Assembly: GCF_000785105.2 (NCBI RefSeq)
Contig: NZ_CP018906.1
Location: forward strand, 1,240,001 to 1,304,000
Length of the DNA stretch: 64,000 nt
Direction of reading: 5' to 3'
Source of the DNA: Lentilactobacillus curieae
GTDB taxonomy: Bacteria > Bacillota > Bacilli > Lactobacillales > Lactobacillaceae
The position numbers and the translations under genes are program-made. Positions within the stretch are counted from its first letter, which is position 1. Each line of letters starts with the position of its first letter. The notes beneath the pieces are model-generated. The model saw nothing but the letters and a program-made list of their open reading frames with translations. It was not told where the DNA came from and ran no database searches. Of this stretch, positions 1-64,000 are shown one piece after another.

Positions 1-502
1 CAGCGAGCTCGATTCCAATTGTTCCGGCACCAACAACGATTACTGATTGAGGGTGGTTTTGGTCAATGAAGTCTTTAATCTTATCTGCTTGGCTGATACT
101 TCTGAGAATAAATGCGTTTGGTGCGTCTTTAATTCCAGGAATATTAGGGAAGGTTGGACTAGCTCCGGTAGCTAAAACGAGGCGGTCATAGCTTTCGGTG
201 TACTGTTCGCCGTCCGCAAGGTTGGTGATTGTCAGCGTTTTGTCAGCTGGATTGATTTGATTGACTTCGTTATGAAGCCGGACATCAATGTTGTTCTTTT
301 GTTTTAAAATCTCCGGTGTCCGTTCAACTAAGTCGTCCCGGTTTTTGATAACTCCACTGAGGTAGTAGGGGATTGCACAACTGGCAACTGAAATTGCCGA
401 TCCCTTTTCTAAAATGATAATTTCAGCATTTTCATCGATTCGAGAAAGTCTAGTTGCAAATGATGGACCACCGGCGATGCCGCCAATTACGATATATTTC
501 AT
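1..502 (-). CDS. Flavin-dependent disulfide reductase / NADH oxidase family protein (3' end cut off)
   Basis: The N-terminal 167 residues are present; the rest lies beyond the window start. The protein opens with an FAD-binding GGIAGG motif (residues 7-12). Then comes SVASCAIPYY, with Cys42 where CoA-disulfide reductases and Cys-type NADH oxidases carry their single redox cysteine (SFANCGLPYY type). A second Rossmann motif, GAGTIGIELA, at the cut end would bind NAD(P)H. Family role: NAD(P)H-dependent reduction of CoA disulfide, persulfide or oxygen in the cytoplasm. The ATG at 500-502 is preceded by a GGGGGA ribosome site. The exact substrate cannot be told from this half. Confidence 0.8.
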   Translation of the reverse strand, partial: MKYIVIGGIAGGPSFATRLSRIDENAEIIILEKGSAISVASCAIPYYLSGVIKNRDDLVERTPEILKQKNNIDVRLHNEVNQINPADKTLTITNLADGEQYTESYDRLVLATGASPTFPNIPGIKDAPNAFILRSISQADKIKDFIDQNHPQSVIVVGAGTIGIELA

Positions 503-585
503 GGAAAATCCCCCTTAAATGGATGCGGTTTCGATACCTAAATTTTAACTGTCTGAAGGGGTGAGGGCAATTAAAGCGTACTGAC

Positions 586-630
586 AAAAAAGGCCGCGGA
601 CCATTAGTTATTCACTAACGATTCGCGACC
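586..630 (-). terminator. Rho-independent terminator of the universal stress gene
   Basis: Read on the minus strand, a 17-bp stem with one mismatch (arms 592-608 and 614-630, including a few G-U pairs) is followed by six T. It lies just past the stop of the universal stress protein gene. Confidence 0.85.
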
Positions 631-642
631 AGTAAAATTATA

Positions 643-1119
643 TTATTCAGCTGTAAGTGGCTTATTGTCAGGTGTAGTTCTAACAACCATTACATCATTT
701 CTTGAGTTACGGTTAACGAATGATGATACAGAACCTTCCAATACTCGTTGCAAACGGCTCATACCAGTTGCACCGATTACTGTTAAGTCAATATCATGAT
801 CTTTTGGAAATTCAAAGGCAATAACCGTCTTTGGGTTACCAAAACGAATATGAATTTCGATATCATCGAATTCTGCTTCCGTTTTGATTCTGTCGACCAG
901 TTTGTTGAGGTAGTCAGTGGTGTCTTCAACTAAGTTGTTGATGACGTCGCCATCTACCATTCCGCCATAATTGTAACCGTATTGAGTTGTGCTAAGTACA
1001 TGAAGCACGTCAAGGTGGGCACCGTTGACTTTAGCAATCATTGCTCCCTTTGCAAGTGCATCTTCTGATTGTTTAGATCCGTCCACTGGTACTAGTACTT
1101 TTTTATAACTAGTTTCCAT
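643..1119 (-). CDS. Universal stress protein, UspA family
   Basis: A 158-residue single-domain Usp protein. It begins with the hydrophobic strand KVLVPVDGS and ends with GATGMSRLQRVLEGSVSSFV, which fits the G-2x-G-9x-G-S/T nucleotide-binding motif, so it is probably an ATP-binding member. Such proteins are cytoplasmic dimers linked to stress and starvation survival; the biochemical role is not fixed. The ATG at 1119 is chosen over an upstream in-frame ATG at 1143 because GGAGGGAAG sits 5-10 bases before it. A TATAAT -10 box lies at 1158-1163 (minus strand) with only a poor -35. It is monocistronic, with its own terminator. Confidence 0.9.
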   Translation of the reverse strand: METSYKKVLVPVDGSKQSEDALAKGAMIAKVNGAHLDVLHVLSTTQYGYNYGGMVDGDVINNLVEDTTDYLNKLVDRIKTEAEFDDIEIHIRFGNPKTVIAFEFPKDHDIDLTVIGATGMSRLQRVLEGSVSSFVNRNSRNDVMVVRTTPDNKPLTAE

Positions 1120-1186
1120 GATTCTTCCCTCCAATAAGCTCATCTATTATCAAGTTAATTATATCACTAATGAAAGTGTGGCATAA

Positions 1187-1690
1187 CTAATTTCTAGATG
1201 GAATGGCAATCATTGATGTTTCAATTACATGGCCTGCCATTTTCTTCTGTAATTCATTTAACCAAAAGCCATCGCTTAAGTCCAGAGTGGAATCTAGCGC
1301 ATAGACATTAAGTTGATAATCATGAACTGCATCAGGAGGTTGGGGACCGTTATATCTCCAAGCTGAATCAGGGTTTTGGTTGCCAACTATGGCACCGGCA
1401 GTGCTATTTCGTCCCTGCACCATTGGAACCTTTAAAGTTCGACTATTATCTTCAGGAATCTCAGTTACTTTCCCGTCAATGTTTGCGGCAACCCAGTGAA
1501 TCCAAGCGAATCCGCCAACTGGAATTGCGTCCCAATCAATAAGTAGCAATGCAAACGCCTTTGTGTTTGCTGGAGCGTCGCTAATTGTTATTGGAAATGA
1601 AATGATTGGCTTATCGTCCAGCTTTTCTTCAGCGTACTTACCGTACTTATCTGGAAGTAAGCCATTTTCTAATGGAACTGAAATTTTCAT
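1187..1690 (-). CDS. YbhB/YbcL family protein (PEBP fold)
   Basis: A 167-residue protein of the phosphatidylethanolamine-binding / Raf-kinase-inhibitor-like family. The two family signatures are present: DWDAIPVGGFAWIHW (residues about 52-66), and RYNGPQPPDAVHDYQLNVYALD in pieces (the GPxPP-H-Y motif) about 60 residues later. There is no signal peptide, so it is probably cytoplasmic. Bacterial members have no settled function. The ATG has AGGTGAT upstream. It starts 19 bases after the membrane protein gene at 1710-2324 and is probably co-transcribed with it. Confidence 0.88.
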   Translation of the reverse strand: MKISVPLENGLLPDKYGKYAEEKLDDKPIISFPITISDAPANTKAFALLLIDWDAIPVGGFAWIHWVAANIDGKVTEIPEDNSRTLKVPMVQGRNSTAGAIVGNQNPDSAWRYNGPQPPDAVHDYQLNVYALDSTLDLSDGFWLNELQKKMAGHVIETSMIAIPSRN

Positions 1691-1709
1691 TAATGATCAC
1701 CTCAGTAAT

Positions 1710-2324
1710 TTATTTTGTAAACGTCAAGGTAAAGTACCCTTGGCCGTTAGCAGTGATTGTGTAGTTAGTATATCCGGCCTTTAACCACTGATCTTTTGTA
1801 GCATCAGCCCAATTCTTGGCATCTGGAATTGAGGCGAAGGTATGGGTGGATGAGAACTGATTACTTTCTGCTGGAGCGGGTTGCTTGGGCGCGACTTTTT
1901 TAGGTTGTGGCTTAGCAACTTGCTTAGTTTGGGCATCGTTTAGCAGAGCCTGTTCACGTTTTTTAACAGAGCTGTTTGACTCCTTATTAATCAGCCCTTG
2001 GAGCTGCTTACGCTGTGAACTGGTAATTCCGTTATTATCCATCTCATTTAGCTTGTCTTGGAAGTTAGCAACTCTTTGATTTTGGACTTGCTCAGATAAT
2101 TTTCCCTTAACGGTTTTAGTGATTGGATCATTATTGATAGAGCTTTTGGTGCTACCACCAGAATCCTTTAACCAACTGATTCCCAGACCAATTGTCAGGG
2201 CAATCAGAAGGATGACCAGAGCGAACCACCACCCTCTAAAGTTAGAACGCTGGTTGCGCTGATTTGGATTGTCTACGTTAAAGTCGTAGCGTTTATAATT
2301 TGGTGTTTCCTTGTTGTTATTCAA
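1710..2324 (-). CDS. Single-span membrane protein with C-terminal extracellular domain, unknown function
   Basis: 204 residues: a short Asn/Gln/Arg-rich cytoplasmic N-terminus, one membrane helix at about 31-52, a Gln/Lys-rich probably helical stalk (about 70-150) with a Pro-Lys-Ala stretch, and a compact C-terminal part of about 45 residues beginning near HTFASIPDAKNWADATK. That tail, with its Trp/Tyr-rich strands, could be a small wall- or peptide-binding module, but I do not recognise the family with confidence. The start is TTG (2322-2324) with GAGGGA upstream. It is first gene of a two-gene unit with the PEBP-fold gene. Confidence 0.7.
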   Translation of the reverse strand: MNNNKETPNYKRYDFNVDNPNQRNQRSNFRGWWFALVILLIALTIGLGISWLKDSGGSTKSSINNDPITKTVKGKLSEQVQNQRVANFQDKLNEMDNNGITSSQRKQLQGLINKESNSSVKKREQALLNDAQTKQVAKPQPKKVAPKQPAPAESNQFSSTHTFASIPDAKNWADATKDQWLKAGYTNYTITANGQGYFTLTFTK

Positions 2325-2410
2325 AAAAATCCCTCATTTTGACTTTTCTTGCATGAAACTGCCAACGGTTCTATTATAACAGAAAGACACAAATCAAGAT
2401 TTTTAAGGCG

Positions 2411-2872
2411 GTGGCAACCATTAATTCTAAGTTTAGTAAGCTCAACGATTTAAGTCCAAAGGAGATTTTTGACATCTTTCAATTGCGTGTGGCGGTGTTT
2501 GTTGTCGAGCAGCATTGTCCCTATCAGGAAGTTGATGAAGATGACTTAACTGCATTTCACCTGACGATTAGAAATGATGCTGGGGAGTTGATTGCGTATA
2601 GTCGAGTGATCCCAGAGCAAGAAGGGAAAGTCGCCCACATTGGTAGGGTGATTGTCAGGTCTGACCAGCGAAAGTCTGGAATGGGTAAAAAATTATTGCA
2701 AGCTAGCTTGGATTTTTCTAAGCAGGAGATGCCTAACTTAGAAAAGTATTTCTTGGCTGGACAGGAATATGTAAAGAATTTTTATCACTCATTCGGATTC
2801 CAAGATGTTAGTGATGTCTACCTTGAAGACGATATTCCTCATATTGATATGGAATTACCAGTATCAAAATAA
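2411..2872 (+). CDS. GNAT family N-acetyltransferase, ElaA-like
   Basis: A 153-residue acetyltransferase. The segment LRVAVFVVEQHCPYQEVDEDD (in part) near residue 26 matches the ElaA opening, and IGRVIVRSDQRKSGMGKKLL carries the acetyl-CoA binding Q/RxxGxG/A loop near residue 90. Family role: transfer of an acetyl group from acetyl-CoA to an amine; the substrate is unknown. The start is taken as GTG at 2411, because the ElaA domain needs almost the whole frame. The ribosome site AAGG is very close to it, so the start is less sure than the gene. It is divergent from 1710-2324. Confidence 0.85.
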   Translation: MATINSKFSKLNDLSPKEIFDIFQLRVAVFVVEQHCPYQEVDEDDLTAFHLTIRNDAGELIAYSRVIPEQEGKVAHIGRVIVRSDQRKSGMGKKLLQASLDFSKQEMPNLEKYFLAGQEYVKNFYHSFGFQDVSDVYLEDDIPHIDMELPVSK

Positions 2873-2874
2873 AA

Positions 2875-2902
2875 TTGACATGCAGGTTACAACAGGTATA
2901 AT
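2875..2902 (+). promoter_or_regulatory. Promoter of the uracil permease leader
   Basis: TTGACA (2875-2880), 16-base spacer, TATAAT (2897-2902): both boxes match the sigma-A consensus exactly. It begins immediately after the acetyltransferase stop. Confidence 0.85.
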
Positions 2903-2917
2903 TATTCACTAAAGAAC

Positions 2918-3030
2918 AGAATCTTTAACTCTAGTCCAGAGAGACTAGTAAGACAGCGAAATGTAACGGCTCACTTTTATGTGGTCGAATAACGCTCACT
3001 GCTTACTAGCAGTGGGCGTTTTGTTTTAGG
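2918..3030 (+). promoter_or_regulatory. PyrR-dependent attenuator
   Basis: The leader contains AGTCCAGAGAGACT (2933-2946), close to the PyrR binding-loop consensus. It ends in a terminator hairpin (arms AACGCTCACTGC at 2991-3002 and GCAGTGGGCGTT at 3009-3020) followed by a T-rich run. In known systems UMP-bound PyrR stabilises the binding loop, favours the terminator and shuts down pyrimidine genes. Here it would switch off the uracil permease when pyrimidines are plentiful. Confidence 0.85.
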
Positions 3031-3058
3031 TTCAAAATCAAATAACGAGGTGCAACTG

Positions 3059-4399
3059 ATGCAACAAAACCAAAAAGAGTTCCATGATGACCGTGCGATT
3101 TTAGATGTGCACGACATGCCTAAGTTCTGGCCATGGGTGGGCTTATCCTTACAACACATGTTTTCGATGTTTGGCTCGACAGTTATCGTGCCACTGCTAG
3201 TTGGATTAAGTCCAAGTATCGCGCTATTCTCATCTGGTGTTGGTACCTTACTCCACATTATGATTACTCAACGAAAGATTCCGGCTTACATGGGATCTAG
3301 TTTCGCATTCATCTTGCCAATGACGGCACTGATGAAGACGACTGGATATCCAGGTATTGCCCAAGGGGTTATCGGTGTTGGTCTGGTTTACTTAGTTGTC
3401 GCCTTGATTATTTGGCTCATTGGGTCTGACTGGGTTGATAAAATCTTGCCACCAATCGTTGTTGGACCAATTGTTATGGTTATTGGACTTTCATTAGCCG
3501 GAAGTGCCGCTCAAGATGCCATGATGAATAACGGAAAGTATGATATCAAGTACTTCATAGTAGCTTTAGTTACCTTGTTTTTGGCTATTTTCTTCAACAT
3601 GGTATTCAAGGGATTCATTGGTTTGATTCCTGTGCTTCTCGCAATTGTCTGTGGCTACGTTCTTTCAATGTTCTTAGGCATGGTTGATCTCCATGCGATT
3701 GCAGCAGCTTCGTGGTTCAAAATTCCAGCATTTGAATTTCCGGGCATTTCTTATAAATTCCATCTGAATTGGCAAGCGATTATTTCAATTACGCCAATTG
3801 CATTCGTTACAATGACTGAGCACATGGGCCACATCATGGTGCTTAACGAAATTACTGGGCGTGACTACTTCAGAGATCCTGGTTTAAACAGAACTCTTGC
3901 AGGTGATGGTGCCGCATCACTATTTGCTGGATTAGTTGGTGGTCCTGCCGTTACTAGTTATGGTGAGAACATCGGGGTTATGGCCATTACTAAGATTCAC
4001 AGTGTTTATGTTTTGATGGGTGCTGCAATGTTTGCTATCATCTTCTCATTCGTGCACAAACTAAACGTGCTGATTATGCAAATGCCAATGCCTGTTATTG
4101 GTGGAATTAGTTTCTTACTGTTTGGTACCATTGCAACATCAGGCATCCAAGTTATGGTTGAAAACCACGTTGATATGGGACTCAAGCGTAACTTGATGAT
4201 TGCATCCTCAGTTATGGTTATCGGGGTTGGTAATGCCTACCTCCAGATTGGACCAAACTTCCAATTTACAGGGTTGGCATTCGCTACCATTATTGGAATC
4301 GTGTTGAACCTATTGTTGCCACAAAAGGCTGCTAGTGAAAAAGAACATGAGCAGAATTTGGCAGATAAGGCAAAGGCACAACAAGAGCTTAAGAAATAA
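3059..4399 (+). CDS. pyrP: Uracil permease (NCS2 / uracil:proton symporter family)
   Basis: A 446-residue polytopic membrane protein of the nucleobase-cation-symporter 2 family. The opening WPWVGLSLQHMFSMFGSTV, the motif GSSFAFILP, and the conserved MTEHMGHI segment mid-protein are typical of uracil permeases rather than xanthine carriers. It imports uracil with protons. The ATG at 3059 is preferred to an in-frame GTG at 3050, because the GAGGTG ribosome site covers that GTG and lies 6 bases before the ATG. A PyrR attenuator directly upstream supports a pyrimidine substrate. It ends in a strong terminator. Confidence 0.93.
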   Translation: MQQNQKEFHDDRAILDVHDMPKFWPWVGLSLQHMFSMFGSTVIVPLLVGLSPSIALFSSGVGTLLHIMITQRKIPAYMGSSFAFILPMTALMKTTGYPGIAQGVIGVGLVYLVVALIIWLIGSDWVDKILPPIVVGPIVMVIGLSLAGSAAQDAMMNNGKYDIKYFIVALVTLFLAIFFNMVFKGFIGLIPVLLAIVCGYVLSMFLGMVDLHAIAAASWFKIPAFEFPGISYKFHLNWQAIISITPIAFVTMTEHMGHIMVLNEITGRDYFRDPGLNRTLAGDGAASLFAGLVGGPAVTSYGENIGVMAITKIHSVYVLMGAAMFAIIFSFVHKLNVLIMQMPMPVIGGISFLLFGTIATSGIQVMVENHVDMGLKRNLMIASSVMVIGVGNAYLQIGPNFQFTGLAFATIIGIVLNLLLPQKAASEKEHEQNLADKAKAQQELKK

Positions 4400-4429
4400 A
4401 ACAAATTAAGATTAATAGTTAGATTGTAA

Positions 4430-4476
4430 AAATGCAGCTAGAATTTCAATACTGAAATTCTAGCTGCATTTTTTGT
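4430..4476 (+). terminator. Terminator of the uracil permease gene
   Basis: A perfect 17-bp stem (4432-4448 with 4453-4469) with a 4-base loop, followed by T6. Confidence 0.93.
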
Positions 4477-4493
4477 TTTGTGTAGTTGTAGGT

Positions 4494-4728
4494 ACCGTGC
4501 AGTTTCAAAAAACTGCATGGTAAGAGTGACAGTAAGCATCAGGAGTGAATCCCACTGTTCGGTGAATTCATATACTGTTGTCTTTGCGGAGGCACTGCCA
4601 CGGAATCAAAGATTCCTGCAAGCTCCACACAGTCTCTGTCACGACTGACCGTCGCTATTCGCAACGCTCAGTATGTGTCATCGTTGTGGGGGCGCTAAGA
4701 CGAAATCGAAGATTTCTGTAGCGCTCCC
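4494..4728. repeat. Gene-free block with three strong hairpins, two of them 100 bp apart and covarying
   Basis: First hairpin: 12-bp stem, 4494-4505 with 4510-4521. Second: GGAATC/GATTCC at 4602-4616, extended by GGAG...CTCC. Third: GAAATC/GATTTC at 4702-4716, extended by GCGCTA/TAGCGC, reaching the gntP-like stop codon. The second and third share the frame ACG-RAATC-RAAG-ATTYC-TG and differ by a compensating G-C to A-T change. A long-range GTGACAG/CTGTCAC pair (4526-4532, 4636-4642) brackets the second. No open reading frame is convincing here. The third may also terminate the permease gene, although no T run follows. Confidence 0.5.
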
Positions 4729-6083
4729 TAATTTACGACGGCATTGATAATCAATACCATTGCTAACCCAACCACTGACAACACCGTTTCCAACACTGTC
4801 CAGATTTGTAGGGTTTGCTTAACTGTTAATTCGAAGTATTCATTAACCATCCAGAAACCAGCATCGTTAACATGTGATGCTGCCACTGAACCAGCACCGA
4901 TTGCCAAAACAATCATCACTGGATCAGCATGCGTTGCAGTAACCAATGGCATCACCAAACCTGCAGCAGTCAATGACGCTACGGCAGCTGAACCAAGGGC
5001 AACCCGCAAGATTACGGCAATTAACCATGCAAGGATGATTGGTGAAAGTGATACACCAGACATTGCGTGTTGAATGGCAGTACCAACACCACCATCAAGT
5101 AATACTTGTTTAAATGCAGCACCACCAGAGATAATCATCAAAAGAACGGCAACTGACTTAATTGCTTCGTTAAGTGTGTTCCCAATTTCCTTCATGTTTT
5201 TACGTTGGTGAATCCCCATTGACCACATGGCAAATAATAGGGAAACTAGCATTGCAGCAGTTGGGGTTCCAATCAAAGCCATGACTGCGTTGAATCCATG
5301 ACGCTCCGCAGCCTTATCACCATGAGTAACAACCAATTGATAAATAGTTGAAGCTCCCATGAAGATAACTGGGAAAAGTGAAGTTAACATTGAAATTCCA
5401 AAACCAGGAGTTTCATCAAGGTTGAACTTCTTCATTTCACCAAGTGCAGGCAATTCACGTTTAACTTCAAATGCATTTGGAGCATAACGCTTAGCAAGTT
5501 TTGAGAATAAAGGACCGGCAACGATAACTGTTGGAATCGCAGCGATGATACCAAAAATCAAAACTTTACCAATGTTAGCACCCATTGCCAATGTAACAGC
5601 AGTTGGTGCTGGTTGTGGTGGCAAGAATGCTTGAGTAGTTGAAAGGGCGGCCAACATTGGAATTCCTAAGTAAAGGAAAGGAATTTCTGCTTCAAGGGCA
5701 ACAGCGAAGATGATTGGGGTTAAAAGAACCAATCCAACTTCGAAGAACATTGACATTCCGATAATAAATGAAGCAATCACAACAGCTAGTTGTAACCTAT
5801 TTTTACCGAAGAAACCAATCAAGGTTTCAGAAATTCTGTATGATCCACCAGCATCGGAAACCAGACGGCCGATCATGGCACCAAAACCGAATACGACAGC
5901 AAGGTCACCCATGGAACTTCCGATACCTTTAGTAATCGTAGTAGCAACGTCGGCAGGGTTCATACCCAATCCGAGAGCTACGACGAATGCAGTTAGGACC
6001 AAAGCTACGAAGGTATTCATTTTAATTCTGATAATTAAGTACAGAAGTAAAGCAATACCTAAGAACAGTACTATAAATTGCAA
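4728..6083 (-). CDS. GntP family permease (gluconate:proton symporter type)
   Basis: A 451-residue integral membrane protein with about twelve hydrophobic spans. It shows the GntP signatures: GFGAMIGRLVSDAGGSYRI near residue 67, FLPPQPAPTAV near 153, and a C-terminal ASHVNDAGFWMVNEYF segment near 405. Members import gluconate or related sugar acids. No gluconate kinase or other sugar-acid gene is adjacent, so the substrate stays open. The start is TTG at 6081-6083, with GAGGAAGAG just before it; the frame leaves no room for a better start. Confidence 0.88.
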   Translation of the reverse strand: MQFIVLFLGIALLLYLIIRIKMNTFVALVLTAFVVALGLGMNPADVATTITKGIGSSMGDLAVVFGFGAMIGRLVSDAGGSYRISETLIGFFGKNRLQLAVVIASFIIGMSMFFEVGLVLLTPIIFAVALEAEIPFLYLGIPMLAALSTTQAFLPPQPAPTAVTLAMGANIGKVLIFGIIAAIPTVIVAGPLFSKLAKRYAPNAFEVKRELPALGEMKKFNLDETPGFGISMLTSLFPVIFMGASTIYQLVVTHGDKAAERHGFNAVMALIGTPTAAMLVSLLFAMWSMGIHQRKNMKEIGNTLNEAIKSVAVLLMIISGGAAFKQVLLDGGVGTAIQHAMSGVSLSPIILAWLIAVILRVALGSAAVASLTAAGLVMPLVTATHADPVMIVLAIGAGSVAASHVNDAGFWMVNEYFELTVKQTLQIWTVLETVLSVVGLAMVLIINAVVN

Positions 6084-6299
6084 GACTCTTCCTCATTTCT
6101 ATAATAAAAATCCAAAACGAAACAAGATAACATTATATGAGGTGAACCTTACGAGGTCAACTTTTTATGAAACAGCTTGATTCTTTATGAAAACGCATTA
6201 CTTGATTTTTTTCAAATGTATGGTAAACACTTTATTAGTGCCGATGTAAAGAATTTTCAGAAATTTTTGTGAATTTTCAAACTAATAGTAAAATAACTA
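6084..6299 (-). promoter_or_regulatory. AT-rich upstream region of the GntP-type gene with a cre-like half-match
   Basis: This spacer holds no gene. On the minus strand, 6188-6201 reads GTAATGCGTTTTCA, which fits one half of the catabolite-response consensus (CG core, then N-T-N-W-C-A) but misses three positions of the other half. CcpA control of a sugar-acid carrier would be reasonable, but the match is imperfect. I see no clear consensus promoter. Confidence 0.3.
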
Positions 6300-6342
6300 A
6301 AAAAAGCACCGATAAATACCGAAATGATAGTATTTACCGGTG
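6300..6342 (-). terminator. Terminator of pepV
   Basis: On the minus strand a 13-bp stem (6330-6342 with 6307-6319, one G-U pair) is followed, after one base, by a run of T. Confidence 0.88.
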
Positions 6343-6410
6343 TTAAAATTATTTTCAAAAGCTAATTCTTAATACTTTCTTAATATTTGGTTTACATTTT
6401 GAAGCCACTT

Positions 6411-7754
6411 TCATTTAGTACATAGTTGTTTAATGGCTTCTGCGTAGATATCCATAGCCTTAAACATGCTCTTTAATGGCCAATTTTCATTGACTTGGTG
6501 CATGAAATCAGGAACGTCTGGCAGCATTGCTCCAAAAGCAACACACTGATTCATTGTTCTTGCATAGGTTGCACCACCAGAAATTTGTGGTTGGGTATCG
6601 TCACCAGTCATGTCCTTGTAAACATTCATCAAGGTTTTTACCAATTCTGAATCGGTTGGAACATATAGTGGGGCAAGGTAGTCGAACGGTTCGTAGTGAA
6701 GGCCAAACTTTTGAACTTTATCATCGAGTTGCTTGATTAAATCATCCCGGTCAACTGTAACCGGAATCCGCATGTCGATTTGCATCCGACTTTCGTTTTT
6801 GTTGATTGTAAGGCTGGAAATGTTAAATGTAAGGTGACCAGACTGATCATCTTTGACATCACCCAAAACGTTGGTTCCGGTAGCATCTTCCTTAAATAAC
6901 TTACCGATGAAATCCAAAGTTGGACTGGAAAATACGTCATTTAAAGCAATTGCTAGTCGCAAAACAGCGTTTGTTCCATTAGGAGCCAACATTGCGTGAA
7001 CTGATTTTCCAGTTACCACAATACCGTTATCTCCGTTATCCTCATAATTAAATCCGTGTTTGTCGAGGGCAGCTTTAACTTCGGCTAGTTTTGGACCATT
7101 GTATTCAGCTTTGGCTGGTACAGCATTAAAAGCGTTCTTAAGGTCAATGTTGAGATCATCCATCCCTGCACCAACCAAGTAAGCCTGCTCAAGTCCCTTT
7201 TCCGCATAAATTAGTGGAAATTCTGCGTCGGGAGCGATTCCCATGTCGATTGGGGATTCTTTCTCGTTATAAACAGCAATGCCACGCCACAAGTTTTCTT
7301 CATCAGTTCCGAATATAAACCGGATCTTTTTTGTGAATTTGTAACCTGCATCAATTAATGATTTAACAGCAAACATTGTGGCAATCGTGGGCCCCTTATC
7401 ATCTTGAGAACCACGACCGTAGATGGCACCATCTTTTACATAGCCGTCAAACGGGTCATGATCCCAGTCGTTAGCGTCACCCTCGGGAACAACGTCAACG
7501 TGGCCGATGATTCCGAAAATTTGGTCACCTTCGCCAATCTCTGCGTAACCATAATGGCCAGTTGGCGACTTGAAAGTTTTAAATCCTAGCTCGTCAGCAA
7601 TCTTCAATACTTCCGTGAGCGCAGCATCAATTCCCGCACCGAATGGGGCGGTATCTGACTTGGTTGATTCGTTGTAAACGGACTTTTTACTGATCATGCG
7701 TTTTAGTGCCTCAACGGCAGCAGTTTGTTGTTCTTCAGTTACGATTTTTTCCAT
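6411..7754 (-). CDS. pepV: Dipeptidase PepV (M20 metallopeptidase)
   Basis: A 447-residue protein, close to the usual PepV length. The zinc-site motifs are in place: GHVDVVPEGD (His85, Asp87), GRGSQDDKGP (Asp118 or Asp119 bridging both metals), and GTDEEN (Glu152 catalytic, Glu153 metal). A distal FMHQVNENW supplies the last His. It hydrolyses dipeptides in the cytoplasm, the final step of casein or peptide use in lactobacilli. It starts 18 bases after the YfcC-type carrier gene on the same strand, so carrier and peptidase are probably one operon. Confidence 0.93.
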   Translation of the reverse strand: MEKIVTEEQQTAAVEALKRMISKKSVYNESTKSDTAPFGAGIDAALTEVLKIADELGFKTFKSPTGHYGYAEIGEGDQIFGIIGHVDVVPEGDANDWDHDPFDGYVKDGAIYGRGSQDDKGPTIATMFAVKSLIDAGYKFTKKIRFIFGTDEENLWRGIAVYNEKESPIDMGIAPDAEFPLIYAEKGLEQAYLVGAGMDDLNIDLKNAFNAVPAKAEYNGPKLAEVKAALDKHGFNYEDNGDNGIVVTGKSVHAMLAPNGTNAVLRLAIALNDVFSSPTLDFIGKLFKEDATGTNVLGDVKDDQSGHLTFNISSLTINKNESRMQIDMRIPVTVDRDDLIKQLDDKVQKFGLHYEPFDYLAPLYVPTDSELVKTLMNVYKDMTGDDTQPQISGGATYARTMNQCVAFGAMLPDVPDFMHQVNENWPLKSMFKAMDIYAEAIKQLCTK

Positions 7755-7772
7755 CTTGATTCCTCCAATTTT

Positions 7773-9293
7773 CTATATAACTGCCATTACGCCTAAGAAT
7801 AGGGCAGTGACAATAAATAGATAGATCATCAGTTTGAACATGAATTTCCACCAAACTGTGATGTTAACGTGAGCAATTGCTAAAGCCCCCATAACAACAC
7901 CGGAAGTTGGAGTGATTAAGTTGACCCACCCAGAGGCACTTTGATATGCAGTAACAACGAGGCTAGGATCAACACCTGCAAACTTACCCATTGGGCCAAT
8001 GATCCCCATAGTTGCTGCAGCAAGGCCAGAAGTTGATGGGATTAAGAATGACATTGGAATGTAGAAGATGTAGGTCAAAATAATGAAGAATACTGATCCT
8101 AATCCAGATAGTCCAGTTTCACCCCAATGGAGAACAGTGGCGGTAATGTTACCGTCATTCATAATGACTTGAATCCCTCTAGCAACAGCTACCACGATAG
8201 CAACGCCCATAAAGTCGTTCATTCCACCCATGAATGCGTCCACAAATGTTGATTCTTTCATCTTGAAGACAAACATGATTACCACAGACATTAAGAAGAA
8301 GAGGGTGGTAATTTCGGTGAAGTACCATGAACCAAATGGCACCATGTTTGAACCAACTAAGTTACCTAATACAGGAACCTTTTGGAGCCATTTAGTGAAG
8401 TCAACGAAGAATGACCAGTTCTTATTAATTGTATCCCAAGGAATTAAACCTAGAATCATGATTAAAAATGTTGCTCCAAATAACCAGAGAACGGCTTTTT
8501 GTCGCCCGGTCATTTGGGTATTGGCATTTTCACTTTGGTCCTGGATAGAGAATCTAGTTAAGTCTTCTTCACGCTGGTCATAAATTAACGAGGCTTTTGG
8601 ATCTTTCTCAACTTTAGAAGCGTAATGATAAACAAAGGCAATGCTGACTGCAATTGTTAACACTAACAGTACGATTCTAGAGAAGATTCCGTCACCTGGG
8701 GAAATGTTTAGTGCCTGAGATGCAACTCCAGTGGCAAACGGGTTAACAGTTGAGGCTAAACAACCAACTTGTGAACCCACCAGAACAATGGCAACGGCGA
8801 CAAGCGAATCAAAGCCAACACCAATCATTACTGGAATCAGTAGTGGGTAGAAGGCAATAGTTTCCTCAGCCATTCCGTATGTTGAACCACCAAGGGCAAA
8901 TAAAATCATTAGAAGGGGAATCAGTAGTTTTTCTCTACCCTTGTTCTTTTTAACTACTGATGCGATTCCGTCGTCAAGAGCTTTGGTCTGATTGACCACC
9001 CCTAAAAAGCCACCAATTACTAGAATGAACAATGAAACTGAGATTGCTCCCTCAGTTTTATCATTACCCACCATTCCAAAAATTGGAGCAGCAAAAACAT
9101 CCCAGATACCTTGTGGGTTAGATGCTACTGCCTTATACGTGTGCGCGATAATGTTACCAGCCTTATCGGTCGAATACTCTCCGGCAGGAATTATCCAGGT
9201 AAGAATTGCAACGAGAATAATAATTAAAAATAAGATTGTGTACGCCGAAGGCATTTTAAAACGCCGTTTTGGTTTGCTTTCATTATTTTGCAT
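7773..9293 (-). CDS. YfcC family membrane carrier, first copy
   Basis: A 506-residue polytopic carrier of the YfcC/AbgT-like family, often labelled basic amino acid antiporter or C4-dicarboxylate carrier. Visible signatures are KMPSAYTILF then WIIPAGEYS near the start, FILVIGGFLGVVN, GGSTYGMAEETIAFYPLLIP, and LIPSTSGLAAATMGIIGP near the end. The ATG at 9293 follows AGGAAGTG; a much longer frame upstream lacks such a site. The true substrate is not established. It is followed within 18 bases by pepV, and a close paralogue at 40155-41672 is also next to an M20 peptidase. That pairing suggests transport of peptides or their products. Confidence 0.88.
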   Translation of the reverse strand: MQNNESKPKRRFKMPSAYTILFLIIILVAILTWIIPAGEYSTDKAGNIIAHTYKAVASNPQGIWDVFAAPIFGMVGNDKTEGAISVSLFILVIGGFLGVVNQTKALDDGIASVVKKNKGREKLLIPLLMILFALGGSTYGMAEETIAFYPLLIPVMIGVGFDSLVAVAIVLVGSQVGCLASTVNPFATGVASQALNISPGDGIFSRIVLLVLTIAVSIAFVYHYASKVEKDPKASLIYDQREEDLTRFSIQDQSENANTQMTGRQKAVLWLFGATFLIMILGLIPWDTINKNWSFFVDFTKWLQKVPVLGNLVGSNMVPFGSWYFTEITTLFFLMSVVIMFVFKMKESTFVDAFMGGMNDFMGVAIVVAVARGIQVIMNDGNITATVLHWGETGLSGLGSVFFIILTYIFYIPMSFLIPSTSGLAAATMGIIGPMGKFAGVDPSLVVTAYQSASGWVNLITPTSGVVMGALAIAHVNITVWWKFMFKLMIYLFIVTALFLGVMAVI

Positions 9294-9405
9294 GTGAATC
9301 ACTTCCTTTTCTTTAATTACCTTAATTGTAGAAAAAGAGAATAAGAGTTTGCTGAGACCGCTTTCTTTTTGATAGTAAGGGTCTTGACGCCTGATGTTAT
9401 GCCAA

Positions 9406-9443
9406 TATAAAAAGCCGCCAGAATATAAATTCTGACGGCTTTC
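9406..9443 (-). terminator. Terminator of the hrtRBA operon
   Basis: Minus-strand stem built from AAGCCGTCAGAAT and its partner (9412-9442), ending in five T. Confidence 0.85.
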
Positions 9444-9453
9444 GTTATTTATC

Positions 9454-10125
9454 TTATTGTTTTGTAATATTTCCATCCATAATTTCGTATACATTATCGG
9501 CAAATTCTTCTAAACGGTGATCATGGGTTACTACGACGATGGCCTTATTATTCTTGTGGGCAAGGTCACGCATGAGCTTACCAACTTCAATAACCCGAGC
9601 AGAATCAAGTGCTGCTGTAGGTTCGTCAGCGAGGACAATTTCAGGGTTAGTGTAGAGTGCTCGGGCGATAGCAACCCGTTGGCTTTGACCCCCAGATAGT
9701 TCGCTGGGGTATTTGTTTACCAAGTTAGCGATTCCGAGTGTCTCAAGTAACTCCTGAAGTTCCTCTTTTGAAAGGTTGTTTCCTTTGTTAACGCGGTCCA
9801 CTAAGGTGAACTGTTCCTTAACTGTTAGGTATGGAACTAGGTTATAGGATTGGAGGACAAAACCAATTTTTTGCAGCCTGGTTTTTTCACGGCTTTTGGC
9901 ACTTTGACCGTTAATTTGTTGGTCATCAATATAGATGTCACCTGATGTTGGAGTTTGAAGTCCTCCAGCAATGGTGAGAAAAGTACTTTTACCAGATCCA
10001 GAAGGTCCGATCACTAAGTTTAATTCGCCCTTTTCTGCGGCAAAATCAATGTTATTTAATACCTTTACGTGGTTAGTTCCTGAACCGAATTCTTTATTTA
10101 CGTTTTTAACGCTGATTGCTGTCAT
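9454..10125 (-). CDS. hrtA: Heme efflux ABC transporter, ATP-binding protein HrtA
   Basis: A 223-residue ABC ATPase of the MacB/LolD type. Walker A GPSGSGKST is at 40-48, the signature LSGGQ near 142, and Walker B VLADEPTAALD near 163. It starts 3 bases after the HrtB stop; its ribosome site GGAGGA lies inside the last HrtB codons, so the two are translationally coupled. Gene order (regulator, permease, ATPase), protein lengths and the operator upstream match the lactococcal hrtRBA heme-exporter operon. Role: drives HrtB-mediated extrusion of toxic heme from the membrane. Confidence 0.85.
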   Translation of the reverse strand: MTAISVKNVNKEFGSGTNHVKVLNNIDFAAEKGELNLVIGPSGSGKSTFLTIAGGLQTPTSGDIYIDDQQINGQSAKSREKTRLQKIGFVLQSYNLVPYLTVKEQFTLVDRVNKGNNLSKEELQELLETLGIANLVNKYPSELSGGQSQRVAIARALYTNPEIVLADEPTAALDSARVIEVGKLMRDLAHKNNKAIVVVTHDHRLEEFADNVYEIMDGNITKQ

Positions 10126-10128
10126 GAT

Positions 10129-11184
10129 TTATCCTCCAATAACTGTAACGGGGTCAACTTTAACAATAGTTCTAACTGGGATAAGGGCGGCAACGATTGA
10201 AATTAAAATCATTCCGACCGTAACTGCTGAGAGAATTGGAATGTCGAAGAACATTGGTACTCCAACAGGTAATGCACTAGCTGTTGCAAACGTTAGTGCT
10301 GCCCCAATTATTAAACCGCCAACGACGATGATAAGCGATTGGGCAATGGTTGCCTTAACTAAAACCTTTGATGGAATTCCTTGTGCTCTAAGCACTGCGT
10401 AATTGGCAAGCTTCTGCATCGTGAGGATGTAAAGGAATACTGCAATCACTACGAGAGAAATTACCATTAAGAAACCAATCATAAATCCAAAGGTGCTGTT
10501 TTGGGCTGAGTATCCAGGGAGTTTGTTTACAAAGGTACTCTTTGAGTAGCTCTTGAGGTACTTATCATTGAACTTAGGGTTGCTGTGTTTTGAAACTACG
10601 GCACTACCAACAATATTTGAATTAACACTCTTCAAATCTCTCCAAGTATTGAGGTTTCCGTAAACTACTGGGGCAACGCTATATTTTTGATCATGCATGA
10701 AGCCAACGATTTCATATTTGTCTTCATCGGAGTTCATTGTCACTTTGTCACCAATCTTGTAACCATCATTTTTAAACTGGTCATCAACAACGATTTGGTT
10801 GGCTTTACTTGGCTTGTGACCCTTGGTAACCTTCATTTCTTTGTAAATGTATTGATTTTTGTTGATACCAAAGAATTGAGCTGATTCATTGTCACGATTT
10901 TTTGACTTGGCAACAATTGGTGCTTGGCCAATCATTGCTTGGCTTGAATTTAATTTGCCAACTTGACCCTTAACAATCATAGATTGCCCAAGGCTGATAT
11001 TGGAATCTTTGTTCATGACCACTGACTTAACGTCCCATGAATCAATTGTCAGTGTGTTTTGACGGGCAAGTCCAATTGCTAAACTGGTCAAGATAAAGAT
11101 CAAATAGGCGATTAAAACGACCATTGAGATGATTAAACCGTAGCGAAGCTTTTCACGCTTCATTTCCTTAAGTGCTAAAAACAT
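10129..11184 (-). CDS. hrtB: Heme efflux ABC transporter, permease HrtB
   Basis: A 351-residue FtsX/MacB-type permease: one N-terminal membrane helix (about 13-37), a large extracellular domain of about 190 residues, then three C-terminal helices. The opening MFLALKEMKREKLRYGLIIS resembles lactococcal HrtB as I remember it. The FtsX loop ILTMQKLANYAVLRAQGIP is near residue 255. It would take heme from the membrane and expel it, powered by HrtA. The ATG follows AGGAGG. It lies between hrtR (12 bases upstream) and hrtA. Confidence 0.85.
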   Translation of the reverse strand: MFLALKEMKREKLRYGLIISMVVLIAYLIFILTSLAIGLARQNTLTIDSWDVKSVVMNKDSNISLGQSMIVKGQVGKLNSSQAMIGQAPIVAKSKNRDNESAQFFGINKNQYIYKEMKVTKGHKPSKANQIVVDDQFKNDGYKIGDKVTMNSDEDKYEIVGFMHDQKYSVAPVVYGNLNTWRDLKSVNSNIVGSAVVSKHSNPKFNDKYLKSYSKSTFVNKLPGYSAQNSTFGFMIGFLMVISLVVIAVFLYILTMQKLANYAVLRAQGIPSKVLVKATIAQSLIIVVGGLIIGAALTFATASALPVGVPMFFDIPILSAVTVGMILISIVAALIPVRTIVKVDPVTVIGG

Positions 11185-11196
11185 ATTATTTTCCTC

Positions 11197-11718
11197 CTAT
11201 GCTAGGTGCTGCAAATTTTCCTTTAGTCTTTGAATTATGAAATCTTTTTTATCTGGGAATACTAGTAATTCCTTAACTGCCTCATGACTGAGGGTTGAAA
11301 CTGCCCAAGTTGTGGCTGGAAGTTCTGCTTCCCTGGTCAATCCAGCCATACTATTTTGGCGATAACTACTTTCATTAAATAGATAGTGGAGTTTAAGTAG
11401 CTGATAGTATCGGCTATTGATGACCTGATTAATAAAGGAGTCAAGTGAATTGATAAATTTATCCAATACAAAATTGTCGCCAACCATTCTGGCAAATCCC
11501 ATGTGGAAGTCTGCGAGCGCAAGGTGAAACACGTAACGGTAGGCATCGTTAATATCTTCAAAATATTTGTAAAATGCCCCACGCGCAATCCCAGCATCTT
11601 TGATGATACGGGCAACCTGCGCATCTTTTAGCGGGTAAAAACTGAATTCATTAATCAGTGCGTCCGTTACAGCTTCTTTTTTCTTTGCTTTTAAGTTGGT
11701 AAATGTACTGGTTGGCAT
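11197..11718 (-). CDS. hrtR: TetR-family heme-sensing repressor HrtR
   Basis: A 173-residue TetR-type regulator. The helix-turn-helix covers about 31-52 (ARIIKDAGIARGAFYKYFED). The start MPTSTFTNLK and the region through residue 60 align well with lactococcal HrtR. His72 falls at the same number as one reported heme ligand of HrtR, and His145 is a candidate for the second (reported near 149). Family model: heme binding releases the repressor from its operator and turns on hrtBA. It is the first gene of the operon, just downstream of its own operator (11742-11762), which implies autoregulation. Confidence 0.85.
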   Translation of the reverse strand: MPTSTFTNLKAKKKEAVTDALINEFSFYPLKDAQVARIIKDAGIARGAFYKYFEDINDAYRYVFHLALADFHMGFARMVGDNFVLDKFINSLDSFINQVINSRYYQLLKLHYLFNESSYRQNSMAGLTREAELPATTWAVSTLSHEAVKELLVFPDKKDFIIQRLKENLQHLA

Positions 11719-11741
11719 GACAATCTTTCCTTTCGTTTTTT

Positions 11742-11762
11742 AAAGTGACACCGTGTCACTTT
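11742..11762. promoter_or_regulatory. HrtR operator
   Basis: A perfect inverted repeat, AAAGTGACAC-C-GTGTCACTTT. Its core GTGACACCGTGTCAC differs by three bases, all symmetric or central, from the lactococcal HrtR site ATGACACAGTGTCAT as I recall it. It lies at the expected transcription start, just downstream of the -10 box. Confidence 0.88.
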
Positions 11763-11771
11763 TCGGATATA

Positions 11772-11800
11772 AATATACCGAGCACACAATATAAAGTCAA
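11772..11800 (-). promoter_or_regulatory. Promoter of hrtRBA
   Basis: Minus strand: TTGACT (11795-11800), 17-base spacer, TATATT (11772-11777). The HrtR operator begins ten bases downstream of the -10 box, so bound repressor would block initiation. Confidence 0.8.
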
Positions 11801-11827
11801 CTAATTATTATGAAAAGATTTGGGTTA

Positions 11828-11869
11828 TTTGCACAAAATCCCTTGTCACTGGGCTTCTATTGGTGCAAA
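11828..11869 (+). promoter_or_regulatory. Hairpin in the pnuC leader
   Basis: TTTGCAC (11828-11834) pairs with GTGCAAA (11863-11869), with an inner CCC/GGG pair (11840-11842, 11851-11853). It sits about 45 bases before the pnuC start. Some pnuC genes of this order carry an NAD+-II riboswitch, but the sequence here does not match what I remember of that motif. This is only a structured leader. Confidence 0.35.
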
Positions 11870-11915
11870 ATTAAATCAATTCTTGATGGAATTTGCATTT
11901 TTGGAGGAGAGAATC

Positions 11916-12647
11916 GTGGAAGATAGCAAACAGCACTCTTGGATTTACCGGCAGTTATTTACCAATTGGAAGAAGTTTGAAGTGATTTACGTTTACTTAT
12001 TGATCCTGTTGCAAGTTGCCGTTTATGCCATTGCCCCTGATAGTTTTATCGGGATGGTCTCTGGTTTGGCAGGAGTTTTGTGTCTAGTATATGGAATGAA
12101 GGGACGCAAAATATCGTTCATTTTTGGGATTATTCAATGTTTAGCCATGACTTACGTTGCGTGGATTAGTCACGCGTACGGGTCATTTGCAATGGACATT
12201 ATTTATGTAATTTCTCAGCCAATCGGCTGGTTCTTGTGGGGGCGGGATGAAGCGACTAGATCGTTCAGCCCAAGTACTCGAAGAGTTATTTTTGGCGGGG
12301 CGTTTGTGGCATGGGCAGTTGGTTGGCTCATACTTACAATGCTCAATGGTCAACTACCATACTTTGATTCAATCAACTTTGTGGTTAGTTTGATTGCTCA
12401 AGCGCTATACATTTTTAAATATAAAGAAAACTGGTCATTATGGATTGTGGTCAACATTGCCAATGTGCTTTATTGGGGAATCTTGACGGTTCAAACAATG
12501 ACTGGAGCGACTAATATCGGTAGCCTTGGTGCTAACTTGTCGCAAGTTGCCTTGCAGTTCGCATTATTGTTCAACTCCGTTTATGCCAATAAGGTGTGGG
12601 CGAGTGGTGAAGCAGATAATGAAGGGGGAGCCAATTCGCTTAAATAA
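11916..12647 (+). CDS. pnuC: Nicotinamide riboside / mononucleotide transporter PnuC
   Basis: A 243-residue membrane protein of the PnuC family with about seven helices after a 30-residue cytoplasmic start. Typical features are the repeated WxxxG/N motifs, such as SQPIGWFLWGRD near residue 105 and NWSLWIVVNIANVLYWG near 180. It admits nicotinamide riboside for NAD synthesis, trapped by cytoplasmic phosphorylation. The start is GTG at 11916 with GGAGGAGA 5 bases ahead; the in-frame ATG at 11820 has no ribosome site. It is divergent from hrtR and carries its own terminator. Confidence 0.9.
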   Translation: MEDSKQHSWIYRQLFTNWKKFEVIYVYLLILLQVAVYAIAPDSFIGMVSGLAGVLCLVYGMKGRKISFIFGIIQCLAMTYVAWISHAYGSFAMDIIYVISQPIGWFLWGRDEATRSFSPSTRRVIFGGAFVAWAVGWLILTMLNGQLPYFDSINFVVSLIAQALYIFKYKENWSLWIVVNIANVLYWGILTVQTMTGATNIGSLGANLSQVALQFALLFNSVYANKVWASGEADNEGGANSLK

Positions 12648-12685
12648 AGCGGCGTCCTTCTTGGTAAGAATGTAGATAATAAGCA

Positions 12686-12728
12686 AAAGCCTTGATAATT
12701 TCTAAATGAAATTATCAAGGCTTTTTTT
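12686..12728. terminator. Bidirectional terminator between pnuC and arsC
   Basis: A 16-bp perfect stem around the loop TAAAT, with T7 on the plus strand and four T on the minus strand. It separates two convergent genes. Confidence 0.88.
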
Positions 12729-12736
12729 GTAAAATT

Positions 12737-13141
12737 TTATTCTATATCTCTCAACTGCCGAATTTTAACTTCGATTCCATCTCTAACTTCTCTGAAGATG
12801 TTCAACCTTTCGGCTTCCGTTCCCTTGGTAAGAGCGGGATCAGTAAATCCCCAATGGATTTTTTTCACACTTGTTGGGACAGCTGGACATCTATCCCTAG
12901 CGTCCCCGCATAGTGTAATGACCAAATCACTACTATTTAAATAGTTTGGGTCGATCAGCTTCGATTTGTTCATCGAGATATCGATGTTCTTTTCTGCCAT
13001 TGTCTTAACAGCTAGTGGGTTTAAACCGTGACTTTCAATCCCGGCGCTGGCAATTGTCCAGTCCGGAAAATACTTATGAGCAAGCCCTTCAGCTATTTGA
13101 CTGCGGCATGAGTTGCCTGTGCATAGGAAATAAATTTGCAT
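12737..13141 (-). CDS. arsC: Thioredoxin-coupled arsenate reductase
   Basis: A 134-residue low-molecular-weight-phosphatase fold protein. The loop [10 protein letters not shown] supplies the nucleophile Cys7. Cys78 and Cys85 ([11 protein letters not shown]) sit at the spacing of the redox relay in staphylococcal ArsC (Cys10/82/89), and HWGFTDPA is the conserved Asp loop. It reduces arsenate to arsenite using thioredoxin. No arsR or arsenite pump is nearby, so it is a stand-alone detoxification gene. AAAGGA precedes the ATG. Confidence 0.9.
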
Positions 13142-13217
13142 GGAAAAATCCTTTCGGTGGTGAAAACAATTGTAGATGGATTGCTGAAACTAAATCTAAA
13201 AGTTAAGCAAGCCAAGG

Positions 13218-13991
13218 TTACGCATCAATGTCGCTAAAGAATGACAACAGTTTCTCTTTAGTCAATGATTCCTTCTCGCCATCGGATACGTCATACGAAA
13301 TCTTTCCGTGATCTAACACGATTAAACGATTGCCGTACGTTAATGCGTCCTCCAAATGGTGGGTGATCATCAAACAAGTTAATTTATCTTCAGTGATTCT
13401 CTCGTTTGTTGCGTGCATTAACTCTGCAGAAGTTTGGGGATCTAAGGCAGCTGTATGTTCATCAAGCAACAGAATTTCTGGTCGCTTGATCGTTGCCATC
13501 AAGAAACTCAGTGCTTGGCGTTGACCACCGGAAAGGTCTCTAGTTGGAGTGTTTAGACGTTGATCCAAACCATTTGGCATTGTTTGGGTAATCTTTTTAA
13601 ACTCAGCCATATTTTGCTTGAGGCGTCTAGAACCAAGTCCACGAGATTCACCACGCTTTTTTGATAGTAGTAAGTTTTCAGCAACGGTCATCCGGGGAGC
13701 CGTTCCCATCTTAGGGTCTTGGAAAACTCGGCTTAAGAACTTAGTCCTGTGTTCAACTGACATCCCAGTTATATCTTTGCCGTGAAGCAGAATTTCTCCG
13801 CTAGTTACCTTCAAGTCGCCACCAATAATGTTAAAGAGCGTTGACTTACCAGCACCGTTTGAACCCAGTACGGTAATGAAATCACCGGCATGAATCTGTA
13901 AATTAACGTGGTCCATGATGTTGATCTGTTCGGGGGTACCTTGATTGACGGTCACCACAACATCTTTTAGTTCAAATATTGGTTCACTCAT
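13218..13991 (-). CDS. Tryptophan-type ABC importer, ATP-binding protein (TrpZ-like)
   Basis: A 257-residue ABC ATPase. Walker A GSNGAGKST is at 43-51, the signature DLSGGQRQ near 153, and Walker B LLLDEHTAALDP near 178. His replaces the usual Pro after DE, which is common in this importer group. It is the last gene of a three-gene operon; its start overlaps the permease stop by 8 bases. The proteins belong to the PF04392-type uptake group annotated in streptococci as TrpXYZ. Role: powers import of the ligand, probably tryptophan. Confidence 0.82.
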   Translation of the reverse strand: MSEPIFELKDVVVTVNQGTPEQINIMDHVNLQIHAGDFITVLGSNGAGKSTLFNIIGGDLKVTSGEILLHGKDITGMSVEHRTKFLSRVFQDPKMGTAPRMTVAENLLLSKKRGESRGLGSRRLKQNMAEFKKITQTMPNGLDQRLNTPTRDLSGGQRQALSFLMATIKRPEILLLDEHTAALDPQTSAELMHATNERITEDKLTCLMITHHLEDALTYGNRLIVLDHGKISYDVSDGEKESLTKEKLLSFFSDIDA

Positions 13992-14877
13992 GTTTAGCCA
14001 TCCCCCTCGACAATGATCTTCTTAACTTGAAACGCTTCTTGAAGGCTGGGAACATCATGAAGATTGCCAGCACGATTGCAGAAATCAAGTTTAAATCGTT
14101 GGCATTGAAGCCAAGTTTCAAAACAATCAGGATTACGAACCGGTACAAAATACTACCGACAGTAACGGCAATTAAACGTTCGTTCATGGTCAACTCACCG
14201 AAGACGACCTCACCAATGATGATTGAAGCGAGGGCAACAACGATGATTCCGATTCCCATGTTGACGTCGGCAAACCCATTTTCTTGGGCGACCAGTGCAC
14301 CACCTAAGGCAATTAAACCGTTGGAAACACTGAGACCCATGATTTGCATTGCATCAGTACTGATTCCTAGCGAGCGAGCCATAGTTGAGTTATCACCAGT
14401 GGCAATAAACGCTTGGCCTAAATTGGTTTGTAAGAAGTAAATAATTAGTCCGGTTACGATTACGATAACAATCATGCCAAGAAACACGCTGTTAAAGTAA
14501 GGAGGCAGCCCATTAAATAGGTCTAATAAACTTTTCTTTCCATATAAAGAGAGGTTGGCTCTGCCCATAATTCTCAAGTTGATTGAGTAAGCGGCAGTCA
14601 TGGTCAAAATTCCGGCTAGCAGTACAGGAATTTTTCCCTTTGTGTAAAGCAGGCCTGTAACTAAACCGGCTAACATCCCAACTCCAAAGGCAATCAAAGT
14701 TGCTACGAGGGGAGAAAAGCCGTGGTAAATTGCGGCAACTGCAGCTGCAGCGCCCATTGGAAAAGTTCCTTCAACAGTCATATCAGGGAAGTCAAGAATT
14801 CTAAAGGTTAAAAACAACCCAATTCCGACAATTCCCCAAGTGAGCCCTTGCCCAATTGCGGATACGATTATACTCAT
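13984..14877 (-). CDS. Tryptophan-type ABC importer, permease (TrpY-like)
   Basis: A 297-residue permease of the branched-chain-amino-acid/ribose type (BPD_transp_2) with eight to nine hydrophobic helices. It shows the segment FLTFRILDFPDMTVEGTFP near residue 22 and the coupling stretch ATGDNSTMARSLGIS near 160. The start codon overlaps the binding-protein stop (ATGA), so translation is coupled. It forms the membrane channel of the importer with the neighbouring ATPase and lipoprotein-like binding protein. Confidence 0.82.
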   Translation of the reverse strand: MSIIVSAIGQGLTWGIVGIGLFLTFRILDFPDMTVEGTFPMGAAAAVAAIYHGFSPLVATLIAFGVGMLAGLVTGLLYTKGKIPVLLAGILTMTAAYSINLRIMGRANLSLYGKKSLLDLFNGLPPYFNSVFLGMIVIVIVTGLIIYFLQTNLGQAFIATGDNSTMARSLGISTDAMQIMGLSVSNGLIALGGALVAQENGFADVNMGIGIIVVALASIIIGEVVFGELTMNERLIAVTVGSILYRFVILIVLKLGFNANDLNLISAIVLAIFMMFPAFKKRFKLRRSLSRGMAKHE

Positions 14878-15884
14878 TGAATGATCTCTCCCTTCGTTTT
14901 AGCTTCCTTCATTAGTGAAGCTGGAATGTTAATGTTGTATTTCTTGGCCGCCTTAAGGTTGATGATTAACTTACCCTTTTTAAAGTATTTAATTGGGGTA
15001 GTGGCAGGTTTCTTCTTACCTTTAAGAATTTCAGCACTCATCTTACCAGTGGCAACCCCAAGTTGATATTGATCAACGGCGTAGGTGGCAACCCCACCGG
15101 ACTTAACCATTGTGTCAACAGCGGGGAAAACAGGTACTTTAGCTTGGCCAGCTGCACCAACCAAGGTTGAGATGGCTCCAGCAATTGTATTATCAGTTGG
15201 GACATAGATTGCATCTACTGAATTGACTGCTTGTTGAGCAACCTGGTTTAAATCATTCGTGTTTGAAATCGAATAAGCCTTCAATGGTACTTTTTCTTGC
15301 TCACAGATTTTTTTGAACATCTTATACTGAGCAACCGCTGAGTCATCACTAGAAGTGTAGATGATTCCTAACGTTTTCATCTTTGGCATTAACTGTTTAA
15401 TCAATCCAAGTTGGCGTTTTAGTGGGGCTTGGTCAGAAACCCCAGTGATGTTGCCACCTGGGTGATTGTTGTTCTTCACCAAGTTGGCTCCCTTGGGATC
15501 AGTGATGGCACCCAAGACAACGGGGCGGTCAGAGATGCTGTTAGCTAACGCTTGGGCAGATGGTGTGGCAATTCCAATCGATAAGTCGGCATCTTCGTTA
15601 GCGAATTTGCTACTCATCGTTTTCAAATTACTCTGGTCGTTTTGGGCGTTTTGAAAATCAATCTTGATGTTCTTTCCAGGAACGTAACCCTCTTCTTTAA
15701 GACCAGCAATGATTCCTTTATGGATTGAATCAAGAGCGGGGTGGGACATCAACTGCAAAATCCCCACCGTTGGGGTCTTGTGTTGTGCGGATTCCATGTT
15801 GTTCTTTTCAGTGAAGAACGCATAGGTTAGAAAAATAAATAAAACAATAATTGCGGTTATCAATGGATAACTTCTTTTTTTCAT
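14874..15884 (-). CDS. Tryptophan-type ABC importer, substrate-binding protein (TrpX-like)
   Basis: A 336-residue periplasmic-binding-fold protein anchored by an uncleaved N-terminal helix (about 7-24). Diagnostic segments are GILQLMSHPALDSIHKGI, IDFQNAQNDQS, GIATPSAQALA, AITDPKGANLV, HPGGNITGVSD and VDQYQLGVATGKM. They align closely with streptococcal TrpX as I remember it. It captures the ligand outside the cell. The ATG at 15884 is chosen because AAAGGAGAG lies 6 bases upstream; the in-frame GTG at 15902 lies before that site. The 230-base leader upstream carries a terminator and a Trp-containing mini-ORF, which supports tryptophan as ligand. Confidence 0.85.
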   Translation of the reverse strand: MKKRSYPLITAIIVLFIFLTYAFFTEKNNMESAQHKTPTVGILQLMSHPALDSIHKGIIAGLKEEGYVPGKNIKIDFQNAQNDQSNLKTMSSKFANEDADLSIGIATPSAQALANSISDRPVVLGAITDPKGANLVKNNNHPGGNITGVSDQAPLKRQLGLIKQLMPKMKTLGIIYTSSDDSAVAQYKMFKKICEQEKVPLKAYSISNTNDLNQVAQQAVNSVDAIYVPTDNTIAGAISTLVGAAGQAKVPVFPAVDTMVKSGGVATYAVDQYQLGVATGKMSAEILKGKKKPATTPIKYFKKGKLIINLKAAKKYNINIPASLMKEAKTKGEIIQ

Positions 15885-15919
15885 AGTTACTCTCCTTTTC
15901 ACGAAATTTGGTTGGAGAT

Positions 15920-15952
15920 GAAAAAAAGCAACCCGGCAGTCACCGAGTTGCT
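15920..15952 (-). terminator. Terminator inside the trpX-like leader
   Basis: A perfect 10-bp stem (one G-U), 15943-15952 with 15927-15936, followed by T7. It lies 36 bases before the trpX-like start, so it must be conditional. Confidence 0.88.
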
Positions 15953-16066
15953 TGTCCGGTCTGCCAAGATTTCATCTGCACAGACCATTGTTAGAAAGCT
16001 GCCGGCACAGATGCGCTTTAATCATCGCAAAAAGATCAAGCGCCATCTGTGTGAGATGTTGCTTGA

Positions 16067-16105
16067 TTACCGGAATTGCCAAAGACGTAGGGTAATCATA
16101 TTCAT
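16067..16105 (-). CDS. Putative Trp-containing leader peptide (12 aa)
   Basis: ATG at 16105 begins MNMITLRLWQFR and a stop. AAAGGAAAG lies 8 bases upstream. The single Trp codon is 12 bases before the stop, and the stop touches hairpin 1, so a ribosome stalled at Trp would cover the 5' arm of that hairpin. It is not long enough to judge by coding statistics; the call rests on position and context. Confidence 0.5.
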   Translation of the reverse strand: MNMITLRLWQFR

Positions 16106-16139
16106 AGGGCAGTCTTTCCTTTCGTTTAAGATATTTTTA

Positions 16140-16168
16140 ATCATAATGTAAGCCTGATTATCAGTCAA
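16140..16168 (-). promoter_or_regulatory. Promoter of the trpXYZ-like operon
   Basis: Minus strand: TTGACT (16163-16168), 17-base spacer, TATGAT (16140-16145). It predicts a leader of about 250 bases, which includes the whole attenuator. Confidence 0.8.
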
Positions 16169-16215
16169 GTTCAGAATTTAGGGATGTAGTGATAAAACAC
16201 CTGGATTTATTAGCA

Positions 16216-16388
16216 GAATCCGAATATTAAAACGCAGGCAAAAAACTTAAAATTACAATTGCAGTAAAACCCGAACATTCGGAGAAAACAATTTCTGAAA
16301 ACACTTGAAAATATTAAATTAAGGATTTATACTATGAACAACAAATCAGCGAACTTTACTTTTTATCATTAAAATAATGTTCGGAATT
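16216..16388. promoter_or_regulatory. PurR boxes around the xanthine permease promoter
   Basis: AATTCCGAACATT on the minus strand (16376-16388) fits the lactococcal PurBox consensus AWWWCCGAACWWT exactly. AAACCCGAACATT (16267-16279, plus strand) fits with one mismatch and lies 26 bases before the -35. A weaker copy, GAATCCGAATATT, is at 16216-16228. The two best boxes face each other, about 96 bases apart, across the promoter. PurR control by purine state is the natural reading. Confidence 0.72.
16305..16333 (+). promoter_or_regulatory. Promoter of the xanthine permease gene
   Basis: TTGAAA (16305-16310), 17-base spacer, TATACT (16328-16333). One PurR box lies upstream and one lies in the transcribed leader. 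Confidence 0.82.
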
Positions 16389-16414
16389 TACTCAAGGGGA
16401 GACACACAATACTG

Positions 16415-17782
16415 ATGAAACATAAAGAAAACGGTTTGCTTTACGGACCAGAAGACAAAGTTTCTTATTTTCAATCTGGATTATTGGGACTTCAACATGT
16501 GTTAGCAATGGATGTTTACGTTCCACCGTTGATCATTGCCGGGTTACTTTCAATGACACTCGATCAAAAGACTGGCTTCTTGCAAGTTGCCTTTCTTGCC
16601 TGTGGAATTGGCACAATTTTGCAAACTAAGTTCTTTATGAAGTTACCAGTATCTCAAGGACCATCATTCGTCCCAATTGGTGCGGTTGCCGGTGTTTATG
16701 CCGCCTATGGTGCTGCTAACGGCGGAATGGGAACGGTTCTTGGTTCATTAGCAATTGGCGCATTATTACTAATTGTCTTGGGTGTCTCAGGAATTTACCA
16801 AAAGATCATCAACAAGTTAGTTCCTGCTTTAGTTGGTGGAACCATCATCACTTGTGTGGGGCTATCATTATTGCCATCAGCTTTGAATGACAATATTTTT
16901 AAGGCAACTGGAAACATCAACCAAAACATTGAAATCGCTGCTGTGACTGGTGCAGTTATGTTGCTTGCTATCACCATCGGATTGCGCTTCCCACAATTTC
17001 AAAAGCTGTTCAGAGTTAGTTCAATCGTAATTGCTTTGATCGTTGGAACAATCTTTGCTTCATCAATGGGTCGAGTGGACTGGTCTGTGGTTGCTAACGC
17101 TGACTGGTTGAGCTTACCTAAGTTCACTGCACTTCATTACGGTTTTCATTTTTCACTTCCAGCAATTTTGACATTTGTAGTTATTTACATGGTTTTGACT
17201 ACTGAAACCACCGGTACTTGGTTCGCAATGAGTGCCGTAGTTGGTGAAAAGATTTCTAAGAAACAATGGAACCGCGGAATTATTGGTGAAGGAATCAGCT
17301 GTTTAGTTGCAGCATTCTTGGGTACTACTCCAATGACTGGTTACTCAACTAACGCCGGAGTTGTTTCAATTACCGGGGTTGCCAGCAAGCGGGTCTTCGT
17401 TTCAGCCGGAATCTGGTTTATCATCCTTGGATTCTTCGGCAAACTATCTGCCTTTCTTTCAGCAGTTCCTGCTCCCGTGATTGGGGGAATCTTCTCAATT
17501 ATCTGTGTAATCATTATGCTAAACGGTCTTAACGTGATTCGTGATTTGAAGATCGATGAAAGTACCACCTATATTTTGGGAATTCCAATTGTTTTAACAA
17601 TGGCAGTAATCTTGCTACCAGATAAGGTTACTCAAGCTACTCCACAAATGGTGCAATACCTATTGGGTTCACCAATTACAGTTGGAGCCATCAGTGCAAT
17701 TATCTTGAACTTGGTAATGGGTCATCAAGATACTGAGGAAACAGTTGAGGACCCAAAAGCAAATGTCGCTGAAGCTAAGTAG
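16415..17782 (+). CDS. Xanthine / uric acid permease (NCS2 family)
   Basis: A 455-residue, roughly 12-14-helix carrier. The sequence GLLGLQHVLAMDVYVPPLI near residue 22, then QGPSFVPIGA near 80, and TTETTGTWFAMS mid-protein with TPMTGYSTNAGV near 304, mark the purine branch of NCS2 (PbuX/XanQ type). It imports xanthine, perhaps also uric acid or guanine, with protons. PurR boxes at the promoter support a purine substrate. The ribosome site AAGGGGAGA lies rather far (about 14 bases) from the ATG. Confidence 0.9.
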   Translation: MKHKENGLLYGPEDKVSYFQSGLLGLQHVLAMDVYVPPLIIAGLLSMTLDQKTGFLQVAFLACGIGTILQTKFFMKLPVSQGPSFVPIGAVAGVYAAYGAANGGMGTVLGSLAIGALLLIVLGVSGIYQKIINKLVPALVGGTIITCVGLSLLPSALNDNIFKATGNINQNIEIAAVTGAVMLLAITIGLRFPQFQKLFRVSSIVIALIVGTIFASSMGRVDWSVVANADWLSLPKFTALHYGFHFSLPAILTFVVIYMVLTTETTGTWFAMSAVVGEKISKKQWNRGIIGEGISCLVAAFLGTTPMTGYSTNAGVVSITGVASKRVFVSAGIWFIILGFFGKLSAFLSAVPAPVIGGIFSIICVIIMLNGLNVIRDLKIDESTTYILGIPIVLTMAVILLPDKVTQATPQMVQYLLGSPITVGAISAIILNLVMGHQDTEETVEDPKANVAEAK

Positions 17783-17878
17783 TGATTTCCGACTCCTTCA
17801 TTTACAAAGCGGGTTTTCTTGGACTATCTGAGGGAACTTAGCTAGAATTAAGGTAAATGATGAATGGGGATGACACCT

Positions 17879-18121
17879 ATGGATAATGGCGATTTAAAAG
17901 AATTCACTCGTGAGGAGCTTGCACAGTTTGATGGCAATGGCCGGCGAGCTTATGTAGCAATTGATGGCCTGGTTTATGACGTGACTCACGAAGAGTCATG
18001 GGCATACGGCAAACACTATGGTCTCACTGCTGGTAAGGATTTTTCAAAAGAAATCATGGGCACACCACACGAAAAGATAATCCTGGGCAAGTTGAAGATT
18101 GTCGGTAAGTTAGTAGATTAA
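17879..18121 (+). CDS. Small cytochrome b5-like heme/steroid-binding domain protein
   Basis: An 80-residue protein made of one cytochrome b5-like domain. FTREELAQFDGNGRRAYVAI is followed by the family turn GLVYDVTHEESW, then YGKHYGLTAGKDFSKEI and PHEKIILGKLKIVGKL. The classical HPGG heme-ligand motif is absent, as in many Firmicutes members, so heme binding is unproven; His in GKHYG and PHEK are candidates. The ATG at 17879 is preferred over 17864, since GGGGATGA is 8 bases before it. It has no signal peptide. The function in lactobacilli is unknown. Confidence 0.75.
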   Translation: MDNGDLKEFTREELAQFDGNGRRAYVAIDGLVYDVTHEESWAYGKHYGLTAGKDFSKEIMGTPHEKIILGKLKIVGKLVD

Positions 18122-18129
18122 TAGAAATG

Positions 18130-18166
18130 AAATTCCGAAGGCGGGGAGCTGGAGGAATTTTTTTAT
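18130..18166 (+). terminator. Terminator after the cytochrome b5-like gene
   Basis: AAATTCC (18130-18136) pairs with GGAATTT (18154-18160) across a 17-base loop, followed by a run of T. The stem is short. Confidence 0.5.
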
Positions 18167-18271
18167 TCAGAGAAAACCCATTCTTAAATTAAAACTGTTT
18201 TTTCCCATACTCCCTGCACTTCCCACCCTGTTAGTCGTACAATGGAGTTAACAAACTCGAGAGGTGACTTT

Positions 18272-18985
18272 ATGAAAATTGAGACAGTTTCTCTAAACGA
18301 TAGTAAAACCAGCGCGCTTGATATCTATGAAAGTGCGTCTGATGAAAAACTACCAGGAATCGTGGTGATTGCGGGTGGAAGTTACAACCCAATCAAGGAA
18401 CGCGACTCCGAACGGGTGGCACTTACCTTCGCAACCCACGCTTACCAAGCGTTTGTAGTGAAGTATCCGGTGGCTGAAAACAAGTCATATGCGGATGCTA
18501 AGACAGCAATTTCAGCTTCTTTTGATTACATTACTGAACACGCTGATGAGTTGAATGTTAACGTTAACAAGCTAGGAATTATTGGCTTTTCTGCTGGTGG
18601 CCAACTTGCTGCTGCCTACGCTAACGAGGCAGATAGCAAGGCGAAATTTGAAATTTTGGGTTACCCAGTTACTAAACCAACGTTGGACGAACGCATGGGC
18701 GTTACTACTGAAGACGTTGTGCCAATGGTTTCCAAGAACACACCCAAGACTTTTATCTTCGGTGCTACTCAAGATGAACTGACACCATTTACCCAACACA
18801 TCTTGCCATACGTCCAGGCACTAGCTGAAAATGGGGTTTCGTTTGAACTCCATGAATTTGCGACTGGAAATCACGGGATGAGTTTAGCTAACAAATACAC
18901 TAGCATCGTCAATGATGACCGAGCAGATGAACATTTTTCTGAATGGTTCCCACTGGCTCTCGGTTGGTTAAACGAGATTCTTTAA
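18272..18985 (+). CDS. Alpha/beta hydrolase, acetylesterase-like
   Basis: A 237-residue hydrolase of the BD-FAE / dienelactone-hydrolase-like group. The oxyanion region PGIVVIAGGSYNPI replaces the usual HGGG, the nucleophile elbow is GFSAGGQLAAAY (Ser in G-x-S-x-G, near residue 105), an Asp follows in FGATQDELTP, and the catalytic His is in ATGNHGMSL. It is cytoplasmic; the likely activity is ester cleavage, substrate unknown. The ATG at 18272 has GAGAGGTG before it; the longer frame from 18242 has no ribosome site. Its terminator is shared with the convergent amidohydrolase. Confidence 0.85.
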   Translation: MKIETVSLNDSKTSALDIYESASDEKLPGIVVIAGGSYNPIKERDSERVALTFATHAYQAFVVKYPVAENKSYADAKTAISASFDYITEHADELNVNVNKLGIIGFSAGGQLAAAYANEADSKAKFEILGYPVTKPTLDERMGVTTEDVVPMVSKNTPKTFIFGATQDELTPFTQHILPYVQALAENGVSFELHEFATGNHGMSLANKYTSIVNDDRADEHFSEWFPLALGWLNEIL

Positions 18986-18990
18986 AACAA

Positions 18991-19037
18991 AAAAGGCAGC
19001 CAAACTGCTCTCATTGAGGGTGTTTTGGCTGCCTTTG
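18991..19037. terminator. Bidirectional terminator between convergent genes
   Basis: AAAGGCAGCCAAA pairs with TTTGGCTGCCTTT around an internal CTC/GAG pair. T-rich tracts flank it on both strands. Confidence 0.82.
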
Positions 19038-19038
19038 T

Positions 19039-20610
19039 TTACTTAGAATACACTTTATTTCCCGCCATCCAGGTCTGCTCAACTCGGATATCTTTGATCT
19101 GTTCTTCAGGAACGGTGAAGATATCGTCAGTCAGGATCACGAAATCGGCATCAAATCCGGGTAGTAGGCGACCGTTATGCTCAAAACTACCAACTTGAGC
19201 GGCAAAATCAGTATAGCCATGAACGGCATCTAACACGCTGATAGCCTCTTCGGGATTAACGATGTCATCATTAGCTGCCTTACGAGTTACGGCAGCGTAG
19301 ATACTATAAAACGGACTGTCAGGTTCTGCCCACGGCGTGCAAGGTGCATCAGAGCTTAGCGCCGTTACCGCAGTTGAGTCAATCATGGACTTGAGTCGGT
19401 AGGCAGTCTTAAATTGTTTGGAGTTAAGGAATTGCCGGTATGATTCATCTTCAGTAAAATAAAAAATTGGTTGGGTTACCAAGGCATAGTTCATCTTGGC
19501 ATCTTTAACTTGGTTAAGCATGTCGTCAGTCATCAAACTAGCGTGTTCAATCCGAACGCTAGGAATGCCATCTGCCAACCAGGGTTCAATGTCTTTAGTG
19601 ACATCAATAACTCGTTGAATTGCGGCATCACCCATGGCGTGAACGGCAAGTTGTAGGTTGTGCTGTTTTGCGTAAGCAACTGCTTCTGCCAGGCGCTCTG
19701 GAGTGGTGAGGGCAACTCCAGTATTGCCACTAGGGTACTTATCAAAATTAAAGGCGGTTTCCCCGGAAATGCTTCCATCCATGAACACCTTAACGCCGGC
19801 AATTCTAAGTTGATCACCTTCAGTGGCATCGACTTGCTGATCACGAATCTCACTAAAAACGTAGTAAATTGATGACTTGGGTTTGAATCCTTTGGCCACT
19901 GAATCTTCGTACAGTTTCAAAGTATCATACGGTTGTTTTCTGCCCATCATTTCACCAATGGCAACAATTCCGTTTTCAAGATAGTGGGTGGAACTGTTAA
20001 CCATATTGGTTACGTCGGTCTCATAACTTTGAGCTGACTTTGCTTGAATCAGCAACTGGCTGGCAGCGACTTCCCTCATAAATCCAGTGGGGCGGCCATC
20101 TGAAAAATGTTCAATGAATCCACCTTTAGGATCTGGAGTGTTTTCATCAATCCCAGCAAGTTCGAGTGCCTTTGAATTTCCAACTGAAGAATGGCAGTCA
20201 GAACGGTATATAAAAATTGGCTGTTCAGTCGATATTTGATCAAGGTCATCCCGATTGGGTGAGCGGTGTTCAGCTAACTTGGTTTCATCAAAACCCCAAC
20301 CTTCGATCCAAGTATTGGGACCCTTGCCAAAAGCAGGTGAGTTTTTCAGGGCTGCCTTCATTTCTTCAATGCTATTAACGTTTGGTGGCGTACAGGCGAC
20401 ACCGTGCAGGGCATCAGCGATATACTTAGGGTGGGTGTGAGCATCGATTAGTCCTGGAAGGACAGTTTTGCCGTTCAGGTCAATAATGTTATCATCATTG
20501 ACGTCAGCGGTATCACCCGCCCACACGATTTCTCCGTGTTCGACTGTAAAAGCAGAAACAAATTTGTTACCAAATCCGGTGAAGACTTTACCATTGATAA
20601 ACGAAGTCAT
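19039..20610 (-). CDS. Amidohydrolase, YtcJ-like
   Basis: A 523-residue metal-dependent hydrolase of the amidohydrolase superfamily (PF07969 type). The metal ligands sit in GLIDAHTHP (His58, His60), then AVHAMGDAAI mid-protein, VRIEHASLM, and the late Asp in ALSSDAPCTPWAEP. Members hydrolyse C-N bonds of varied amides or formamides; the natural substrate of YtcJ-type enzymes is not known. It is cytoplasmic. It is monocistronic and divergent from the DUF2075 gene at 20705. Confidence 0.88.
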   Translation of the reverse strand: MTSFINGKVFTGFGNKFVSAFTVEHGEIVWAGDTADVNDDNIIDLNGKTVLPGLIDAHTHPKYIADALHGVACTPPNVNSIEEMKAALKNSPAFGKGPNTWIEGWGFDETKLAEHRSPNRDDLDQISTEQPIFIYRSDCHSSVGNSKALELAGIDENTPDPKGGFIEHFSDGRPTGFMREVAASQLLIQAKSAQSYETDVTNMVNSSTHYLENGIVAIGEMMGRKQPYDTLKLYEDSVAKGFKPKSSIYYVFSEIRDQQVDATEGDQLRIAGVKVFMDGSISGETAFNFDKYPSGNTGVALTTPERLAEAVAYAKQHNLQLAVHAMGDAAIQRVIDVTKDIEPWLADGIPSVRIEHASLMTDDMLNQVKDAKMNYALVTQPIFYFTEDESYRQFLNSKQFKTAYRLKSMIDSTAVTALSSDAPCTPWAEPDSPFYSIYAAVTRKAANDDIVNPEEAISVLDAVHGYTDFAAQVGSFEHNGRLLPGFDADFVILTDDIFTVPEEQIKDIRVEQTWMAGNKVYSK

Positions 20611-20704
20611 TCAATTCACGCTCCTTGATCAGTTCTTAACAATATCATGCTTGATTAAGGAACCGCTGTCAATACTGAAAAATCGGCGAAAGGAGCCTGT
20701 TTAA

Positions 20705-21880
20705 ATGCAATCACATACCTTAAATGCCTTTTCTCAAAATGTGCAGTTAACTGACCGCCAGCGACAGATATTTAACCAAATAATTGAGTTTACATATGAT
20801 CACCAAGATGATTCACAGCACGCAGTATTTGTGCTGGTTGGGGATGCCGGAACGGGGAAAAGCTTGATCTTAAACCAGATGTTTACCAAACTAGCACAGG
20901 AACTTCCTGAAAGTTACTTTCTAGTCAACCATCCTGAATTGCTCAAGGTTTACCGTGAATTGGCAGGGCAAACTCCTGGGATGCTAAAGAAGTATTATCA
21001 ACGACCAACTTCATTTATCAACCAAATGCATAAACACAATCAAAAGGTTGATTTAACCGTGGTAGATGAAGCCCACTTACTGTTGAGTAAACCAGATCAC
21101 TACAACAATTACTATGGTGATAATCAGCTGAGCGACATTATTGAAATTAGTCGGGTCACCGTGGTCGTATTTGACCCCACCCAGGTGTTGAAAACTAAGA
21201 GTTACTGGAATGCTGACCGCTTGGGTTCTGTCATTAAAAAGCATCCGCACAAAATTGTCCACTTGAAGGAGCAGTTTCGGATTCAGGCTAACCCCGCAAT
21301 GATGAACTGGCTGGATAATTTTATTTCTGGAAAGCCAATTCCACAGCTACCTGCAGATATTGGCGATTATGATTTTCGGGTGTTTAGCGATGCGGAAAAG
21401 ATGTATCAAGAAATCATTAAACAAAATGGTCGCGTTGGTTTGGCACGGATGACCGCAACTAGTGGTTATCCATCGGTGTTGGATGGTGGCAAGCACTTTG
21501 TTAATGAAGGAAATTTCCACTTGCCGTGGGACCAGTACAACTTTACGGCTATACCATGGGCTGAACAACCACAAACAATTAACGAAGTTGGGAGTATCTA
21601 CACCGTTCAGGGATTTGATTTGAACTATATTGGAATTATCATCGGACCGCCGTTTTATTTGACTGCAGATCATGGTCTCGGTGTCGACTCAGACAAGGTG
21701 ACTGATGTTGAGGTGTACAAGCGCAGAGAAGATATGAGTGCAGAGGAATTTGCGGAGAGTAAACGGTCACTGCTGAGAAACTCCTTGAACGTGCTATTAA
21801 GACGAGGAATTAAGGGGATGTACATTCACGCTCACGATGAAAAGTTAGAGTCATTCCTTGAAAAGGTTGCCCGAGTATAG
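20705..21880 (+). CDS. DUF2075 family P-loop ATPase
   Basis: A 391-residue protein with a superfamily 1-like ATPase core: Walker A GDAGTGKS at 46-53, Walker B VVDEAHLLL near 118, arginine-bearing LKEQFRIQANPAM mid-protein, and a late IYTVQGFDLNYIGIIIGPP segment, as in helicases. DUF2075 proteins are thought to act on nucleic acids or as chaperone-like ATPases, but no role is proven. AAAGGAG lies 10 bases before the ATG. A YxeA-family gene follows after 36 bases and may be co-transcribed. Confidence 0.85.
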   Translation: MQSHTLNAFSQNVQLTDRQRQIFNQIIEFTYDHQDDSQHAVFVLVGDAGTGKSLILNQMFTKLAQELPESYFLVNHPELLKVYRELAGQTPGMLKKYYQRPTSFINQMHKHNQKVDLTVVDEAHLLLSKPDHYNNYYGDNQLSDIIEISRVTVVVFDPTQVLKTKSYWNADRLGSVIKKHPHKIVHLKEQFRIQANPAMMNWLDNFISGKPIPQLPADIGDYDFRVFSDAEKMYQEIIKQNGRVGLARMTATSGYPSVLDGGKHFVNEGNFHLPWDQYNFTAIPWAEQPQTINEVGSIYTVQGFDLNYIGIIIGPPFYLTADHGLGVDSDKVTDVEVYKRREDMSAEEFAESKRSLLRNSLNVLLRRGIKGMYIHAHDEKLESFLEKVARV

Positions 21881-21916
21881 GAAACTTTTGGTAAGAGTAA
21901 TCAGGGAGGATATCGC

Positions 21917-22270
21917 ATGAGTAAAAGAACAACCGCATTAATAATTGTTTTGATTGTTTTGGCTGCCGGGCTTGGTGCTATGTACTACCAAAATATGGCA
22001 CGCGAGTACTATTATGGCCAGGTTGGTAAACTAGCCAACACTGATGAGTCAAAGGGAAATCACGACCCAGATGTTTACTGGTACAATATTAAGGGTTACA
22101 ACAAGCAGGGGAAATTTCGAGAACTGCACGTGGGTTCATATCAAGGCCATAAATTTACTAAGGGACACTACATTAAAGTTGGCTGGTCACAGCATAAGGG
22201 TGTCATTAGTTATGAAGAGGTAAGTAGAGACCAGGTGCCTAAACAGGCGTTGAGTAAGATTAATATGTAA
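21917..22270 (+). CDS. YxeA family membrane-anchored protein (DUF1093)
   Basis: A 117-residue protein with one N-terminal membrane helix (about 5-24) and an extracytoplasmic domain. The pattern YYGQVGKLANTDE, YWYNIKGYNKQGKFRELHV and KGHYIKVGWSQHKGVISYEEV is that of YxeA-type proteins (OB-like small domain). The function is unknown. AGGGAGGAT precedes the ATG. Downstream, TGCTT/AAGCA with five T near 22280-22300 could be a weak terminator. Confidence 0.8.
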   Translation: MSKRTTALIIVLIVLAAGLGAMYYQNMAREYYYGQVGKLANTDESKGNHDPDVYWYNIKGYNKQGKFRELHVGSYQGHKFTKGHYIKVGWSQHKGVISYEEVSRDQVPKQALSKINM

Positions 22271-22329
22271 ACCAGTAGTTGCTTTGCAAGCACTTTTTGT
22301 GATGATATGCTTGATGTATTAGGAATTGG

Positions 22330-22581
22330 GTGATTGCAATTAAAGCTGATTATAAGGAAAATCGCAAGACTACAAGAAAACGACAAATTGTCTGGTGGCT
22401 ATCTTACATTGCGACTGTAATTATATTGTGGAAGTTATCAACTCCGCTTGAATCGTATATTATCGATTCTTTTGATATAAATGGATTTACAACGCTAATG
22501 ATTGGTTTACTTTTAATCATGATAGTTAACTTGCATTTGCCAATGAAGTTTATCCATTGGGTGTATGGTAGGTTAAAATAA
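22330..22581 (+). CDS. Small two-helix membrane protein, unknown
   Basis: 83 residues: a basic start (KADYKENRKTTRKR), a helix at about 21-41, a second at about 53-72, and a basic C-terminus. It starts at GTG (22330) with AGGAATTGG directly ahead. It resembles no family I know. A frame on the opposite strand across the same bases has no comparable ribosome site, so I prefer this one. A shared terminator follows at once. Confidence 0.5.
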   Translation: MIAIKADYKENRKTTRKRQIVWWLSYIATVIILWKLSTPLESYIIDSFDINGFTTLMIGLLLIMIVNLHLPMKFIHWVYGRLK

Positions 22582-22586
22582 TGAAA

Positions 22587-22632
22587 AAATAGCAACGATA
22601 CTCTTAATTGAGCTATCGTTGCTATTTTTTTG
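22587..22632. terminator. Bidirectional terminator
   Basis: AATAGCAACGATA (22588-22600) pairs with TATCGTTGCTATT (22614-22626), with T runs on both sides. It serves the small membrane protein and the convergent CPBP protease. Confidence 0.9.
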
Positions 22633-22638
22633 AAATTT

Positions 22639-23322
22639 TTAGATAAACGTCATCAAATTATTCAGCATATGCAAACCAATATTGAACCGCAAATCTCGGT
22701 AGTGCATGTATGCGTATGACAGGAATAGACCTAACCCTGAATACATCAACCAGTTGAGGTCGAATTGCATTTCATGGGCGAATCCAAACAATAGTGCACT
22801 GGAAAGCATAGCTAGCCAGTTGTTGACACGATTGTCCTTGTTGAAGAAGTAGTTCATGAAGATACCACGGAACACTAACTCTTCAAAGATGGGGGCCAAA
22901 ATAATTGAGTAGACACCATTCCAAATTGGCATTCTGAGTGACTGTTCGGCAACGGCCTGCTGATTTTCAGGCATGTGAATCACACCAGAGGAAATCAAAA
23001 AGCTCCAGAAATATTGGAAACACATCATGCCGACAAAAAGGGCAATCAAAAACCAGATTTTTTTGGCGGTAGTAGGTTTATGACCAAAATGCCGGGGATT
23101 ATTTTTATCAAGTTGCTGGTAGTAGCGCCAGCCAATTACACCAAGAGCAATCGCAGTGGCAATTAAGCCGACTCCCAACACGTTTTGGGCTTTCACCGGA
23201 TCATTGGTGTAGAGGCCAGCTAACTGAAAGATTGAAGATGAAATCAAATAAATGGCAACGAAAGCCAACCACTTGACGATTTGAAGCCCCTTAGTTGTTA
23301 AGTAATGGGTATTTTTCATCAT
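22639..23322 (-). CDS. CPBP family intramembrane metalloprotease
   Basis: A 227-residue membrane protein with about seven helices and the CPBP (Abi) motifs: EELVFRG (Glu147, Glu148, Arg152) and GFAHE (His183). In Gram-positives such proteins process prenylated or bacteriocin-related substrates, or confer bacteriocin immunity; no bacteriocin genes are visible here. The start overlaps the stop of the upstream VOC pseudogene (TAATG), so the two were once co-transcribed. Confidence 0.87.
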   Translation of the reverse strand: MMKNTHYLTTKGLQIVKWLAFVAIYLISSSIFQLAGLYTNDPVKAQNVLGVGLIATAIALGVIGWRYYQQLDKNNPRHFGHKPTTAKKIWFLIALFVGMMCFQYFWSFLISSGVIHMPENQQAVAEQSLRMPIWNGVYSIILAPIFEELVFRGIFMNYFFNKDNRVNNWLAMLSSALLFGFAHEMQFDLNWLMYSGLGLFLSYAYMHYRDLRFNIGLHMLNNLMTFI

Positions 23323-23675
23323 TAATTAAACACGGTAATTTCAATTCGGTTCTTATCAGGATCAAGAACTGTTACTGAAGTTGCCTTTCTCCTTAGTTCG
23401 TTGGTTTCGTGGGGATCCTCAACGATATCCACGAAGTAGTTGATGAGGTGGGAGTGAATGTTTTCCATCGTATCCTTGTCGACAAAGCCGAATTCAACTG
23501 GATATTCAACTTTTTCAACCTCTCTGAATTTAATGAAGTGCTTATTTAGTTGAGCACCTTAGGAACCATCAGCGATCTCGATGATGGGTAAATCAAATAC
23601 TTCATGGTAAAATCTGAGGCTGACCTCAAGGTTAGAAACGGGAATGGTAATGTATTCAACTTCTCTTATGTTCAT
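23322..23675 (-). pseudogene. VOC (glyoxalase/bleomycin-resistance fold) family protein broken by an in-frame stop
   Basis: An ATG at 23675 with AAGGATG upstream opens MNIREVEYITIPVSNLEVSL, followed by RFYHEVFDLPIIEIADGS, the normal start of a VOC domain. Codon 39 (23559-23561) is TAA. The frame then continues cleanly through GAQLNKHFIKFREVEKV and ends DPDKNRIEITVFN, 117 codons in total, the usual VOC length. Only one base change explains the loss. There is no other frame damage, so the event is recent, or it is a sequencing error. Confidence 0.85.
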
Positions 23676-23810
23676 TGTTTAAACATCCTTTTTTAAAAGT
23701 ACTTCAATTATATACCATTTTAAGCGTTTGCGAAGGTTGACTCATAATTGAAATAAGAGTAGCGTACTATCATGTACGATTATTTCGAATTTATTAAGGA
23801 GCTACATTAA

Positions 23811-25367
23811 ATGCCACTGTTAGAAGTGTCAGATCTTTCGATGAGTTTTGCGGAAAAAGATCTGTACAAGGATGCCGAGTTTCAGTTGGAAAAGGACGAT
23901 CATATGGGGGTCGTTGGTCAAAATGGGGTTGGTAAATCAACCTTGATCAAGATCATCACCGGAAGTATGCTCCCCTTGTCCGGAGACATTAAATGGCAAA
24001 AAAACATTAAAATTGGATATTTGGATCAGTACGCCGACGTTGAAGAAGATTTAACGCTGACCGATTTCTTGCGCACTGCTTTTGCGGATTTGTACGAGAA
24101 GAATAAACGACTGACTGAAATTTATGAAGAATACGCCAACACAGGCGACGATAAGTTGATGGAACGTGCAGGGCAACTTCAAGATGACTTGGATGCCGGT
24201 AACTTCTATGAGTTGGATACTGAGATTGAACAAACCATCGTTGGTTTGGGGTTAGACAGTATCGGCCGCGATCACTTGGTTGGAAAGATGTCTGGTGGCC
24301 AACGTTCAAAGGCGATTTTAGCTAAAATGCTACTTGCAAGCCCGGACGTAATCTTACTGGATGAGCCTACCAACTATTTGGATACTGCCCAAATCGAGTG
24401 GTTGATTGATTACATCAACAACTTCAAGGGTGCCGTTTTTGTGGTTTCCCATGATTACGACTTCTTAGAGCAGATCACTAACTGTATCATCAACGTGGCG
24501 TTTGGTAAAATTACCAAGTATCGTGGAAGTTTTAAAAAAGCGATGCGCCAACGTGAAGAACGAGAAGAGTTCCAACAAAAGCAATTTGATAAGCAACAAG
24601 TTGAAATTGAAAAGGCCGAGCGGTTTATCCGGAAAAACAAAGCTGGTTCTAAATCAACCATGGCCAAGTCACGGGAAAAGAAACTGGCGAGAATGGACAA
24701 GGTGGATCCACCTTCGACAAATGTACAAGCTAGCTTTAACTTCCCATTTGCGGACACTGGTTCGCATGAAGCCTTGGTCGTTGAAAAACTTTCTGTTGGG
24801 TACAACAAACCACTTTTGGAACCCGTTACTTTCTCAGTAACGATGGGTGAAAAGGTCGGCTTTAGTGGATTTAACGGGGTTGGTAAGTCAACTTTGATTA
24901 AGACCATTTTGCAAAAGATTCCTGCTAAGGGTGGGGATGTTAAGTTCTCTCCATCAACTAAAATAAACTACTTTAGCCAGGAACTTTTGTGGGATAATAA
25001 CCAAATGACACCAATGCAGATTATTTCTGATGAGTATCCTAAGATGAACCAAAAGGCAATCAGAACTAAGTTAGCTAAGTGTGGATTGGACGCCCAAAAC
25101 GCAATGAAGCCAATTGGCCAACTTTCTGGTGGGGAACAAACCAAGGTCAAGCTTGCTTTGATGGAATTTAAAGAAAGCAACTTCTTGATTATGGATGAGC
25201 CTACCAACCATTTGGATGAGGAAACTAAGGAAGCTTTGAAGCGTTCGATTGACCGATTCCCAGGAAATGTTATTATTGTTAGCCATGAGAACAGTTTTTA
25301 TGACGGCTTAGTCGACAAGGTTCTCAACGTTGAAAAACTCAGCCTTCGTAACCGCGAGGGTATTTAA
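23811..25367 (+). CDS. ABC-F family ATPase
   Basis: 518 residues with two ABC domains and no membrane part. Walker A motifs are GQNGVGKST (36-44) and GFNGVGKST (near 357). Signatures are MSGGQRSK and LSGGEQTK, and Walker B motifs are ILLDEPTNYLD and LIMDEPTNHLD. The Lys/Glu-rich linker (about 240-310) is the ribosome-contacting P-site-tRNA interaction motif. It resembles the YbiT/YkpA housekeeping branch. It acts on ribosomes in translation; some relatives give antibiotic protection. GGAG precedes the ATG. ppiB follows after 15 bases. Confidence 0.92.
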   Translation: MPLLEVSDLSMSFAEKDLYKDAEFQLEKDDHMGVVGQNGVGKSTLIKIITGSMLPLSGDIKWQKNIKIGYLDQYADVEEDLTLTDFLRTAFADLYEKNKRLTEIYEEYANTGDDKLMERAGQLQDDLDAGNFYELDTEIEQTIVGLGLDSIGRDHLVGKMSGGQRSKAILAKMLLASPDVILLDEPTNYLDTAQIEWLIDYINNFKGAVFVVSHDYDFLEQITNCIINVAFGKITKYRGSFKKAMRQREEREEFQQKQFDKQQVEIEKAERFIRKNKAGSKSTMAKSREKKLARMDKVDPPSTNVQASFNFPFADTGSHEALVVEKLSVGYNKPLLEPVTFSVTMGEKVGFSGFNGVGKSTLIKTILQKIPAKGGDVKFSPSTKINYFSQELLWDNNQMTPMQIISDEYPKMNQKAIRTKLAKCGLDAQNAMKPIGQLSGGEQTKVKLALMEFKESNFLIMDEPTNHLDEETKEALKRSIDRFPGNVIIVSHENSFYDGLVDKVLNVEKLSLRNREGI

Positions 25368-25382
25368 TAGGAGCGTGACGAT

Positions 25383-25961
25383 ATGTATCCGCAATTAGAT
25401 TTAGCAAATGCAACTGGAACTAAAGTAACAATTAAAACTAACCACGGTGACATCCAAATCCAATTGTTTGATGATTTGGCACCAAAGACGGTTAAGAACT
25501 TCGTTGAATTATCAAAAAATGATTACTACAAGGACGTAATTTTCCACCGAGTAATTCCTGATTTCATGATTCAAGGTGGCGACCCAACTGGTACTGGTAT
25601 GGGTGGCGAAAGTATCTACGGTTCAAAGTTTGAAGATGAATTCTCAGCTGAATTATTCAACTTTAACGGTGCTCTTTCAATGGCCAATGCTGGTCCTAAC
25701 ACCAACGGAAGCCAATTCTTCATCGTTTCAAACGAAAATATGCCAGCTAACATGATTCCAGAAATGGAAGCAGCAGGTTATCCAGCAGAAGTCGTTGAAA
25801 AGTACAAGAACGGTGGAACTCCTTGGTTGGATCACAGACATACTGTGTTTGGCCAAGTAATCTCTGGTATGGACATTGTTAAGGAAATTAGCAAGGTTGA
25901 TCGGGATGCATCAGATAAACCACTCGAAGATGTTGTAATTAAAGAAGTAACGGTAGATTAA
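25383..25961 (+). CDS. ppiB: Cyclophilin-type peptidyl-prolyl isomerase
   Basis: A 192-residue cytoplasmic cyclophilin. Core motifs are present: [33 protein letters not shown] in parts (the active-site Arg in FHRVI, and Phe/Met/Gln in FMIQGGD), [16 protein letters not shown], and [14 protein letters not shown]. It catalyses cis-trans isomerisation of prolyl bonds during protein folding. AGGAGCGTG lies before the ATG. It is in one transcription unit with the ABC-F gene and ends in a terminator. Confidence 0.93.
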
Positions 25962-25968
25962 TATAACG

Positions 25969-26007
25969 AAGAGGCCAATTCCATTGTGGAATTGGCCTCT
26001 TTTTCTT
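25969..26007 (+). terminator. Terminator of the ABC-F / ppiB unit
   Basis: AAGAGGCCAATTCC pairs with GGAATTGGCCTCTT around ATTGT, followed by a T tract. Confidence 0.93.
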
Positions 26008-26101
26008 GAATTGATTCTACCCCCATTAGCTGTTAAGATTATTTAGTTGGTTAAAATGCTTTAGGTACAGCATTTATAGCCGAATTACATAGGGGGTTCT
26101 T

Positions 26102-27280
26102 ATGAAGTCTTTCAACTTTCGCTTCTTCATTCTGGTGTTAATTTCGTTCACACTGGGGTGTGGAGAGTTTCTCGTATCAGGAATTTTAAATGATTTATCA
26201 AACTACTTTAACCATTCGCTGGCAAGTGTTGGCTTACTGGTCACGGTTTTTGCCTTAGTCTATGCGATCAGTACCCCAATCATCACTTTGCTGGTAGGCC
26301 GTTACCGGTACTATCGGACGTTTGCGGTCCTGATGGTGATTTATATTCTCGGGTTAATAATGAGTGCGACGGCAATCAACTATCCAATCATGGTGATCTC
26401 TAGGATTATTACCGCGTCCGTCTCAGGAGCACTGCTTTCAGTTGCCCTAACTTTTGGAAATGCAATTGCTCCAGAGGAAAAGCGCGGGTTTACGATTGCG
26501 TGGATTTTCTCTGGTTTTAGTATTGCCAGTGTTGTGGGGATACCTGTCGGCACTTACGTTGCCCACGTTGCCAGTTGGCACGCTGCGTTCTGGGTAGTGG
26601 CGATTTTGTCTTTAATTACTTTTGGTTTGGGACTAATTTCGTTGCCCAATGATCTTAGGGCTGGCTATGATGATGACCAAGATAGTCCACTTGTACTTTT
26701 AAAAGATCCACTGATTTGGGTAGGGGTACTTGTGCCACTATTCTGGTCTGCCGGAATTAATACTTTCCACACTTACATTGCCCCGATAATCACCGACATT
26801 CTACACTTTGGTCCGGTTATGTTGAGTACGTTGCTGGCAATTATTGGAGTTATTTCAATCTTCAGTAGCCAAGCATCTGGAATTTTAGCAAACCATCATG
26901 GGTTGCGGAAAATGCCATTTATTTTCATTGTTGAAATCCTGCTGTTTTTAGCTGTTGGTTTTTCATATTCAAACGTAGCCATCGCTTTAACACTGATATT
27001 TTTGATGGAATCAATGTTTAACTTTTTAGGTTCATCAATTGAAATTCACTTTTTGGACGTAGCGGAAGAATTTTACCCACAGTCTGTGGTGTTTGCTTCA
27101 TCGCTTAACCCAGTCTTCTTTAACCTAGGGATTTCGTTAGGATCGGCTAGCGGAAGTGTCATCATTGATGGTCCTGGACTGAGGTATATCAATTATGGAA
27201 GCATTGTGTTTATTATTGTGGCGTTTGGCTTGCTAACAATATTGAACAGGATGATTGCGGGTAGAGGATTGAAAGAATAA
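26102..27280 (+). CDS. MFS transporter, 12-helix drug/sugar efflux type
   Basis: A 392-residue major facilitator protein. The opening FTLGCGEFLVSGILNDLS and the motif-A-like loop after helix 2 (LVGRYRYYRTF) put it with the arabinose-efflux/DHA1 permeases (YdhP/AraJ group, which begin G-x-x-EFxxxG). Twelve hydrophobic stretches are evident. It probably exports a small molecule by proton antiport; the substrate is unknown. GGGGG is close before the ATG. No terminator stem with a T run follows; instead the dispersed structured repeat begins 15 bases after its stop. Confidence 0.85.
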   Translation: MKSFNFRFFILVLISFTLGCGEFLVSGILNDLSNYFNHSLASVGLLVTVFALVYAISTPIITLLVGRYRYYRTFAVLMVIYILGLIMSATAINYPIMVISRIITASVSGALLSVALTFGNAIAPEEKRGFTIAWIFSGFSIASVVGIPVGTYVAHVASWHAAFWVVAILSLITFGLGLISLPNDLRAGYDDDQDSPLVLLKDPLIWVGVLVPLFWSAGINTFHTYIAPIITDILHFGPVMLSTLLAIIGVISIFSSQASGILANHHGLRKMPFIFIVEILLFLAVGFSYSNVAIALTLIFLMESMFNFLGSSIEIHFLDVAEEFYPQSVVFASSLNPVFFNLGISLGSASGSVIIDGPGLRYINYGSIVFIIVAFGLLTILNRMIAGRGLKE

Positions 27281-27295
27281 TCGGATTGATTAGCA

Positions 27296-27448
27296 TTCAA
27301 TTCACCTTTTAGCCACTCCCAATGGAACGTGGTGCGCACGACTTCGAACCTTTCAAACCCCGAAAGTTTCAAAGCTCGACGTTGTCGTAAGTCATGCTGA
27401 CTAACGACAATTTCACCACTGATTGGGGTGGCTCTAGGGGTGAATTTG
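27296..27448 (+). repeat. Dispersed structured repeat, copy 1
   Basis: About 153 bases, very similar to 52461-52614. The ends are inverted (TTCAATTCACC against GGTGAATTTGG). Inside are a second stem (AGCCAC-T-CCCAAT with ATTGGG-GTGGCT), a GTGGTG/CACCAC pair, and a 12-bp hairpin TTGTCGTAAGTCA-TGC-TGACTAACGACAA. There is no coding frame. It could be a MITE-like element or a structured RNA. Confidence 0.75.
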
Positions 27449-27492
27449 GGTAAGTGGAGAGTTAGTCCATATGTGGGCTCACTCTTTTTTGT

Positions 27493-27520
27493 ATAAGAAA
27501 AGCCCCACATTAAGGGGCCT
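27493..27520 (-). terminator. Terminator of the broken secreted-protein gene
   Basis: Minus strand GCCCC-TTAATGT-GGGGC followed by TTTTCTT. The stem is short but lies 3-4 bases after the stop codon of the frameshifted frame. Confidence 0.6.
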
Positions 27521-27523
27521 CGC

Positions 27524-27842
27524 TTAATATCTATAAAACCATGAACTACTATTTGTTCGTGCATACCATAATGTTTTACCGTGACCAGCAACATATAGCA
27601 TAAATCCATCAGGACCCATGTGATAGAACCTGGCAATTTTTATATGTTTACCTCTTGGCAAATCTTGATCCCAAAATCCAGTGGTAAACGTGAATTGGTC
27701 TGGAAAATTTTGCTCTATGCATACTACTTGCTTGTGCAGTCTGTTGCGTTGTCAATCCGGTTAATCCCAAAGCAGCCCATAAAAAAACACCTGCAAGACA
27801 TAATTGTCTTACAGATGTTTTTTTATCCAGCGAACGAACCAT
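27524..27842 (-). pseudogene. Small secreted protein gene split by a frameshift
   Basis: From ATG 27842 the frame gives a textbook signal peptide: VRSLDKKTSVRQLCLAGVFL, then WAALGLTGLTTQQTAQAS with an AQA cleavage site, and soon ends out of register. The next frame continues with NFPDQFTFTTGFWDQDLPRG and ends SSSWFYRY and a stop at 27524. Removing one A from the AAAA run near 27717 would join them into a protein of about 105 residues. It overlaps the proline iminopeptidase 3' end, and that gene's terminator falls inside the signal-peptide codons. The family is not recognised. Confidence 0.6.
27781..27818 (-). terminator. Terminator of the proline iminopeptidase gene
   Basis: Minus strand: a 14-bp stem (27805-27818 with 27787-27800, two G-U pairs), 4-base loop, then T7. 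It lies 5 bases after the stop codon, and within the signal-peptide region of the next gene. Confidence 0.9.
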
Positions 27843-28734
27843 TTTCCACTTCTCTAATAAACGTTGCCAAATGATCATAGTACACATCCGGATTATCCAC
27901 CATATGATGATGGCCACCCTCAGGTGTTGATACAAATCTTGCGTTAGGGATCATTTCAGCCATCCGCTTACCAGTTTCAATTGGCATTGATTCATGTTCA
28001 CCATAGGTTACCAACGTTGGTACCTTAATGTTCTTTAATTTGTCAGTAAAGTTCCATTCACCCAACTTACCAGTGATAACAAACTCATTGTCACCTTGGA
28101 AAGCACCGTAAATATCAGTGTTCATGGTACTGATCAAATGATCAAGGGTTGATGGTTGTTTACGGTCAATGTAGCTCTTGTTCAAAATATCAACGAGTGA
28201 TTGGTATTCCTCGTTGTCATAATCGTTCTTAGCTTCGCATTCCTTCATGAATGACAATTGTTCAGGAGTAAATGTCTTTTCACGAATTTGTGCCAAGTGG
28301 TCAGTATAGTCTTTGATGTTATCGACCATTGATGAAACGATGGCACCCTTCAAATGTTCACCATACTTTTCAGCATACATTTGAACCAATGAGCCACCCC
28401 ATGATTGACCAATCAAGTAGAATTGATCGATACCTAATTTTTGACGAACTTCTTCAACTTCGTCCAAGAAGTAGTCGTAAGTTAAGATTGAGTCCCTAAC
28501 TTTTTGGTCTGAGAAATCAGGGCTATCTGAGTACCATGATCCTAGTTGGTCATACATATGAACTTGGACGTTTAGCCCTTGCTTCTTAAGTTGCTTTGCA
28601 GCATCTTCCCAATATTCGTGATTGCCACCAGGGCCACCGTGAAGTGCTAACAAATGAATATCGCCTTCACCTTGAGTGTTTGTCCAGAGATGGTAACCGT
28701 TATCTAGTGTGATGATCTTAGTTCCTTGACGCAT
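27823..28734 (-). CDS. pepI: Proline iminopeptidase
   Basis: A 303-residue alpha/beta hydrolase of peptidase family S33. The oxyanion motif HGGPGGNHEYW (from His32), the nucleophile elbow GQSWGGS (Ser111), and EGGHHHMVDNP with the catalytic His fit the family. It removes N-terminal proline from peptides in the cytoplasm. The ATG at 28734 has AGGACAGGTG ahead; the TTG at 28755 does not. It is directly downstream of pepX on the same strand (64-base gap), giving a proline-peptide module. Confidence 0.92.
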   Translation of the reverse strand: MRQGTKIITLDNGYHLWTNTQGEGDIHLLALHGGPGGNHEYWEDAAKQLKKQGLNVQVHMYDQLGSWYSDSPDFSDQKVRDSILTYDYFLDEVEEVRQKLGIDQFYLIGQSWGGSLVQMYAEKYGEHLKGAIVSSMVDNIKDYTDHLAQIREKTFTPEQLSFMKECEAKNDYDNEEYQSLVDILNKSYIDRKQPSTLDHLISTMNTDIYGAFQGDNEFVITGKLGEWNFTDKLKNIKVPTLVTYGEHESMPIETGKRMAEMIPNARFVSTPEGGHHHMVDNPDVYYDHLATFIREVENGSFAG

Positions 28735-28798
28735 TTTATCACCTGTCCTTTGCAATATAAGTTAAATTATACCACTTTTCAGCACGTGATTTCATCCT

Positions 28799-31210
28799 CT
28801 ATTCGATTGGGAGCGTGATGCTTGATTTGTTTAAATCAACAGTGTAGTTGATTTCTTGGTTAGTTCTAATCGTGAAATCAAGGTCGGCTGAGAATAATAG
28901 AATCCCAATTTTGTGACCCTTCAAAATGCGGAACACTTCAGGTTCTAAATCAAAGTCGACTTGGTATGATTCTCCTGGAACTACGTCATCAATGTGATAG
29001 CTATTTTGGCGGTTTTGCATGTTGATGTGGCCGTCAGTAATCTTTTTGTACTCAGTTGCTTTCTTTTCGGATTCAAACTCCCGCAAGTTATCTTTTCGCC
29101 AATTGTAGCCAAGGTTGATTTGCATTGGCTCAAGAACTTGGGGAGTAGGGGTAAGCCGTTTAGCCTTACCATAGTCGACGATTTTGGCACTTAACATTCC
29201 CAAATTCTGGTCGCTGGCTACATTAATTGAAAGGTGAACCTTACCATTGATGGTTAGGTCCTCTTCAAGCGGTGCAGAAACTAGCTTAATGCTGTTTTGG
29301 TCGACTTTAGATGTGTCGAGCTTATAAAGTTCTGAGCGCCATTTGCTGGTATTGTCACTAAATTCTTTAAACTGTTCGGCTGGCATCTGGTTACTAAACT
29401 TGGCGTTACCGTTCACGTTGGTGAACCATTCGTCAGCGAGACTAACTTGCTTCGTTTTCTCGGATCCCCAATTAATGATGGTCTTCCAAGTCTGTTCTTC
29501 AGCGTTATCTTGAACAAGAACGTCTGGAAGAACTTTGTCGGCTTGATTCTCGATTCCGTAAAGTTTGTTGACCAGCCAAAGGTTGACCATATCTGTGAAG
29601 TCAACGGAGCGGAAGTTGTTTAGGTATTCGTGTTGGCCTTGATGAAGAACGGTTTTTAAGGTGAGGTTATCGTTTTTCAATAACTCCTTTAAGTTGTAAG
29701 CATGGGATAGCTTAACGTTCCAGTCATTCAAACCATGAACCAATAGAACGTCTGCCTTCGCTTTGTCAGAATTTAGGTAGTTTCTGGCGTCCCAAAACTT
29801 ATTGTAATCGCCGGTTTTTCTGTCCTCATCCTTTTCAATTGCCTTTAATTGGTGTTCCCAAGACTGTTTAGTTTCAAGGTATTGGTTAGCCCGTTGTTTC
29901 CTTGAGAAAGTCAATTCCGCCAGGATGTCGGCATCTTCTCCTTGGAAACCGCCAGGGGCAACTACTAGACCGTTTTCGCGGTAGTAGTCATACCAGTTAG
30001 AAATTCCGGCTTCGACAACTGCAGTCTTCAAGCCGTCGACACCAGATAGTACAGCAGCATTTGCAAGGGTACCAAGGTATGAACGTCCAGTCATACCAAC
30101 GTTGCCGTTGCTCCACCATGCTTCGATTCCAACCTTGTCAGTCCGGTTCGTGAAGGCGACCCGGTTGTGACTTAACCACTCAATTACAGCTGTAGTTGAA
30201 ATGGTTTCAGCATCTGAGCCAGTTGTCCGGTAACCATCAGAATCTTTAGTTCCGACTCCTGAAGAGTAAACGACTGCAAATCCATGGGCCAACAAATAAT
30301 CGTTGAGTGTGTAAGTCCAGGTTTTTGTGAATGATTCTTCTGCTGTATCGGTCATTTGTTCTGGTTTAGTTTCTGGTGGTAATGATGTATTAGGGGCATC
30401 GGCAGTCACGTCTACCTTGGTAAAATCATTTGGATCTTTGTGAACAAGCTGGTCCTTAGAAACGTCGTGAGTCAGGTCATCGGCCTGCTTGTCATTAGTT
30501 CCCTGGTCGTAAGGGCTAGCAGTGAAGACGACCGGCACCTTGACGCCCTTGTTAGTTTCGTTTGGGCGAATAACCTCAACTTTGATTAAGTCGCGCTTTC
30601 CATCATGGTCGGAATCGACTGGCGCTTCGACGTAGACAACTTCGCGAATTAGCTTGGAGGTATTAAACACAGCTTGAGATTTACCGTTGAAAAAGACGGG
30701 CTTCTTCAAACCTGAATCTGCACCAAATTGGGCGTAGTAACCTTGACCTGCTAGGTAATCAATCAGTGTCTGGCCAAACTTAGTCCTGGTATTTAGCAGT
30801 AAATACCAGGCGTCAATTAGGCCGTCTCGGTCAAATGGGTCTGCGGCTTCAGTAGTTGGTAAGCCAAATTCATGCATTTTTTTGACTGGATCCGTTAAGT
30901 CAAAATCCAGGCCAACTTCAAACTGAAGTAGTTGTAAAGCTACATTGTAAAATGCCTCGTGTGAAATAGCAGCATTAGTTTTGGTATACTCGTCAACGCT
31001 TTGTTCAGCAGTCGCCATGATGGTGGTTAGGCGATGCTCACGGGTTGAATGGCCCTGATTTTCGAGCAGAAACTTCATCAAAAATTGCCGGTAGAGCATC
31101 ACAGGGTCTGATACCTTCCTGGTTTTTGGCGTTACAAACCGAATATCTGCTAGCTCCTGAACGATTTTATCGTGGCTAGTTGGTACGTAAGCGAACTGGT
31201 TAATTTTCAA
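28799..31210 (-). CDS. pepX: Xaa-Pro dipeptidyl-peptidase PepX
   Basis: An 803-residue S15 peptidase, the usual lactobacillar length. An N-terminal helical domain (from KINQFAYVPTSHDK) is followed by the hydrolase domain with GRSYLGT (nucleophile Ser377), WNVKLSHA and the distal QGQHEY bearing the catalytic His, and a C-terminal jelly-roll domain. It releases X-Pro dipeptides from peptide N-termini in the cytoplasm. The start is TTG at 31210, 8 bases after GGAGG; upstream residues in the frame are not family-like. It works with the neighbouring proline iminopeptidase and Opp. Confidence 0.94.
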   Translation of the reverse strand: MKINQFAYVPTSHDKIVQELADIRFVTPKTRKVSDPVMLYRQFLMKFLLENQGHSTREHRLTTIMATAEQSVDEYTKTNAAISHEAFYNVALQLLQFEVGLDFDLTDPVKKMHEFGLPTTEAADPFDRDGLIDAWYLLLNTRTKFGQTLIDYLAGQGYYAQFGADSGLKKPVFFNGKSQAVFNTSKLIREVVYVEAPVDSDHDGKRDLIKVEVIRPNETNKGVKVPVVFTASPYDQGTNDKQADDLTHDVSKDQLVHKDPNDFTKVDVTADAPNTSLPPETKPEQMTDTAEESFTKTWTYTLNDYLLAHGFAVVYSSGVGTKDSDGYRTTGSDAETISTTAVIEWLSHNRVAFTNRTDKVGIEAWWSNGNVGMTGRSYLGTLANAAVLSGVDGLKTAVVEAGISNWYDYYRENGLVVAPGGFQGEDADILAELTFSRKQRANQYLETKQSWEHQLKAIEKDEDRKTGDYNKFWDARNYLNSDKAKADVLLVHGLNDWNVKLSHAYNLKELLKNDNLTLKTVLHQGQHEYLNNFRSVDFTDMVNLWLVNKLYGIENQADKVLPDVLVQDNAEEQTWKTIINWGSEKTKQVSLADEWFTNVNGNAKFSNQMPAEQFKEFSDNTSKWRSELYKLDTSKVDQNSIKLVSAPLEEDLTINGKVHLSINVASDQNLGMLSAKIVDYGKAKRLTPTPQVLEPMQINLGYNWRKDNLREFESEKKATEYKKITDGHINMQNRQNSYHIDDVVPGESYQVDFDLEPEVFRILKGHKIGILLFSADLDFTIRTNQEINYTVDLNKSSITLPIE

Positions 31211-31336
31211 AGTAAGTACCTCCGTAACGATTGAATTAAAGTAATTATACATTACCTGACCAATCGCTGTTTTAAATGGCAGAGATTTTTCTAAAATGAT
31301 AGTATTTAGTTATAAGAAAAAAAGTAGGGAGAATAT

Positions 31337-32503
31337 ATGGATTACGTTGGGCAAATTGCATTAATTTTAATAACGACTTTGATTGCATCGGCATTAAGCC
31401 AGCGAGTTGGGATGCCAGCAGTTATTGGGCAGCTAATCGTAGGGGTGCTCCTAGGACCTGGAGTTTTTGGCATTCTTGCAAATAATCACCTGATGCACGT
31501 TGGTTCCGAACTTGGAGTAATCGTGTTGATGTTTATTGCTGGGATCGAAAGTGACCTCGATTTATTAAAGAAGTATTTCCGGCCAGCAATCTACGTTGCG
31601 ATGTGCGGAGTCATTGCCCCGATGATTTTGTTCTATATATATGGACAATTTATGGGGCAAGGATTTGAACGCTCGATTTTTTGGGGTGTCATTTTTGCAG
31701 CAACGTCAGTTTCAATCAGTGTTGAGGTTTTACGTGAGTTTAAGAAACTTGATACTAGAGAGGGTGCTACCATTTTGGGAGCGGCAGTGGTCGATGACAT
31801 TATTGCCGTTATCCTGCTAAGTGTTTTTGTTAGCGTATTTGGCGTTGGCGGTGATGGTCAGATGAACTTGGTTACTGCCACGATACTACAGGTGTGCTAC
31901 TTCATTGGGGTTGTATTCCTGGTTAAATGGGTGGTTCCCTTCGTTCTCAGGTTAGCAGAGCGGTTACCCGTTCACGGAGCGGTCGCAATCGTTTCCTTAT
32001 CGATTTGTTTATTGATGGCCTACACAGCTGATTTAATTGGGTTGAGTGCCGTTGTTGGGGCCTTCTTTGCTGGGGTGGCTGTTTCTCAGACCAAGTATGA
32101 AGGAGAAATTTCCAGTTCGGTCAGTTCAGTTGGCTACACCTTCTTTATTCCAATTTTCTTTGTTAGCATTGGATTGGAAATGGAATTTGATGGCGTCCTA
32201 AAGAATATTGGTCTAATTGTGATTATGTCGGTATTGGCAGTAATTACTAAACTATATGGTGGAGCAATTGGGGCAAAGATTGCTAGAATGAACACAACTA
32301 GTGCGATGGTAGTTGGTTCAGGAATGATTTCTCGTGGTGAAATGGCGTTGATTATCGCCCAAATCGGAATCTCAGCAAAGTTGATTGCACCAGAATTGTA
32401 TTCAGAAATTATTATTGTAATCGTGATTTCAACGATTATTGCACCGCTATTCCTTAAGCGGACCATTGCAAAATTAGACAAATTGGGTGAGGGGAGTAAT
32501 TAA
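31337..32503 (+). CDS. Cation:proton antiporter, CPA2 type (NapA/KefB-like)
   Basis: A 388-residue protein with about twelve helices and no C-terminal nucleotide-binding domain. QRVGMPAVIGQLIVGVLLGP near residue 24 and the buried-Asp motif AAVVDDIIAVILL near 150 are the CPA2 hallmarks; the double Asp implies electrogenic Na+/H+ exchange as in NapA. It serves pH and sodium homeostasis in the cell membrane. GTAGGGAGA precedes the ATG. The Nudix gene follows with its ribosome site overlapping this stop. Confidence 0.88.
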   Translation: MDYVGQIALILITTLIASALSQRVGMPAVIGQLIVGVLLGPGVFGILANNHLMHVGSELGVIVLMFIAGIESDLDLLKKYFRPAIYVAMCGVIAPMILFYIYGQFMGQGFERSIFWGVIFAATSVSISVEVLREFKKLDTREGATILGAAVVDDIIAVILLSVFVSVFGVGGDGQMNLVTATILQVCYFIGVVFLVKWVVPFVLRLAERLPVHGAVAIVSLSICLLMAYTADLIGLSAVVGAFFAGVAVSQTKYEGEISSSVSSVGYTFFIPIFFVSIGLEMEFDGVLKNIGLIVIMSVLAVITKLYGGAIGAKIARMNTTSAMVVGSGMISRGEMALIIAQIGISAKLIAPELYSEIIIVIVISTIIAPLFLKRTIAKLDKLGEGSN

Positions 32504-32504
32504 T

Positions 32505-32933
32505 ATGGCTACTGAAAACGCAAGTGGAGCAGTTGTTTATCAGATTAGAAACAATATGGTTTGCTACCTACTATTACAAAGTGCTACTGATGACTTTTGG
32601 GGATTTCCAAAGGGACACGTTGAAGCGAATGAAAATCTAGTGCAAACTGCGGTACGAGAAATTCGTGAAGAAACTGATTTGGAGACTAAAATTGATACTA
32701 ACTTCGAGCAGACCTTGGAGTATGACATGAAGAATGGTAATCACAAGGTGGTAACCTTTTATGTAAGTCGGGTACCAGAAGACGTACAAGTTTCCCGTCA
32801 AGCTGAAGAAATTAATTCGTTTGGTTGGTTTACCTTTGATAAGGCGTACAATACTTTAACTTATGACAATTTACGTGAGTTACTAAAGTCTGCTGATAGC
32901 TACATCAAAACCAAAGAAAAAGTTGGCGATTAA
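32505..32933 (+). CDS. Nudix hydrolase, Ap4A-hydrolase-like
   Basis: A 142-residue Nudix domain. The box GHVEANENLVQTAVREIREE runs from about residue 42 and keeps all Glu/Arg residues needed for metal binding. The sequence WGFPKGHVE and its short length resemble bis(5'-nucleosyl)-tetraphosphatases. It probably cleans up dinucleoside polyphosphates or damaged nucleotides. The ATG at 32505 follows GAGGGGAG; the longer start at 32487 would lie inside the antiporter gene. The stop is one base from the next gene's start. Confidence 0.88.
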   Translation: MATENASGAVVYQIRNNMVCYLLLQSATDDFWGFPKGHVEANENLVQTAVREIREETDLETKIDTNFEQTLEYDMKNGNHKVVTFYVSRVPEDVQVSRQAEEINSFGWFTFDKAYNTLTYDNLRELLKSADSYIKTKEKVGD

Positions 32934-32934
32934 G

Positions 32935-33492
32935 ATGAGTGAACAACGTGTATTTGTAATTACGGGAGCCGCCGGGAGCGGTAAGACCACAGTTAGAAAT
33001 TACTTGACCAAGGAGTTTAATATGCCCAAGGTCATTACTCATACGACTCGGGCACCGAGGATTCATGAAGAAGATGGGGTGGATTACTACTTTGAATCGG
33101 AAGATTCGTTTGGGGATAACCACTATCTGGAATCAGTTTCTTATGCGGGAAATCGGTATGGATCATCATTTGAAGGTCTTGATGAAGCTTGGAAGAGTTC
33201 TGACTTCATTACCATTGTTTTGGATACCGCGGGAGCGATTACTTATAAACGTGAGTTGGGTGATAAAGCCGTTGTCATTTTTTTGAAAGTTGATGATTCG
33301 AGTACGCTACTCCAACGGATGAAGACCAGGGGAGATGACACCCAGACGTTAGCTGATCGGATTAAGAGCGATGAATATTTGCGAGATTTAACTCTTCCCG
33401 AAGAACTTAAGGGTAACGCATTTGTCATTAACAACAATGATTGGGAACGAACGAAACACATTGTTAATGATATTGTTGCAAAATATAAATAA
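32935..33492 (+). CDS. Guanylate-kinase-like P-loop protein
   Basis: 185 residues. The P-loop is TGAAGSGKTT (from about residue 10), THTTRAPRIHEEDGVDYYF matches the GMP-binding region of guanylate kinases (S/T-T-R-x-x-R...G-x-D-Y), and Arg residues occur in the lid (MKTRGDD). The essential guanylate kinase of the genome is usually a longer protein beside rpoZ, so this is probably a divergent extra copy. It may use another nucleotide. It is in an operon with the antiporter and Nudix genes; its own ribosome site is weak, which suggests coupling. Confidence 0.8.
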   Translation: MSEQRVFVITGAAGSGKTTVRNYLTKEFNMPKVITHTTRAPRIHEEDGVDYYFESEDSFGDNHYLESVSYAGNRYGSSFEGLDEAWKSSDFITIVLDTAGAITYKRELGDKAVVIFLKVDDSSTLLQRMKTRGDDTQTLADRIKSDEYLRDLTLPEELKGNAFVINNNDWERTKHIVNDIVAKYK

Positions 33493-33508
33493 TAATGTAA
33501 AAATCCTT

Positions 33509-33539
33509 GCCACGTCAGTTTGTATGTGGCATTTTTTTG
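33509..33539 (+). terminator. Terminator after the kinase-like gene
   Basis: TGCCAC and GTGGCA pair across a 12-base loop, followed by T7. Confidence 0.8.
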
Positions 33540-33550
33540 TGTTAGGATAA

Positions 33551-33582
33551 GTTAAATAGTAATAGTAATCGTTACATTTAAC
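33551..33582. promoter_or_regulatory. Palindromic operator before the Fur-family gene
   Basis: GTTAAAT (33551-33557) and ATTTAAC (33576-33582) are perfect inverted arms, with GTAA/TTAC inside. The element ends next to the GGAGG ribosome site. AT-rich dyads like this are typical Fur/Zur/PerR boxes, so autoregulation is likely. Confidence 0.55.
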
Positions 33583-33597
33583 GGAGGTAACTAAAAT

Positions 33598-34038
33598 ATG
33601 CCTGCAGTAGAAGAAGCAACTAAAGTCTTAAAAAGCAATAATTATAAAATTACAAAGCAACGAATCGCGATGATCAAGTACCTTGCGAACACCGCTGACC
33701 ATAAATATGTAGAAGTAACCGCAATTGACGATTATATGCGTAAGTCATTTCCTAAGATGAGCCATAATACTATCTATAGAAACATTTCTGAATTTGAAGA
33801 AATGGGAATCGTTGAAAAACAAGTTCAGGGACAACATCAGTGTGTTAAGTTCCAATGTGACTTTAAAAATGAGCATCATCATCACTTTATCTGTAATAAT
33901 TGTGGCAAGGTGACTGAGCTTAAGGAATGCCCACTAAGCCCTGAGGTGCTTGAACAGCTTCCCGGTGTTGAAATAACGGGTCACTACTTCCAAATTTACG
34001 GTTTGTGCCAAGAATGTGCTAATTTAAAGAATAATTAA
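33598..34038 (+). CDS. Fur-family metalloregulator
   Basis: A 146-residue protein with an N-terminal winged helix (SHNTIYRNISEFEEMGIVEK, about 55-74), a histidine cluster EHHHHFICNNCG (92-103), and two structural zinc pairs, Cys99/Cys102 and Cys137/Cys140. Fur, Zur and PerR cannot be told apart with certainty from this; the rich His cluster plus both CxxC pairs would suit Zur or PerR. It represses metal-uptake or peroxide genes when loaded with metal. GGAGG lies before the ATG, and a dyad operator overlaps the upstream region. Confidence 0.85.
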   Translation: MPAVEEATKVLKSNNYKITKQRIAMIKYLANTADHKYVEVTAIDDYMRKSFPKMSHNTIYRNISEFEEMGIVEKQVQGQHQCVKFQCDFKNEHHHHFICNNCGKVTELKECPLSPEVLEQLPGVEITGHYFQIYGLCQECANLKNN

Positions 34039-34110
34039 CGAAAAATTTATCAGAATAACATATATTTGTGGCATAATCTGGTTTAACAATTTGAGTAAGG
34101 AAGTGTATCC

Positions 34111-34749
34111 ATGGACAATCGAATCCCACCGTTAATCACGCCGTTTGCGATTTTATCAATTTCACTCGCACTGGGAGCAACTAACGTTGTGGTTAATAAG
34201 GTAACTGCTACTAATGAGGGGACACCGGCCCAAACTCAAACAGCAAATCAGCAAAGCCTTTCTAAAAAGATTTATGGTAAGACTGAAAAGCCAAGTAAAA
34301 ATAGCTCTAGTGCAGAGTTGAAAGATAATACTGATAAGAAGAAAGCCGATAAGAGTAAGGATGATTCAGCTGAGAAAAAAGCTGAACAAACCAAAACTGA
34401 TGAGCAAAATGACAAAGCGGCCACTGCAACAGACACTGGCACCACAACTAATAAAGCTAAAAAATCGGCAAGTAACACGACAACGTCAGCTAAAGATAAA
34501 TCTAACTCCGGTACTAAGAAATCTGGCACGGTTACGGGAACAACAAGTAACACCAAGAAAAATGCCAACGCCACCCAGACTGAAAAACAAGGGACTGAGA
34601 CCACAACTGGGAACACGGCTAACACTGGTGATACTACCACTGGGACGACAGAACCTGAGAAGACTACTGGTACAGCCCGTAGCACTACTGGGAATACTAC
34701 CCGAACAACTACGCAACAGAATACAACCACTCAGGGAGGTGATGATTAA
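34111..34749 (+). CDS. Exported Thr/Lys/Asn-rich low-complexity protein
   Basis: 212 residues. One N-terminal hydrophobic stretch (about 9-32, ITPFAILSISLALGATNVVV) acts as signal or anchor. The rest is Thr, Lys, Ser, Asn and Gly with TTTG, TEP and NTT repeats and no globular pattern; it ends GGDD with no LPxTG motif. It is probably a flexible wall-spanning or glycosylated tail. The stop overlaps the next start by one base (TAATG), so it is translated together with the membrane protein 34749-35576. The opposite-strand Val-rich frame is a mirror of the Thr codons. Confidence 0.75.
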   Translation: MDNRIPPLITPFAILSISLALGATNVVVNKVTATNEGTPAQTQTANQQSLSKKIYGKTEKPSKNSSSAELKDNTDKKKADKSKDDSAEKKAEQTKTDEQNDKAATATDTGTTTNKAKKSASNTTTSAKDKSNSGTKKSGTVTGTTSNTKKNANATQTEKQGTETTTGNTANTGDTTTGTTEPEKTTGTARSTTGNTTRTTTQQNTTTQGGDD

Positions 34750-35576
34750 TGTTTAGTTTCTTAGACATGGTTAACCATTACCTTGGGTACTTCAACATTA
34801 GTGTCACCTTAAAGAGTAGGATTTATACGATTTTAGGTGCGCTAGGTGACGCATACCTGTTTTACATTTCATACAGGTTTTTGAGTAACGGATACATTCC
34901 TCGAGGGTTAATGTTTCTGCTAGTCGCCATCGTGTTGCTTTACTTTGAGATTTGTAACTTCTTTTATTACTTTACAAATCATCAACCGAAGTTTGATTTG
35001 ACCCCCAAATTGGCTAAAGCCTTACACATCGCTAATAAGCCAAAGAAAACCCAAATTAATTCGCAGATGACTGGCAGTAATGTGGTCACTAATAACATTC
35101 CTGCCAACGGGATGTTTGACGATCGTCACGTGATTCCAGCGAAGGTAGAGTGCACACCTGACCAACAACAAAATATCAATCAAATTGTGACGATTTTAAA
35201 ATCAAAGAACTTGTTACGTGAAGATTATGGTGGTCATTCTGATCGCCAGCTTGCGGAAGTGATCAAGGCAACAGATGGTAAGCCTGTCTTTGCGATTGGT
35301 AAGGGAGTCTTGCTGCCATATTTTGATATGAAACGGACGGGTGACCGCTATGTGGTCTACGCCGGGCTTAACCAAGCTGAACAATTTCCAGTTGGTGAGG
35401 TTAAAAGAATTGGTTTGCAATCAATCAAGTCGATTGATAAAGAAAATATCAAGTTCTTTTTAGCCTCGGTGACACTGGTTGGTGGACCCTACAAAAAGTA
35501 CGGTCGTTCAACCTTGATGGAACACCAAAAAGACTACGAAATCGCGATTAAAGTTGCTTACCAAAAGCAAAAATAA
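34749..35576 (+). CDS. Conserved membrane protein with large soluble domain, unknown
   Basis: 275 residues: three hydrophobic helices in the first 78 residues (about 20-45, 47-68, 60-78), a Gln/Asn linker, then a soluble domain of about 160 residues. The domain contains NINQIVTILKSKNLLREDYG, the segment KGVLLPYFDMKRTGDRYVVYAG and a Lys-rich end. It looks like a lactobacillar conserved protein, possibly a DUF of that family, but I cannot name it surely. It is coupled to the Thr-rich exported protein, so the two may act together at the envelope. Confidence 0.72.
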   Translation: MFSFLDMVNHYLGYFNISVTLKSRIYTILGALGDAYLFYISYRFLSNGYIPRGLMFLLVAIVLLYFEICNFFYYFTNHQPKFDLTPKLAKALHIANKPKKTQINSQMTGSNVVTNNIPANGMFDDRHVIPAKVECTPDQQQNINQIVTILKSKNLLREDYGGHSDRQLAEVIKATDGKPVFAIGKGVLLPYFDMKRTGDRYVVYAGLNQAEQFPVGEVKRIGLQSIKSIDKENIKFFLASVTLVGGPYKKYGRSTLMEHQKDYEIAIKVAYQKQK

Positions 35577-35600
35577 AATGAATAGAAGTACTCAAAATGA

Positions 35601-35640
35601 AGATTAGCTTGAAAAGATTATGAAAGCTAATCTTTTTGTT
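35601..35640 (+). terminator. Terminator after the envelope gene pair
   Basis: AGATTAGCTT pairs with AAGCTAATCT, followed by a T-rich tract. The next 250 bases are AT-rich with no gene; they include a small CCGA/TCGG dyad near 35717. Confidence 0.82.
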
Positions 35641-35891
35641 TTGCCATTATTTTTGCAAAAAAAACTGTACATCTTAGCTATTAATCGGGTAAAATATTAA
35701 ATACTACCAACTTAAGCCGATAATTATTCGGAATTGATTTATTGAGATAACGGCAGTCTTAGTCGCTATCATTTTGTTTCAATTTTTTTAGGTTAGGTTA
35801 TTTTACACGGGGGCAGTTTTAACCTATGATTGATTTAGTAATAATTCTTAGACAATTTTAATTAATTGCCCTGAGTTTGGAGGAAATAAGT

Positions 35892-36632
35892 ATGGCAATG
35901 ATCGAGTTTGATGACGTACAAAAGTATTATGGTGATTTTCACGCGTTAAAAGACATCAACTTAAAGATAGAGGCCGGCGAAACGGTTGTGTTGATTGGAC
36001 CTTCAGGTTCAGGTAAATCAACCCTAATTCGTACGGTTAATGGACTGGAACCAGTTCAAGATGGTCGCTTGATCGTTAACGGTCAGGATTTAGCAAACCG
36101 GAAGACGGATATTAACCGAATTCGGAAGAACGTTGGGATGGTGTTCCAACACTTTAACCTCTATGCTAACAAGACAATTCTTGAAAACATTATGCTAGCA
36201 CCACGAATCGTTTTGAAACGTGATGAAGCAGAAAACAAAAAGTTCGCAATGGAATTACTAGACCGAGTTGGGTTGGCTGATCAAGCTGAAAAGTATCCAG
36301 CACAACTATCTGGTGGTCAACAACAACGAATTGCTATTGCTCGTTCACTAGCAATGAAACCTAAGTGTTTGTTGTTTGATGAGCCAACTTCAGCTCTCGA
36401 TCCCGAAATGATTGATGATGTTTTGAACGTAATGAAAGATATTGCTCGTGACTCCAACATGACAATGCTGGTTGTTACCCACGAAATGGGCTTTGCTCGT
36501 GAAGTGGCTGACCGAGTTATTTTCATGGCTGATGGTCAAATTCTTGAAGATGACAGCAGTGATACATTCTTTAATGGTGAACCTTCAAATGAACGTGCTC
36601 GTCAGTTCTTAGGCAAGATTATTACGCACTAA
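35892..36632 (+). CDS. glnQ: Polar amino acid (glutamine-type) ABC importer, ATPase
   Basis: A 246-residue ABC ATPase of the polar-amino-acid uptake family. Walker A GPSGSGKST is at 36-44, the signature LSGGQQQR near 138, and Walker B LLFDEPTSALDPEM near 160, all close to GlnQ/GlnQ2. It powers uptake of glutamine, glutamate or a similar polar amino acid. The ATG at 35892 is preceded by GGAGGAAA; a TTG at 35877 overlaps that site and is rejected. First gene of a four-gene operon. Confidence 0.9.
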   Translation: MAMIEFDDVQKYYGDFHALKDINLKIEAGETVVLIGPSGSGKSTLIRTVNGLEPVQDGRLIVNGQDLANRKTDINRIRKNVGMVFQHFNLYANKTILENIMLAPRIVLKRDEAENKKFAMELLDRVGLADQAEKYPAQLSGGQQQRIAIARSLAMKPKCLLFDEPTSALDPEMIDDVLNVMKDIARDSNMTMLVVTHEMGFAREVADRVIFMADGQILEDDSSDTFFNGEPSNERARQFLGKIITH

Positions 36633-36656
36633 AATCGTTACGTGGAGGGATGCACT

Positions 36657-37487
36657 ATGAAAAAGGTCTACAGGAAGCTTGGACTTTTGCTTGCACTGTT
36701 TGTAACGATTATTAGTTTAAGTGCATGTAGTTCAAGCGCTAAAAAAGACGTCTTAGCCGAAGACAAAGCATCGAACACCATTACCTGGGGTGTTAAAGCT
36801 GATACTAAGTTATTCGGTTTGATGGACGTTAAAGATAATGAAATTAAGGGATTTGAAGTCGACTTAGCTAAGGCGATGACTAAACAAATCCTCGGCAAAG
36901 ACGGTAAGGCTCGTTTCTTACAAGTTACTAGTCAAACCCGGATGCCTTTACTTAGAAACGGAAACATTGATGCCATTATGGCAACTATGACCATCACCCC
37001 AGAGCGGGCAAAGCAAGTTGACTTTAGTCGTTCATACTTTGACGCTGGGCAAGCAATTTTGGTCAAAGATGGTAGCCCAATTAAGAACGTTAAGGACCTT
37101 AATAAGAAGGGCGACGTTGTCCTTGGGGTTGTTGGCTCTAACTCAGTTCAAAACATTGGTAAGTTTGCTCCCAAGGCAAGAGTGCTACAACTAACCGACT
37201 ACTCACAAGCGCTGACTGCTTTGAAGTCCGGCCAAGGACAAGCACTTACTACCGATAACGGTATCCTTTATGGTATGTCTGTTGAAAACCCTGGCTACTC
37301 CGTTGTTGGTGGAACATTCACTAACGAACCTTACGGAATTGCGGTTGATAAGGGTCAAACTAAGCTACAAAAAGCAATGAATGGTGCCCTCACCAAGGTT
37401 GAAAAATCTGGTGAGTACAACAAGTTACTAAACAAGTGGTTCGGAAATGTTAAAGGATTCAATTTGAAGGAGGCGTACAGACAATGA
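36657..37487 (+). CDS. glnH: Polar amino acid ABC importer, substrate-binding lipoprotein
   Basis: 276 residues. The signal peptide ends in the lipobox LSAC (Cys24), so it is a lipoprotein. The SBP_bac_3 fold is seen in DNEIKGFEVDLAKAMTKQIL, RNGNIDAIMATMTITPERAK and VDFSRSYFDAGQAILVK. It captures a polar amino acid outside the membrane for the neighbouring permeases. The ATG at 36657 lies after GTGGAGGGA. The stop overlaps the permease start (ATGA). Confidence 0.9.
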   Translation: MKKVYRKLGLLLALFVTIISLSACSSSAKKDVLAEDKASNTITWGVKADTKLFGLMDVKDNEIKGFEVDLAKAMTKQILGKDGKARFLQVTSQTRMPLLRNGNIDAIMATMTITPERAKQVDFSRSYFDAGQAILVKDGSPIKNVKDLNKKGDVVLGVVGSNSVQNIGKFAPKARVLQLTDYSQALTALKSGQGQALTTDNGILYGMSVENPGYSVVGGTFTNEPYGIAVDKGQTKLQKAMNGALTKVEKSGEYNKLLNKWFGNVKGFNLKEAYRQ

Positions 37488-38125
37488 TAAGTATTTTTCA
37501 AAATTATGGAGGCCTTCTTCTCCAAGGATTCTGGCAAACAATTCTATGTAGTTTGATTGCGTTGTTCTTTGCGTTGATCATTGGTTCTGCATTCGCTATT
37601 TTGGAAGTTATGCCAAACAAGTTGGTTCATGTAATCGCTAAGGCATACATCGAACTATTCCGGAACATTCCGCTACTAGTTATCACAATGTTTTTCTACG
37701 TGGTTATTCCAATGTACGTGGCAAAAATTAGTGGGTTTGCTTCTGGAACAATTGGTCTGACACTTTACTCATCAGCGTTTATTGCTGAAACTGTTCGTTC
37801 AGGAATTCAATCGGTTGATCCTGGACAAATGGAAGGTGCCCGTTCAAATGGTTTGACCTTCTGGCAATCAATGCGTTACATAGTGTTGCCACAGGCCTTT
37901 AAGTACGTTATCCCACCATTGGGAAACCAATTTATCAACTTAATTAAGAACTCATCAGTTCTAGCCTTCGTTGCTGGATTTGATTTGATGTACCAGGGTA
38001 ACGTTATTGCTTCTGACTCACTACAAAGTATGAGTGCTTATATGTGTGTCGGAGTGCTTTATTTGGTAATCACATTGCCATTGAGCTACTATATGCGTCA
38101 CCTTGAAAAGAAAATTGCTGCTTAA
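37484..38125 (+). CDS. Polar amino acid ABC importer, permease 1
   Basis: A 213-residue HisM/GlnP-type permease with five helices. It has the EAA-type coupling loop (VDPGQMEGARSNGLTFWQSM) near residue 115. The conserved ELFRNIPLLV segment is near 55. It overlaps the binding-protein gene by four bases. It forms a heterodimeric channel with the next permease. Confidence 0.9.
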   Translation: MISIFQNYGGLLLQGFWQTILCSLIALFFALIIGSAFAILEVMPNKLVHVIAKAYIELFRNIPLLVITMFFYVVIPMYVAKISGFASGTIGLTLYSSAFIAETVRSGIQSVDPGQMEGARSNGLTFWQSMRYIVLPQAFKYVIPPLGNQFINLIKNSSVLAFVAGFDLMYQGNVIASDSLQSMSAYMCVGVLYLVITLPLSYYMRHLEKKIAA

Positions 38126-38140
38126 AAGGAGGAATCAAAT

Positions 38141-38854
38141 ATGTTAAACGTATTAGGTGCATATTCATGGGTTAACATCCGGTTCCTTCTTGAAGGAGCT
38201 TGGGTCACTGTTTTTGTTTCAGTCCTTTCAATTTTATTTAGCTACATTTTAGGGGTTATCTTAGGAATTACCCGTTACGTTAATATCAAATGGTTGTCAC
38301 CAATTGTTGGGTTCATTATTGATATCATTCGTAACTTGCCATTGATTTTGATAATCTTCTTTACCTACTTTGGTTTGCCACTTCTAGGCTTTAAGCCAGC
38401 GCCAATTTGGGCATCAATTATGGCGCTTTCAATTTTCGAAGCTGCCATGGTTGCTGAAATTGTGCGTGCCGGAATTGCCTCGATCCCAGTTGGTCAAATG
38501 GAAGGTGCTCGGGCCAATGGACTTACTTATTGGCAAGGTTTGTGGCACATTGTGTTACCCCAAGCCATTAGAAATATGATTCCTGCCATCGTTTCTCAAT
38601 TCATTTCCTTAGTTAAGGATACTTCACTGGCAACTATCATTGTGCTGCCTGATTTGATGAACCATGCGCAAATCATTTATGGTCAGAATACTAATTACAC
38701 AATTCCAATGTTTATTGCATTGGCGGTTATTTACTTTATCGTTTGTTACTCACTTTCACTGTTTGCCTCATACCTTGAGAGACGTCAGAAGAAGTCTATT
38801 GCCCAAGACCCTGAAGATGAAGATGTTCAGGGTGGAGATATGCCGCTGCAATAG
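38141..38854 (+). CDS. Polar amino acid ABC importer, permease 2
   Basis: A 237-residue permease, paralogous to the preceding one. DIIRNLPLILIIFFTYFGLP lies near residue 61 and the coupling loop IPVGQMEGARANGLTYWQGL near 113. The C-terminus is acidic (DPEDEDVQGGD) and unusually long for the family. AAAAGGAGG precedes the ATG. Last gene of the operon, with a terminator after it. Confidence 0.9.
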   Translation: MLNVLGAYSWVNIRFLLEGAWVTVFVSVLSILFSYILGVILGITRYVNIKWLSPIVGFIIDIIRNLPLILIIFFTYFGLPLLGFKPAPIWASIMALSIFEAAMVAEIVRAGIASIPVGQMEGARANGLTYWQGLWHIVLPQAIRNMIPAIVSQFISLVKDTSLATIIVLPDLMNHAQIIYGQNTNYTIPMFIALAVIYFIVCYSLSLFASYLERRQKKSIAQDPEDEDVQGGDMPLQ

Positions 38855-38867
38855 GGATTCATTACAG

Positions 38868-38907
38868 AAAGCTGAACACCAATTACGGTGGTTCGGCTTT
38901 TTTTGTA
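38868..38907 (+). terminator. Terminator of the glutamine-type importer operon
   Basis: AAAGCTGAACACC pairs with GGTGGTTCGGCTTT (with G-U pairs) around AATTAC, followed by a run of T. Confidence 0.9.
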
Positions 38908-38949
38908 TCCCAAATCAAATTTATGTTGTAATCAAGTTTTGCAGATGAT

Positions 38950-38967
38950 AACGTATATTTATACGTT
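38950..38967. promoter_or_regulatory. Perfect dyad before the second peptidase-carrier operon
   Basis: AACGTATA-TT-TATACGTT: eight-base arms, perfect symmetry, 27 bases before the start codon. The position suits a repressor operator that covers the promoter or early leader. The matching regulator is not evident in the window. Confidence 0.5.
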
Positions 38968-38993
38968 TTTGACGAAAAAGGAGTTATTAAACT

Positions 38994-40151
38994 ATGGAAA
39001 AACAGCAGAAAATTCAGATTTTATCTGATCTGATTGCAATTCGATCAGTGAACGATAATGAAGCACAGGTTGCTGATTACATCTCAGGGTTATTTGAACC
39101 TTATGCAAATAAGGGAGTGGATATTCAAAGAGTTACATATGCGCCTGGAAGAGATAACTTGGTGATTACGATTGGAGAAGGCCCATCAACACTTGGCTTT
39201 TCTGGTCATGAGGATGTGGTTGCTGCGGGTGATCCTGCTGATTGGAGTAGCGATCCGTTTGAAGCAACTATCAAAGATAACAAACTATACGGTCGTGGTG
39301 CTACTGACATGAAGAGCGGCTTGGCAGCACAACTCATTGCTATGTTAGAGATGCTTGAGTCAGATAGTGTTCCAGGAAAGATAAAGATGTTTGCAACAGT
39401 GGGTGAAGAAACTGGGGAGTATGGTGCTGCTCAATTGACTAAAGCTGGATACGTTGACGGAATTGGTGGACTGATTATTTCGGAGCCGGGTGATGGCATG
39501 AGCCGAGTTGGCTTTACGTCTAAAGGAGTTATTGATTACATCATCACTTCTGTTGGTAAGGGTGCGCATAGTTCTCGTCCAGAAAAGGGAGTCAACGCTA
39601 TTGACCCTTTGGTTGATTTTGCTACTGAAGTTAGATCTGTGATGGCCAAATTTGATAAGGAGAACCCGGTTCTTGGCAAGTTGACTCACGTTCAAAGTGT
39701 CATTAGTGGTGGGGTACAAATTAATAGTGTTCCTGCTAAGGGGATCATGAAGGGAAACATTCGCACGATTCCAGAATATCCTAATCAAGTAGTTTTTGAT
39801 GCGTTGAATGGGTTGGTGGAGAAGTTGAATCAAAGGCCGGGTTTTGATTTATCGATAAAATATAGCTTTCCAGAAGAAGCAATGCCCGGGGATGAAAACT
39901 CGCCATTTATCAAGTTGCTCAAAAAGGTTCATGATGGGATGTTTGATGAACCATTGGAAGCAGTTGGGCAAACCGGCGCAAATGATGGTCAAGAATTTCT
40001 TCATGCAAAGGGTGACTTCAGTATTGCTCTATTGGGACCTGGTAACGATACTTCCCACCAAGTTGATGAGTATGTAGACTTAGATGTCTATCTCAAATCA
40101 ATTGATTTTTATAAACAGTTAGCAGTTGAATTCTTCGCAAAGGAGAAATAA
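38994..40151 (+). CDS. M20 family metallopeptidase, ArgE/DapE-like
   Basis: 385 residues. Zinc-site motifs: FSGHEDVVAAGD (His72, Asp74), YGRGATDMKSG (Asp105), TVGEETGEYG (Glu138 catalytic, Glu139 metal), and a C-terminal PGNDTSHQVDEYV with the last His. Length and motifs fit the ArgE/DapE/ACY1 group, which removes acyl groups from amino acids or cleaves dipeptides. The carrier gene starts 3 bases after its stop, so enzyme and transporter act as a pair; the transported substrate is probably what this enzyme hydrolyses. AAAAGGAG precedes the ATG. Confidence 0.87.
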   Translation: MEKQQKIQILSDLIAIRSVNDNEAQVADYISGLFEPYANKGVDIQRVTYAPGRDNLVITIGEGPSTLGFSGHEDVVAAGDPADWSSDPFEATIKDNKLYGRGATDMKSGLAAQLIAMLEMLESDSVPGKIKMFATVGEETGEYGAAQLTKAGYVDGIGGLIISEPGDGMSRVGFTSKGVIDYIITSVGKGAHSSRPEKGVNAIDPLVDFATEVRSVMAKFDKENPVLGKLTHVQSVISGGVQINSVPAKGIMKGNIRTIPEYPNQVVFDALNGLVEKLNQRPGFDLSIKYSFPEEAMPGDENSPFIKLLKKVHDGMFDEPLEAVGQTGANDGQEFLHAKGDFSIALLGPGNDTSHQVDEYVDLDVYLKSIDFYKQLAVEFFAKEK

Positions 40152-40154
40152 ATT

Positions 40155-41672
40155 ATGAATCAAATCGATGAAAAAAAGTCTAAACGGTTAAAGATGCCGT
40201 CAGCGTTTACGATTTTATTTGGTCTGATTGCGCTGATTGCTGTTCTGACCTGGGTTATTCCAGCTGGGACGTACTCAACGACATCAGATGGAACGCTAAT
40301 CAGTGGAACCTACAAAACAGTTGCTAGCCATACCCAAGGACTTTGGGATGTTTTAATGGCACCAATTATTGGGATGATTGGAAATAAGCAGACCACTGGA
40401 GCCATTGAAATTTCGATGTTTATTTTGGTTATTGGTGGATTTCTTGGCGTTGTCAATAAGACAGGTGCCTTAGATGACGGTATTCGAGCCATTGTTAACC
40501 GTTATCGAGGACATGAAAAGCGCCTCATTATCGTATTAATGATTTTGTTTTCAATTGGTGGTTCAACGTACGGAATGGGTGAAGAAACGATGGCATTCTT
40601 CCCATTGTTGATTCCAATTATGATGGGGGTTGGCTATGATTCTTTGGTTGCAGTGGGAATTATTTTGCTTAGCACCAGAGTTGGTGATTTAGCATCAACC
40701 GTTAACCCGTTTGCAACAGGAGTGGCTTCAGGAATTATCAAAATATCCCCTGGGGTTGGCCTGTTTTCTAGAATTATTTTATTAATTATCGTTACTGCAA
40801 TTGCAATTTTATTCGTGCTTCATTACGCAGAAAAGATTCGAAAAGATCCGACAAAGTCATTAGTATATCAGCAACGTGATAAAGATATGGAAACATTCTC
40901 TGTTGCTGCCAGGACAGCTGAACCTAAGCCACTGACAAAGAATCAAAAAGGGGTACTAGTTGTATTCTGTCTAACCTTTGTAATCATGATTATTGGATTA
41001 GTGCCTTGGACGAGTATTAACAGTCACTGGACGTTCTTTGATAGCTTTAATAGCTTGATCACTAAAAACACATTTTTAGGAACTATCCTTGGTAAAGATA
41101 TCGTTTCATTAGGTAATTGGTACTTTAATGAAATCACTTTGCTATTCTTATTGATGTCGATTGTAATTAAGTTTGTGGGGCACATAAATGAATCTGAGTT
41201 TATTTCATCGTTTATGGGTGGAATGGCAGAACTTTTAAACGTAGCTATTATTGTTGCGGTTGCTAGAGGGATTCAAGCAATTATGAATAGTGGGATGATT
41301 ACTGGGACGATTCTTCACTTTGGAGAAACCGGCTTGAGTGGATTGCCTAAACCGGTATTTGCCATTTTGGCATTTGTATTCTTCTGTGTGCTATCAATCG
41401 TAATTCCGTCAAGCTCTGGTTTGGCTGCAGCTACGATGGGCATTATGGGTTCGTTAGCGGCATTTTCACACGTAGACGGCAGTGTAATGGTTTCTGCATT
41501 TCAAGCATCATCGGGGTTGATTACTGCGATTACACCAACCTCAGCCATTCTGATGGGGGCACTAGCCTTATCTCATATCAGTCTAATCACTTGGTGGAAA
41601 TGGACCTGGAAACTAATAGCAATGTTATTTATCATCACTTGTGCCTTCTTAGGAATTGTGGCAGTTTTATAA
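40155..41672 (+). CDS. YfcC family membrane carrier, second copy
   Basis: 505 residues, a clear paralogue of 7773-9293: the same KMPSAFTILF start, TWVIPAGTYS, MFILVIGGFLGVVNKTGALD, GGSTYGMGEETMAFFPLLIP and VIPSSSGLAAATMGIMG. Family substrates are reported loosely as basic amino acids or dicarboxylates. Its direct coupling (3-base gap) to an M20 hydrolase favours an acylated amino acid or dipeptide. AAAGGAGA lies before the ATG, inside the peptidase's last codons. Ends at a bidirectional terminator. Confidence 0.88.
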   Translation: MNQIDEKKSKRLKMPSAFTILFGLIALIAVLTWVIPAGTYSTTSDGTLISGTYKTVASHTQGLWDVLMAPIIGMIGNKQTTGAIEISMFILVIGGFLGVVNKTGALDDGIRAIVNRYRGHEKRLIIVLMILFSIGGSTYGMGEETMAFFPLLIPIMMGVGYDSLVAVGIILLSTRVGDLASTVNPFATGVASGIIKISPGVGLFSRIILLIIVTAIAILFVLHYAEKIRKDPTKSLVYQQRDKDMETFSVAARTAEPKPLTKNQKGVLVVFCLTFVIMIIGLVPWTSINSHWTFFDSFNSLITKNTFLGTILGKDIVSLGNWYFNEITLLFLLMSIVIKFVGHINESEFISSFMGGMAELLNVAIIVAVARGIQAIMNSGMITGTILHFGETGLSGLPKPVFAILAFVFFCVLSIVIPSSSGLAAATMGIMGSLAAFSHVDGSVMVSAFQASSGLITAITPTSAILMGALALSHISLITWWKWTWKLIAMLFIITCAFLGIVAVL

Positions 41673-41680
41673 ATGCATAT

Positions 41681-41716
41681 AAAAACGACCAATCTCAAGA
41701 TTGGTCGTTTTTTCGT
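41681..41716. terminator. Bidirectional terminator
   Basis: AAAACGACCAAT pairs with ATTGGTCGTTTT around CTCAAG, with T runs on both strands. It separates the carrier gene from the convergent APC permease gene. Confidence 0.92.
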
Positions 41717-41721
41717 ACTTA

Positions 41722-43089
41722 TTAATCAATTTCTTCTTCTGCCGGACCATTATCTGGTTCACCAGCATGTTTTTTACTTTGGTAATAGAACACTGGAATT
41801 CCAATGATAACGAAGACAAATGAAGTTAATACTCCAACTAAGTCTGATTGGATTTCACTAACAATCACGAACAATGAACCAAGGATGGCAACGATTGGCG
41901 TGATTGGGAAGAGTGGAGTTGAGAATACTCGTTTCTTACCAGCATTCCGCTTTCTGAGCAAGAATACACCAACGAAGGCCATTACGTAGAAGCAGTAAAC
42001 CGTAAAGATACATAGTTCTGATAAACGGTCAGCGTTAGCAAAAACAATCATCAAAGCAACGATTGCTAGTTCACCAACAGTTGAAAAGATTGGTGTGTGA
42101 CTCTTTGGGTGAAGGTATGAGAGAGTCTTTGAAAATGGTAGTTGGTTCCGACGAGCCATTGCGTACATGATCCGTGGGAAAGTCATAATCTTACCATTCA
42201 TACAGCCCACGATTGAAATAATAATTCCAATACTTAGAATCTTACCACCAACGTCACCAAAGGCTTGATTGGCAATGTAAGGAATTGCACTAGTTCCGAG
42301 TGAGTGAATCTTTTCAGCAGGAATTGCTCGATAAACCCCAAAGGAAACTAACAAGTAAATTGCCAAAACTGCAAGGATCCCGTAAGTAATTGCTTGTGGC
42401 AATAATTTACGAGGGTTCTTGATTTCACCACCAAGGTTAGCAACTAGGATCCAACCATCAAAGGCGAACAGCGTTGCTAGGATGGCAACACCAAAGTTAC
42501 CAGCAGTTGCATGAACCTCTGAAATACTTTGACCGAAGGCATCGTGTTTACCGAAGAACAAACCAAAGATGATCAGTGCTCCAACCGGAACGAGCTTACA
42601 TAAAGTTGTAATAATAGCAAAAGTTGCTCCGTATCGGTTTGAAAACAGGTTTAAAATTCCAACGGCGATAACTGTACCGATAGCAAGTGGAATGTTCCAG
42701 CTTGATGGGAAACCAAAGAAGTCAGACAACAAAATTGCTAGGTAGGCACCAAGAGAAGCAATCATTGCTGGGCCGTAAATAATGATTTGCATCCAGCCAG
42801 ATAGGAATCCCCAAAGCTTACCGTACAGTTTTTCCATGTAGACATATAAACCACCAGTTTGTGGTAATTGTGAGGCAATTTCAGCAATTGTCAGACCAGC
42901 AGTTAGAGTTAAAATCCCACCAGCTATCCATGCTAGCAATCCCATCGTGGTTGAGCCAGCGTCATCCAAAACGGCTGATTGTCTAACGAACACACCGGCA
43001 CCAATAATCGTACCGATAACTAATGATAGTGCTGACCATAAACCTAGGTCACGGTCTAGTGAAACCTTCTTTTGATTATCTTGTTGCAT
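41722..43089 (-). CDS. APC family amino acid permease (LAT/SteT-like)
   Basis: A 455-residue, 12-helix amino acid carrier. LWSALSLVIGTIIGAGVFVR near residue 17 is the helix-1 substrate motif, followed by GLLAWIAGGILTLTAGLTIAE and LPQTGGLYVYMEKLYG in helix 2-3. The pattern resembles SteT-type serine/threonine exchangers. The C-terminus is acidic and cytoplasmic. It lies 29 bases after hflX on the same strand and may share its transcript. AAGGAG precedes the ATG. The substrate is a guess. Confidence 0.87.
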   Translation of the reverse strand: MQQDNQKKVSLDRDLGLWSALSLVIGTIIGAGVFVRQSAVLDDAGSTTMGLLAWIAGGILTLTAGLTIAEIASQLPQTGGLYVYMEKLYGKLWGFLSGWMQIIIYGPAMIASLGAYLAILLSDFFGFPSSWNIPLAIGTVIAVGILNLFSNRYGATFAIITTLCKLVPVGALIIFGLFFGKHDAFGQSISEVHATAGNFGVAILATLFAFDGWILVANLGGEIKNPRKLLPQAITYGILAVLAIYLLVSFGVYRAIPAEKIHSLGTSAIPYIANQAFGDVGGKILSIGIIISIVGCMNGKIMTFPRIMYAMARRNQLPFSKTLSYLHPKSHTPIFSTVGELAIVALMIVFANADRLSELCIFTVYCFYVMAFVGVFLLRKRNAGKKRVFSTPLFPITPIVAILGSLFVIVSEIQSDLVGVLTSFVFVIIGIPVFYYQSKKHAGEPDNGPAEEEID

Positions 43090-43118
43090 AGCAAAAACTC
43101 CTTCTCATTTGCCAGGGG

Positions 43119-44405
43119 CTAATCTTCCTCTGGGAGGATGTAGCCGCCATATCTCTTAAAATCAACGTCATTAAGCTCTACTTTGATCATTGTACCGTTG
43201 GCATCATAGTCGGTAGAGATGACGTTAGTATTGTCATTTAAATATGAAATGATGTCGCCTTTGTCAAACGGAATCATCAATGTGACTGTGTGGTAATTAT
43301 CAAAAATCTTTTCCTTAATAATTGAAACCAATTGTTGAAGTGATGATTCATCTAGGGCTGACATTATTAGGTTATCGCCTTCGCGACTTGGGAAGGTGAC
43401 TTCTAACTTGTCTGCCTTGTTAAACGCGATGATGGTTGGAATACCGGTGACGCCAACGTCATTTAACGTATCTTCAGTTGTTTTCATCATCAAATCGCGA
43501 TTTTCGTCTGAATAATCAACCACTTGAATTAGTAAGTCAGCGTTAGCAGCTTCAGCCAAAGTTGATTTAAATGCTTCAACCAGTTGGTGAGGCAGTTGGC
43601 TAACAAATCCAACGGTATCACTTAGTAAGAACGTTTTTGAATCTGGTAAAGTCAGCTTTCTAACTGAGGTATCCAAGGTTGCAAATAACATGTTCTTAAC
43701 CATTACTTGTTTGTCGACATTTTCACCGAACAAGTTGATCAATCCGTTCATAACGGTAGACTTTCCAGCGTTGGTATATCCAACTAAGGCAACTGTTGGT
43801 AGGTTACTCTTATCACGCTGCTTGCGTTTAACATCAGAGGCTTTACCTAGCTCCTTAAGTTCGTGACGAACGTGTGAAATTCGGTCTTGTAAGGTCCGTC
43901 GATTTAATTCCAATTGTGATTCACCAGAACCACGGTTGGTAAATCCTCCGCCACCACCGGAACCTGTTTGCTGGTCAAGACGTTGACTAGCTGAGGTATG
44001 CAATCTAGGCATTTGGTATTGCAATTTAGCGAGCTCAACTTGGAGTTTAGCTTCACGGGATTGTGCTCGGTTGGCAAAGATTTCTAAAATCAACCCGGTT
44101 CGGTCGATGATTTTAGCATTGGTTTGCTTTTCAATATTCCGAATTTGACTTGGTGATAGTTCGTCGTTAGCAACCACTGTGTTAGCACCAGTGTCTTGAA
44201 CCACTGTGGCAAGTTCTTCAATCTTTCCTTTACCAAAGTAGGTTGATGCGTCTGGACGATCTAACTTTTGAATCAATGTTTCGGTCACAGTCATGTTATT
44301 TGCTGTGGCTAAATTATTTAATTCTTCTATTGAATAGTTAAAATTTTTAGACCCGCGATTTAGGCCAATTGTAATTACGGGAGTTTTTTCTTCGAGTTCT
44401 GTCAT
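43119..44405 (-). CDS. hflX: Ribosome-associated GTPase HflX
   Basis: 428 residues: an N-terminal HflX domain with STYFGKGKIEEL, a helical linker with the Gly-rich loop GSGGGGGF, then a G domain with G1 GYTNAGKST, G3 DTVGF and G4 FNKAD. It splits stalled 70S or 100S ribosomes under stress. The ATG at 44405 follows AGGAGG; an in-frame ATG at 44444 has no such site. The APC permease gene follows on the same strand. Confidence 0.93.
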   Translation of the reverse strand: MTELEEKTPVITIGLNRGSKNFNYSIEELNNLATANNMTVTETLIQKLDRPDASTYFGKGKIEELATVVQDTGANTVVANDELSPSQIRNIEKQTNAKIIDRTGLILEIFANRAQSREAKLQVELAKLQYQMPRLHTSASQRLDQQTGSGGGGGFTNRGSGESQLELNRRTLQDRISHVRHELKELGKASDVKRKQRDKSNLPTVALVGYTNAGKSTVMNGLINLFGENVDKQVMVKNMLFATLDTSVRKLTLPDSKTFLLSDTVGFVSQLPHQLVEAFKSTLAEAANADLLIQVVDYSDENRDLMMKTTEDTLNDVGVTGIPTIIAFNKADKLEVTFPSREGDNLIMSALDESSLQQLVSIIKEKIFDNYHTVTLMIPFDKGDIISYLNDNTNVISTDYDANGTMIKVELNDVDFKRYGGYILPEED

Positions 44406-44595
44406 TGACTGCCTCCTGATTTGATGTGTCTTAGTATAGCACACAAGTGTTTAATTTTTGTAGACAAATTGTTTTTTTCATCACTTTGTAACATAAACAT
44501 TTCTGAGATTAAATAAAATCTAATTATTAGCACTGTAATATCAGCGTTTATGAATGATTTGCAAGGCTGATTAGCGATTACATTAAAATGAAATG

Positions 44596-44624
44596 TTGAT
44601 TTTAATCTAATTTTAATTTAAAAT
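44596..44624 (+). promoter_or_regulatory. Promoter of the first oppA
   Basis: TTGATT, 17-base spacer, TAAAAT. The 30-base stretch is nearly identical (three differences, two of them a T/C swap) to the one before the second oppA. It holds two ATTTTAAT repeats 11 bases apart, so a regulator could bind here too. Confidence 0.65.
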
Positions 44625-44657
44625 TAAGAACATTATACAAGTAGAGGGTGAAAGTGA

Positions 44658-46277
44658 ATGAAGTTGAAGAGTGGTATTAAGATTGCCGGTTTAGCTCTAT
44701 TGTCTGGACTGGTACTTGCAGGGTGTGGGAAACAATCCTCATCTGAATCAAGCAAGAAAGAAATTAGCTGGATGCAGATCAACAGTTTGACAACAATGGA
44801 TCCTTCAAAGGCGACTGACCAAATTTCTGGCCAGACGCAAAATGGAACTAATGAAGGTTTGCTAAGAATGTCGACTGACAACAAGGTTATTCCGGGAGTA
44901 GCCAAGAATTACACCATCTCTAAAGATGGAAAAACTTGGACGTTTAACTTACGGAAATCTAAGTGGAACGACGGTAGTGCTGTTACAGCCCAGGACTTTG
45001 TCTATGCTTGGCGGCGAACGTTAAATCCCAAGACTGCCTCACAATACGCATACATATTTGACCATATTAAAAATGCTAACGAGGTCAACACTGGCAAAAA
45101 GCCGTTGAGTGCGTTGGGAGTTAAGGCCGAAGGTAAATATAAGCTGGTAGTTACTTTAGCTAAACCCCAAAGCTACTTCAAGTATTTGGTTGCCCAGTCT
45201 TACTTCATGCCCCAAAAGGCGAGCTACGTTAAGAAATTTGGTGCCAAGTACGGGACAACAGCTAATGATTTGGCATACAACGGTCCTTTCGTTTTGAAAG
45301 GCTGGAATGGGACCAATGATACTTGGACCTTAGTTAAGAACAAGAATTACTGGAATGCTAAGGCAGTTAAGTTGAACAAAATTAATTTCCAAACAGTTAA
45401 GGATCCTTCGACAGGATTGAATCAGTACCAAAGTGGCAAACTTGACGTGGTTACGTTAAGTGGCCAACAGGTTAAGAACTACAAGAATAATAAGGAATTT
45501 GCTTCACGGAAGGTCGCTTCGACTTGGTATCTTGAAATGAACCAACGCAAGATTCCATTCTTTAAGAATAAGAATATACGTAAGGCAATTTCATTAGCAA
45601 TTGACCGTGATCAATTGGCAAACAAGGTGCTAGCCGACGGTTCAGTTGCTGCCAAAGGGTTTGTAGCAACTGACATGTCACTTCACGATGGCAAAGATTT
45701 TGCAGACGCATCATACGTTAAGGGTGCAGTTAGTCAAAATCTCGCCCAAGCTAAGAAGTACTGGGCAAAGGGAATGAAAGAAGAGGGCAAAAAATCAGTT
45801 TCATTCACATTAATGGGTGATGATACAGACCAAGCCAAGAAGACAAATGAGTTTGTTCAAAGCCAATTGTCAAAACTGCCTGGGTTTAAGGTAACTAACC
45901 AGAACTTGCCATACAAGACGAGATTACAACGCTCTGCTGATGGTCAATTCCAGATGGTACTTTCAGGGTGGACTGGTGACTTCCCAGATCCAATTACATT
46001 CTTATCATTGATGACATCTCACAACACTTATAACAATGGTCGTTGGGGCAATAAACAATATGATAAGTTGATTGCGAATGCTGAAGGTAAAGACGCTAAC
46101 AATACTGATAAACGCTGGGACGATATGGTTCAAGCTGAAAAAATATTGGTAAATGATGAAGGGGTCGTTCCACTTTATCAACAAGTTACGCCACAGCTGG
46201 TTAAATCAAACATCAAAGGAATTCAATTCTTCCCAACAGCACCAATTTGGGACTGGAGTAAAGTAACGATCAAATAG
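44658..46277 (+). CDS. oppA: Oligopeptide ABC importer, binding lipoprotein OppA, copy 1
   Basis: 539 residues. The lipobox LAGC gives Cys23 as the lipid anchor. The SBP_bac_5 fold is plain: KDGKTWTFNLRKSKWNDGS near residue 92, TAQDFVYAWRRTLNPKTASQ, LAYNGPFVLKGWNGT and PFFKNKNIRKAISLAIDRDQ. It binds peptides outside the cell for OppBCDF. A paralogue of the same length follows at 46654. It has its own promoter, and a hairpin after the stop. GAGGGTG precedes the ATG. Confidence 0.92.
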   Translation: MKLKSGIKIAGLALLSGLVLAGCGKQSSSESSKKEISWMQINSLTTMDPSKATDQISGQTQNGTNEGLLRMSTDNKVIPGVAKNYTISKDGKTWTFNLRKSKWNDGSAVTAQDFVYAWRRTLNPKTASQYAYIFDHIKNANEVNTGKKPLSALGVKAEGKYKLVVTLAKPQSYFKYLVAQSYFMPQKASYVKKFGAKYGTTANDLAYNGPFVLKGWNGTNDTWTLVKNKNYWNAKAVKLNKINFQTVKDPSTGLNQYQSGKLDVVTLSGQQVKNYKNNKEFASRKVASTWYLEMNQRKIPFFKNKNIRKAISLAIDRDQLANKVLADGSVAAKGFVATDMSLHDGKDFADASYVKGAVSQNLAQAKKYWAKGMKEEGKKSVSFTLMGDDTDQAKKTNEFVQSQLSKLPGFKVTNQNLPYKTRLQRSADGQFQMVLSGWTGDFPDPITFLSLMTSHNTYNNGRWGNKQYDKLIANAEGKDANNTDKRWDDMVQAEKILVNDEGVVPLYQQVTPQLVKSNIKGIQFFPTAPIWDWSKVTIK

Positions 46278-46285
46278 AACAAATA

Positions 46286-46330
46286 AGGACCGGCGATATC
46301 CAAAAGATGGATATTTTGTCGGTCCTTATT
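46286..46330 (+). terminator. Hairpin terminator after the first oppA
   Basis: AAGGACCGGC and ATATCC pair with GGATAT and GTCGGTCCTT, leaving small bulges. Only a short T/A tail follows, so termination may be partial. Confidence 0.65.
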
Positions 46331-46584
46331 CATATTTATAAGGCTAAATAGTTGACAATCATTAGAAAAAATGAGAATGACTCTTGCTTGATGAAATGAA
46401 ACTATTTTGGATGATGAAATTCCACTAATAAACCTTGATATAATTTATTTTTCAGTCGGTTCAGGGCTTGAACCGGTTTCAGTAAAACGCATTAACTGTT
46501 ACTACTATGATGCGTGGTGGCGTTTATGAGTGTTTGTTAAGTAAAAATGATAATGAAAAACAAAATAAAAATGTGCCTTTAGCA
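46331..46584 (+). other. Long spacer before the second oppA
   Basis: No gene. A TATAAT at 46439-46444 lacks a good -35. Two hairpins follow: CGGTTCA/TGAACCG (46457-46474) and ACGCAT/ATGCGT (46487-46517). They could be part of a leader or a decayed element. I see no match to a known riboswitch. Confidence 0.4.
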
Positions 46585-46613
46585 TTGATTTTAATTTAAT
46601 TTTAATCTAAAAT
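46585..46613 (+). promoter_or_regulatory. Promoter of the second oppA
   Basis: TTGATT (46585-46590), 17-base spacer, TAAAAT (46608-46613). It is a near copy of the first oppA promoter, spacer included. Confidence 0.65.
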
Positions 46614-46653
46614 ATATCTATTCTGAATACAGAAAATAAGAGGGGTGCTTATT

Positions 46654-48273
46654 ATGAAATTAAGCTCAGTTGCAAAATTGGGTGGAGTTGCTGTCTTCGC
46701 TGCTTTAATCTTAGCAGGTTGTGGTAGTAATTCTTCTCAAGGTGGCAGTTCAAAGACTTTGAACTGGACCGAAAGTGCTAACTTACCAACTATGGATTTG
46801 TCAAAGGCTACTGATATTGTGTCAGGTCGGATGACAAACTCTACTGGTGAAGGTTTATTACGTTTAGCTGCCAACAACAAAGTTGTTCCTGGTGTTGCTA
46901 AGAGCTACAAGGTTTCTAAGGATGGAAAGACTTGGACTTTCAACCTTCGTAAATCAAATTGGAGTAATGGTAAGCCAGTTACTGCTAAAGACTTCGTCTA
47001 CTCATGGCAACGGACAGTTAATCCAAAGACTGCATCACAATATGCATACATATTTGGCAACATTGTGAATGCTAACAATGTCAACACTGGCAAACTACCA
47101 CTTTCTAAGTTAGGGGTAGAAGCTAAGGGAGACTACAAGCTAGTCGTTCACTTGATCAAGCCACAAAGTTTCTTCAAGTACATGGTTGCTCAAACTTACT
47201 ACTTCCCAGAAAATAAAGCCGCTGTTCAAAAGAACGGTTCTAAGTACGGTACTACAAGTAAAGCACTTGTATACAACGGACCATTCAAGATGACTAACTG
47301 GAACGGTACTAACGATTCATGGAAGTTAGTTAAGAATAACCAGTACTGGAACAAGAACAAAGTTAAGTTAGATGCGGTTAACGTTCAAGTTATCAAGGAT
47401 CCATCAACTGCCTTGAACAGTTACCAAAGCAACAAGATTGATTTCACCACCCTTAACGGTACTCAAGTTAAGCAATACAAGAATAACAAGGAATACCACG
47501 TTAACAAGGAAGCTTCAACATTCTATCTAGAAATGAACCGTAAGAAGGATCCGATCTTCAAGAATGCTAATATCCGTAAGGCCTTGTCATACGCAATCGA
47601 CCGTAAGCAAATGGCTGACAAAGTGTTAGCTGATGGTTCAACTGCTCCTAAGGGCTACGTTCCAGCAAACATGTCTAAGCACAATGGTAAGGACTTTGCT
47701 GATGCTGCATACTCAAAGAACGGTGTTTCATACAACTTAGCTCAAGCTAAGAAGTACTGGGCAAAAGGTTTGAAGGAAACTGGTAAGAAGTCAGTTACCT
47801 GGAACTTACTTTCTGATGATACAGATGGTGCTAAGAAGTCCACAGAGTTTGTTCAAAGCCAACTCGAAAAACTTCCTGGCTTGAAGATCAATAACCAAAA
47901 CTTACCATTCAAGACTCGTCTTTCACGTTCAACTGATGGTAACTTCGATTTAGTAATTACCGCTTGGATTGCTGATTACCCAGACCCAAGTAACTTCCTT
48001 GATTTGATGACTTCAACCAACTCACAAAACAATGGTAAGTTTAAGAACGCTGAATACGATAAGTTAGTCAAGGATTACGGTGGTAAGGATGCCAACAATG
48101 AAACTGCTCGTTGGAATGACATGGTGAAGGCTGAAAAGATTTTAATGGATCAAAACGCCATCATCCCACTTTATCAAACAGGTAAATCTGGTTTACTCAA
48201 GTCAAGAGTCAGTGGATTTGAATACTTCCCAACATCTCCAGAATATGGATTTGAAAATGCGTCAGTTAAGTAA
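46654..48273 (+). CDS. oppA: Oligopeptide ABC importer, binding lipoprotein OppA, copy 2
   Basis: 539 residues, a clear duplicate of the upstream oppA: lipobox LAGC (Cys23), then WTFNLRKSNWSNGKPVTAKD, LVYNGPFKMTNWNGTNDSW and NANIRKALSYAIDRKQ. Pocket-facing regions differ (for example TAWIADYPDPSNFLDL against SGWTGDFPDPITFLSL), so peptide preference may differ. The codons look more uniformly optimised than copy 1, which hints at higher expression. The ATG at 46654 lies after GAGGGG. oppB follows after a weak terminator. Confidence 0.92.
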   Translation: MKLSSVAKLGGVAVFAALILAGCGSNSSQGGSSKTLNWTESANLPTMDLSKATDIVSGRMTNSTGEGLLRLAANNKVVPGVAKSYKVSKDGKTWTFNLRKSNWSNGKPVTAKDFVYSWQRTVNPKTASQYAYIFGNIVNANNVNTGKLPLSKLGVEAKGDYKLVVHLIKPQSFFKYMVAQTYYFPENKAAVQKNGSKYGTTSKALVYNGPFKMTNWNGTNDSWKLVKNNQYWNKNKVKLDAVNVQVIKDPSTALNSYQSNKIDFTTLNGTQVKQYKNNKEYHVNKEASTFYLEMNRKKDPIFKNANIRKALSYAIDRKQMADKVLADGSTAPKGYVPANMSKHNGKDFADAAYSKNGVSYNLAQAKKYWAKGLKETGKKSVTWNLLSDDTDGAKKSTEFVQSQLEKLPGLKINNQNLPFKTRLSRSTDGNFDLVITAWIADYPDPSNFLDLMTSTNSQNNGKFKNAEYDKLVKDYGGKDANNETARWNDMVKAEKILMDQNAIIPLYQTGKSGLLKSRVSGFEYFPTSPEYGFENASVK

Positions 48274-48296
48274 TTAAACACAAAGTTTACCCAATT

Positions 48297-48324
48297 GAGA
48301 CTGGTTAATCTTCCAGTCTCTTTT
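48297..48324 (+). terminator. Partial terminator between the second oppA and oppB
   Basis: GAGACTGG pairs with CCAGTCTC across 8 bases, followed by only four T. Such a hairpin would let more binding protein than permease be made. Confidence 0.65.
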
Positions 48325-48363
48325 GCGGTATTACGTACCTAAAAGAAATGAGAGGAATCTCGT

Positions 48364-49284
48364 ATGGTTAAGTATCTCGGAAAAAGAATTTTTTATATTC
48401 TTGTTACTTTATTCTTGGTAACAACAATTACCTTTTTCTTGATGAAATACATGCCAGGGACACCGTTTACTAACCAAGCAAAGATGTCACCTGAACAGAT
48501 TCACCAAGTTAAAGAACAATATGGACTAACTAAGCCACTCTGGTATCAATATTTGGCATATCTTGGTGGGGTTGTTCATGGTGACTTTGGAACCTCATTC
48601 CAATTTAGTGACCAACCAGTTTCATATCTGATTGGAACTAGAATTGGACCTTCTCTACAATTGGGTGCTCAAGCCATGGTTGTCGGTGTTATTGCCGGAA
48701 TCATCTTGGGAGCCTTCGGTGCCGTTAAGAAGGATACTTGGGCTGATACCGCAGCAACTATCGTGGCTATCTTAGGAATTTCAATTCCTTCATTCGTTTT
48801 GGCCATCCTGTTGCAATACTACCTAGGGCTTAAATTGAAGCTCTTCCCAATCGCTGATTGGCAAGGATTTGCTTATACGGTTCTACCAACGTTAGCGTTG
48901 GCGGCCGCGCCACTGGCTGAGTCGGCCAGGTTTATGCGAACCGAAATGGTTGACGTGCTTAATTCGGACTATATTGAGCTGGCAAAGGCCAAGGGACTCA
49001 ATAAGTTCGGGATTATTTACCACCACGCCTTGCGGAACAGTTTGATTCCGCTGGTTACCATCGTGGGTCCACTAGCCGTTAACATTATGACTGGTTCAAT
49101 GGTTGTTGAAAACATCTTCTCAATTCCCGGAATTGGTGAGCAATTCGTTAAGTCAGTTTTGACTAACGATTACCCAACCATCATGGGATTGACGATTATG
49201 TACAGTTTCATGTTGTGTGTTGTGTTGTTGATCACTGATATCATGTACGGAATCATTGATCCACGAATTAGAATTAACAAGTAG
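48364..49284 (+). CDS. oppB: Oligopeptide ABC importer, permease OppB
   Basis: A 306-residue permease with six helices. The OppB hallmark MKYMPGTPF is near residue 28, and the coupling loop SDYIELAKAKGLNKFGIIYH near 205. The C-terminal MYGIIDPRIRINK is typical. It forms the peptide channel with OppC. GAGAGGAA precedes the ATG. Confidence 0.93.
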   Translation: MVKYLGKRIFYILVTLFLVTTITFFLMKYMPGTPFTNQAKMSPEQIHQVKEQYGLTKPLWYQYLAYLGGVVHGDFGTSFQFSDQPVSYLIGTRIGPSLQLGAQAMVVGVIAGIILGAFGAVKKDTWADTAATIVAILGISIPSFVLAILLQYYLGLKLKLFPIADWQGFAYTVLPTLALAAAPLAESARFMRTEMVDVLNSDYIELAKAKGLNKFGIIYHHALRNSLIPLVTIVGPLAVNIMTGSMVVENIFSIPGIGEQFVKSVLTNDYPTIMGLTIMYSFMLCVVLLITDIMYGIIDPRIRINK

Positions 49285-49297
49285 GAGGAAGAGAATA

Positions 49298-50329
49298 ATG
49301 GCAGATAATGCTAAGAAATTATCACCAGATGATTTCAAGTTAATGTCCGACACTGGTCAGGCATTCTTGGATCGCGAAAAAATTTCAGCGCCATCATTAA
49401 CTTTCTTACAAGATTCGTGGCGTAGATTGAAAAAGAACAAAGCAGCAATGGTTTCATTGATTATCCTAGTGATCATCATTATCTTGGCGTTCACTTCAAG
49501 TTTCTGGCAACCACATAATCCAAATGCAACCAATCCTAACTTGGCAAACTTGCCTCCTAAGATTCCTGGAATTGACATTAACGGATTTAACGGAACTTTG
49601 AATCAGTCGGGAACAAGAGTTGATGCTTATGCTCAAGCCGGTGCTGGTAAGGGGATTCACTACCTTATGGGTACTGATTACCTTGGTCGTGACTTGTTCT
49701 CGCGGGTACTTTACGGTACTAGAATTTCATTGATCATCGCCTTAGTTGCCAGTTTCTTCGACCTAACCATTGGGGTTCTTTACGGAATCGTTTCAGGTTG
49801 GAAGGGTGGCCGAGTTGATAACGTTATGCAACGGATTATTGAAATTATGCTTTCAATTCCATACATCGTTATCATGGTGCTTTTGATTTTGGTATTGAAA
49901 CCAGGTATGAGTGCCATCATCTTGGCTATCGCCATTACCAGCTGGATCAACATGGCCCGACTGGTAAGAGCTCAAACTTTGGAACTTAAAAACCAAGAGT
50001 TTATCTTGGCAGCAAGAACTTTGGGTGAAAGCCCACTTAAGATTGCCTTTAAGCACCTTTTGCCCAACTTGAGTAGTGTTATCATCATCAACATGATGTT
50101 CACTATCCCAACCGCAATCTTTAACGAAGCGTTCCTTTCATACATTGGTATCGGAATTAGTGCTCCACAAGCCTCACTTGGTACTTTGATCAGTGATGGC
50201 CAAAAGAACTTCCAATTCTTGCCTTACCAAATGTGGTATCCAGCAATCGTGCTGTCAATTTTGATGATTGCATTTAACATCCTCGGTGATGGTTTGCGTG
50301 ATGCATTCGATCCAAAGAGTAGGGAGTAG
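49298..50329 (+). CDS. oppC: Oligopeptide ABC importer, permease OppC
   Basis: A 343-residue permease: a long N-terminal cytoplasmic arm, one helix, an extracellular loop with YLMGTDYLGRDLFSRVLYGT near residue 125 (the OppC signature), then five helices with the loop NQEFILAARTLGESPLKIAF. The ATG at 49298 lies after AGGAGGAAG, 13 bases past the oppB stop; the frame upstream lies inside oppB. Confidence 0.93.
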   Translation: MADNAKKLSPDDFKLMSDTGQAFLDREKISAPSLTFLQDSWRRLKKNKAAMVSLIILVIIIILAFTSSFWQPHNPNATNPNLANLPPKIPGIDINGFNGTLNQSGTRVDAYAQAGAGKGIHYLMGTDYLGRDLFSRVLYGTRISLIIALVASFFDLTIGVLYGIVSGWKGGRVDNVMQRIIEIMLSIPYIVIMVLLILVLKPGMSAIILAIAITSWINMARLVRAQTLELKNQEFILAARTLGESPLKIAFKHLLPNLSSVIIINMMFTIPTAIFNEAFLSYIGIGISAPQASLGTLISDGQKNFQFLPYQMWYPAIVLSILMIAFNILGDGLRDAFDPKSRE

Positions 50330-50340
50330 GTGATTTTGAG

Positions 50341-51438
50341 ATGGAAAATGAAAAGAATGTGCTAGAGGTTAGAAATCTCGAAATCAACTTTAAGACGTAC
50401 GCAGGTACGGTTAACGCTATTCGTGATGTTAGTTTTGATTTACGTAAGGGTGAAACCCTTGCAATTGTTGGGGAATCTGGTTCAGGTAAGTCAGTTACGA
50501 CTCGTTCAATCATGGGACTACTTGCAAACAATGCGGTGGTTGCCAATGGTTCAATTACGTACAAGGACCAAGACCTATTAAAGAAGTCAGATAAAGAAAT
50601 GGATGAACTTCGTGGTAAGGATATCGCTGAAATTTTCCAAGACCCAATGACTTCACTAGACCCAACTATGAAAATTGGTAAACAAATCGCTGAACCTTTG
50701 ATGATCCATAAAGGGATGAAGAAGGAAAAGGCGTATGCTCAAGCATTGGAAATGATGAAGTTAGTTGGTATCACTGACGCTGAAAAGCGGATCAACAACT
50801 ATCCTCACCAATTCTCAGGTGGTATGAGACAACGGATCGTTATTGCGATTGCGTTGGTCAACTACCCAGAAATCTTGATTGCTGATGAGCCCACCACTGC
50901 GTTGGACGTTACAATTCAAGCTCAGATTCTTGATTTGATGAAAGAACTTCAGGAAAAAATCAACACTTCAATTATTTTCATCACCCATGACCTTGGTGTG
51001 GTTGCCGGAATGGCTGACCGGGTTGCGGTTATGTATGCTGGAAAAATTGTTGAGTATGGTACCGTTGACGAAATTTTCTACAATCCTAAGCACCCCTATA
51101 CTTGGGGATTGTTGAACTCAATGCCAACCCTTGATACTGAAGGTTCAGAATTACCATCAATTCCAGGAACACCGCCTGATTTGTTGGATCCACCGGCAGG
51201 GGATGCGTTTGCTCCAAGAAATCCGTACGCCTTAAAGGTAGATACGGAACAAGAACCACCTTTCTTTAAAGTTTCAGACACTCACTATGCTGCAACTTGG
51301 TTATTGGACGAACGGGCACCAAAAGTGACCCCTCCAGATCCAATTATTCAACGTCAAAAGCACTTTGCTGAGTTGGTCGAAAAAGAGAAGAGCCGTAGTT
51401 TAGGCGCACACGTTAATGAACAGGAGGAACAACTTTAA
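50341..51438 (+). CDS. oppD: Oligopeptide ABC importer, ATPase OppD
   Basis: A 365-residue ABC ATPase. Walker A GESGSGKS is near residue 41, the signature FSGGMRQR near 159, and Walker B LIADEPTTALDVT near 178. The C-terminal oligopeptide/dipeptide domain (NPKHPYTWGLLNSMP) is present, but the usual cysteines of its iron-sulfur-like motif are missing. It powers peptide uptake with OppF. It overlaps oppF by one base. Confidence 0.93.
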   Translation: MENEKNVLEVRNLEINFKTYAGTVNAIRDVSFDLRKGETLAIVGESGSGKSVTTRSIMGLLANNAVVANGSITYKDQDLLKKSDKEMDELRGKDIAEIFQDPMTSLDPTMKIGKQIAEPLMIHKGMKKEKAYAQALEMMKLVGITDAEKRINNYPHQFSGGMRQRIVIAIALVNYPEILIADEPTTALDVTIQAQILDLMKELQEKINTSIIFITHDLGVVAGMADRVAVMYAGKIVEYGTVDEIFYNPKHPYTWGLLNSMPTLDTEGSELPSIPGTPPDLLDPPAGDAFAPRNPYALKVDTEQEPPFFKVSDTHYAATWLLDERAPKVTPPDPIIQRQKHFAELVEKEKSRSLGAHVNEQEEQL

Positions 51439-52400
51439 TGGATTATTCAAAAGCCAGAAAAATACTGGAAGTTAGCCATTTGAAGCAATACTTCAATATT
51501 GGCAAACCAAATGAAGTTCATGCGGTTGATGACATCAGTTTTGACGTGTATGAAGGTGAAACCTTTGGGTTAGTTGGTGAATCAGGATCAGGTAAGACGA
51601 CTACTGGTCGGGCTATCATCCATTTGTACGAACCAACTGAAGGTGAAATTACGTTTGATGGTCAAGATGTGTCTAAGTTAAATACGAAGGAAAAGCGTCA
51701 GCACTTCCGCCGTGAAATGCAGATGATTTTCCAAGATCCATACGCTTCATTGAACCCAAGAATGAAGGTTAAGGATATCGTTGCTGAAGGAATTGATATC
51801 AACCACCTTGCTACTAGTAAGGAAGACCGTTCAAAACAAGTTGAAGACTTATTGGAAACTGTTGGGTTGAACAAAGACCATTCAAGCCGTTACCCACATG
51901 AATTTTCAGGTGGTCAACGTCAACGTATCGGGATTGCCCGTGCATTGGCTGTGCAACCACAATTTATTATCGCTGATGAACCAATTTCAGCACTTGATGT
52001 TTCGATTCAAGCCCAGGTCGTTAACTTGCTCAAAAAGTTGCAACGGGAAAAGAATTTGACATACTTATTCATTGCCCATGATTTATCAATGGTTAAGTAC
52101 ATCAGTGACCGAATTGGGGTTATGCATTATGGAAGAATGCTAGAAATTGCGTCATCTGACGAAATTTATGCTCACCCATTGCATGACTACACTGCCAGCC
52201 TACTATCAGCTGTGCCTGTCCCAGATCCTGATTACGAGCGTACTCGGGTTCAAAAGGACTATGATGCCAGCCAAGAGTTTGATGGTAAGGAAAGAAAACT
52301 TGTAGAAATCGTGCCACATCATTGGGTACGAGCAAGTGAAGATGAAATTCCTATGTACAAGGAACGGGCAATGGCCGCTCCGAAGACTAACAACAATTAA
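51438..52400 (+). CDS. oppF: Oligopeptide ABC importer, ATPase OppF
   Basis: A 320-residue ABC ATPase. Walker A GESGSGKTT is near residue 46, the signature FSGGQRQRIGIARAL near 154, and Walker B IIADEPISALDVS near 175. The C-terminal HPLHDYTASLLSAVPVPDPD is typical of OppF. It partners OppD. The start overlaps the oppD stop (TAATG), with AGGAGGAAC upstream. Last gene of the operon, with a strong terminator four bases on. Confidence 0.93.
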   Translation: MDYSKARKILEVSHLKQYFNIGKPNEVHAVDDISFDVYEGETFGLVGESGSGKTTTGRAIIHLYEPTEGEITFDGQDVSKLNTKEKRQHFRREMQMIFQDPYASLNPRMKVKDIVAEGIDINHLATSKEDRSKQVEDLLETVGLNKDHSSRYPHEFSGGQRQRIGIARALAVQPQFIIADEPISALDVSIQAQVVNLLKKLQREKNLTYLFIAHDLSMVKYISDRIGVMHYGRMLEIASSDEIYAHPLHDYTASLLSAVPVPDPDYERTRVQKDYDASQEFDGKERKLVEIVPHHWVRASEDEIPMYKERAMAAPKTNNN

Positions 52401-52403
52401 GAG

Positions 52404-52437
52404 AAAGCCGCGAATGAAAGTTCGCGGCTTTTTTTGT
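52404..52437 (+). terminator. Terminator of the opp operon
   Basis: AAGCCGCGAA pairs with TTCGCGGCTT around TGAAAG, followed by T7. Confidence 0.93.
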
Positions 52438-52460
52438 GTGCAATATTTATGAGGTTAGGG

Positions 52461-52614
52461 TTCAATTCACCTTTTTTGCACTCCCAATGGAACGTGGTGC
52501 GCACGACTTCGAACCTTTTAAAAACCAAAAAGTTTCAAAGATCGACGTTGTCGTAAGTCATACTGACTAACGACAATTTCACCACTGATTGGGGTGCATT
52601 TAGGGTGAATTGAA
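52461..52614 (+). repeat. Dispersed structured repeat, copy 2
   Basis: 154 bases, very similar to 27296-27448 in the same orientation. The termini TTCAATTCACC and GGTGAATTGAA are perfectly inverted here. The second stem changes to TGCAC-T-CCCAAT with ATTGGG-GTGCA, so pairing is kept while sequence differs from copy 1. The hairpin TTGTCGTAAGTCA...TGACTAACGACAA is shared. Its GTGCGCACGACTTCG resembles the GCGCACTTCG loop of the tandem array that follows. Confidence 0.75.
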
Positions 52615-52630
52615 GGGCAACAAATTGTGT

Positions 52631-52665
52631 AAAAAAAGGACCACAAGATTATTCTTGTGATCCTT
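52631..52665 (-). terminator. Minus-strand terminator at the far end of the tandem array
   Basis: On the minus strand AAGGATCACAAGA pairs with TCTTGTGGTCCTT (12 of 13 as Watson-Crick, the other a G-U), followed by T7. The plus strand has no T run. So a transcript from the minus strand, through the whole array, would end here. Confidence 0.78.
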
Positions 52666-52684
52666 GATTGTTGTTGATAATGTG

Positions 52685-53179
52685 GGCACTGTATGCAGAA
52701 CGACCTCCAACCTCAGACTTTTCTCTTAGCTACAAATTTGGCCTTGCGCACTTCGTTTGCTCAATTCAAAATTTTAAGCTAATGCTCAAAGTCTCCCGAG
52801 GTTGTCGGCACTCTACACAGAACGGCCTCCCTAAGCAATCATCTCCGCCTAATAAAAAAGTGAGACCGCGCACTTCGTTTGCTCGCTCCCACTTTTTAAA
52901 TTAGTGCTCAATGATTCCCGCTTGCAGTCGGCACTCTACCTAGAACGGATTCACCCAGCAGTTCACTCGCCTAAGTACAAATTTTTGTCCGCGCACTTCG
53001 TTTGCTCACCCAAAAATTTGCAACTTAGTGCTCGTGAACTACCGCTGGGTTCAGCACTCTTCGTAAATCGGCTTCGCTAAACATTCATCTCCCTTAACGT
53101 TAAATCTCAACCGCGCACTACGTTTACTCGCTTTCGATTTTTCCGTTAATGGTCGATGAATCCCGTTTAGCTCAGCACT
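52685..53179. repeat. Tandem array of four ~122-bp units with covarying stems
   Basis: Units begin at 52685, 52807, 52930 and 53053, with a partial fifth at 53174. Each has a spacer (GGCACTCTACACAGAACGG type), an outer stem in two parts split by a 3-base CCC/ACC bulge on the 3' side, an inner stem, and the loop CGCGCACTTCGTTTGCTC. Outer stems: CAACCTC-AGACTTT/AAAGTCT-CCC-GAGGTTG; AAGC-AATCAT/ATGATT-CCC-GCTT; ACCCAGC-AGTTCAC/GTGAACT-ACC-GCTGGGT; GCTAAAC-ATTCATC/GATGAAT-CCC-GTTTAGC. Stem sequences are unrelated, yet all pair. No coding frame is convincing. The class is unknown to me. Confidence 0.88.
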
Positions 53180-53185
53180 CTTTCC

Positions 53186-53830
53186 CTAATCCACCTTATT
53201 AAAATATTCCACCTGATAGTTTTTACCATCCCAGTTCACCTTGGTCACACTACCATTCTTCGTTGACACATCAACCGGAATGTCGCTCCAATGGCTCACT
53301 AGGTTTCTAATCAATGTTCCGTGGGTTGCCACCAAAATCTGGTCGCCATCCTTCGCGTTGGCAATCATCTTTTCAACGCCAGGAACAAATCTCTTCCAGA
53401 AATCCTTACCTGACTCAGCGTCACCGTATGGATCGGCAGCAGCAATCTTATCCTCTGCAGCTTCAATTCCATAACGACCAATCATTTCGTGAAATGAATT
53501 GTCCCCTGTTGGACCACCAATTGTATGCCAAGTCTTAACGTCATCTTCACCTTCGAAGTAACCGAAGTTAAGTTCACGCAGCTCTTCTAATTCAGTTGGT
53601 ACATCGATAGCAACTGGATTTTCAGCCAGCATTAACTTAGCAGTTTGAACAGCACGACGAGCGTCACTTGAGTAAGCAGCGGCAAACTTAATGTCGCTAA
53701 GACGCTTTCCGGCGTCTTTGGCATCGTTGATTCCCTTTTCTGTGAGGGGAGAGTCAGCGTAACCTTGAATTCTGTGGTATTTGTTTAAAAATGTTTGTCC
53801 ATGGCGAACAAAGTACAGTGAGATTGTCAT
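53186..53830 (-). CDS. Histidine phosphatase family protein (phosphoglycerate-mutase-like)
   Basis: 214 residues. The catalytic motif YFVRHGQTFLNKYHRIQGYADSPLTE (in part) puts the phospho-histidine at about residue 10; the second His is in VATHGTLIRNL. It resembles broad-specificity phosphatases rather than glycolytic mutase. GGAGG lies before the ATG. No stem lies right after the stop, so the transcript may run through the tandem array to the terminator at 52631-52665. Confidence 0.9.
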   Translation of the reverse strand: MTISLYFVRHGQTFLNKYHRIQGYADSPLTEKGINDAKDAGKRLSDIKFAAAYSSDARRAVQTAKLMLAENPVAIDVPTELEELRELNFGYFEGEDDVKTWHTIGGPTGDNSFHEMIGRYGIEAAEDKIAAADPYGDAESGKDFWKRFVPGVEKMIANAKDGDQILVATHGTLIRNLVSHWSDIPVDVSTKNGSVTKVNWDGKNYQVEYFNKVD

Positions 53831-54023
53831 CTTAAATCCTCCAATGTATACATTTGTTTGGAAACACTATTATTTTACCATATCTACCCGAGTTCTGTGG
53901 CGTATACCAATTTGAAATTAAAATTTTCAATATATTAAAAAAGACCGCGATATCATCGCATTTCTTTGAATTTTCTGCCTAACTATGCTAAACTATTTAG
54001 TCAAGTTGTTAGGGGGTAAGAAC

Positions 54024-56321
54024 ATGGCAGACAACATTAAAACGCAAGAGCAGCACCATCTCGACCACGTTACCAAAGAGATAAAAGCCGCTGAAAAAGA
54101 CTTCTCTAGTAAAGTAAAATCTACTAAGAGAGATATTAAGGGAATCAACGACAATTTTAGTAACGACGTGCGAATCAAGACCGATACATATAGCGGTATG
54201 ATGGAAACTGCAATGTCGATTAGACAGCAACAGCAAATGCTTGCTGAACGTGAAAACCGACAGGAATACGCAGCCAAGCAATTGGCAACATTGACAAAGT
54301 TGGAGAAGAATCCATACTTTGCCAGAATTGACTTCAAAGAAAATGGTGAGGCTAAGCCCGAGACCATTTATATTGGTATGGCGTCATTCACCGATCGGCC
54401 AGATCATTATCTCATTTATGACTGGCGAGCTCCAATTTCAAGTATTTACTACAATGGTGGAATCGGTGACGTTACTTATGACACGCCTGATGGCGAACAA
54501 ACCGTCAACGTTAAGTTGAAGCGGCAGTTCCAAATTGAAGGTGGCAAGATCAAGACTGTCTTTGATACTGAAGAGGTGGTCGGTGATCAAATGTTGCTAG
54601 ATGCCTTAGGTGGCCATTCAGACACCAAGATGAAGAGCATCGTTACCACGATTCAAAAGGAACAAAATAAGATTATTCGGGATACGAGTTCTGATTTACT
54701 ATTCGTTCAGGGAGCTGCCGGTTCAGGGAAAACCGCAGCTGTCCTTCAACGAGTGGCTTATTTGCTATACCAGTACTCTGGTAAGTTGCATTCAGGCCAA
54801 ATTATCTTGTTCTCTCCTAACCAATTATTCAACGACTACATTAACCAAGTTTTGCCAGAACTTGGTGAACAAAACATGGTTCAAATGACGTTCTACCAAT
54901 ACAGTTCGCACCGTTTACCAAGTGTTGAAGTAGAAACTCTATCTCAAAGATTTGATGAACAGTTTATGGGTAATGCTCGTAAAATCAATGATATCAAGGG
55001 AAGCCTTGATTTCTTTAGAGCCGTTACGGCATATGCTAATCATTTGAATAAAGAAGATATGCGTTTCAAGAACCTAATGTTCCAAGGCAAGGTTCTGATT
55101 CCTAAGGAAAAAATCGAAGAAATCTATTACAGTTTCAATGAAAACTACAACTTGAGAAATCGGTTGTCGGCAACTAAGGAATCTTTGCTCAAGATTTTAA
55201 ACCGGAAAGTCCATACAGAAATGAAGAAGGACTGGGTTGAAGAGGCAGTTCAAAACCTAACTAAGGAAGACATTCAGCGGATGCACGCTGACGCTGAAGA
55301 GGAAATTGAGAACGCGGATAAAGAGTTTAAGTTCTTGGCTCGTCAAATCGTTATCAAGTCATTCAGAAAGGTTCAACGGCAAATCAACCGGAACCACTTC
55401 CTAAGTATTAACAACCAGTTCGTCCACATGATGCGGAGCATTCCGCAAATCATCGATTTAAAGGCCTATGACCTCACTGAAGATGATTGGCAACAAGTTG
55501 TTCAACACACAATTGATCGACTCAAGGAAGGCAAGCTATCAATCGATGACGCCAGTGCATATCTCTACCTGTATGACCTAATGACAGGTAAACGTGGTGA
55601 GCGAGAAATTCGTTACTTGTTTATTGATGAAGTTCAGGATTACTCAGCATTCCAGCTAGCCTTCTTGAAGTTTAACTTCCCACGAGCAAGATTTACGTTG
55701 CTTGGAGATTTAAACCAGGCAATCTTTACTCACGAAAACAGCCACAAGTTGCTTAATGAGCTTGGCGGCATGTTTGATAAGGAAAAGACCAAGGTCGTCC
55801 AATTGACCAAGTCATACCGTTCAACTGCCCAGATTACTGACTTCACCAAAGAAATTCTGGATAATGGTGAAGCGATTGAGGCATTTAACCGTGATGGTGA
55901 ACTGCCAGTGGTCTCAATTCAAAAAGATGAGCAACGAGCAATTGAATTTTTAAAGGAACAAGCTAACACCAACGTTGAAGAACACGAAACTACAGCCATC
56001 ATTGGCAAGACGCTTGAAGAATGTGAGCAACTATTCGAGGACTTGAAAGCTGCTGGGGTTCGGACAACGTTTATTAGAACTGAAAATCAACGGTTGGTGA
56101 ATGGCATAATCATCGTGCCGTCATTCTTAGCCAAGGGGCTTGAGTTCGACAGCATCATCATGTGGGATGCCTCGAAGAAGAACTACGCAGATGAAGATGA
56201 CCGTCAGTTGGTATATACGATTTGTACTCGGGCAATGCACAGACTGACAATTATTTCAGTTGGGGAACTTTCGCCGTTGTTTGATAAAGTTGATAAGTCA
56301 CTTTATCAAATTGAAGAGTGA
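54024..56321 (+). CDS. helD: HelD-like superfamily 1 ATPase (RNA polymerase recycling)
   Basis: 765 residues. An N-terminal coiled coil (about 1-90) is the arm that enters the RNA polymerase secondary channel. The ATPase core has Walker A GAAGSGKTAAVLQR near residue 235, Walker B FIDEVQDYS, LLGDLNQAIF, LTKSYRSTAQI and FLAKGLEFDS. HelD releases RNA polymerase stuck on DNA. The ATG at 54024 lies after AGGGGG; the frame from 53985 lacks a site. The next gene starts 11 bases on. Confidence 0.9.
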   Translation: MADNIKTQEQHHLDHVTKEIKAAEKDFSSKVKSTKRDIKGINDNFSNDVRIKTDTYSGMMETAMSIRQQQQMLAERENRQEYAAKQLATLTKLEKNPYFARIDFKENGEAKPETIYIGMASFTDRPDHYLIYDWRAPISSIYYNGGIGDVTYDTPDGEQTVNVKLKRQFQIEGGKIKTVFDTEEVVGDQMLLDALGGHSDTKMKSIVTTIQKEQNKIIRDTSSDLLFVQGAAGSGKTAAVLQRVAYLLYQYSGKLHSGQIILFSPNQLFNDYINQVLPELGEQNMVQMTFYQYSSHRLPSVEVETLSQRFDEQFMGNARKINDIKGSLDFFRAVTAYANHLNKEDMRFKNLMFQGKVLIPKEKIEEIYYSFNENYNLRNRLSATKESLLKILNRKVHTEMKKDWVEEAVQNLTKEDIQRMHADAEEEIENADKEFKFLARQIVIKSFRKVQRQINRNHFLSINNQFVHMMRSIPQIIDLKAYDLTEDDWQQVVQHTIDRLKEGKLSIDDASAYLYLYDLMTGKRGEREIRYLFIDEVQDYSAFQLAFLKFNFPRARFTLLGDLNQAIFTHENSHKLLNELGGMFDKEKTKVVQLTKSYRSTAQITDFTKEILDNGEAIEAFNRDGELPVVSIQKDEQRAIEFLKEQANTNVEEHETTAIIGKTLEECEQLFEDLKAAGVRTTFIRTENQRLVNGIIIVPSFLAKGLEFDSIIMWDASKKNYADEDDRQLVYTICTRAMHRLTIISVGELSPLFDKVDKSLYQIEE

Positions 56322-56331
56322 GGCGATTCCA

Positions 56332-57234
56332 GTGATTAGGTATGATCAACTATCTGATAATTGTGAACTAGTCGATATCACCGACCCAAGTGATGAAGAG
56401 AAACAACACTTAAAGGCTTCATACAGTGTGACTGATGAAATGCTGGGTTACGCCTACGATATCGATGAACGAGCCCGGATGGAATACGATGACGACGTCA
56501 ATTTGATGACAATCATCTACGATACGGTTATGGACAGTAGTGACCGGAACCCTGAGTTAGACCCAACGGCTCCTGTCATGTTCCTGTTTAACCGTTCTAA
56601 ATTGTTAGTTTTCACTTCGAGCAACACACATTTTGTTGCTGAAAAGATTAAAGCAATGAAGCGAATTAGGCAGGACGATGAGCCCCTGGATATCGTTTTA
56701 AAGTCGATGTATATGCTGTCGAATAGTTACTTTAATGTGATTCACAAAATTGATACCTCTCGACAACGGTTGCAAAAGAGTTTACAAACTAAGGTCAACA
56801 AGTCATCTGTTACCCAATTGATGGGCTTACAGACCCAGTTAGTTTACTATTTGACCTCTCTGCGTTCGAACTCAAGTTTATTATCTGATTTACAGCATTC
56901 AAAGGAAATTACGATTTCTGATCAGCAACTGGAGCAAGTTGAAGATGACATCATTGAACTTCAACAAGGACTTGAAATGGCTGATATGGCCAGTGACGTG
57001 ATTGAACACGTTGCTGATGCGTATAAGAGTGTGCTGGATATTGAACTGAACGGAACGATGAAGTTACTAACGATTTATTCAATTTTGTTAGCATTGCCAC
57101 AGTTGGTATTTGGCTTCTTTGGTCAAAACGTCAAGCTGCCAATGCTGCAAGACGGATGGTTGATGACGATTGGCTGGTCCGTGTTCTTGTTAGTAGTCGG
57201 CGCAATTGTGCTGAATATCCACCAACGAAAGTAA
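56332..57234 (+). CDS. corA: CorA-family divalent cation transporter
   Basis: 300 residues: a large cytoplasmic domain with a long helix, then two C-terminal membrane helices (about 243-265 and 275-295). Between them FGQNVKLP stands in place of the usual GMN signature, a variant common in lactobacilli. It takes up Mg2+ (or Co2+/Ni2+) as a pentamer. The start is GTG at 56332, preceded by GAGG; the frame upstream lies inside helD. Probably one transcript with helD. Confidence 0.87.
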   Translation: MIRYDQLSDNCELVDITDPSDEEKQHLKASYSVTDEMLGYAYDIDERARMEYDDDVNLMTIIYDTVMDSSDRNPELDPTAPVMFLFNRSKLLVFTSSNTHFVAEKIKAMKRIRQDDEPLDIVLKSMYMLSNSYFNVIHKIDTSRQRLQKSLQTKVNKSSVTQLMGLQTQLVYYLTSLRSNSSLLSDLQHSKEITISDQQLEQVEDDIIELQQGLEMADMASDVIEHVADAYKSVLDIELNGTMKLLTIYSILLALPQLVFGFFGQNVKLPMLQDGWLMTIGWSVFLLVVGAIVLNIHQRK

Positions 57235-57251
57235 TAATTATATGAAATAAT

Positions 57252-57296
57252 AAAACGCCATGATAAATTCTAAAAAGAATTGTCATGACGTTTTTA
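57252..57296. terminator. Bidirectional terminator between corA and the AEC carrier
   Basis: AAACG-CATGA-AATTC pairs with GAATT-TCATG-CGTTT, with small bulges, around TAAAAA. T runs lie on both strands. Confidence 0.82.
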
Positions 57297-57297
57297 T

Positions 57298-58230
57298 TTA
57301 CATCAGTTCCATGATCGCAAACACCAACGGAATTGTTGCAACACTTAAAATTGTTGAGGTGGTCATTAACGTAACTGCTGGGCTAGCATCACCCTTTGCC
57401 TGTAAGGTGAACAAGACGACGATCCCTGCAGCAGGACAGGCGGCCATCAATACAGTGGTATAAAGGGAAACCCCAGAAATTTGAAGTGCCTGTAAGATAA
57501 AGATAGCTGCGATTGGGAAAAACAGGTTTCTAAATATTACAGCCAACCAAAGCCGAAAATCTAGTAATTGGCGAGTGAACTTAATGTTTCCCAGACTGTT
57601 ACCAATCACGATCATTGATAGTGGGGTGTTGATGGAAGTTATGTATTTGATTAATCCATCCACAGGCCCAGGGATTCTAATTGAAAACAAGAAAATTAGT
57701 AGTCCAATTGCTATGGCGATAATGTTAGGATTAAGCACCATCTCCCTGAGGTTTTGCCGAACACTGGGATGGTTCTCTTTTGATTTAAATAAAGCAACTC
57801 CGTGAGTCCAGTTAAAGAAGTTGAACATCGCCAGGTAGGCAATTGCGAAGAATACTCCTGCAGCACCAAAAAGCGCACTAGTCAGCGGCACGCCCATAAA
57901 ACCAGCGTTGGAGTAAATGCTGCCGTATTGAGTAATTCGGCTGAGGTTGCGATTCTTCATTTTGCCAAAAACTAGTTTGGCAATAATAATCTCCACAACG
58001 AACATAATGGCAATTGCACCGCAAACCATCAGTAATTTATGTAGCTTAGCCGGTGAATAGTCAGCTTCAAATGCACTGATGATTAAGCAGGGTGAAACTA
58101 TGTATAACAGAATATTGGTAAGGTCATTGGATGTTTCTCCGTGCATGAATCCTAGTTTGTTAATTAGAACTCCGACTAACATCAAGGCGAACACCAATCC
58201 GATTTGATTAGTCAATTGACCGATTGCCAT
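57298..58230 (-). CDS. AEC family transporter (auxin-efflux-carrier / malate permease type)
   Basis: A 310-residue, ten-helix carrier. QIGLVFALMLVGVLINKLGF begins the first repeat, and YSNAGFMGVPLTSALFG near residue 105 is the conserved AEC motif. The second half has MAACPAAGIVVLFTLQA with the crossing-helix prolines. Bacterial members export or exchange malate or other organic acids. The ATG at 58230 lies 7 bases after GGAGG. Monocistronic. Confidence 0.87.
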   Translation of the reverse strand: MAIGQLTNQIGLVFALMLVGVLINKLGFMHGETSNDLTNILLYIVSPCLIISAFEADYSPAKLHKLLMVCGAIAIMFVVEIIIAKLVFGKMKNRNLSRITQYGSIYSNAGFMGVPLTSALFGAAGVFFAIAYLAMFNFFNWTHGVALFKSKENHPSVRQNLREMVLNPNIIAIAIGLLIFLFSIRIPGPVDGLIKYITSINTPLSMIVIGNSLGNIKFTRQLLDFRLWLAVIFRNLFFPIAAIFILQALQISGVSLYTTVLMAACPAAGIVVLFTLQAKGDASPAVTLMTTSTILSVATIPLVFAIMELM

Positions 58231-58380
58231 GGGCATTCCTCCAATCATTAAGAACGTTACCAACCATTATAGTTGTTGGGATTTATTAAAGTAAAGCAAA
58301 TTTGAAATTCAGGTGGAAAGACTGCTGATAAGTTGGGAACAATGTTATAATTTACGAGACTAAAACTTCGGAGATGAATT

Positions 58381-59304
58381 ATGGCTGACCTTATAAATTA
58401 CTACTCATTTAGTAAGGATGAGTGGAAAAAATTTTATTCTGACATTGAGTTGCCACTAACTGAACATGAATTGAAGCATATCAAGGCCTTTAACGACCAA
58501 ATTTCACTGCAAGATGTTTCTGACATCTATAAGCCATTGGTTCATATGATTCGTCTGCAAAAGGATAACTTTTCTGAATGGCAGACTAAGAAGGCGAGAT
58601 TTTTACATAAACCGGTGAGAAACGTACCGTTTATTATCGGAATATCTGGGAGTGTGGCAGTTGGTAAATCAACCACTGCCCGGGTTTTGGAAGACTTGCT
58701 GACCAATTATTTTACTGGTGAACACATTCAGTTGATTACCACGGATGGTTTTCTTTACCCAAACGCTGAACTAAAAAAACAAGGGATTCTTGACCGCAAA
58801 GGCTTTCCAGAAAGTTACGATATGAAGGCGCTGATCAACTTTTTAAACAGCGTTAAATCAGGAGTTCCGGTAATTAAAACGCCAGTTTATTCTCACCAGG
58901 TTTATGACATTGTGCCCGACCAGTTTGAGGTTATCAATCGACCAGATGTGCTGATAGTTGAGGGAATCAATACCTTGCAACTACCTCAAAATCAGCAAAT
59001 TTACATTTCTGACTTTACAGACTTTTCGATCTACATGGATGCAGATCCTGACTTAATTGAAAAGTGGTATCTTGAACGATTCGGAAAGTTGATGGATACT
59101 GCATTTTTGGATCCAGATAACTACTATCATAAATACGCAATCGGCGACCGAAATCAAGCATTTGATATGGCTAAAGATGTTTGGCAACGAGTTGATATGC
59201 CGAACTTAAATGAAAACATTTTGCCAACTCGTTCGCGAGCTGATATGATTATGCACAAAACGGTCGGTCATTTAATCGATCGATTGTACCTACGAAAGTA
59301 CTAA
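58381..59304 (+). CDS. coaA: Pantothenate kinase, type I
   Basis: A 307-residue kinase. The P-loop GSVAVGKST is at 90-98, followed by TTDGFLYPNAELKKQG, the family pantothenate-site segment KGFPESYD, and TPVYSHQVYDIVP. It catalyses the first step of coenzyme A synthesis. CGGAGATG precedes the ATG. It is upstream of guaA, which has its own promoter. Confidence 0.95.
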   Translation: MADLINYYSFSKDEWKKFYSDIELPLTEHELKHIKAFNDQISLQDVSDIYKPLVHMIRLQKDNFSEWQTKKARFLHKPVRNVPFIIGISGSVAVGKSTTARVLEDLLTNYFTGEHIQLITTDGFLYPNAELKKQGILDRKGFPESYDMKALINFLNSVKSGVPVIKTPVYSHQVYDIVPDQFEVINRPDVLIVEGINTLQLPQNQQIYISDFTDFSIYMDADPDLIEKWYLERFGKLMDTAFLDPDNYYHKYAIGDRNQAFDMAKDVWQRVDMPNLNENILPTRSRADMIMHKTVGHLIDRLYLRKY

Positions 59305-59327
59305 TTGTTTGTGTTTTTAATTGACTG

Positions 59328-59357
59328 TTGACCTGGAAGCGTTTAATCAGCTATGAT
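59328..59357 (+). promoter_or_regulatory. Promoter of guaA
   Basis: TTGACC (59328-59333), 18-base spacer, TATGAT (59352-59357), about 31 bases before the TTG start codon of guaA. No guanine riboswitch is visible between. Confidence 0.7.
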
Positions 59358-59387
59358 GGACATAGCAATTTTGAAAGGGTGGAAGAC

Positions 59388-60941
59388 TTGGCAAACGTTG
59401 ATTTATCGACTTTTGATAAGATCCTAGTATTGGACTTTGGAAGTCAGTATAACCAATTGATCACTCGGCGGATTCGTGACTTAGGCGTATATTCAGAGCT
59501 TAAATCACATAAATTGTCCGCAAAAGAGATCAAAGAAATGAACCCCAAGGGAATTATTTTCTCTGGTGGTCCGAACAGTGTGTATGAAGAAGGTGCCTTT
59601 AAGGTAGACCCAGACATTTTTAAGTTGGGGATTCCGATTTTAGGTATCTGTTATGGTATGCAGATTATGGCGTACACCCTTGAAGGTGGCGTTGAAAATG
59701 CTGAAAACAGTGAATACGGTCACGCTGACATTGAGGTTACCTCAGAAGATGCTACCTTGTTCAAGGGACTTCCTAAGAAGCAAGCTGTTTGGATGAGCCA
59801 CGGTGACTTGGTAACTCGAGTTCCCGAAGGTTTTGAATCAGTTGCTACTAGCAAGGATTGCCCAATTTCTGCAATGCAGGATGTAGATCGCAAGTTCTAT
59901 GGAATTCAATTCCATGCTGAAGTTCGTAACACCGAATACGGTAACGATATTCTTAAAAACTTTGCATTCGACGTTTGTCAAGCTAAGCCTAACTGGACAA
60001 TGAACGACTTTATCGACCTTCAAGTTGAACATATTCGTGAAGTTGTTGGCGATAAGAAGGTTCTGCTTGGACTTTCTGGTGGGGTTGATTCCTCAGTTGT
60101 TGGGGTATTGCTCCACAAGGCAATCGGTGACCAGTTGACAAGTATCTTTGTTGACCACGGTTTGCTTAGAAAGTACGAAGCTGACCAAGTTATGGAGAGT
60201 TTGGAAGGTAAGTTCGGATTGAACATCATTAAAGTTGATGCTCAGGACCGTTTCTTATCTAAACTAGCCGGTGTATCTGACCCAGAAAAGAAACGGAAGA
60301 TTATTGGTAACGAGTTCATCCAGGTATTCAATGACGAAGCCCAAAAGCTTGATGGCATTGACTTCCTAGCTCAAGGAACTCTTTACACTGACGTTATTGA
60401 ATCTGGTACTGATACTGCCCAAACTATCAAGTCTCACCACAATGTTGGTGGACTTCCAGAAGACATGCACTTCCAATTGATCGAACCATTGAACTCATTG
60501 TTCAAGGACGAAGCTCGTGAAATTGGTGAAAAGTTAGGCATGCCTGAAGAATTAGTTTGGCGCCAACCATTCCCAGGACCAGGTCTTGGAATTAGAGTTA
60601 TCGGGGAAGTTACCCCTGAAAAGCTAAAAATCGTTCGTGATAGTGATTTTGTCCTTCGTGATGAAATTGCCAAGGCCGGTTTGAAGCGTGATATTTGGCA
60701 ATATTTTACTGTCCTTCCTGGTTTCAAATCAGTTGGGGTTATGGGTGATGGTAGAACTTACGAGTACACCATTGCCATCCGTGGAGTTAACTCAGTTGAC
60801 GGAATGACCGCTGACTTTGCCCGCATTCCATGGGACGTATTGCAAAGCATTTCAGTTAGAATCGTAAACGAAGTTGAAGGCATCAACCGCGTAGTGTATG
60901 ACATTACGAGCAAGCCACCTTCGACAATTGAGTGGGAATAA
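59388..60941 (+). CDS. guaA: GMP synthase (glutamine-hydrolysing)
   Basis: 517 residues. The amidotransferase domain has GICYGMQ (nucleophile Cys88) and a later FHAEV, where the final catalytic Glu follows His. The ATP-pyrophosphatase domain has the PP-motif LSGGVDSS near 232, and the C-terminal dimerisation domain carries [18 protein letters not shown]. It converts XMP to GMP. The start is TTG at 59388, with AAAGGGTGGAAG ahead; this gives the lactobacillar beginning [12 protein letters not shown]. Confidence 0.95.
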
Positions 60942-60962
60942 AAGTTTCTGCTCGGTAAAAAT

Positions 60963-60995
60963 AAAGGAGTTCGCTTAGTAGCGAACTCCTTTTTG
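60963..60995 (+). terminator. Terminator of guaA
   Basis: AGGAGTTCGCT (60965-60975) pairs with AGCGAACTCCT (60980-60990), followed by five T. Confidence 0.92.
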
Positions 60996-61219
60996 TGTTG
61001 AATAAATTTGAATTTAACACTCTTTTTGGCCTTTTGTAATTAGGTAAAAAAAGTTTATGCAATCAACCGCCCTCAGACGAGGTGCCAAAGTGAACCACAA
61101 ATTGCTTCCTCCACGACACTAAGAAATAAATATCAGTAAGATAAAAATGTAATTAAAGCGAATTATTCTTTTTGGGGTTCAGTATAATTAACTTTTGATT
61201 AAATAGAGTTATCTTTTGG

Positions 61220-61233
61220 TAAAGTACACTTTA
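61220..61233. promoter_or_regulatory. Possible operator of the XRE cassette
   Basis: TAAAG-TACA-CTTTA is a short dyad 50 bases before the XRE regulator start. XRE regulators often bind such sites in their own promoter. The rest of the ~290-base spacer (60996-61283) is AT-rich; it has a TATAAT at 61183-61188 and no gene. Confidence 0.4.
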
Positions 61234-61283
61234 CTTTATTTAAACCAAGATCTATTATGTATGTATAAAGTGAGGTGGTGCAA

Positions 61284-61529
61284 ATGAGTAAAAAGAAATT
61301 TGATGAGGACCAAATAATCAATAAAGTGTATGAATTTCGAGTACTTAGTCATATGTCTCAAAAAGACTTGGCGGATGCCGTTGGAGTTAGTAAGCAAACT
61401 ATTTTAGTTATGGAAAAGGGGCACTATTCACCGTCACTTAAGTTGGCATTTAGACTTGCCAATTATTTTAATGTTTCGATTAGTGATATTTTTAGCTATA
61501 AAGAAGGAGATGATGCTCATGAACGTTAA
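61284..61529 (+). CDS. XRE-family helix-turn-helix regulator
   Basis: An 81-residue single-domain Cro/CI-type regulator. The HTH runs through MSQKDLADAVGVSKQTILVM, with the typical GHYSPSLKLAFRLANYFNVS after it and IFSYKEGD at the end. It is close to the YozG/YgzD-like small regulators that travel with a small membrane protein. The ATG at 61284 follows GAGGTGG; the GTG at 61275 lies in that site. It overlaps the next gene by 11 bases. It probably represses its own operon. Confidence 0.88.
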   Translation: MSKKKFDEDQIINKVYEFRVLSHMSQKDLADAVGVSKQTILVMEKGHYSPSLKLAFRLANYFNVSISDIFSYKEGDDAHER

Positions 61530-61869
61530 ATCAATTTCGGATATTCCAGGTTGGATGTTTTATCCGATCAAGATGTGGGCAGTCAAAGATAACTTTAATT
61601 TCAATTTTTTAGTAGGTATGGGAATGATTTTACTAGTGTTATCTTTTATTGCAGTATGGATATTGGTAAAACGGATAGGACACCCTGACGAAAGAACTTC
61701 AGAGATATATTTAAAAGCAATGTCAAATGCATTAGTTGTCATTCTTGTTTGTGAGATAATTTTCCCCTCAACTTATCTCGTTAACCAATTTAAATTGTAT
61801 AAGTACGGTTTTGCAATGATTGCGTCAGCAGTTTATTTGTTCATTAGGTATCGTAAAGAAATGAGGTAA
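61519..61869 (+). CDS. Small membrane protein partnered with the XRE regulator
   Basis: 116 residues with three to four hydrophobic helices (about 29-51, 70-90, 92-110) and a basic tail. The motif HPDERTSEIYLKAMSNA between helices resembles the D-E-R-x-x-x-I-x-x-K-A loop of DUF2178-type proteins that often accompany XRE regulators. GAAGGAGATG lies before the ATG. The function is unknown; these pairs are suspected membrane-signal sensors. Confidence 0.7.
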   Translation: MNVKSISDIPGWMFYPIKMWAVKDNFNFNFLVGMGMILLVLSFIAVWILVKRIGHPDERTSEIYLKAMSNALVVILVCEIIFPSTYLVNQFKLYKYGFAMIASAVYLFIRYRKEMR

Positions 61870-61873
61870 TGTT

Positions 61874-62020
61874 ATGAAATTGAAAACATTTACGGCATTT
61901 GGCCAAGGCAGCTTAGATAGGCAAGTTAACAGATTTTTAGCTAATTCAAACCCAGAAATTATTAGTATTGATTTCTCAGTGGGCTTTGGTTATGTTGGTG
62001 CGATGGTAGTTTATAAATAA
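61874..62020 (+). CDS. Very small conserved-looking protein, Cse60-like
   Basis: 48 residues: MKLKTFTAFGQGSLDRQVNR then FLANSNPEIISIDFSVGFGY and a short hydrophobic end. The plan (strand, helix with N-x-FL, strand with I-x-I-D, final strand) resembles the small Cse60/DUF2758 proteins. GAGGTAATG precedes the ATG, 4 bases after the previous stop, so it is the third gene of the cassette. Too short for certainty. Confidence 0.55.
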   Translation: MKLKTFTAFGQGSLDRQVNRFLANSNPEIISIDFSVGFGYVGAMVVYK

Positions 62021-62090
62021 TTATATGTTTTATATAGTTCAAGTGAACTGTGTGGAAGGTAGTCTGGGAATAGTTCCTAGTAAACGCAAA

Positions 62091-62121
62091 ATCCTCGGAA
62101 ATAATTTCCGAGGCTTTTTTA
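62091..62121 (+). terminator. Terminator of the XRE cassette
   Basis: CCTCGGAAA pairs with TTTCCGAGG around a short loop, followed by T6. Confidence 0.9.
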
Positions 62122-62196
62122 TGAAGGTTAATTTGTTTTTAGAATAGAATTTTTTCTAAATAATTCTAATAATAAATTTTCTTGAAATTAAAACAA

Positions 62197-63576
62197 TTAA
62201 CTTCGCTTTTTCAGCATCTTCTTCCCATAGTACACCGCATAACATGCCGCGATAAATGGAATCATGTAGAACAACGCTGGCCTTTGAGTTGGGTCAAATA
62301 CAATCAGAACACAGGATAGAAAACTAAGGATGAATGCTGCCCAAGGAACAACTGGATACCATGGTGTTTTGAATTTCAACTCACTAACAGAGTGGCCCGA
62401 CTTCAGCCATTGTTTTCTGAAATTGATTTGAGAATATGCAATTGCCATCCAGACAATAACTACAGCCAACCCCGAAATCGACACGAGGACTAAATAGACA
62501 GTTGAAGCAGCAACAACACTTGAAATCAGGGCGAGTACACCACCAAGCATACTTAGCACCAGAGCGATCATTGGCACCCCACGGGAATTTGTTTTGGCAT
62601 ATTTCATTGGGATCATCCCTTCGTGAGCGAGTGACCACAACATTCTTGTTGATGCGTATAACCCAGAGTTCGCAGCCGATAAAATGGCTGTTAGGACCAC
62701 AAAGTTCATAAGGTCTCCGGCAAATGGAAGCTCAATACTATTGAACACCAAAACAAATGGGCTTTGGTTAACTCCAGCCTTTTGCCAGGGAACCAGTGCC
62801 GCCATGACGGTTATGCTACCGATGAAGAAAATTATCAACCGGAGAAGGGTAGTGTGAATCGCCTTAGGAATGTTTTTCTCGGGATCTTTGGTTTCTCCAG
62901 CGGTAATCCCAATTAGTTCAGTTCCAGAAAACGCAAAGTTTACAGTCAGCATAGTTGTAAAAACACCCTTTACGCCGTTTGGAAACATCCCGTCTCTAAA
63001 CAAATTATGGAAAAGTGGGGCGTGCGTGTATCCTTTGATTGGCAAAACGCCAAAGATTGCTAAGGCACCAAGAACAATGAATGCGATGATGGCGATAACT
63101 TTAATGCTTGAAAACCAAAATTCAGTTTCAGCAAAGAATCTAACTGACAAAGCGTTAGACGTAAAAATAACAATCATAAATAACAGACTCCAAATCCACG
63201 TTGGTGAGTTTGGAAACCAGGTATGCATGATCAGTCCAGCCGCAGTAAATTCTGAACCTAGGGCAACGGTCCAAGTCAGCCAATAAAGAATTGCGACAGT
63301 AAATCCTGTTCCAGGACCGATATATTTATCAGCGTACACGTGAAATGATCCGGTCTGCGGCATGGCGACTGAAAGTTCACCTAGACATAACATGACTAGG
63401 TATACGATAACAGCTCCCACTGCGTAGGCTAAAATTGTCCCAATGGGACCGGCTTCGTGAATTGTGTATCCAGAACTTAAAAAGAGTCCGGTACCAATCA
63501 CCCCACCTAAAGAAATCATTAAAAGATGGCGAGATTCCATCTTGCGCTCAAGGGCGACGTGTGGCTTTTCAGTCAA
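62197..63576 (-). CDS. mmuP: Amino acid permease, probably S-methylmethionine permease MmuP
   Basis: A 459-residue, 12-helix APC (amino acid transporter, AAT) protein. The start [20 protein letters not shown] and [18 protein letters not shown] are AAT-family hallmarks. Divergent mmuM on the other side of a 120-base spacer suggests it imports S-methylmethionine; otherwise it would pass as a lysine or GABA permease. The start is TTG at 63576 with GGAGG 7 bases before; the ATG at 63609 lacks a site. Confidence 0.8.
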
Positions 63577-63696
63577 AAGATTACCTCCATACGATTGCTT
63601 TTTTCTCATTTTAAGATAAAATGATTAGAATCCGATAACTAACAGAATGCACTAAAAAACCAAAAGTTACAACCTAAAATTTAGTGGAGGTAAATG

Positions 63697-64000
63697 ATGA
63701 AAGACTTAATCAAAGAAAATTTAGCTGATAGACAGGCGATGGTGATCGATGGGGCAATGGCCACTGAACTAGAAAAGTATGGGGTAGACACTAACAGTAG
63801 TCTTTGGTCAGCAACTGCCTTAATCAATAACCCTGAGGCGATTAAAGCAGTCCATAAAAGCTACCTAGAAGCTGGTGGGGACGTGGCAACTACTGATACA
63901 TATCAAGCTAACGCTGAAGGCTTTAGAAAAGCGGGGTTCACCGAGCAACAAAGTGAAGGTTTGATTACCGAAGCTGTTAAATTGGCGGTGGAAGCTAAGG
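63697..64000 (+). CDS. mmuM: Homocysteine S-methyltransferase (5' part, cut by window end)
   Basis: The first 101 residues are present. VIDGAMATELEKYG near residue 17, SLWSATALINNPEAIKAVH, and DVATTDTYQANAEGFRKAGF match the N-terminus of MmuM. It transfers a methyl group from S-methylmethionine to homocysteine, giving methionine. The zinc cysteines lie beyond the window. The ATG at 63697 is 6 bases after GTGGAGG; the adjacent ATG at 63694 is too close. Confidence 0.9.
   Translation, partial: MKDLIKENLADRQAMVIDGAMATELEKYGVDTNSSLWSATALINNPEAIKAVHKSYLEAGGDVATTDTYQANAEGFRKAGFTEQQSEGLITEAVKLAVEAK

Follow-up and report, generated by a model that had tools for sequence, protein, structure and literature searches.

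The window, i.e. the whole stretch of DNA analysed here, is 64,000 nucleotides long and carries four direct repeats at positions 52696–53182. The repeat units are 119–121 nt each with a period of 121–123 bp, and are situated behind a histidine phosphatase gene, here termed gpm. The features, listed in the direction in which gpm is read, are as follows.

53186..53830, minus strand: histidine phosphatase gene gpm (Pfam His_Phos_1), upstream of the array
53064..53182, minus strand: unit U4, the first of the array, starting 3 nt past the gpm stop codon (covariance model score 108 bits)
52941..53061, minus strand: unit U3 (128 bits), of a subtype also present in the same genome at L002/L009, L004/L015 and L014
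52818..52938, minus strand: unit U2 (113.5 bits)
52696..52815, minus strand: unit U1 (128 bits), of a subtype also present in the same genome at L001 and L003
52682..52692, minus strand: remnant of a further unit, consisting of its 5′ end (ACAGTGCCCAC), adjoining U1 and read directly in the sequence
52631..52663, minus strand: intrinsic terminator of gpm, a hairpin followed by seven T, downstream of the array and read in the sequence
52407..52435, plus strand: intrinsic terminator of the convergent transport operon, outside the element and forming the end of the neighbouring transcript

If transcription reaches the terminator at 52631–52663, the array is the 3′ UTR of gpm. A position between the preceding gene and a terminator is found for the units in all inspected cases (the window, L001, L002, L004 and L250), and the last units are also truncated in L001, L002 and L004.

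An inverted repeat is present at 52461–52614, between the transport-operon terminator and the array. Its 24-nt arms are 79% complementary and lie 106 nt apart. Strings that resemble it (GTGAAATTRTCGTTAG) are found downstream of gpm in the relative G009 (L198), so the inverted repeat is possibly another structured element with dispersed copies. Window positions 44658–48273, ahead of the transport operon, hold two similar tandem genes, which presumably encode solute-binding-type proteins.

Fold of the units and selection on pairing

The first-pass annotation described the four units as hairpins with a bulge and a conserved loop. This is what is found: each unit folds as one long hairpin consisting of an outer stem, a 3-nt bulge, a second stem, an inner stem and the conserved loop, and the stems quoted there (GCTAAAC/GTTTAGC and ACCCAGC/GCTGGGT) and the loop are correct. 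The fold of that reading stands but not its strand; the functional strand is the minus strand, and AGAG/TTCT together with GCT/AGC forms an extra outer pairing of the hairpin. On the minus strand a unit begins with AGAGTGCYGA, followed by a 7-bp stem, a GGG/GGT bulge, a second stem of 6–7 bp, the inner stem and the loop GAGCAAACGAAGTGCGC, which in U4 reads GAGTAAACGTAGTGCGC. The 3′ end of the unit is GAAGCCGTTCTA or a variant. Sequence conservation is mainly at the unit start, the bulge, the inner loops (conserved motifs GAGCAUUA ... UAAGCGGA) and the end, and the stems vary freely yet stay complementary. A kink-turn in the GAGCA/GCGGA loop was weighed from the sequence and dropped. Unit length in the family is approximately 113–130 nt, with 117–129 nt among 84 aligned units.

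The four units show minus-strand fold energies of −37.5, −40.9, −49.8 and −40.2 kcal/mol, compared with −29.7, −30.0, −40.6 and −26.7 kcal/mol for the plus strand, the minus strand being lower in all four. The corresponding z-scores are −3.1, −3.0, −5.6 and −4.7 (minus) and −2.7, −3.2, −5.5 and −3.2 (plus), with the minus strand better in three of four.

For the alignment, units more than 90% alike and eleven truncated or chimeric units were dropped, and the remaining 101 were reduced by hand to 84. The alignment of these 84 units has 91.2% of its 2903 pair cells paired (56.9% when shuffled), and the covariation score is 0.870 versus 0.229 shuffled and 0.118–0.222 with slid structures. Changes on both sides are seen in 34 of 35 pairs, which is a weak measure since shuffles average 31.3. 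The proposed covariation is thus borne out in homologues. That the four units alone, on which the proposal was founded, display it at this locus is not supported; they are ready-made subtypes, two of which have close full copies elsewhere.

The strand test was a palindromic alignment of each unit to itself under equal scores for all mismatches, with isolated mismatches counted. The 129 non-redundant units give 230 G-T against 27 A-C mismatches; by unit, G-T is in excess in 104 and A-C in 4, with 21 ties. A hold-out set of 41 units from 40 named loci outside model building gives 73 G-T versus 15 A-C. Units more than 90% alike were dropped in both tests. Under selection on double-stranded DNA only, G-T and A-C would be expected in equal numbers; folding of the sense strand is therefore selected. 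The bias fits RNA and single-stranded DNA alike, as both tolerate G-T/G-U. A transcription-linked mutation bias could contribute, although a ratio of eight to one would be unlikely to come from it alone.

Six comparisons of corresponding units show 31 differences, of which 12 are in stems of the two-sequence fold. All 12 still pair in that fold, which is derived from the same sequences, and one pair is retained through a double change. In unit D, a single change breaks a C-G pair of the single-sequence fold. These comparisons weakly suggest selection on pairing after insertion.

Distribution of the family and placement at gene ends

A covariance model search of related genomes, as first suggested for this element, finds a large family. 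Model R1 was built from 8 units and a broader model, R2, from 84. R1 has matches in 19 of 60 genomes, including that of the window, and in 5 of 31 genera. The genome of the window (G000) contains 16 units with R1 and 15 with R2. With R2 there are at least 147 copies each in G013 and G026, 52 in G002, 24 in G014, 19 in G006, 17 in G009 and 5 in G001, and none in G017, G020 and G023 (G023 being 83% complete); at most 150 candidates were scored per genome, so these counts are lower bounds. Counts also depend on the model, e.g. R1 misses all 52 units of G002 and all of the at least 147 in G013 that R2 detects.

A degenerate pattern of the unit is found in at least 120 stretches of named genomes, and all those listed are titled lactobacilli or Pediococcus. 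The genera among the matches listed are Levilactobacillus, Lactiplantibacillus, Lapidilactobacillus, Lentilactobacillus, Companilactobacillus, Paucilactobacillus, Loigolactobacillus, Pediococcus and 'Lactobacillus sp.'. The family placement of Lapidilactobacillus was confirmed by look-up and the remaining genera we take to be Lactobacillaceae. At the level of the class, at least 8 of 299 genomes have a match at E ≤ 1e-4 with 12 candidates scored per genome; these are the genome of the window, two from the same order but other families, and five from elsewhere in the class. Examples fetched from outside Lactobacillaceae show the same fold, and tandem arrays too, with scores of at most 57 bits.

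Rfam 15 has no match in the window at the gathering cut-off, and a permissive search of 52400–53300 showed nothing near a cut-off. In 20 loci with family members the only Rfam matches are tmRNA and T-box, both away from the units. The array has no match in plasmids or phages, and the units of L184 and L186 have none in plasmids. The L109 unit matches three Pediococcus damnosus plasmids (74.5% over 76% of the query) and no phage, and the degenerate pattern is absent from viral contigs. No published description of the repeat was recognised in the open-access literature searched. The initial assignment to no recognised family thus agrees with the stretches scanned, and the repeat family seems to be uncatalogued.

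The exact loop of the array is found at four further places of its own genome; U1-like units are those of L001 and L003 and U3-like units those of L002, L004 and L014. A unit at the gpm stop codon was found in none of the 23 same-genus gpm loci searched. As two of the subtypes recur elsewhere and the gpm stop is empty in these 23 relatives, the array was not made at the gpm locus, and the notion that its pairing was shaped there does not hold. In the two most similar gpm loci (G023, 90%; G017, 88%) a terminator follows directly after the stop. The gpm product ends in FNKVD* here, in FNNVSDEI* and FNNVSTDI* in G023 and G017, and FNNVSADV* is also seen among relatives. Compared with G023 and G017, the C-terminus is altered exactly where the array begins.

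In three relatives, arrays begin 18–20 nt away from the start codon of gpm and read away from the gene:

L211, 843–1460 (G010), strand opposite to gpm: array of 5 units
L212, 2160–2407 (G003), strand opposite to gpm: array of 2 units
L213, 1236–1481 (G016), strand opposite to gpm: array of 2 units

The region beside gpm is reused in these genomes, though away from the stop codon.

Other genes followed by units in the genome of the window are araD-, gabD- and trxB-like (Pfam Aldolase_II, Aldedh and Pyr_redox_2). Their orthologues found in G017, G023 and G009 (no araD locus in G023) have no units at these stops, and stop at the same codon as here. At three other genes G017 and G023 are empty and the more distant G009 is occupied. 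In G009 a cyclopropane-synthase-like gene is followed by two units of another subtype, the L018 orthologue by a unit, and an aldo-keto reductase gene by a unit-like start. G017 and G023 may therefore have lost units at these three stops, and some empty sites may be losses and not sites that were never occupied. The same stop codon can thus be found with different subtypes in different species (own genome versus G009). The genes upstream of units belong to unrelated families. Several genes with a product ending in ...GWY have units behind the stop codon (L021, L022, L275 and L281); we take these products to be secreted cell-wall proteins.

For counts of placement, non-first units and units within 400 bases of the locus end were dropped. 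Fifty-one of 109 first units have their start in the range −6 to +8 nt relative to a co-directional stop codon that closes an open frame of 100 codons or more, compared with 0 of 109 for opposite-strand stops and 5 of 268 random positions. Hold-out loci give 13 of 40 versus 1 of 43 opposite, and loci of relatives, some of which overlap the first set, 14 of 21 versus 1 of 22. Outside Lactobacillaceae, 7 of 22 first units are at a stop. The first bases of the unit itself overlap the stop codon in 25 of these 51 cases. Stop codons at units consist of 4 TGA, 35 TAG and 41 TAA (total 80), with a background of 88, 176 and 383 (total 647); TGA is depleted (p = 0.03) and TAG enriched over TAA (p = 0.014), both values being uncorrected. 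The other 58 of 109 first units are away from the stop of such a frame; several are directly behind the T-run of a terminator, one is behind a tRNA, and others are upstream of a divergent gene.

The element had been left as RNA or single-stranded DNA, and its sense orientation behind stop codons favours action as RNA. The first long stem starts about 11 nt into the unit. A ribosome positioned on the stop codon has the edge of its footprint near the start of this stem, thus an effect on termination or decay is testable.

Turnover of arrays and search for a mover

G006 and G014 are close relatives, with flanks of the compared loci approximately 79–94% identical. Judged by eye, the stop codon shared by L279 and L287 is followed by a single unit in one and about five, some truncated or fused, in the other; that of L274 and L283 by two units versus several more. 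L273 and L282 have two outer units in common and differ in the inner ones (also by eye). The shared outer units differ by 0 and 1 bases, much of the flank is 80–90% identical, and parts of the upstream gene are above 95% identical. The near-identity of these outer units may reflect constraint or a recent exchange. The spacers separating units vary and are mostly 1–4 nt long, which disfavours simple unequal crossing-over. In many arrays the outer units are truncated and merge into the terminator, which suggests that new units are added beside the stop codon.

Chimeric units are present at L004 1452–1568 and L014 1382–1497, with arms of different subtypes and pairing broken or patched, as if they arose by recombination between units. 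One L004 unit consists of a U1-type arm and a U4-type arm and folds poorly. Composite units are also seen, where a further module of approximately 95 nt (GGAGAGAGAAACTAAATTTCT...GAAACTCAGCC) is situated within the 5′ arm of several units in G006 and G014 (L275, L276, L283, L286 and L289).

A search of the G000 genome for a partner with the exact ends AGAGTGCYGA and GAAGCCGTTYT showed only units, remnants and unrelated places. An IS-derived MITE defined by shared terminal inverted repeats was set aside, the exact ends matching no resident IS in this genome. The IS200-type (Y1) transposase PF01797 was not found in G000 or in 8 of 10 other genomes; its presence in 2 of 11 genomes does not track copy number. 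REP/REPIN elements with a RAYT were rejected on the absence of PF01797 from this genome and on size, the unit being approximately 113–130 nt versus 20–40 bp. Reverse transcriptases, present in 4 of 11 genomes, do not track copy number either, and PF00078 was not found in the unit-carrying genomes G000, G009, G013, G014 and G026; a derivative of a retroelement or group II intron was rejected on the latter result. Integron-type cassettes are unlikely, as there are no genes between units. The first bases of 223 unit starts are TA in 81, AA in 66, CA in 40 and GA in 27. A TA target as in IS630-type MITEs would fit the depletion of TGA and enrichment of TAG, and no clean target duplication is readable in the sequences.

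Interpretation and relation to known repeats

The array behind gpm probably represents four copies of mobile, non-autonomous, BOX-like repeats of approximately 120 nt, whose transcripts would fold as 3′-UTR hairpins. Both the occurrence of the same subtypes at several loci and the differences in number and type of units between close relatives argue for this. The first-pass annotation had set transposon remnants against a structured element; the units are indeed exchangeable repeats, but their pairing is maintained. The part that concerns a mover is weakened by the absence of a partner with the exact ends and by transposases and reverse transcriptases that do not track the copies. Also counting against the reading are the 58 first units away from stops, the arrays beside the gpm start codon, and the chance that some empty sites are losses. 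We envisage that a trans-acting transposase or recombinase inserts units at or beside a stop codon and that the unit's own TAG or TAA often becomes the stop of the gene. Later units would land upstream of older ones, which would decay and fuse with the terminator. The transcript would fold as a rigid hairpin, and the insertion would be tolerated or be useful as a structure at the mRNA 3′ end, possibly for protection from 3′ exonucleases or as an RNase III entry site.

A real but minor possibility is a purely selfish repeat, with the hairpin as a single-stranded DNA substrate of transposition or recombination (cf. REP/RAYT, attC) and 3′ UTRs as the least harmful places. Turnover of arrays is in keeping with this, as are the units away from stops, among them the arrays ahead of the gpm start codon of G003, G010 and G016, and folding of single-stranded DNA would also give G-T over A-C. 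However, sense orientation and a start exactly at the stop in about half of the first units are unexpected for an element that acts as DNA only, and the IS200-type transposase is absent in 9 of 11 genomes, including G000 and G013 with its at least 147 copies.

It is more doubtful that insertion is aimed at stop codons, each capture adding a sense hairpin cassette and pushing older ones outward to form polarised arrays. Insertion would then be linked to the end of the mRNA or to termination of translation, or selection at the terminating ribosome would retain mainly docked units. This reading is weakened by G003, G010 and G016, whose arrays beside gpm lie upstream of the start codon.

That the units are transcription terminators appears improbable. 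They are long hairpins behind genes, and the EFAR repeats of Enterococcus faecalis reportedly terminate transcription. However the longest T-run at the 3′ end does not exceed 3 in 157 of 188 units and is 4 in 26 and 5 in the remaining 5, and a canonical terminator follows the array at gpm, L001, L002 and L004. A fixed, vertically inherited host cis-regulatory RNA, i.e. a riboswitch or a protein-binding 3′ UTR element, is highly improbable. Conserved internal-loop motifs, covariation and the three genes with units at the same stop here and in G009 would be in its favour, but the gpm stop is without a unit in all 23 same-genus relatives, unit types differ at shared stops, arrays differ between close relatives and the upstream genes are from unrelated families. 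Neutral decaying repeats or coding remnants that pair by chance, suggested by the tandem arrangement and by a spurious 78-aa reading frame that spans two units, are practically negligible in view of the fold z-scores, the covariation and the G-T bias.

The preferred reading, mobile hairpin repeats, may be compared with known systems. Integron attC arrays consist of long imperfect hairpins behind stop codons, in arrays of differing units. The likeness to the units described here is in both of these properties but, unlike attC, there are no cassette genes between units.

Nearest in kind is BOX, described as small, highly structured interspersed repeats of the low-GC Gram-positive Streptococcus pneumoniae, enriched between convergent genes and occurring in clusters; 36 BOX repeats supply the stop codon of a gene, and BOX is reported from S. 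pneumoniae, S. mitis and S. suis and rarely from other streptococci (PMC3049150). Structure, supply of a stop codon and clustering are shared. However BOX has a modular boxA-boxB-boxC plan, whereas units here are a single hairpin module of approximately 113–130 nt, widespread in Lactobacillaceae; an iterated internal block is absent in the 84 aligned units as judged from the alignment, and the boxA-boxB-boxC plan is not found.

Efa-1 of Enterococcus faecalis is given as 163 bp, with a predicted pair of adjacent stem-loops and 65 copies listed (PMC2267715). Efa-1 and EFAR would appear to be the same repeat. It resembles the present family as an intergenic structured repeat of a lactic acid bacterium, but its architecture differs by the published description, a 163-bp double stem-loop versus one hairpin of about 120 nt.

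The interspersed repeats bcr1–bcr18 of the Bacillus cereus group, bcr1–bcr3 of which are called MITE-like, have copies in mRNAs, also as 3′ UTR (84 of 165 and 62 of 155, the 18 families together), and bcr3 correlates with mRNA decay rate, according to the accessible sections (PMC3446304). bcr1 is titled B. cereus group-specific, and docking at stop codons or arrays of subtypes were not met for bcr in these sections. In GTAG-REP the terminal TAG is often the stop codon of the neighbouring ORF (PMC3733652). GTAG-REP/REPIN are similar as palindromic repeats that supply a stop codon, but REPs are 20–40 bp, carry a GTAG or CGTC tag and are accompanied by a RAYT (Y1), whereas the genome of the window is without a Y1 transposase. 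Low-GC Firmicutes are described as having many stable stem-loops near stop codons, mostly terminator-like (PMC1590033). The family may be distinct from BOX, EFAR, bcr and GTAG-REP, BOX and EFAR differing in their described architecture. It appears BOX-like in kind, by analogy, and is apparently an undescribed family of exchangeable hairpin repeats.

A genome of 2.5–2.9 Mb can contain more than a hundred copies, and the family is found across lactobacilli with relatives in other Bacilli. If docking at stop codons is real, the copies would be a natural experiment on the effects of 3′-UTR hairpins on mRNA stability and translation termination, and a route by which to look for a new mode of target choice in a mobile element. 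Should insertion be aimed at stop codons, these repeats would constitute exchangeable 3′-UTR parts, a class that extends throughout the Bacilli. The family is also a warning that the ends of genes in lactobacilli are being rebuilt by exchangeable hairpins.
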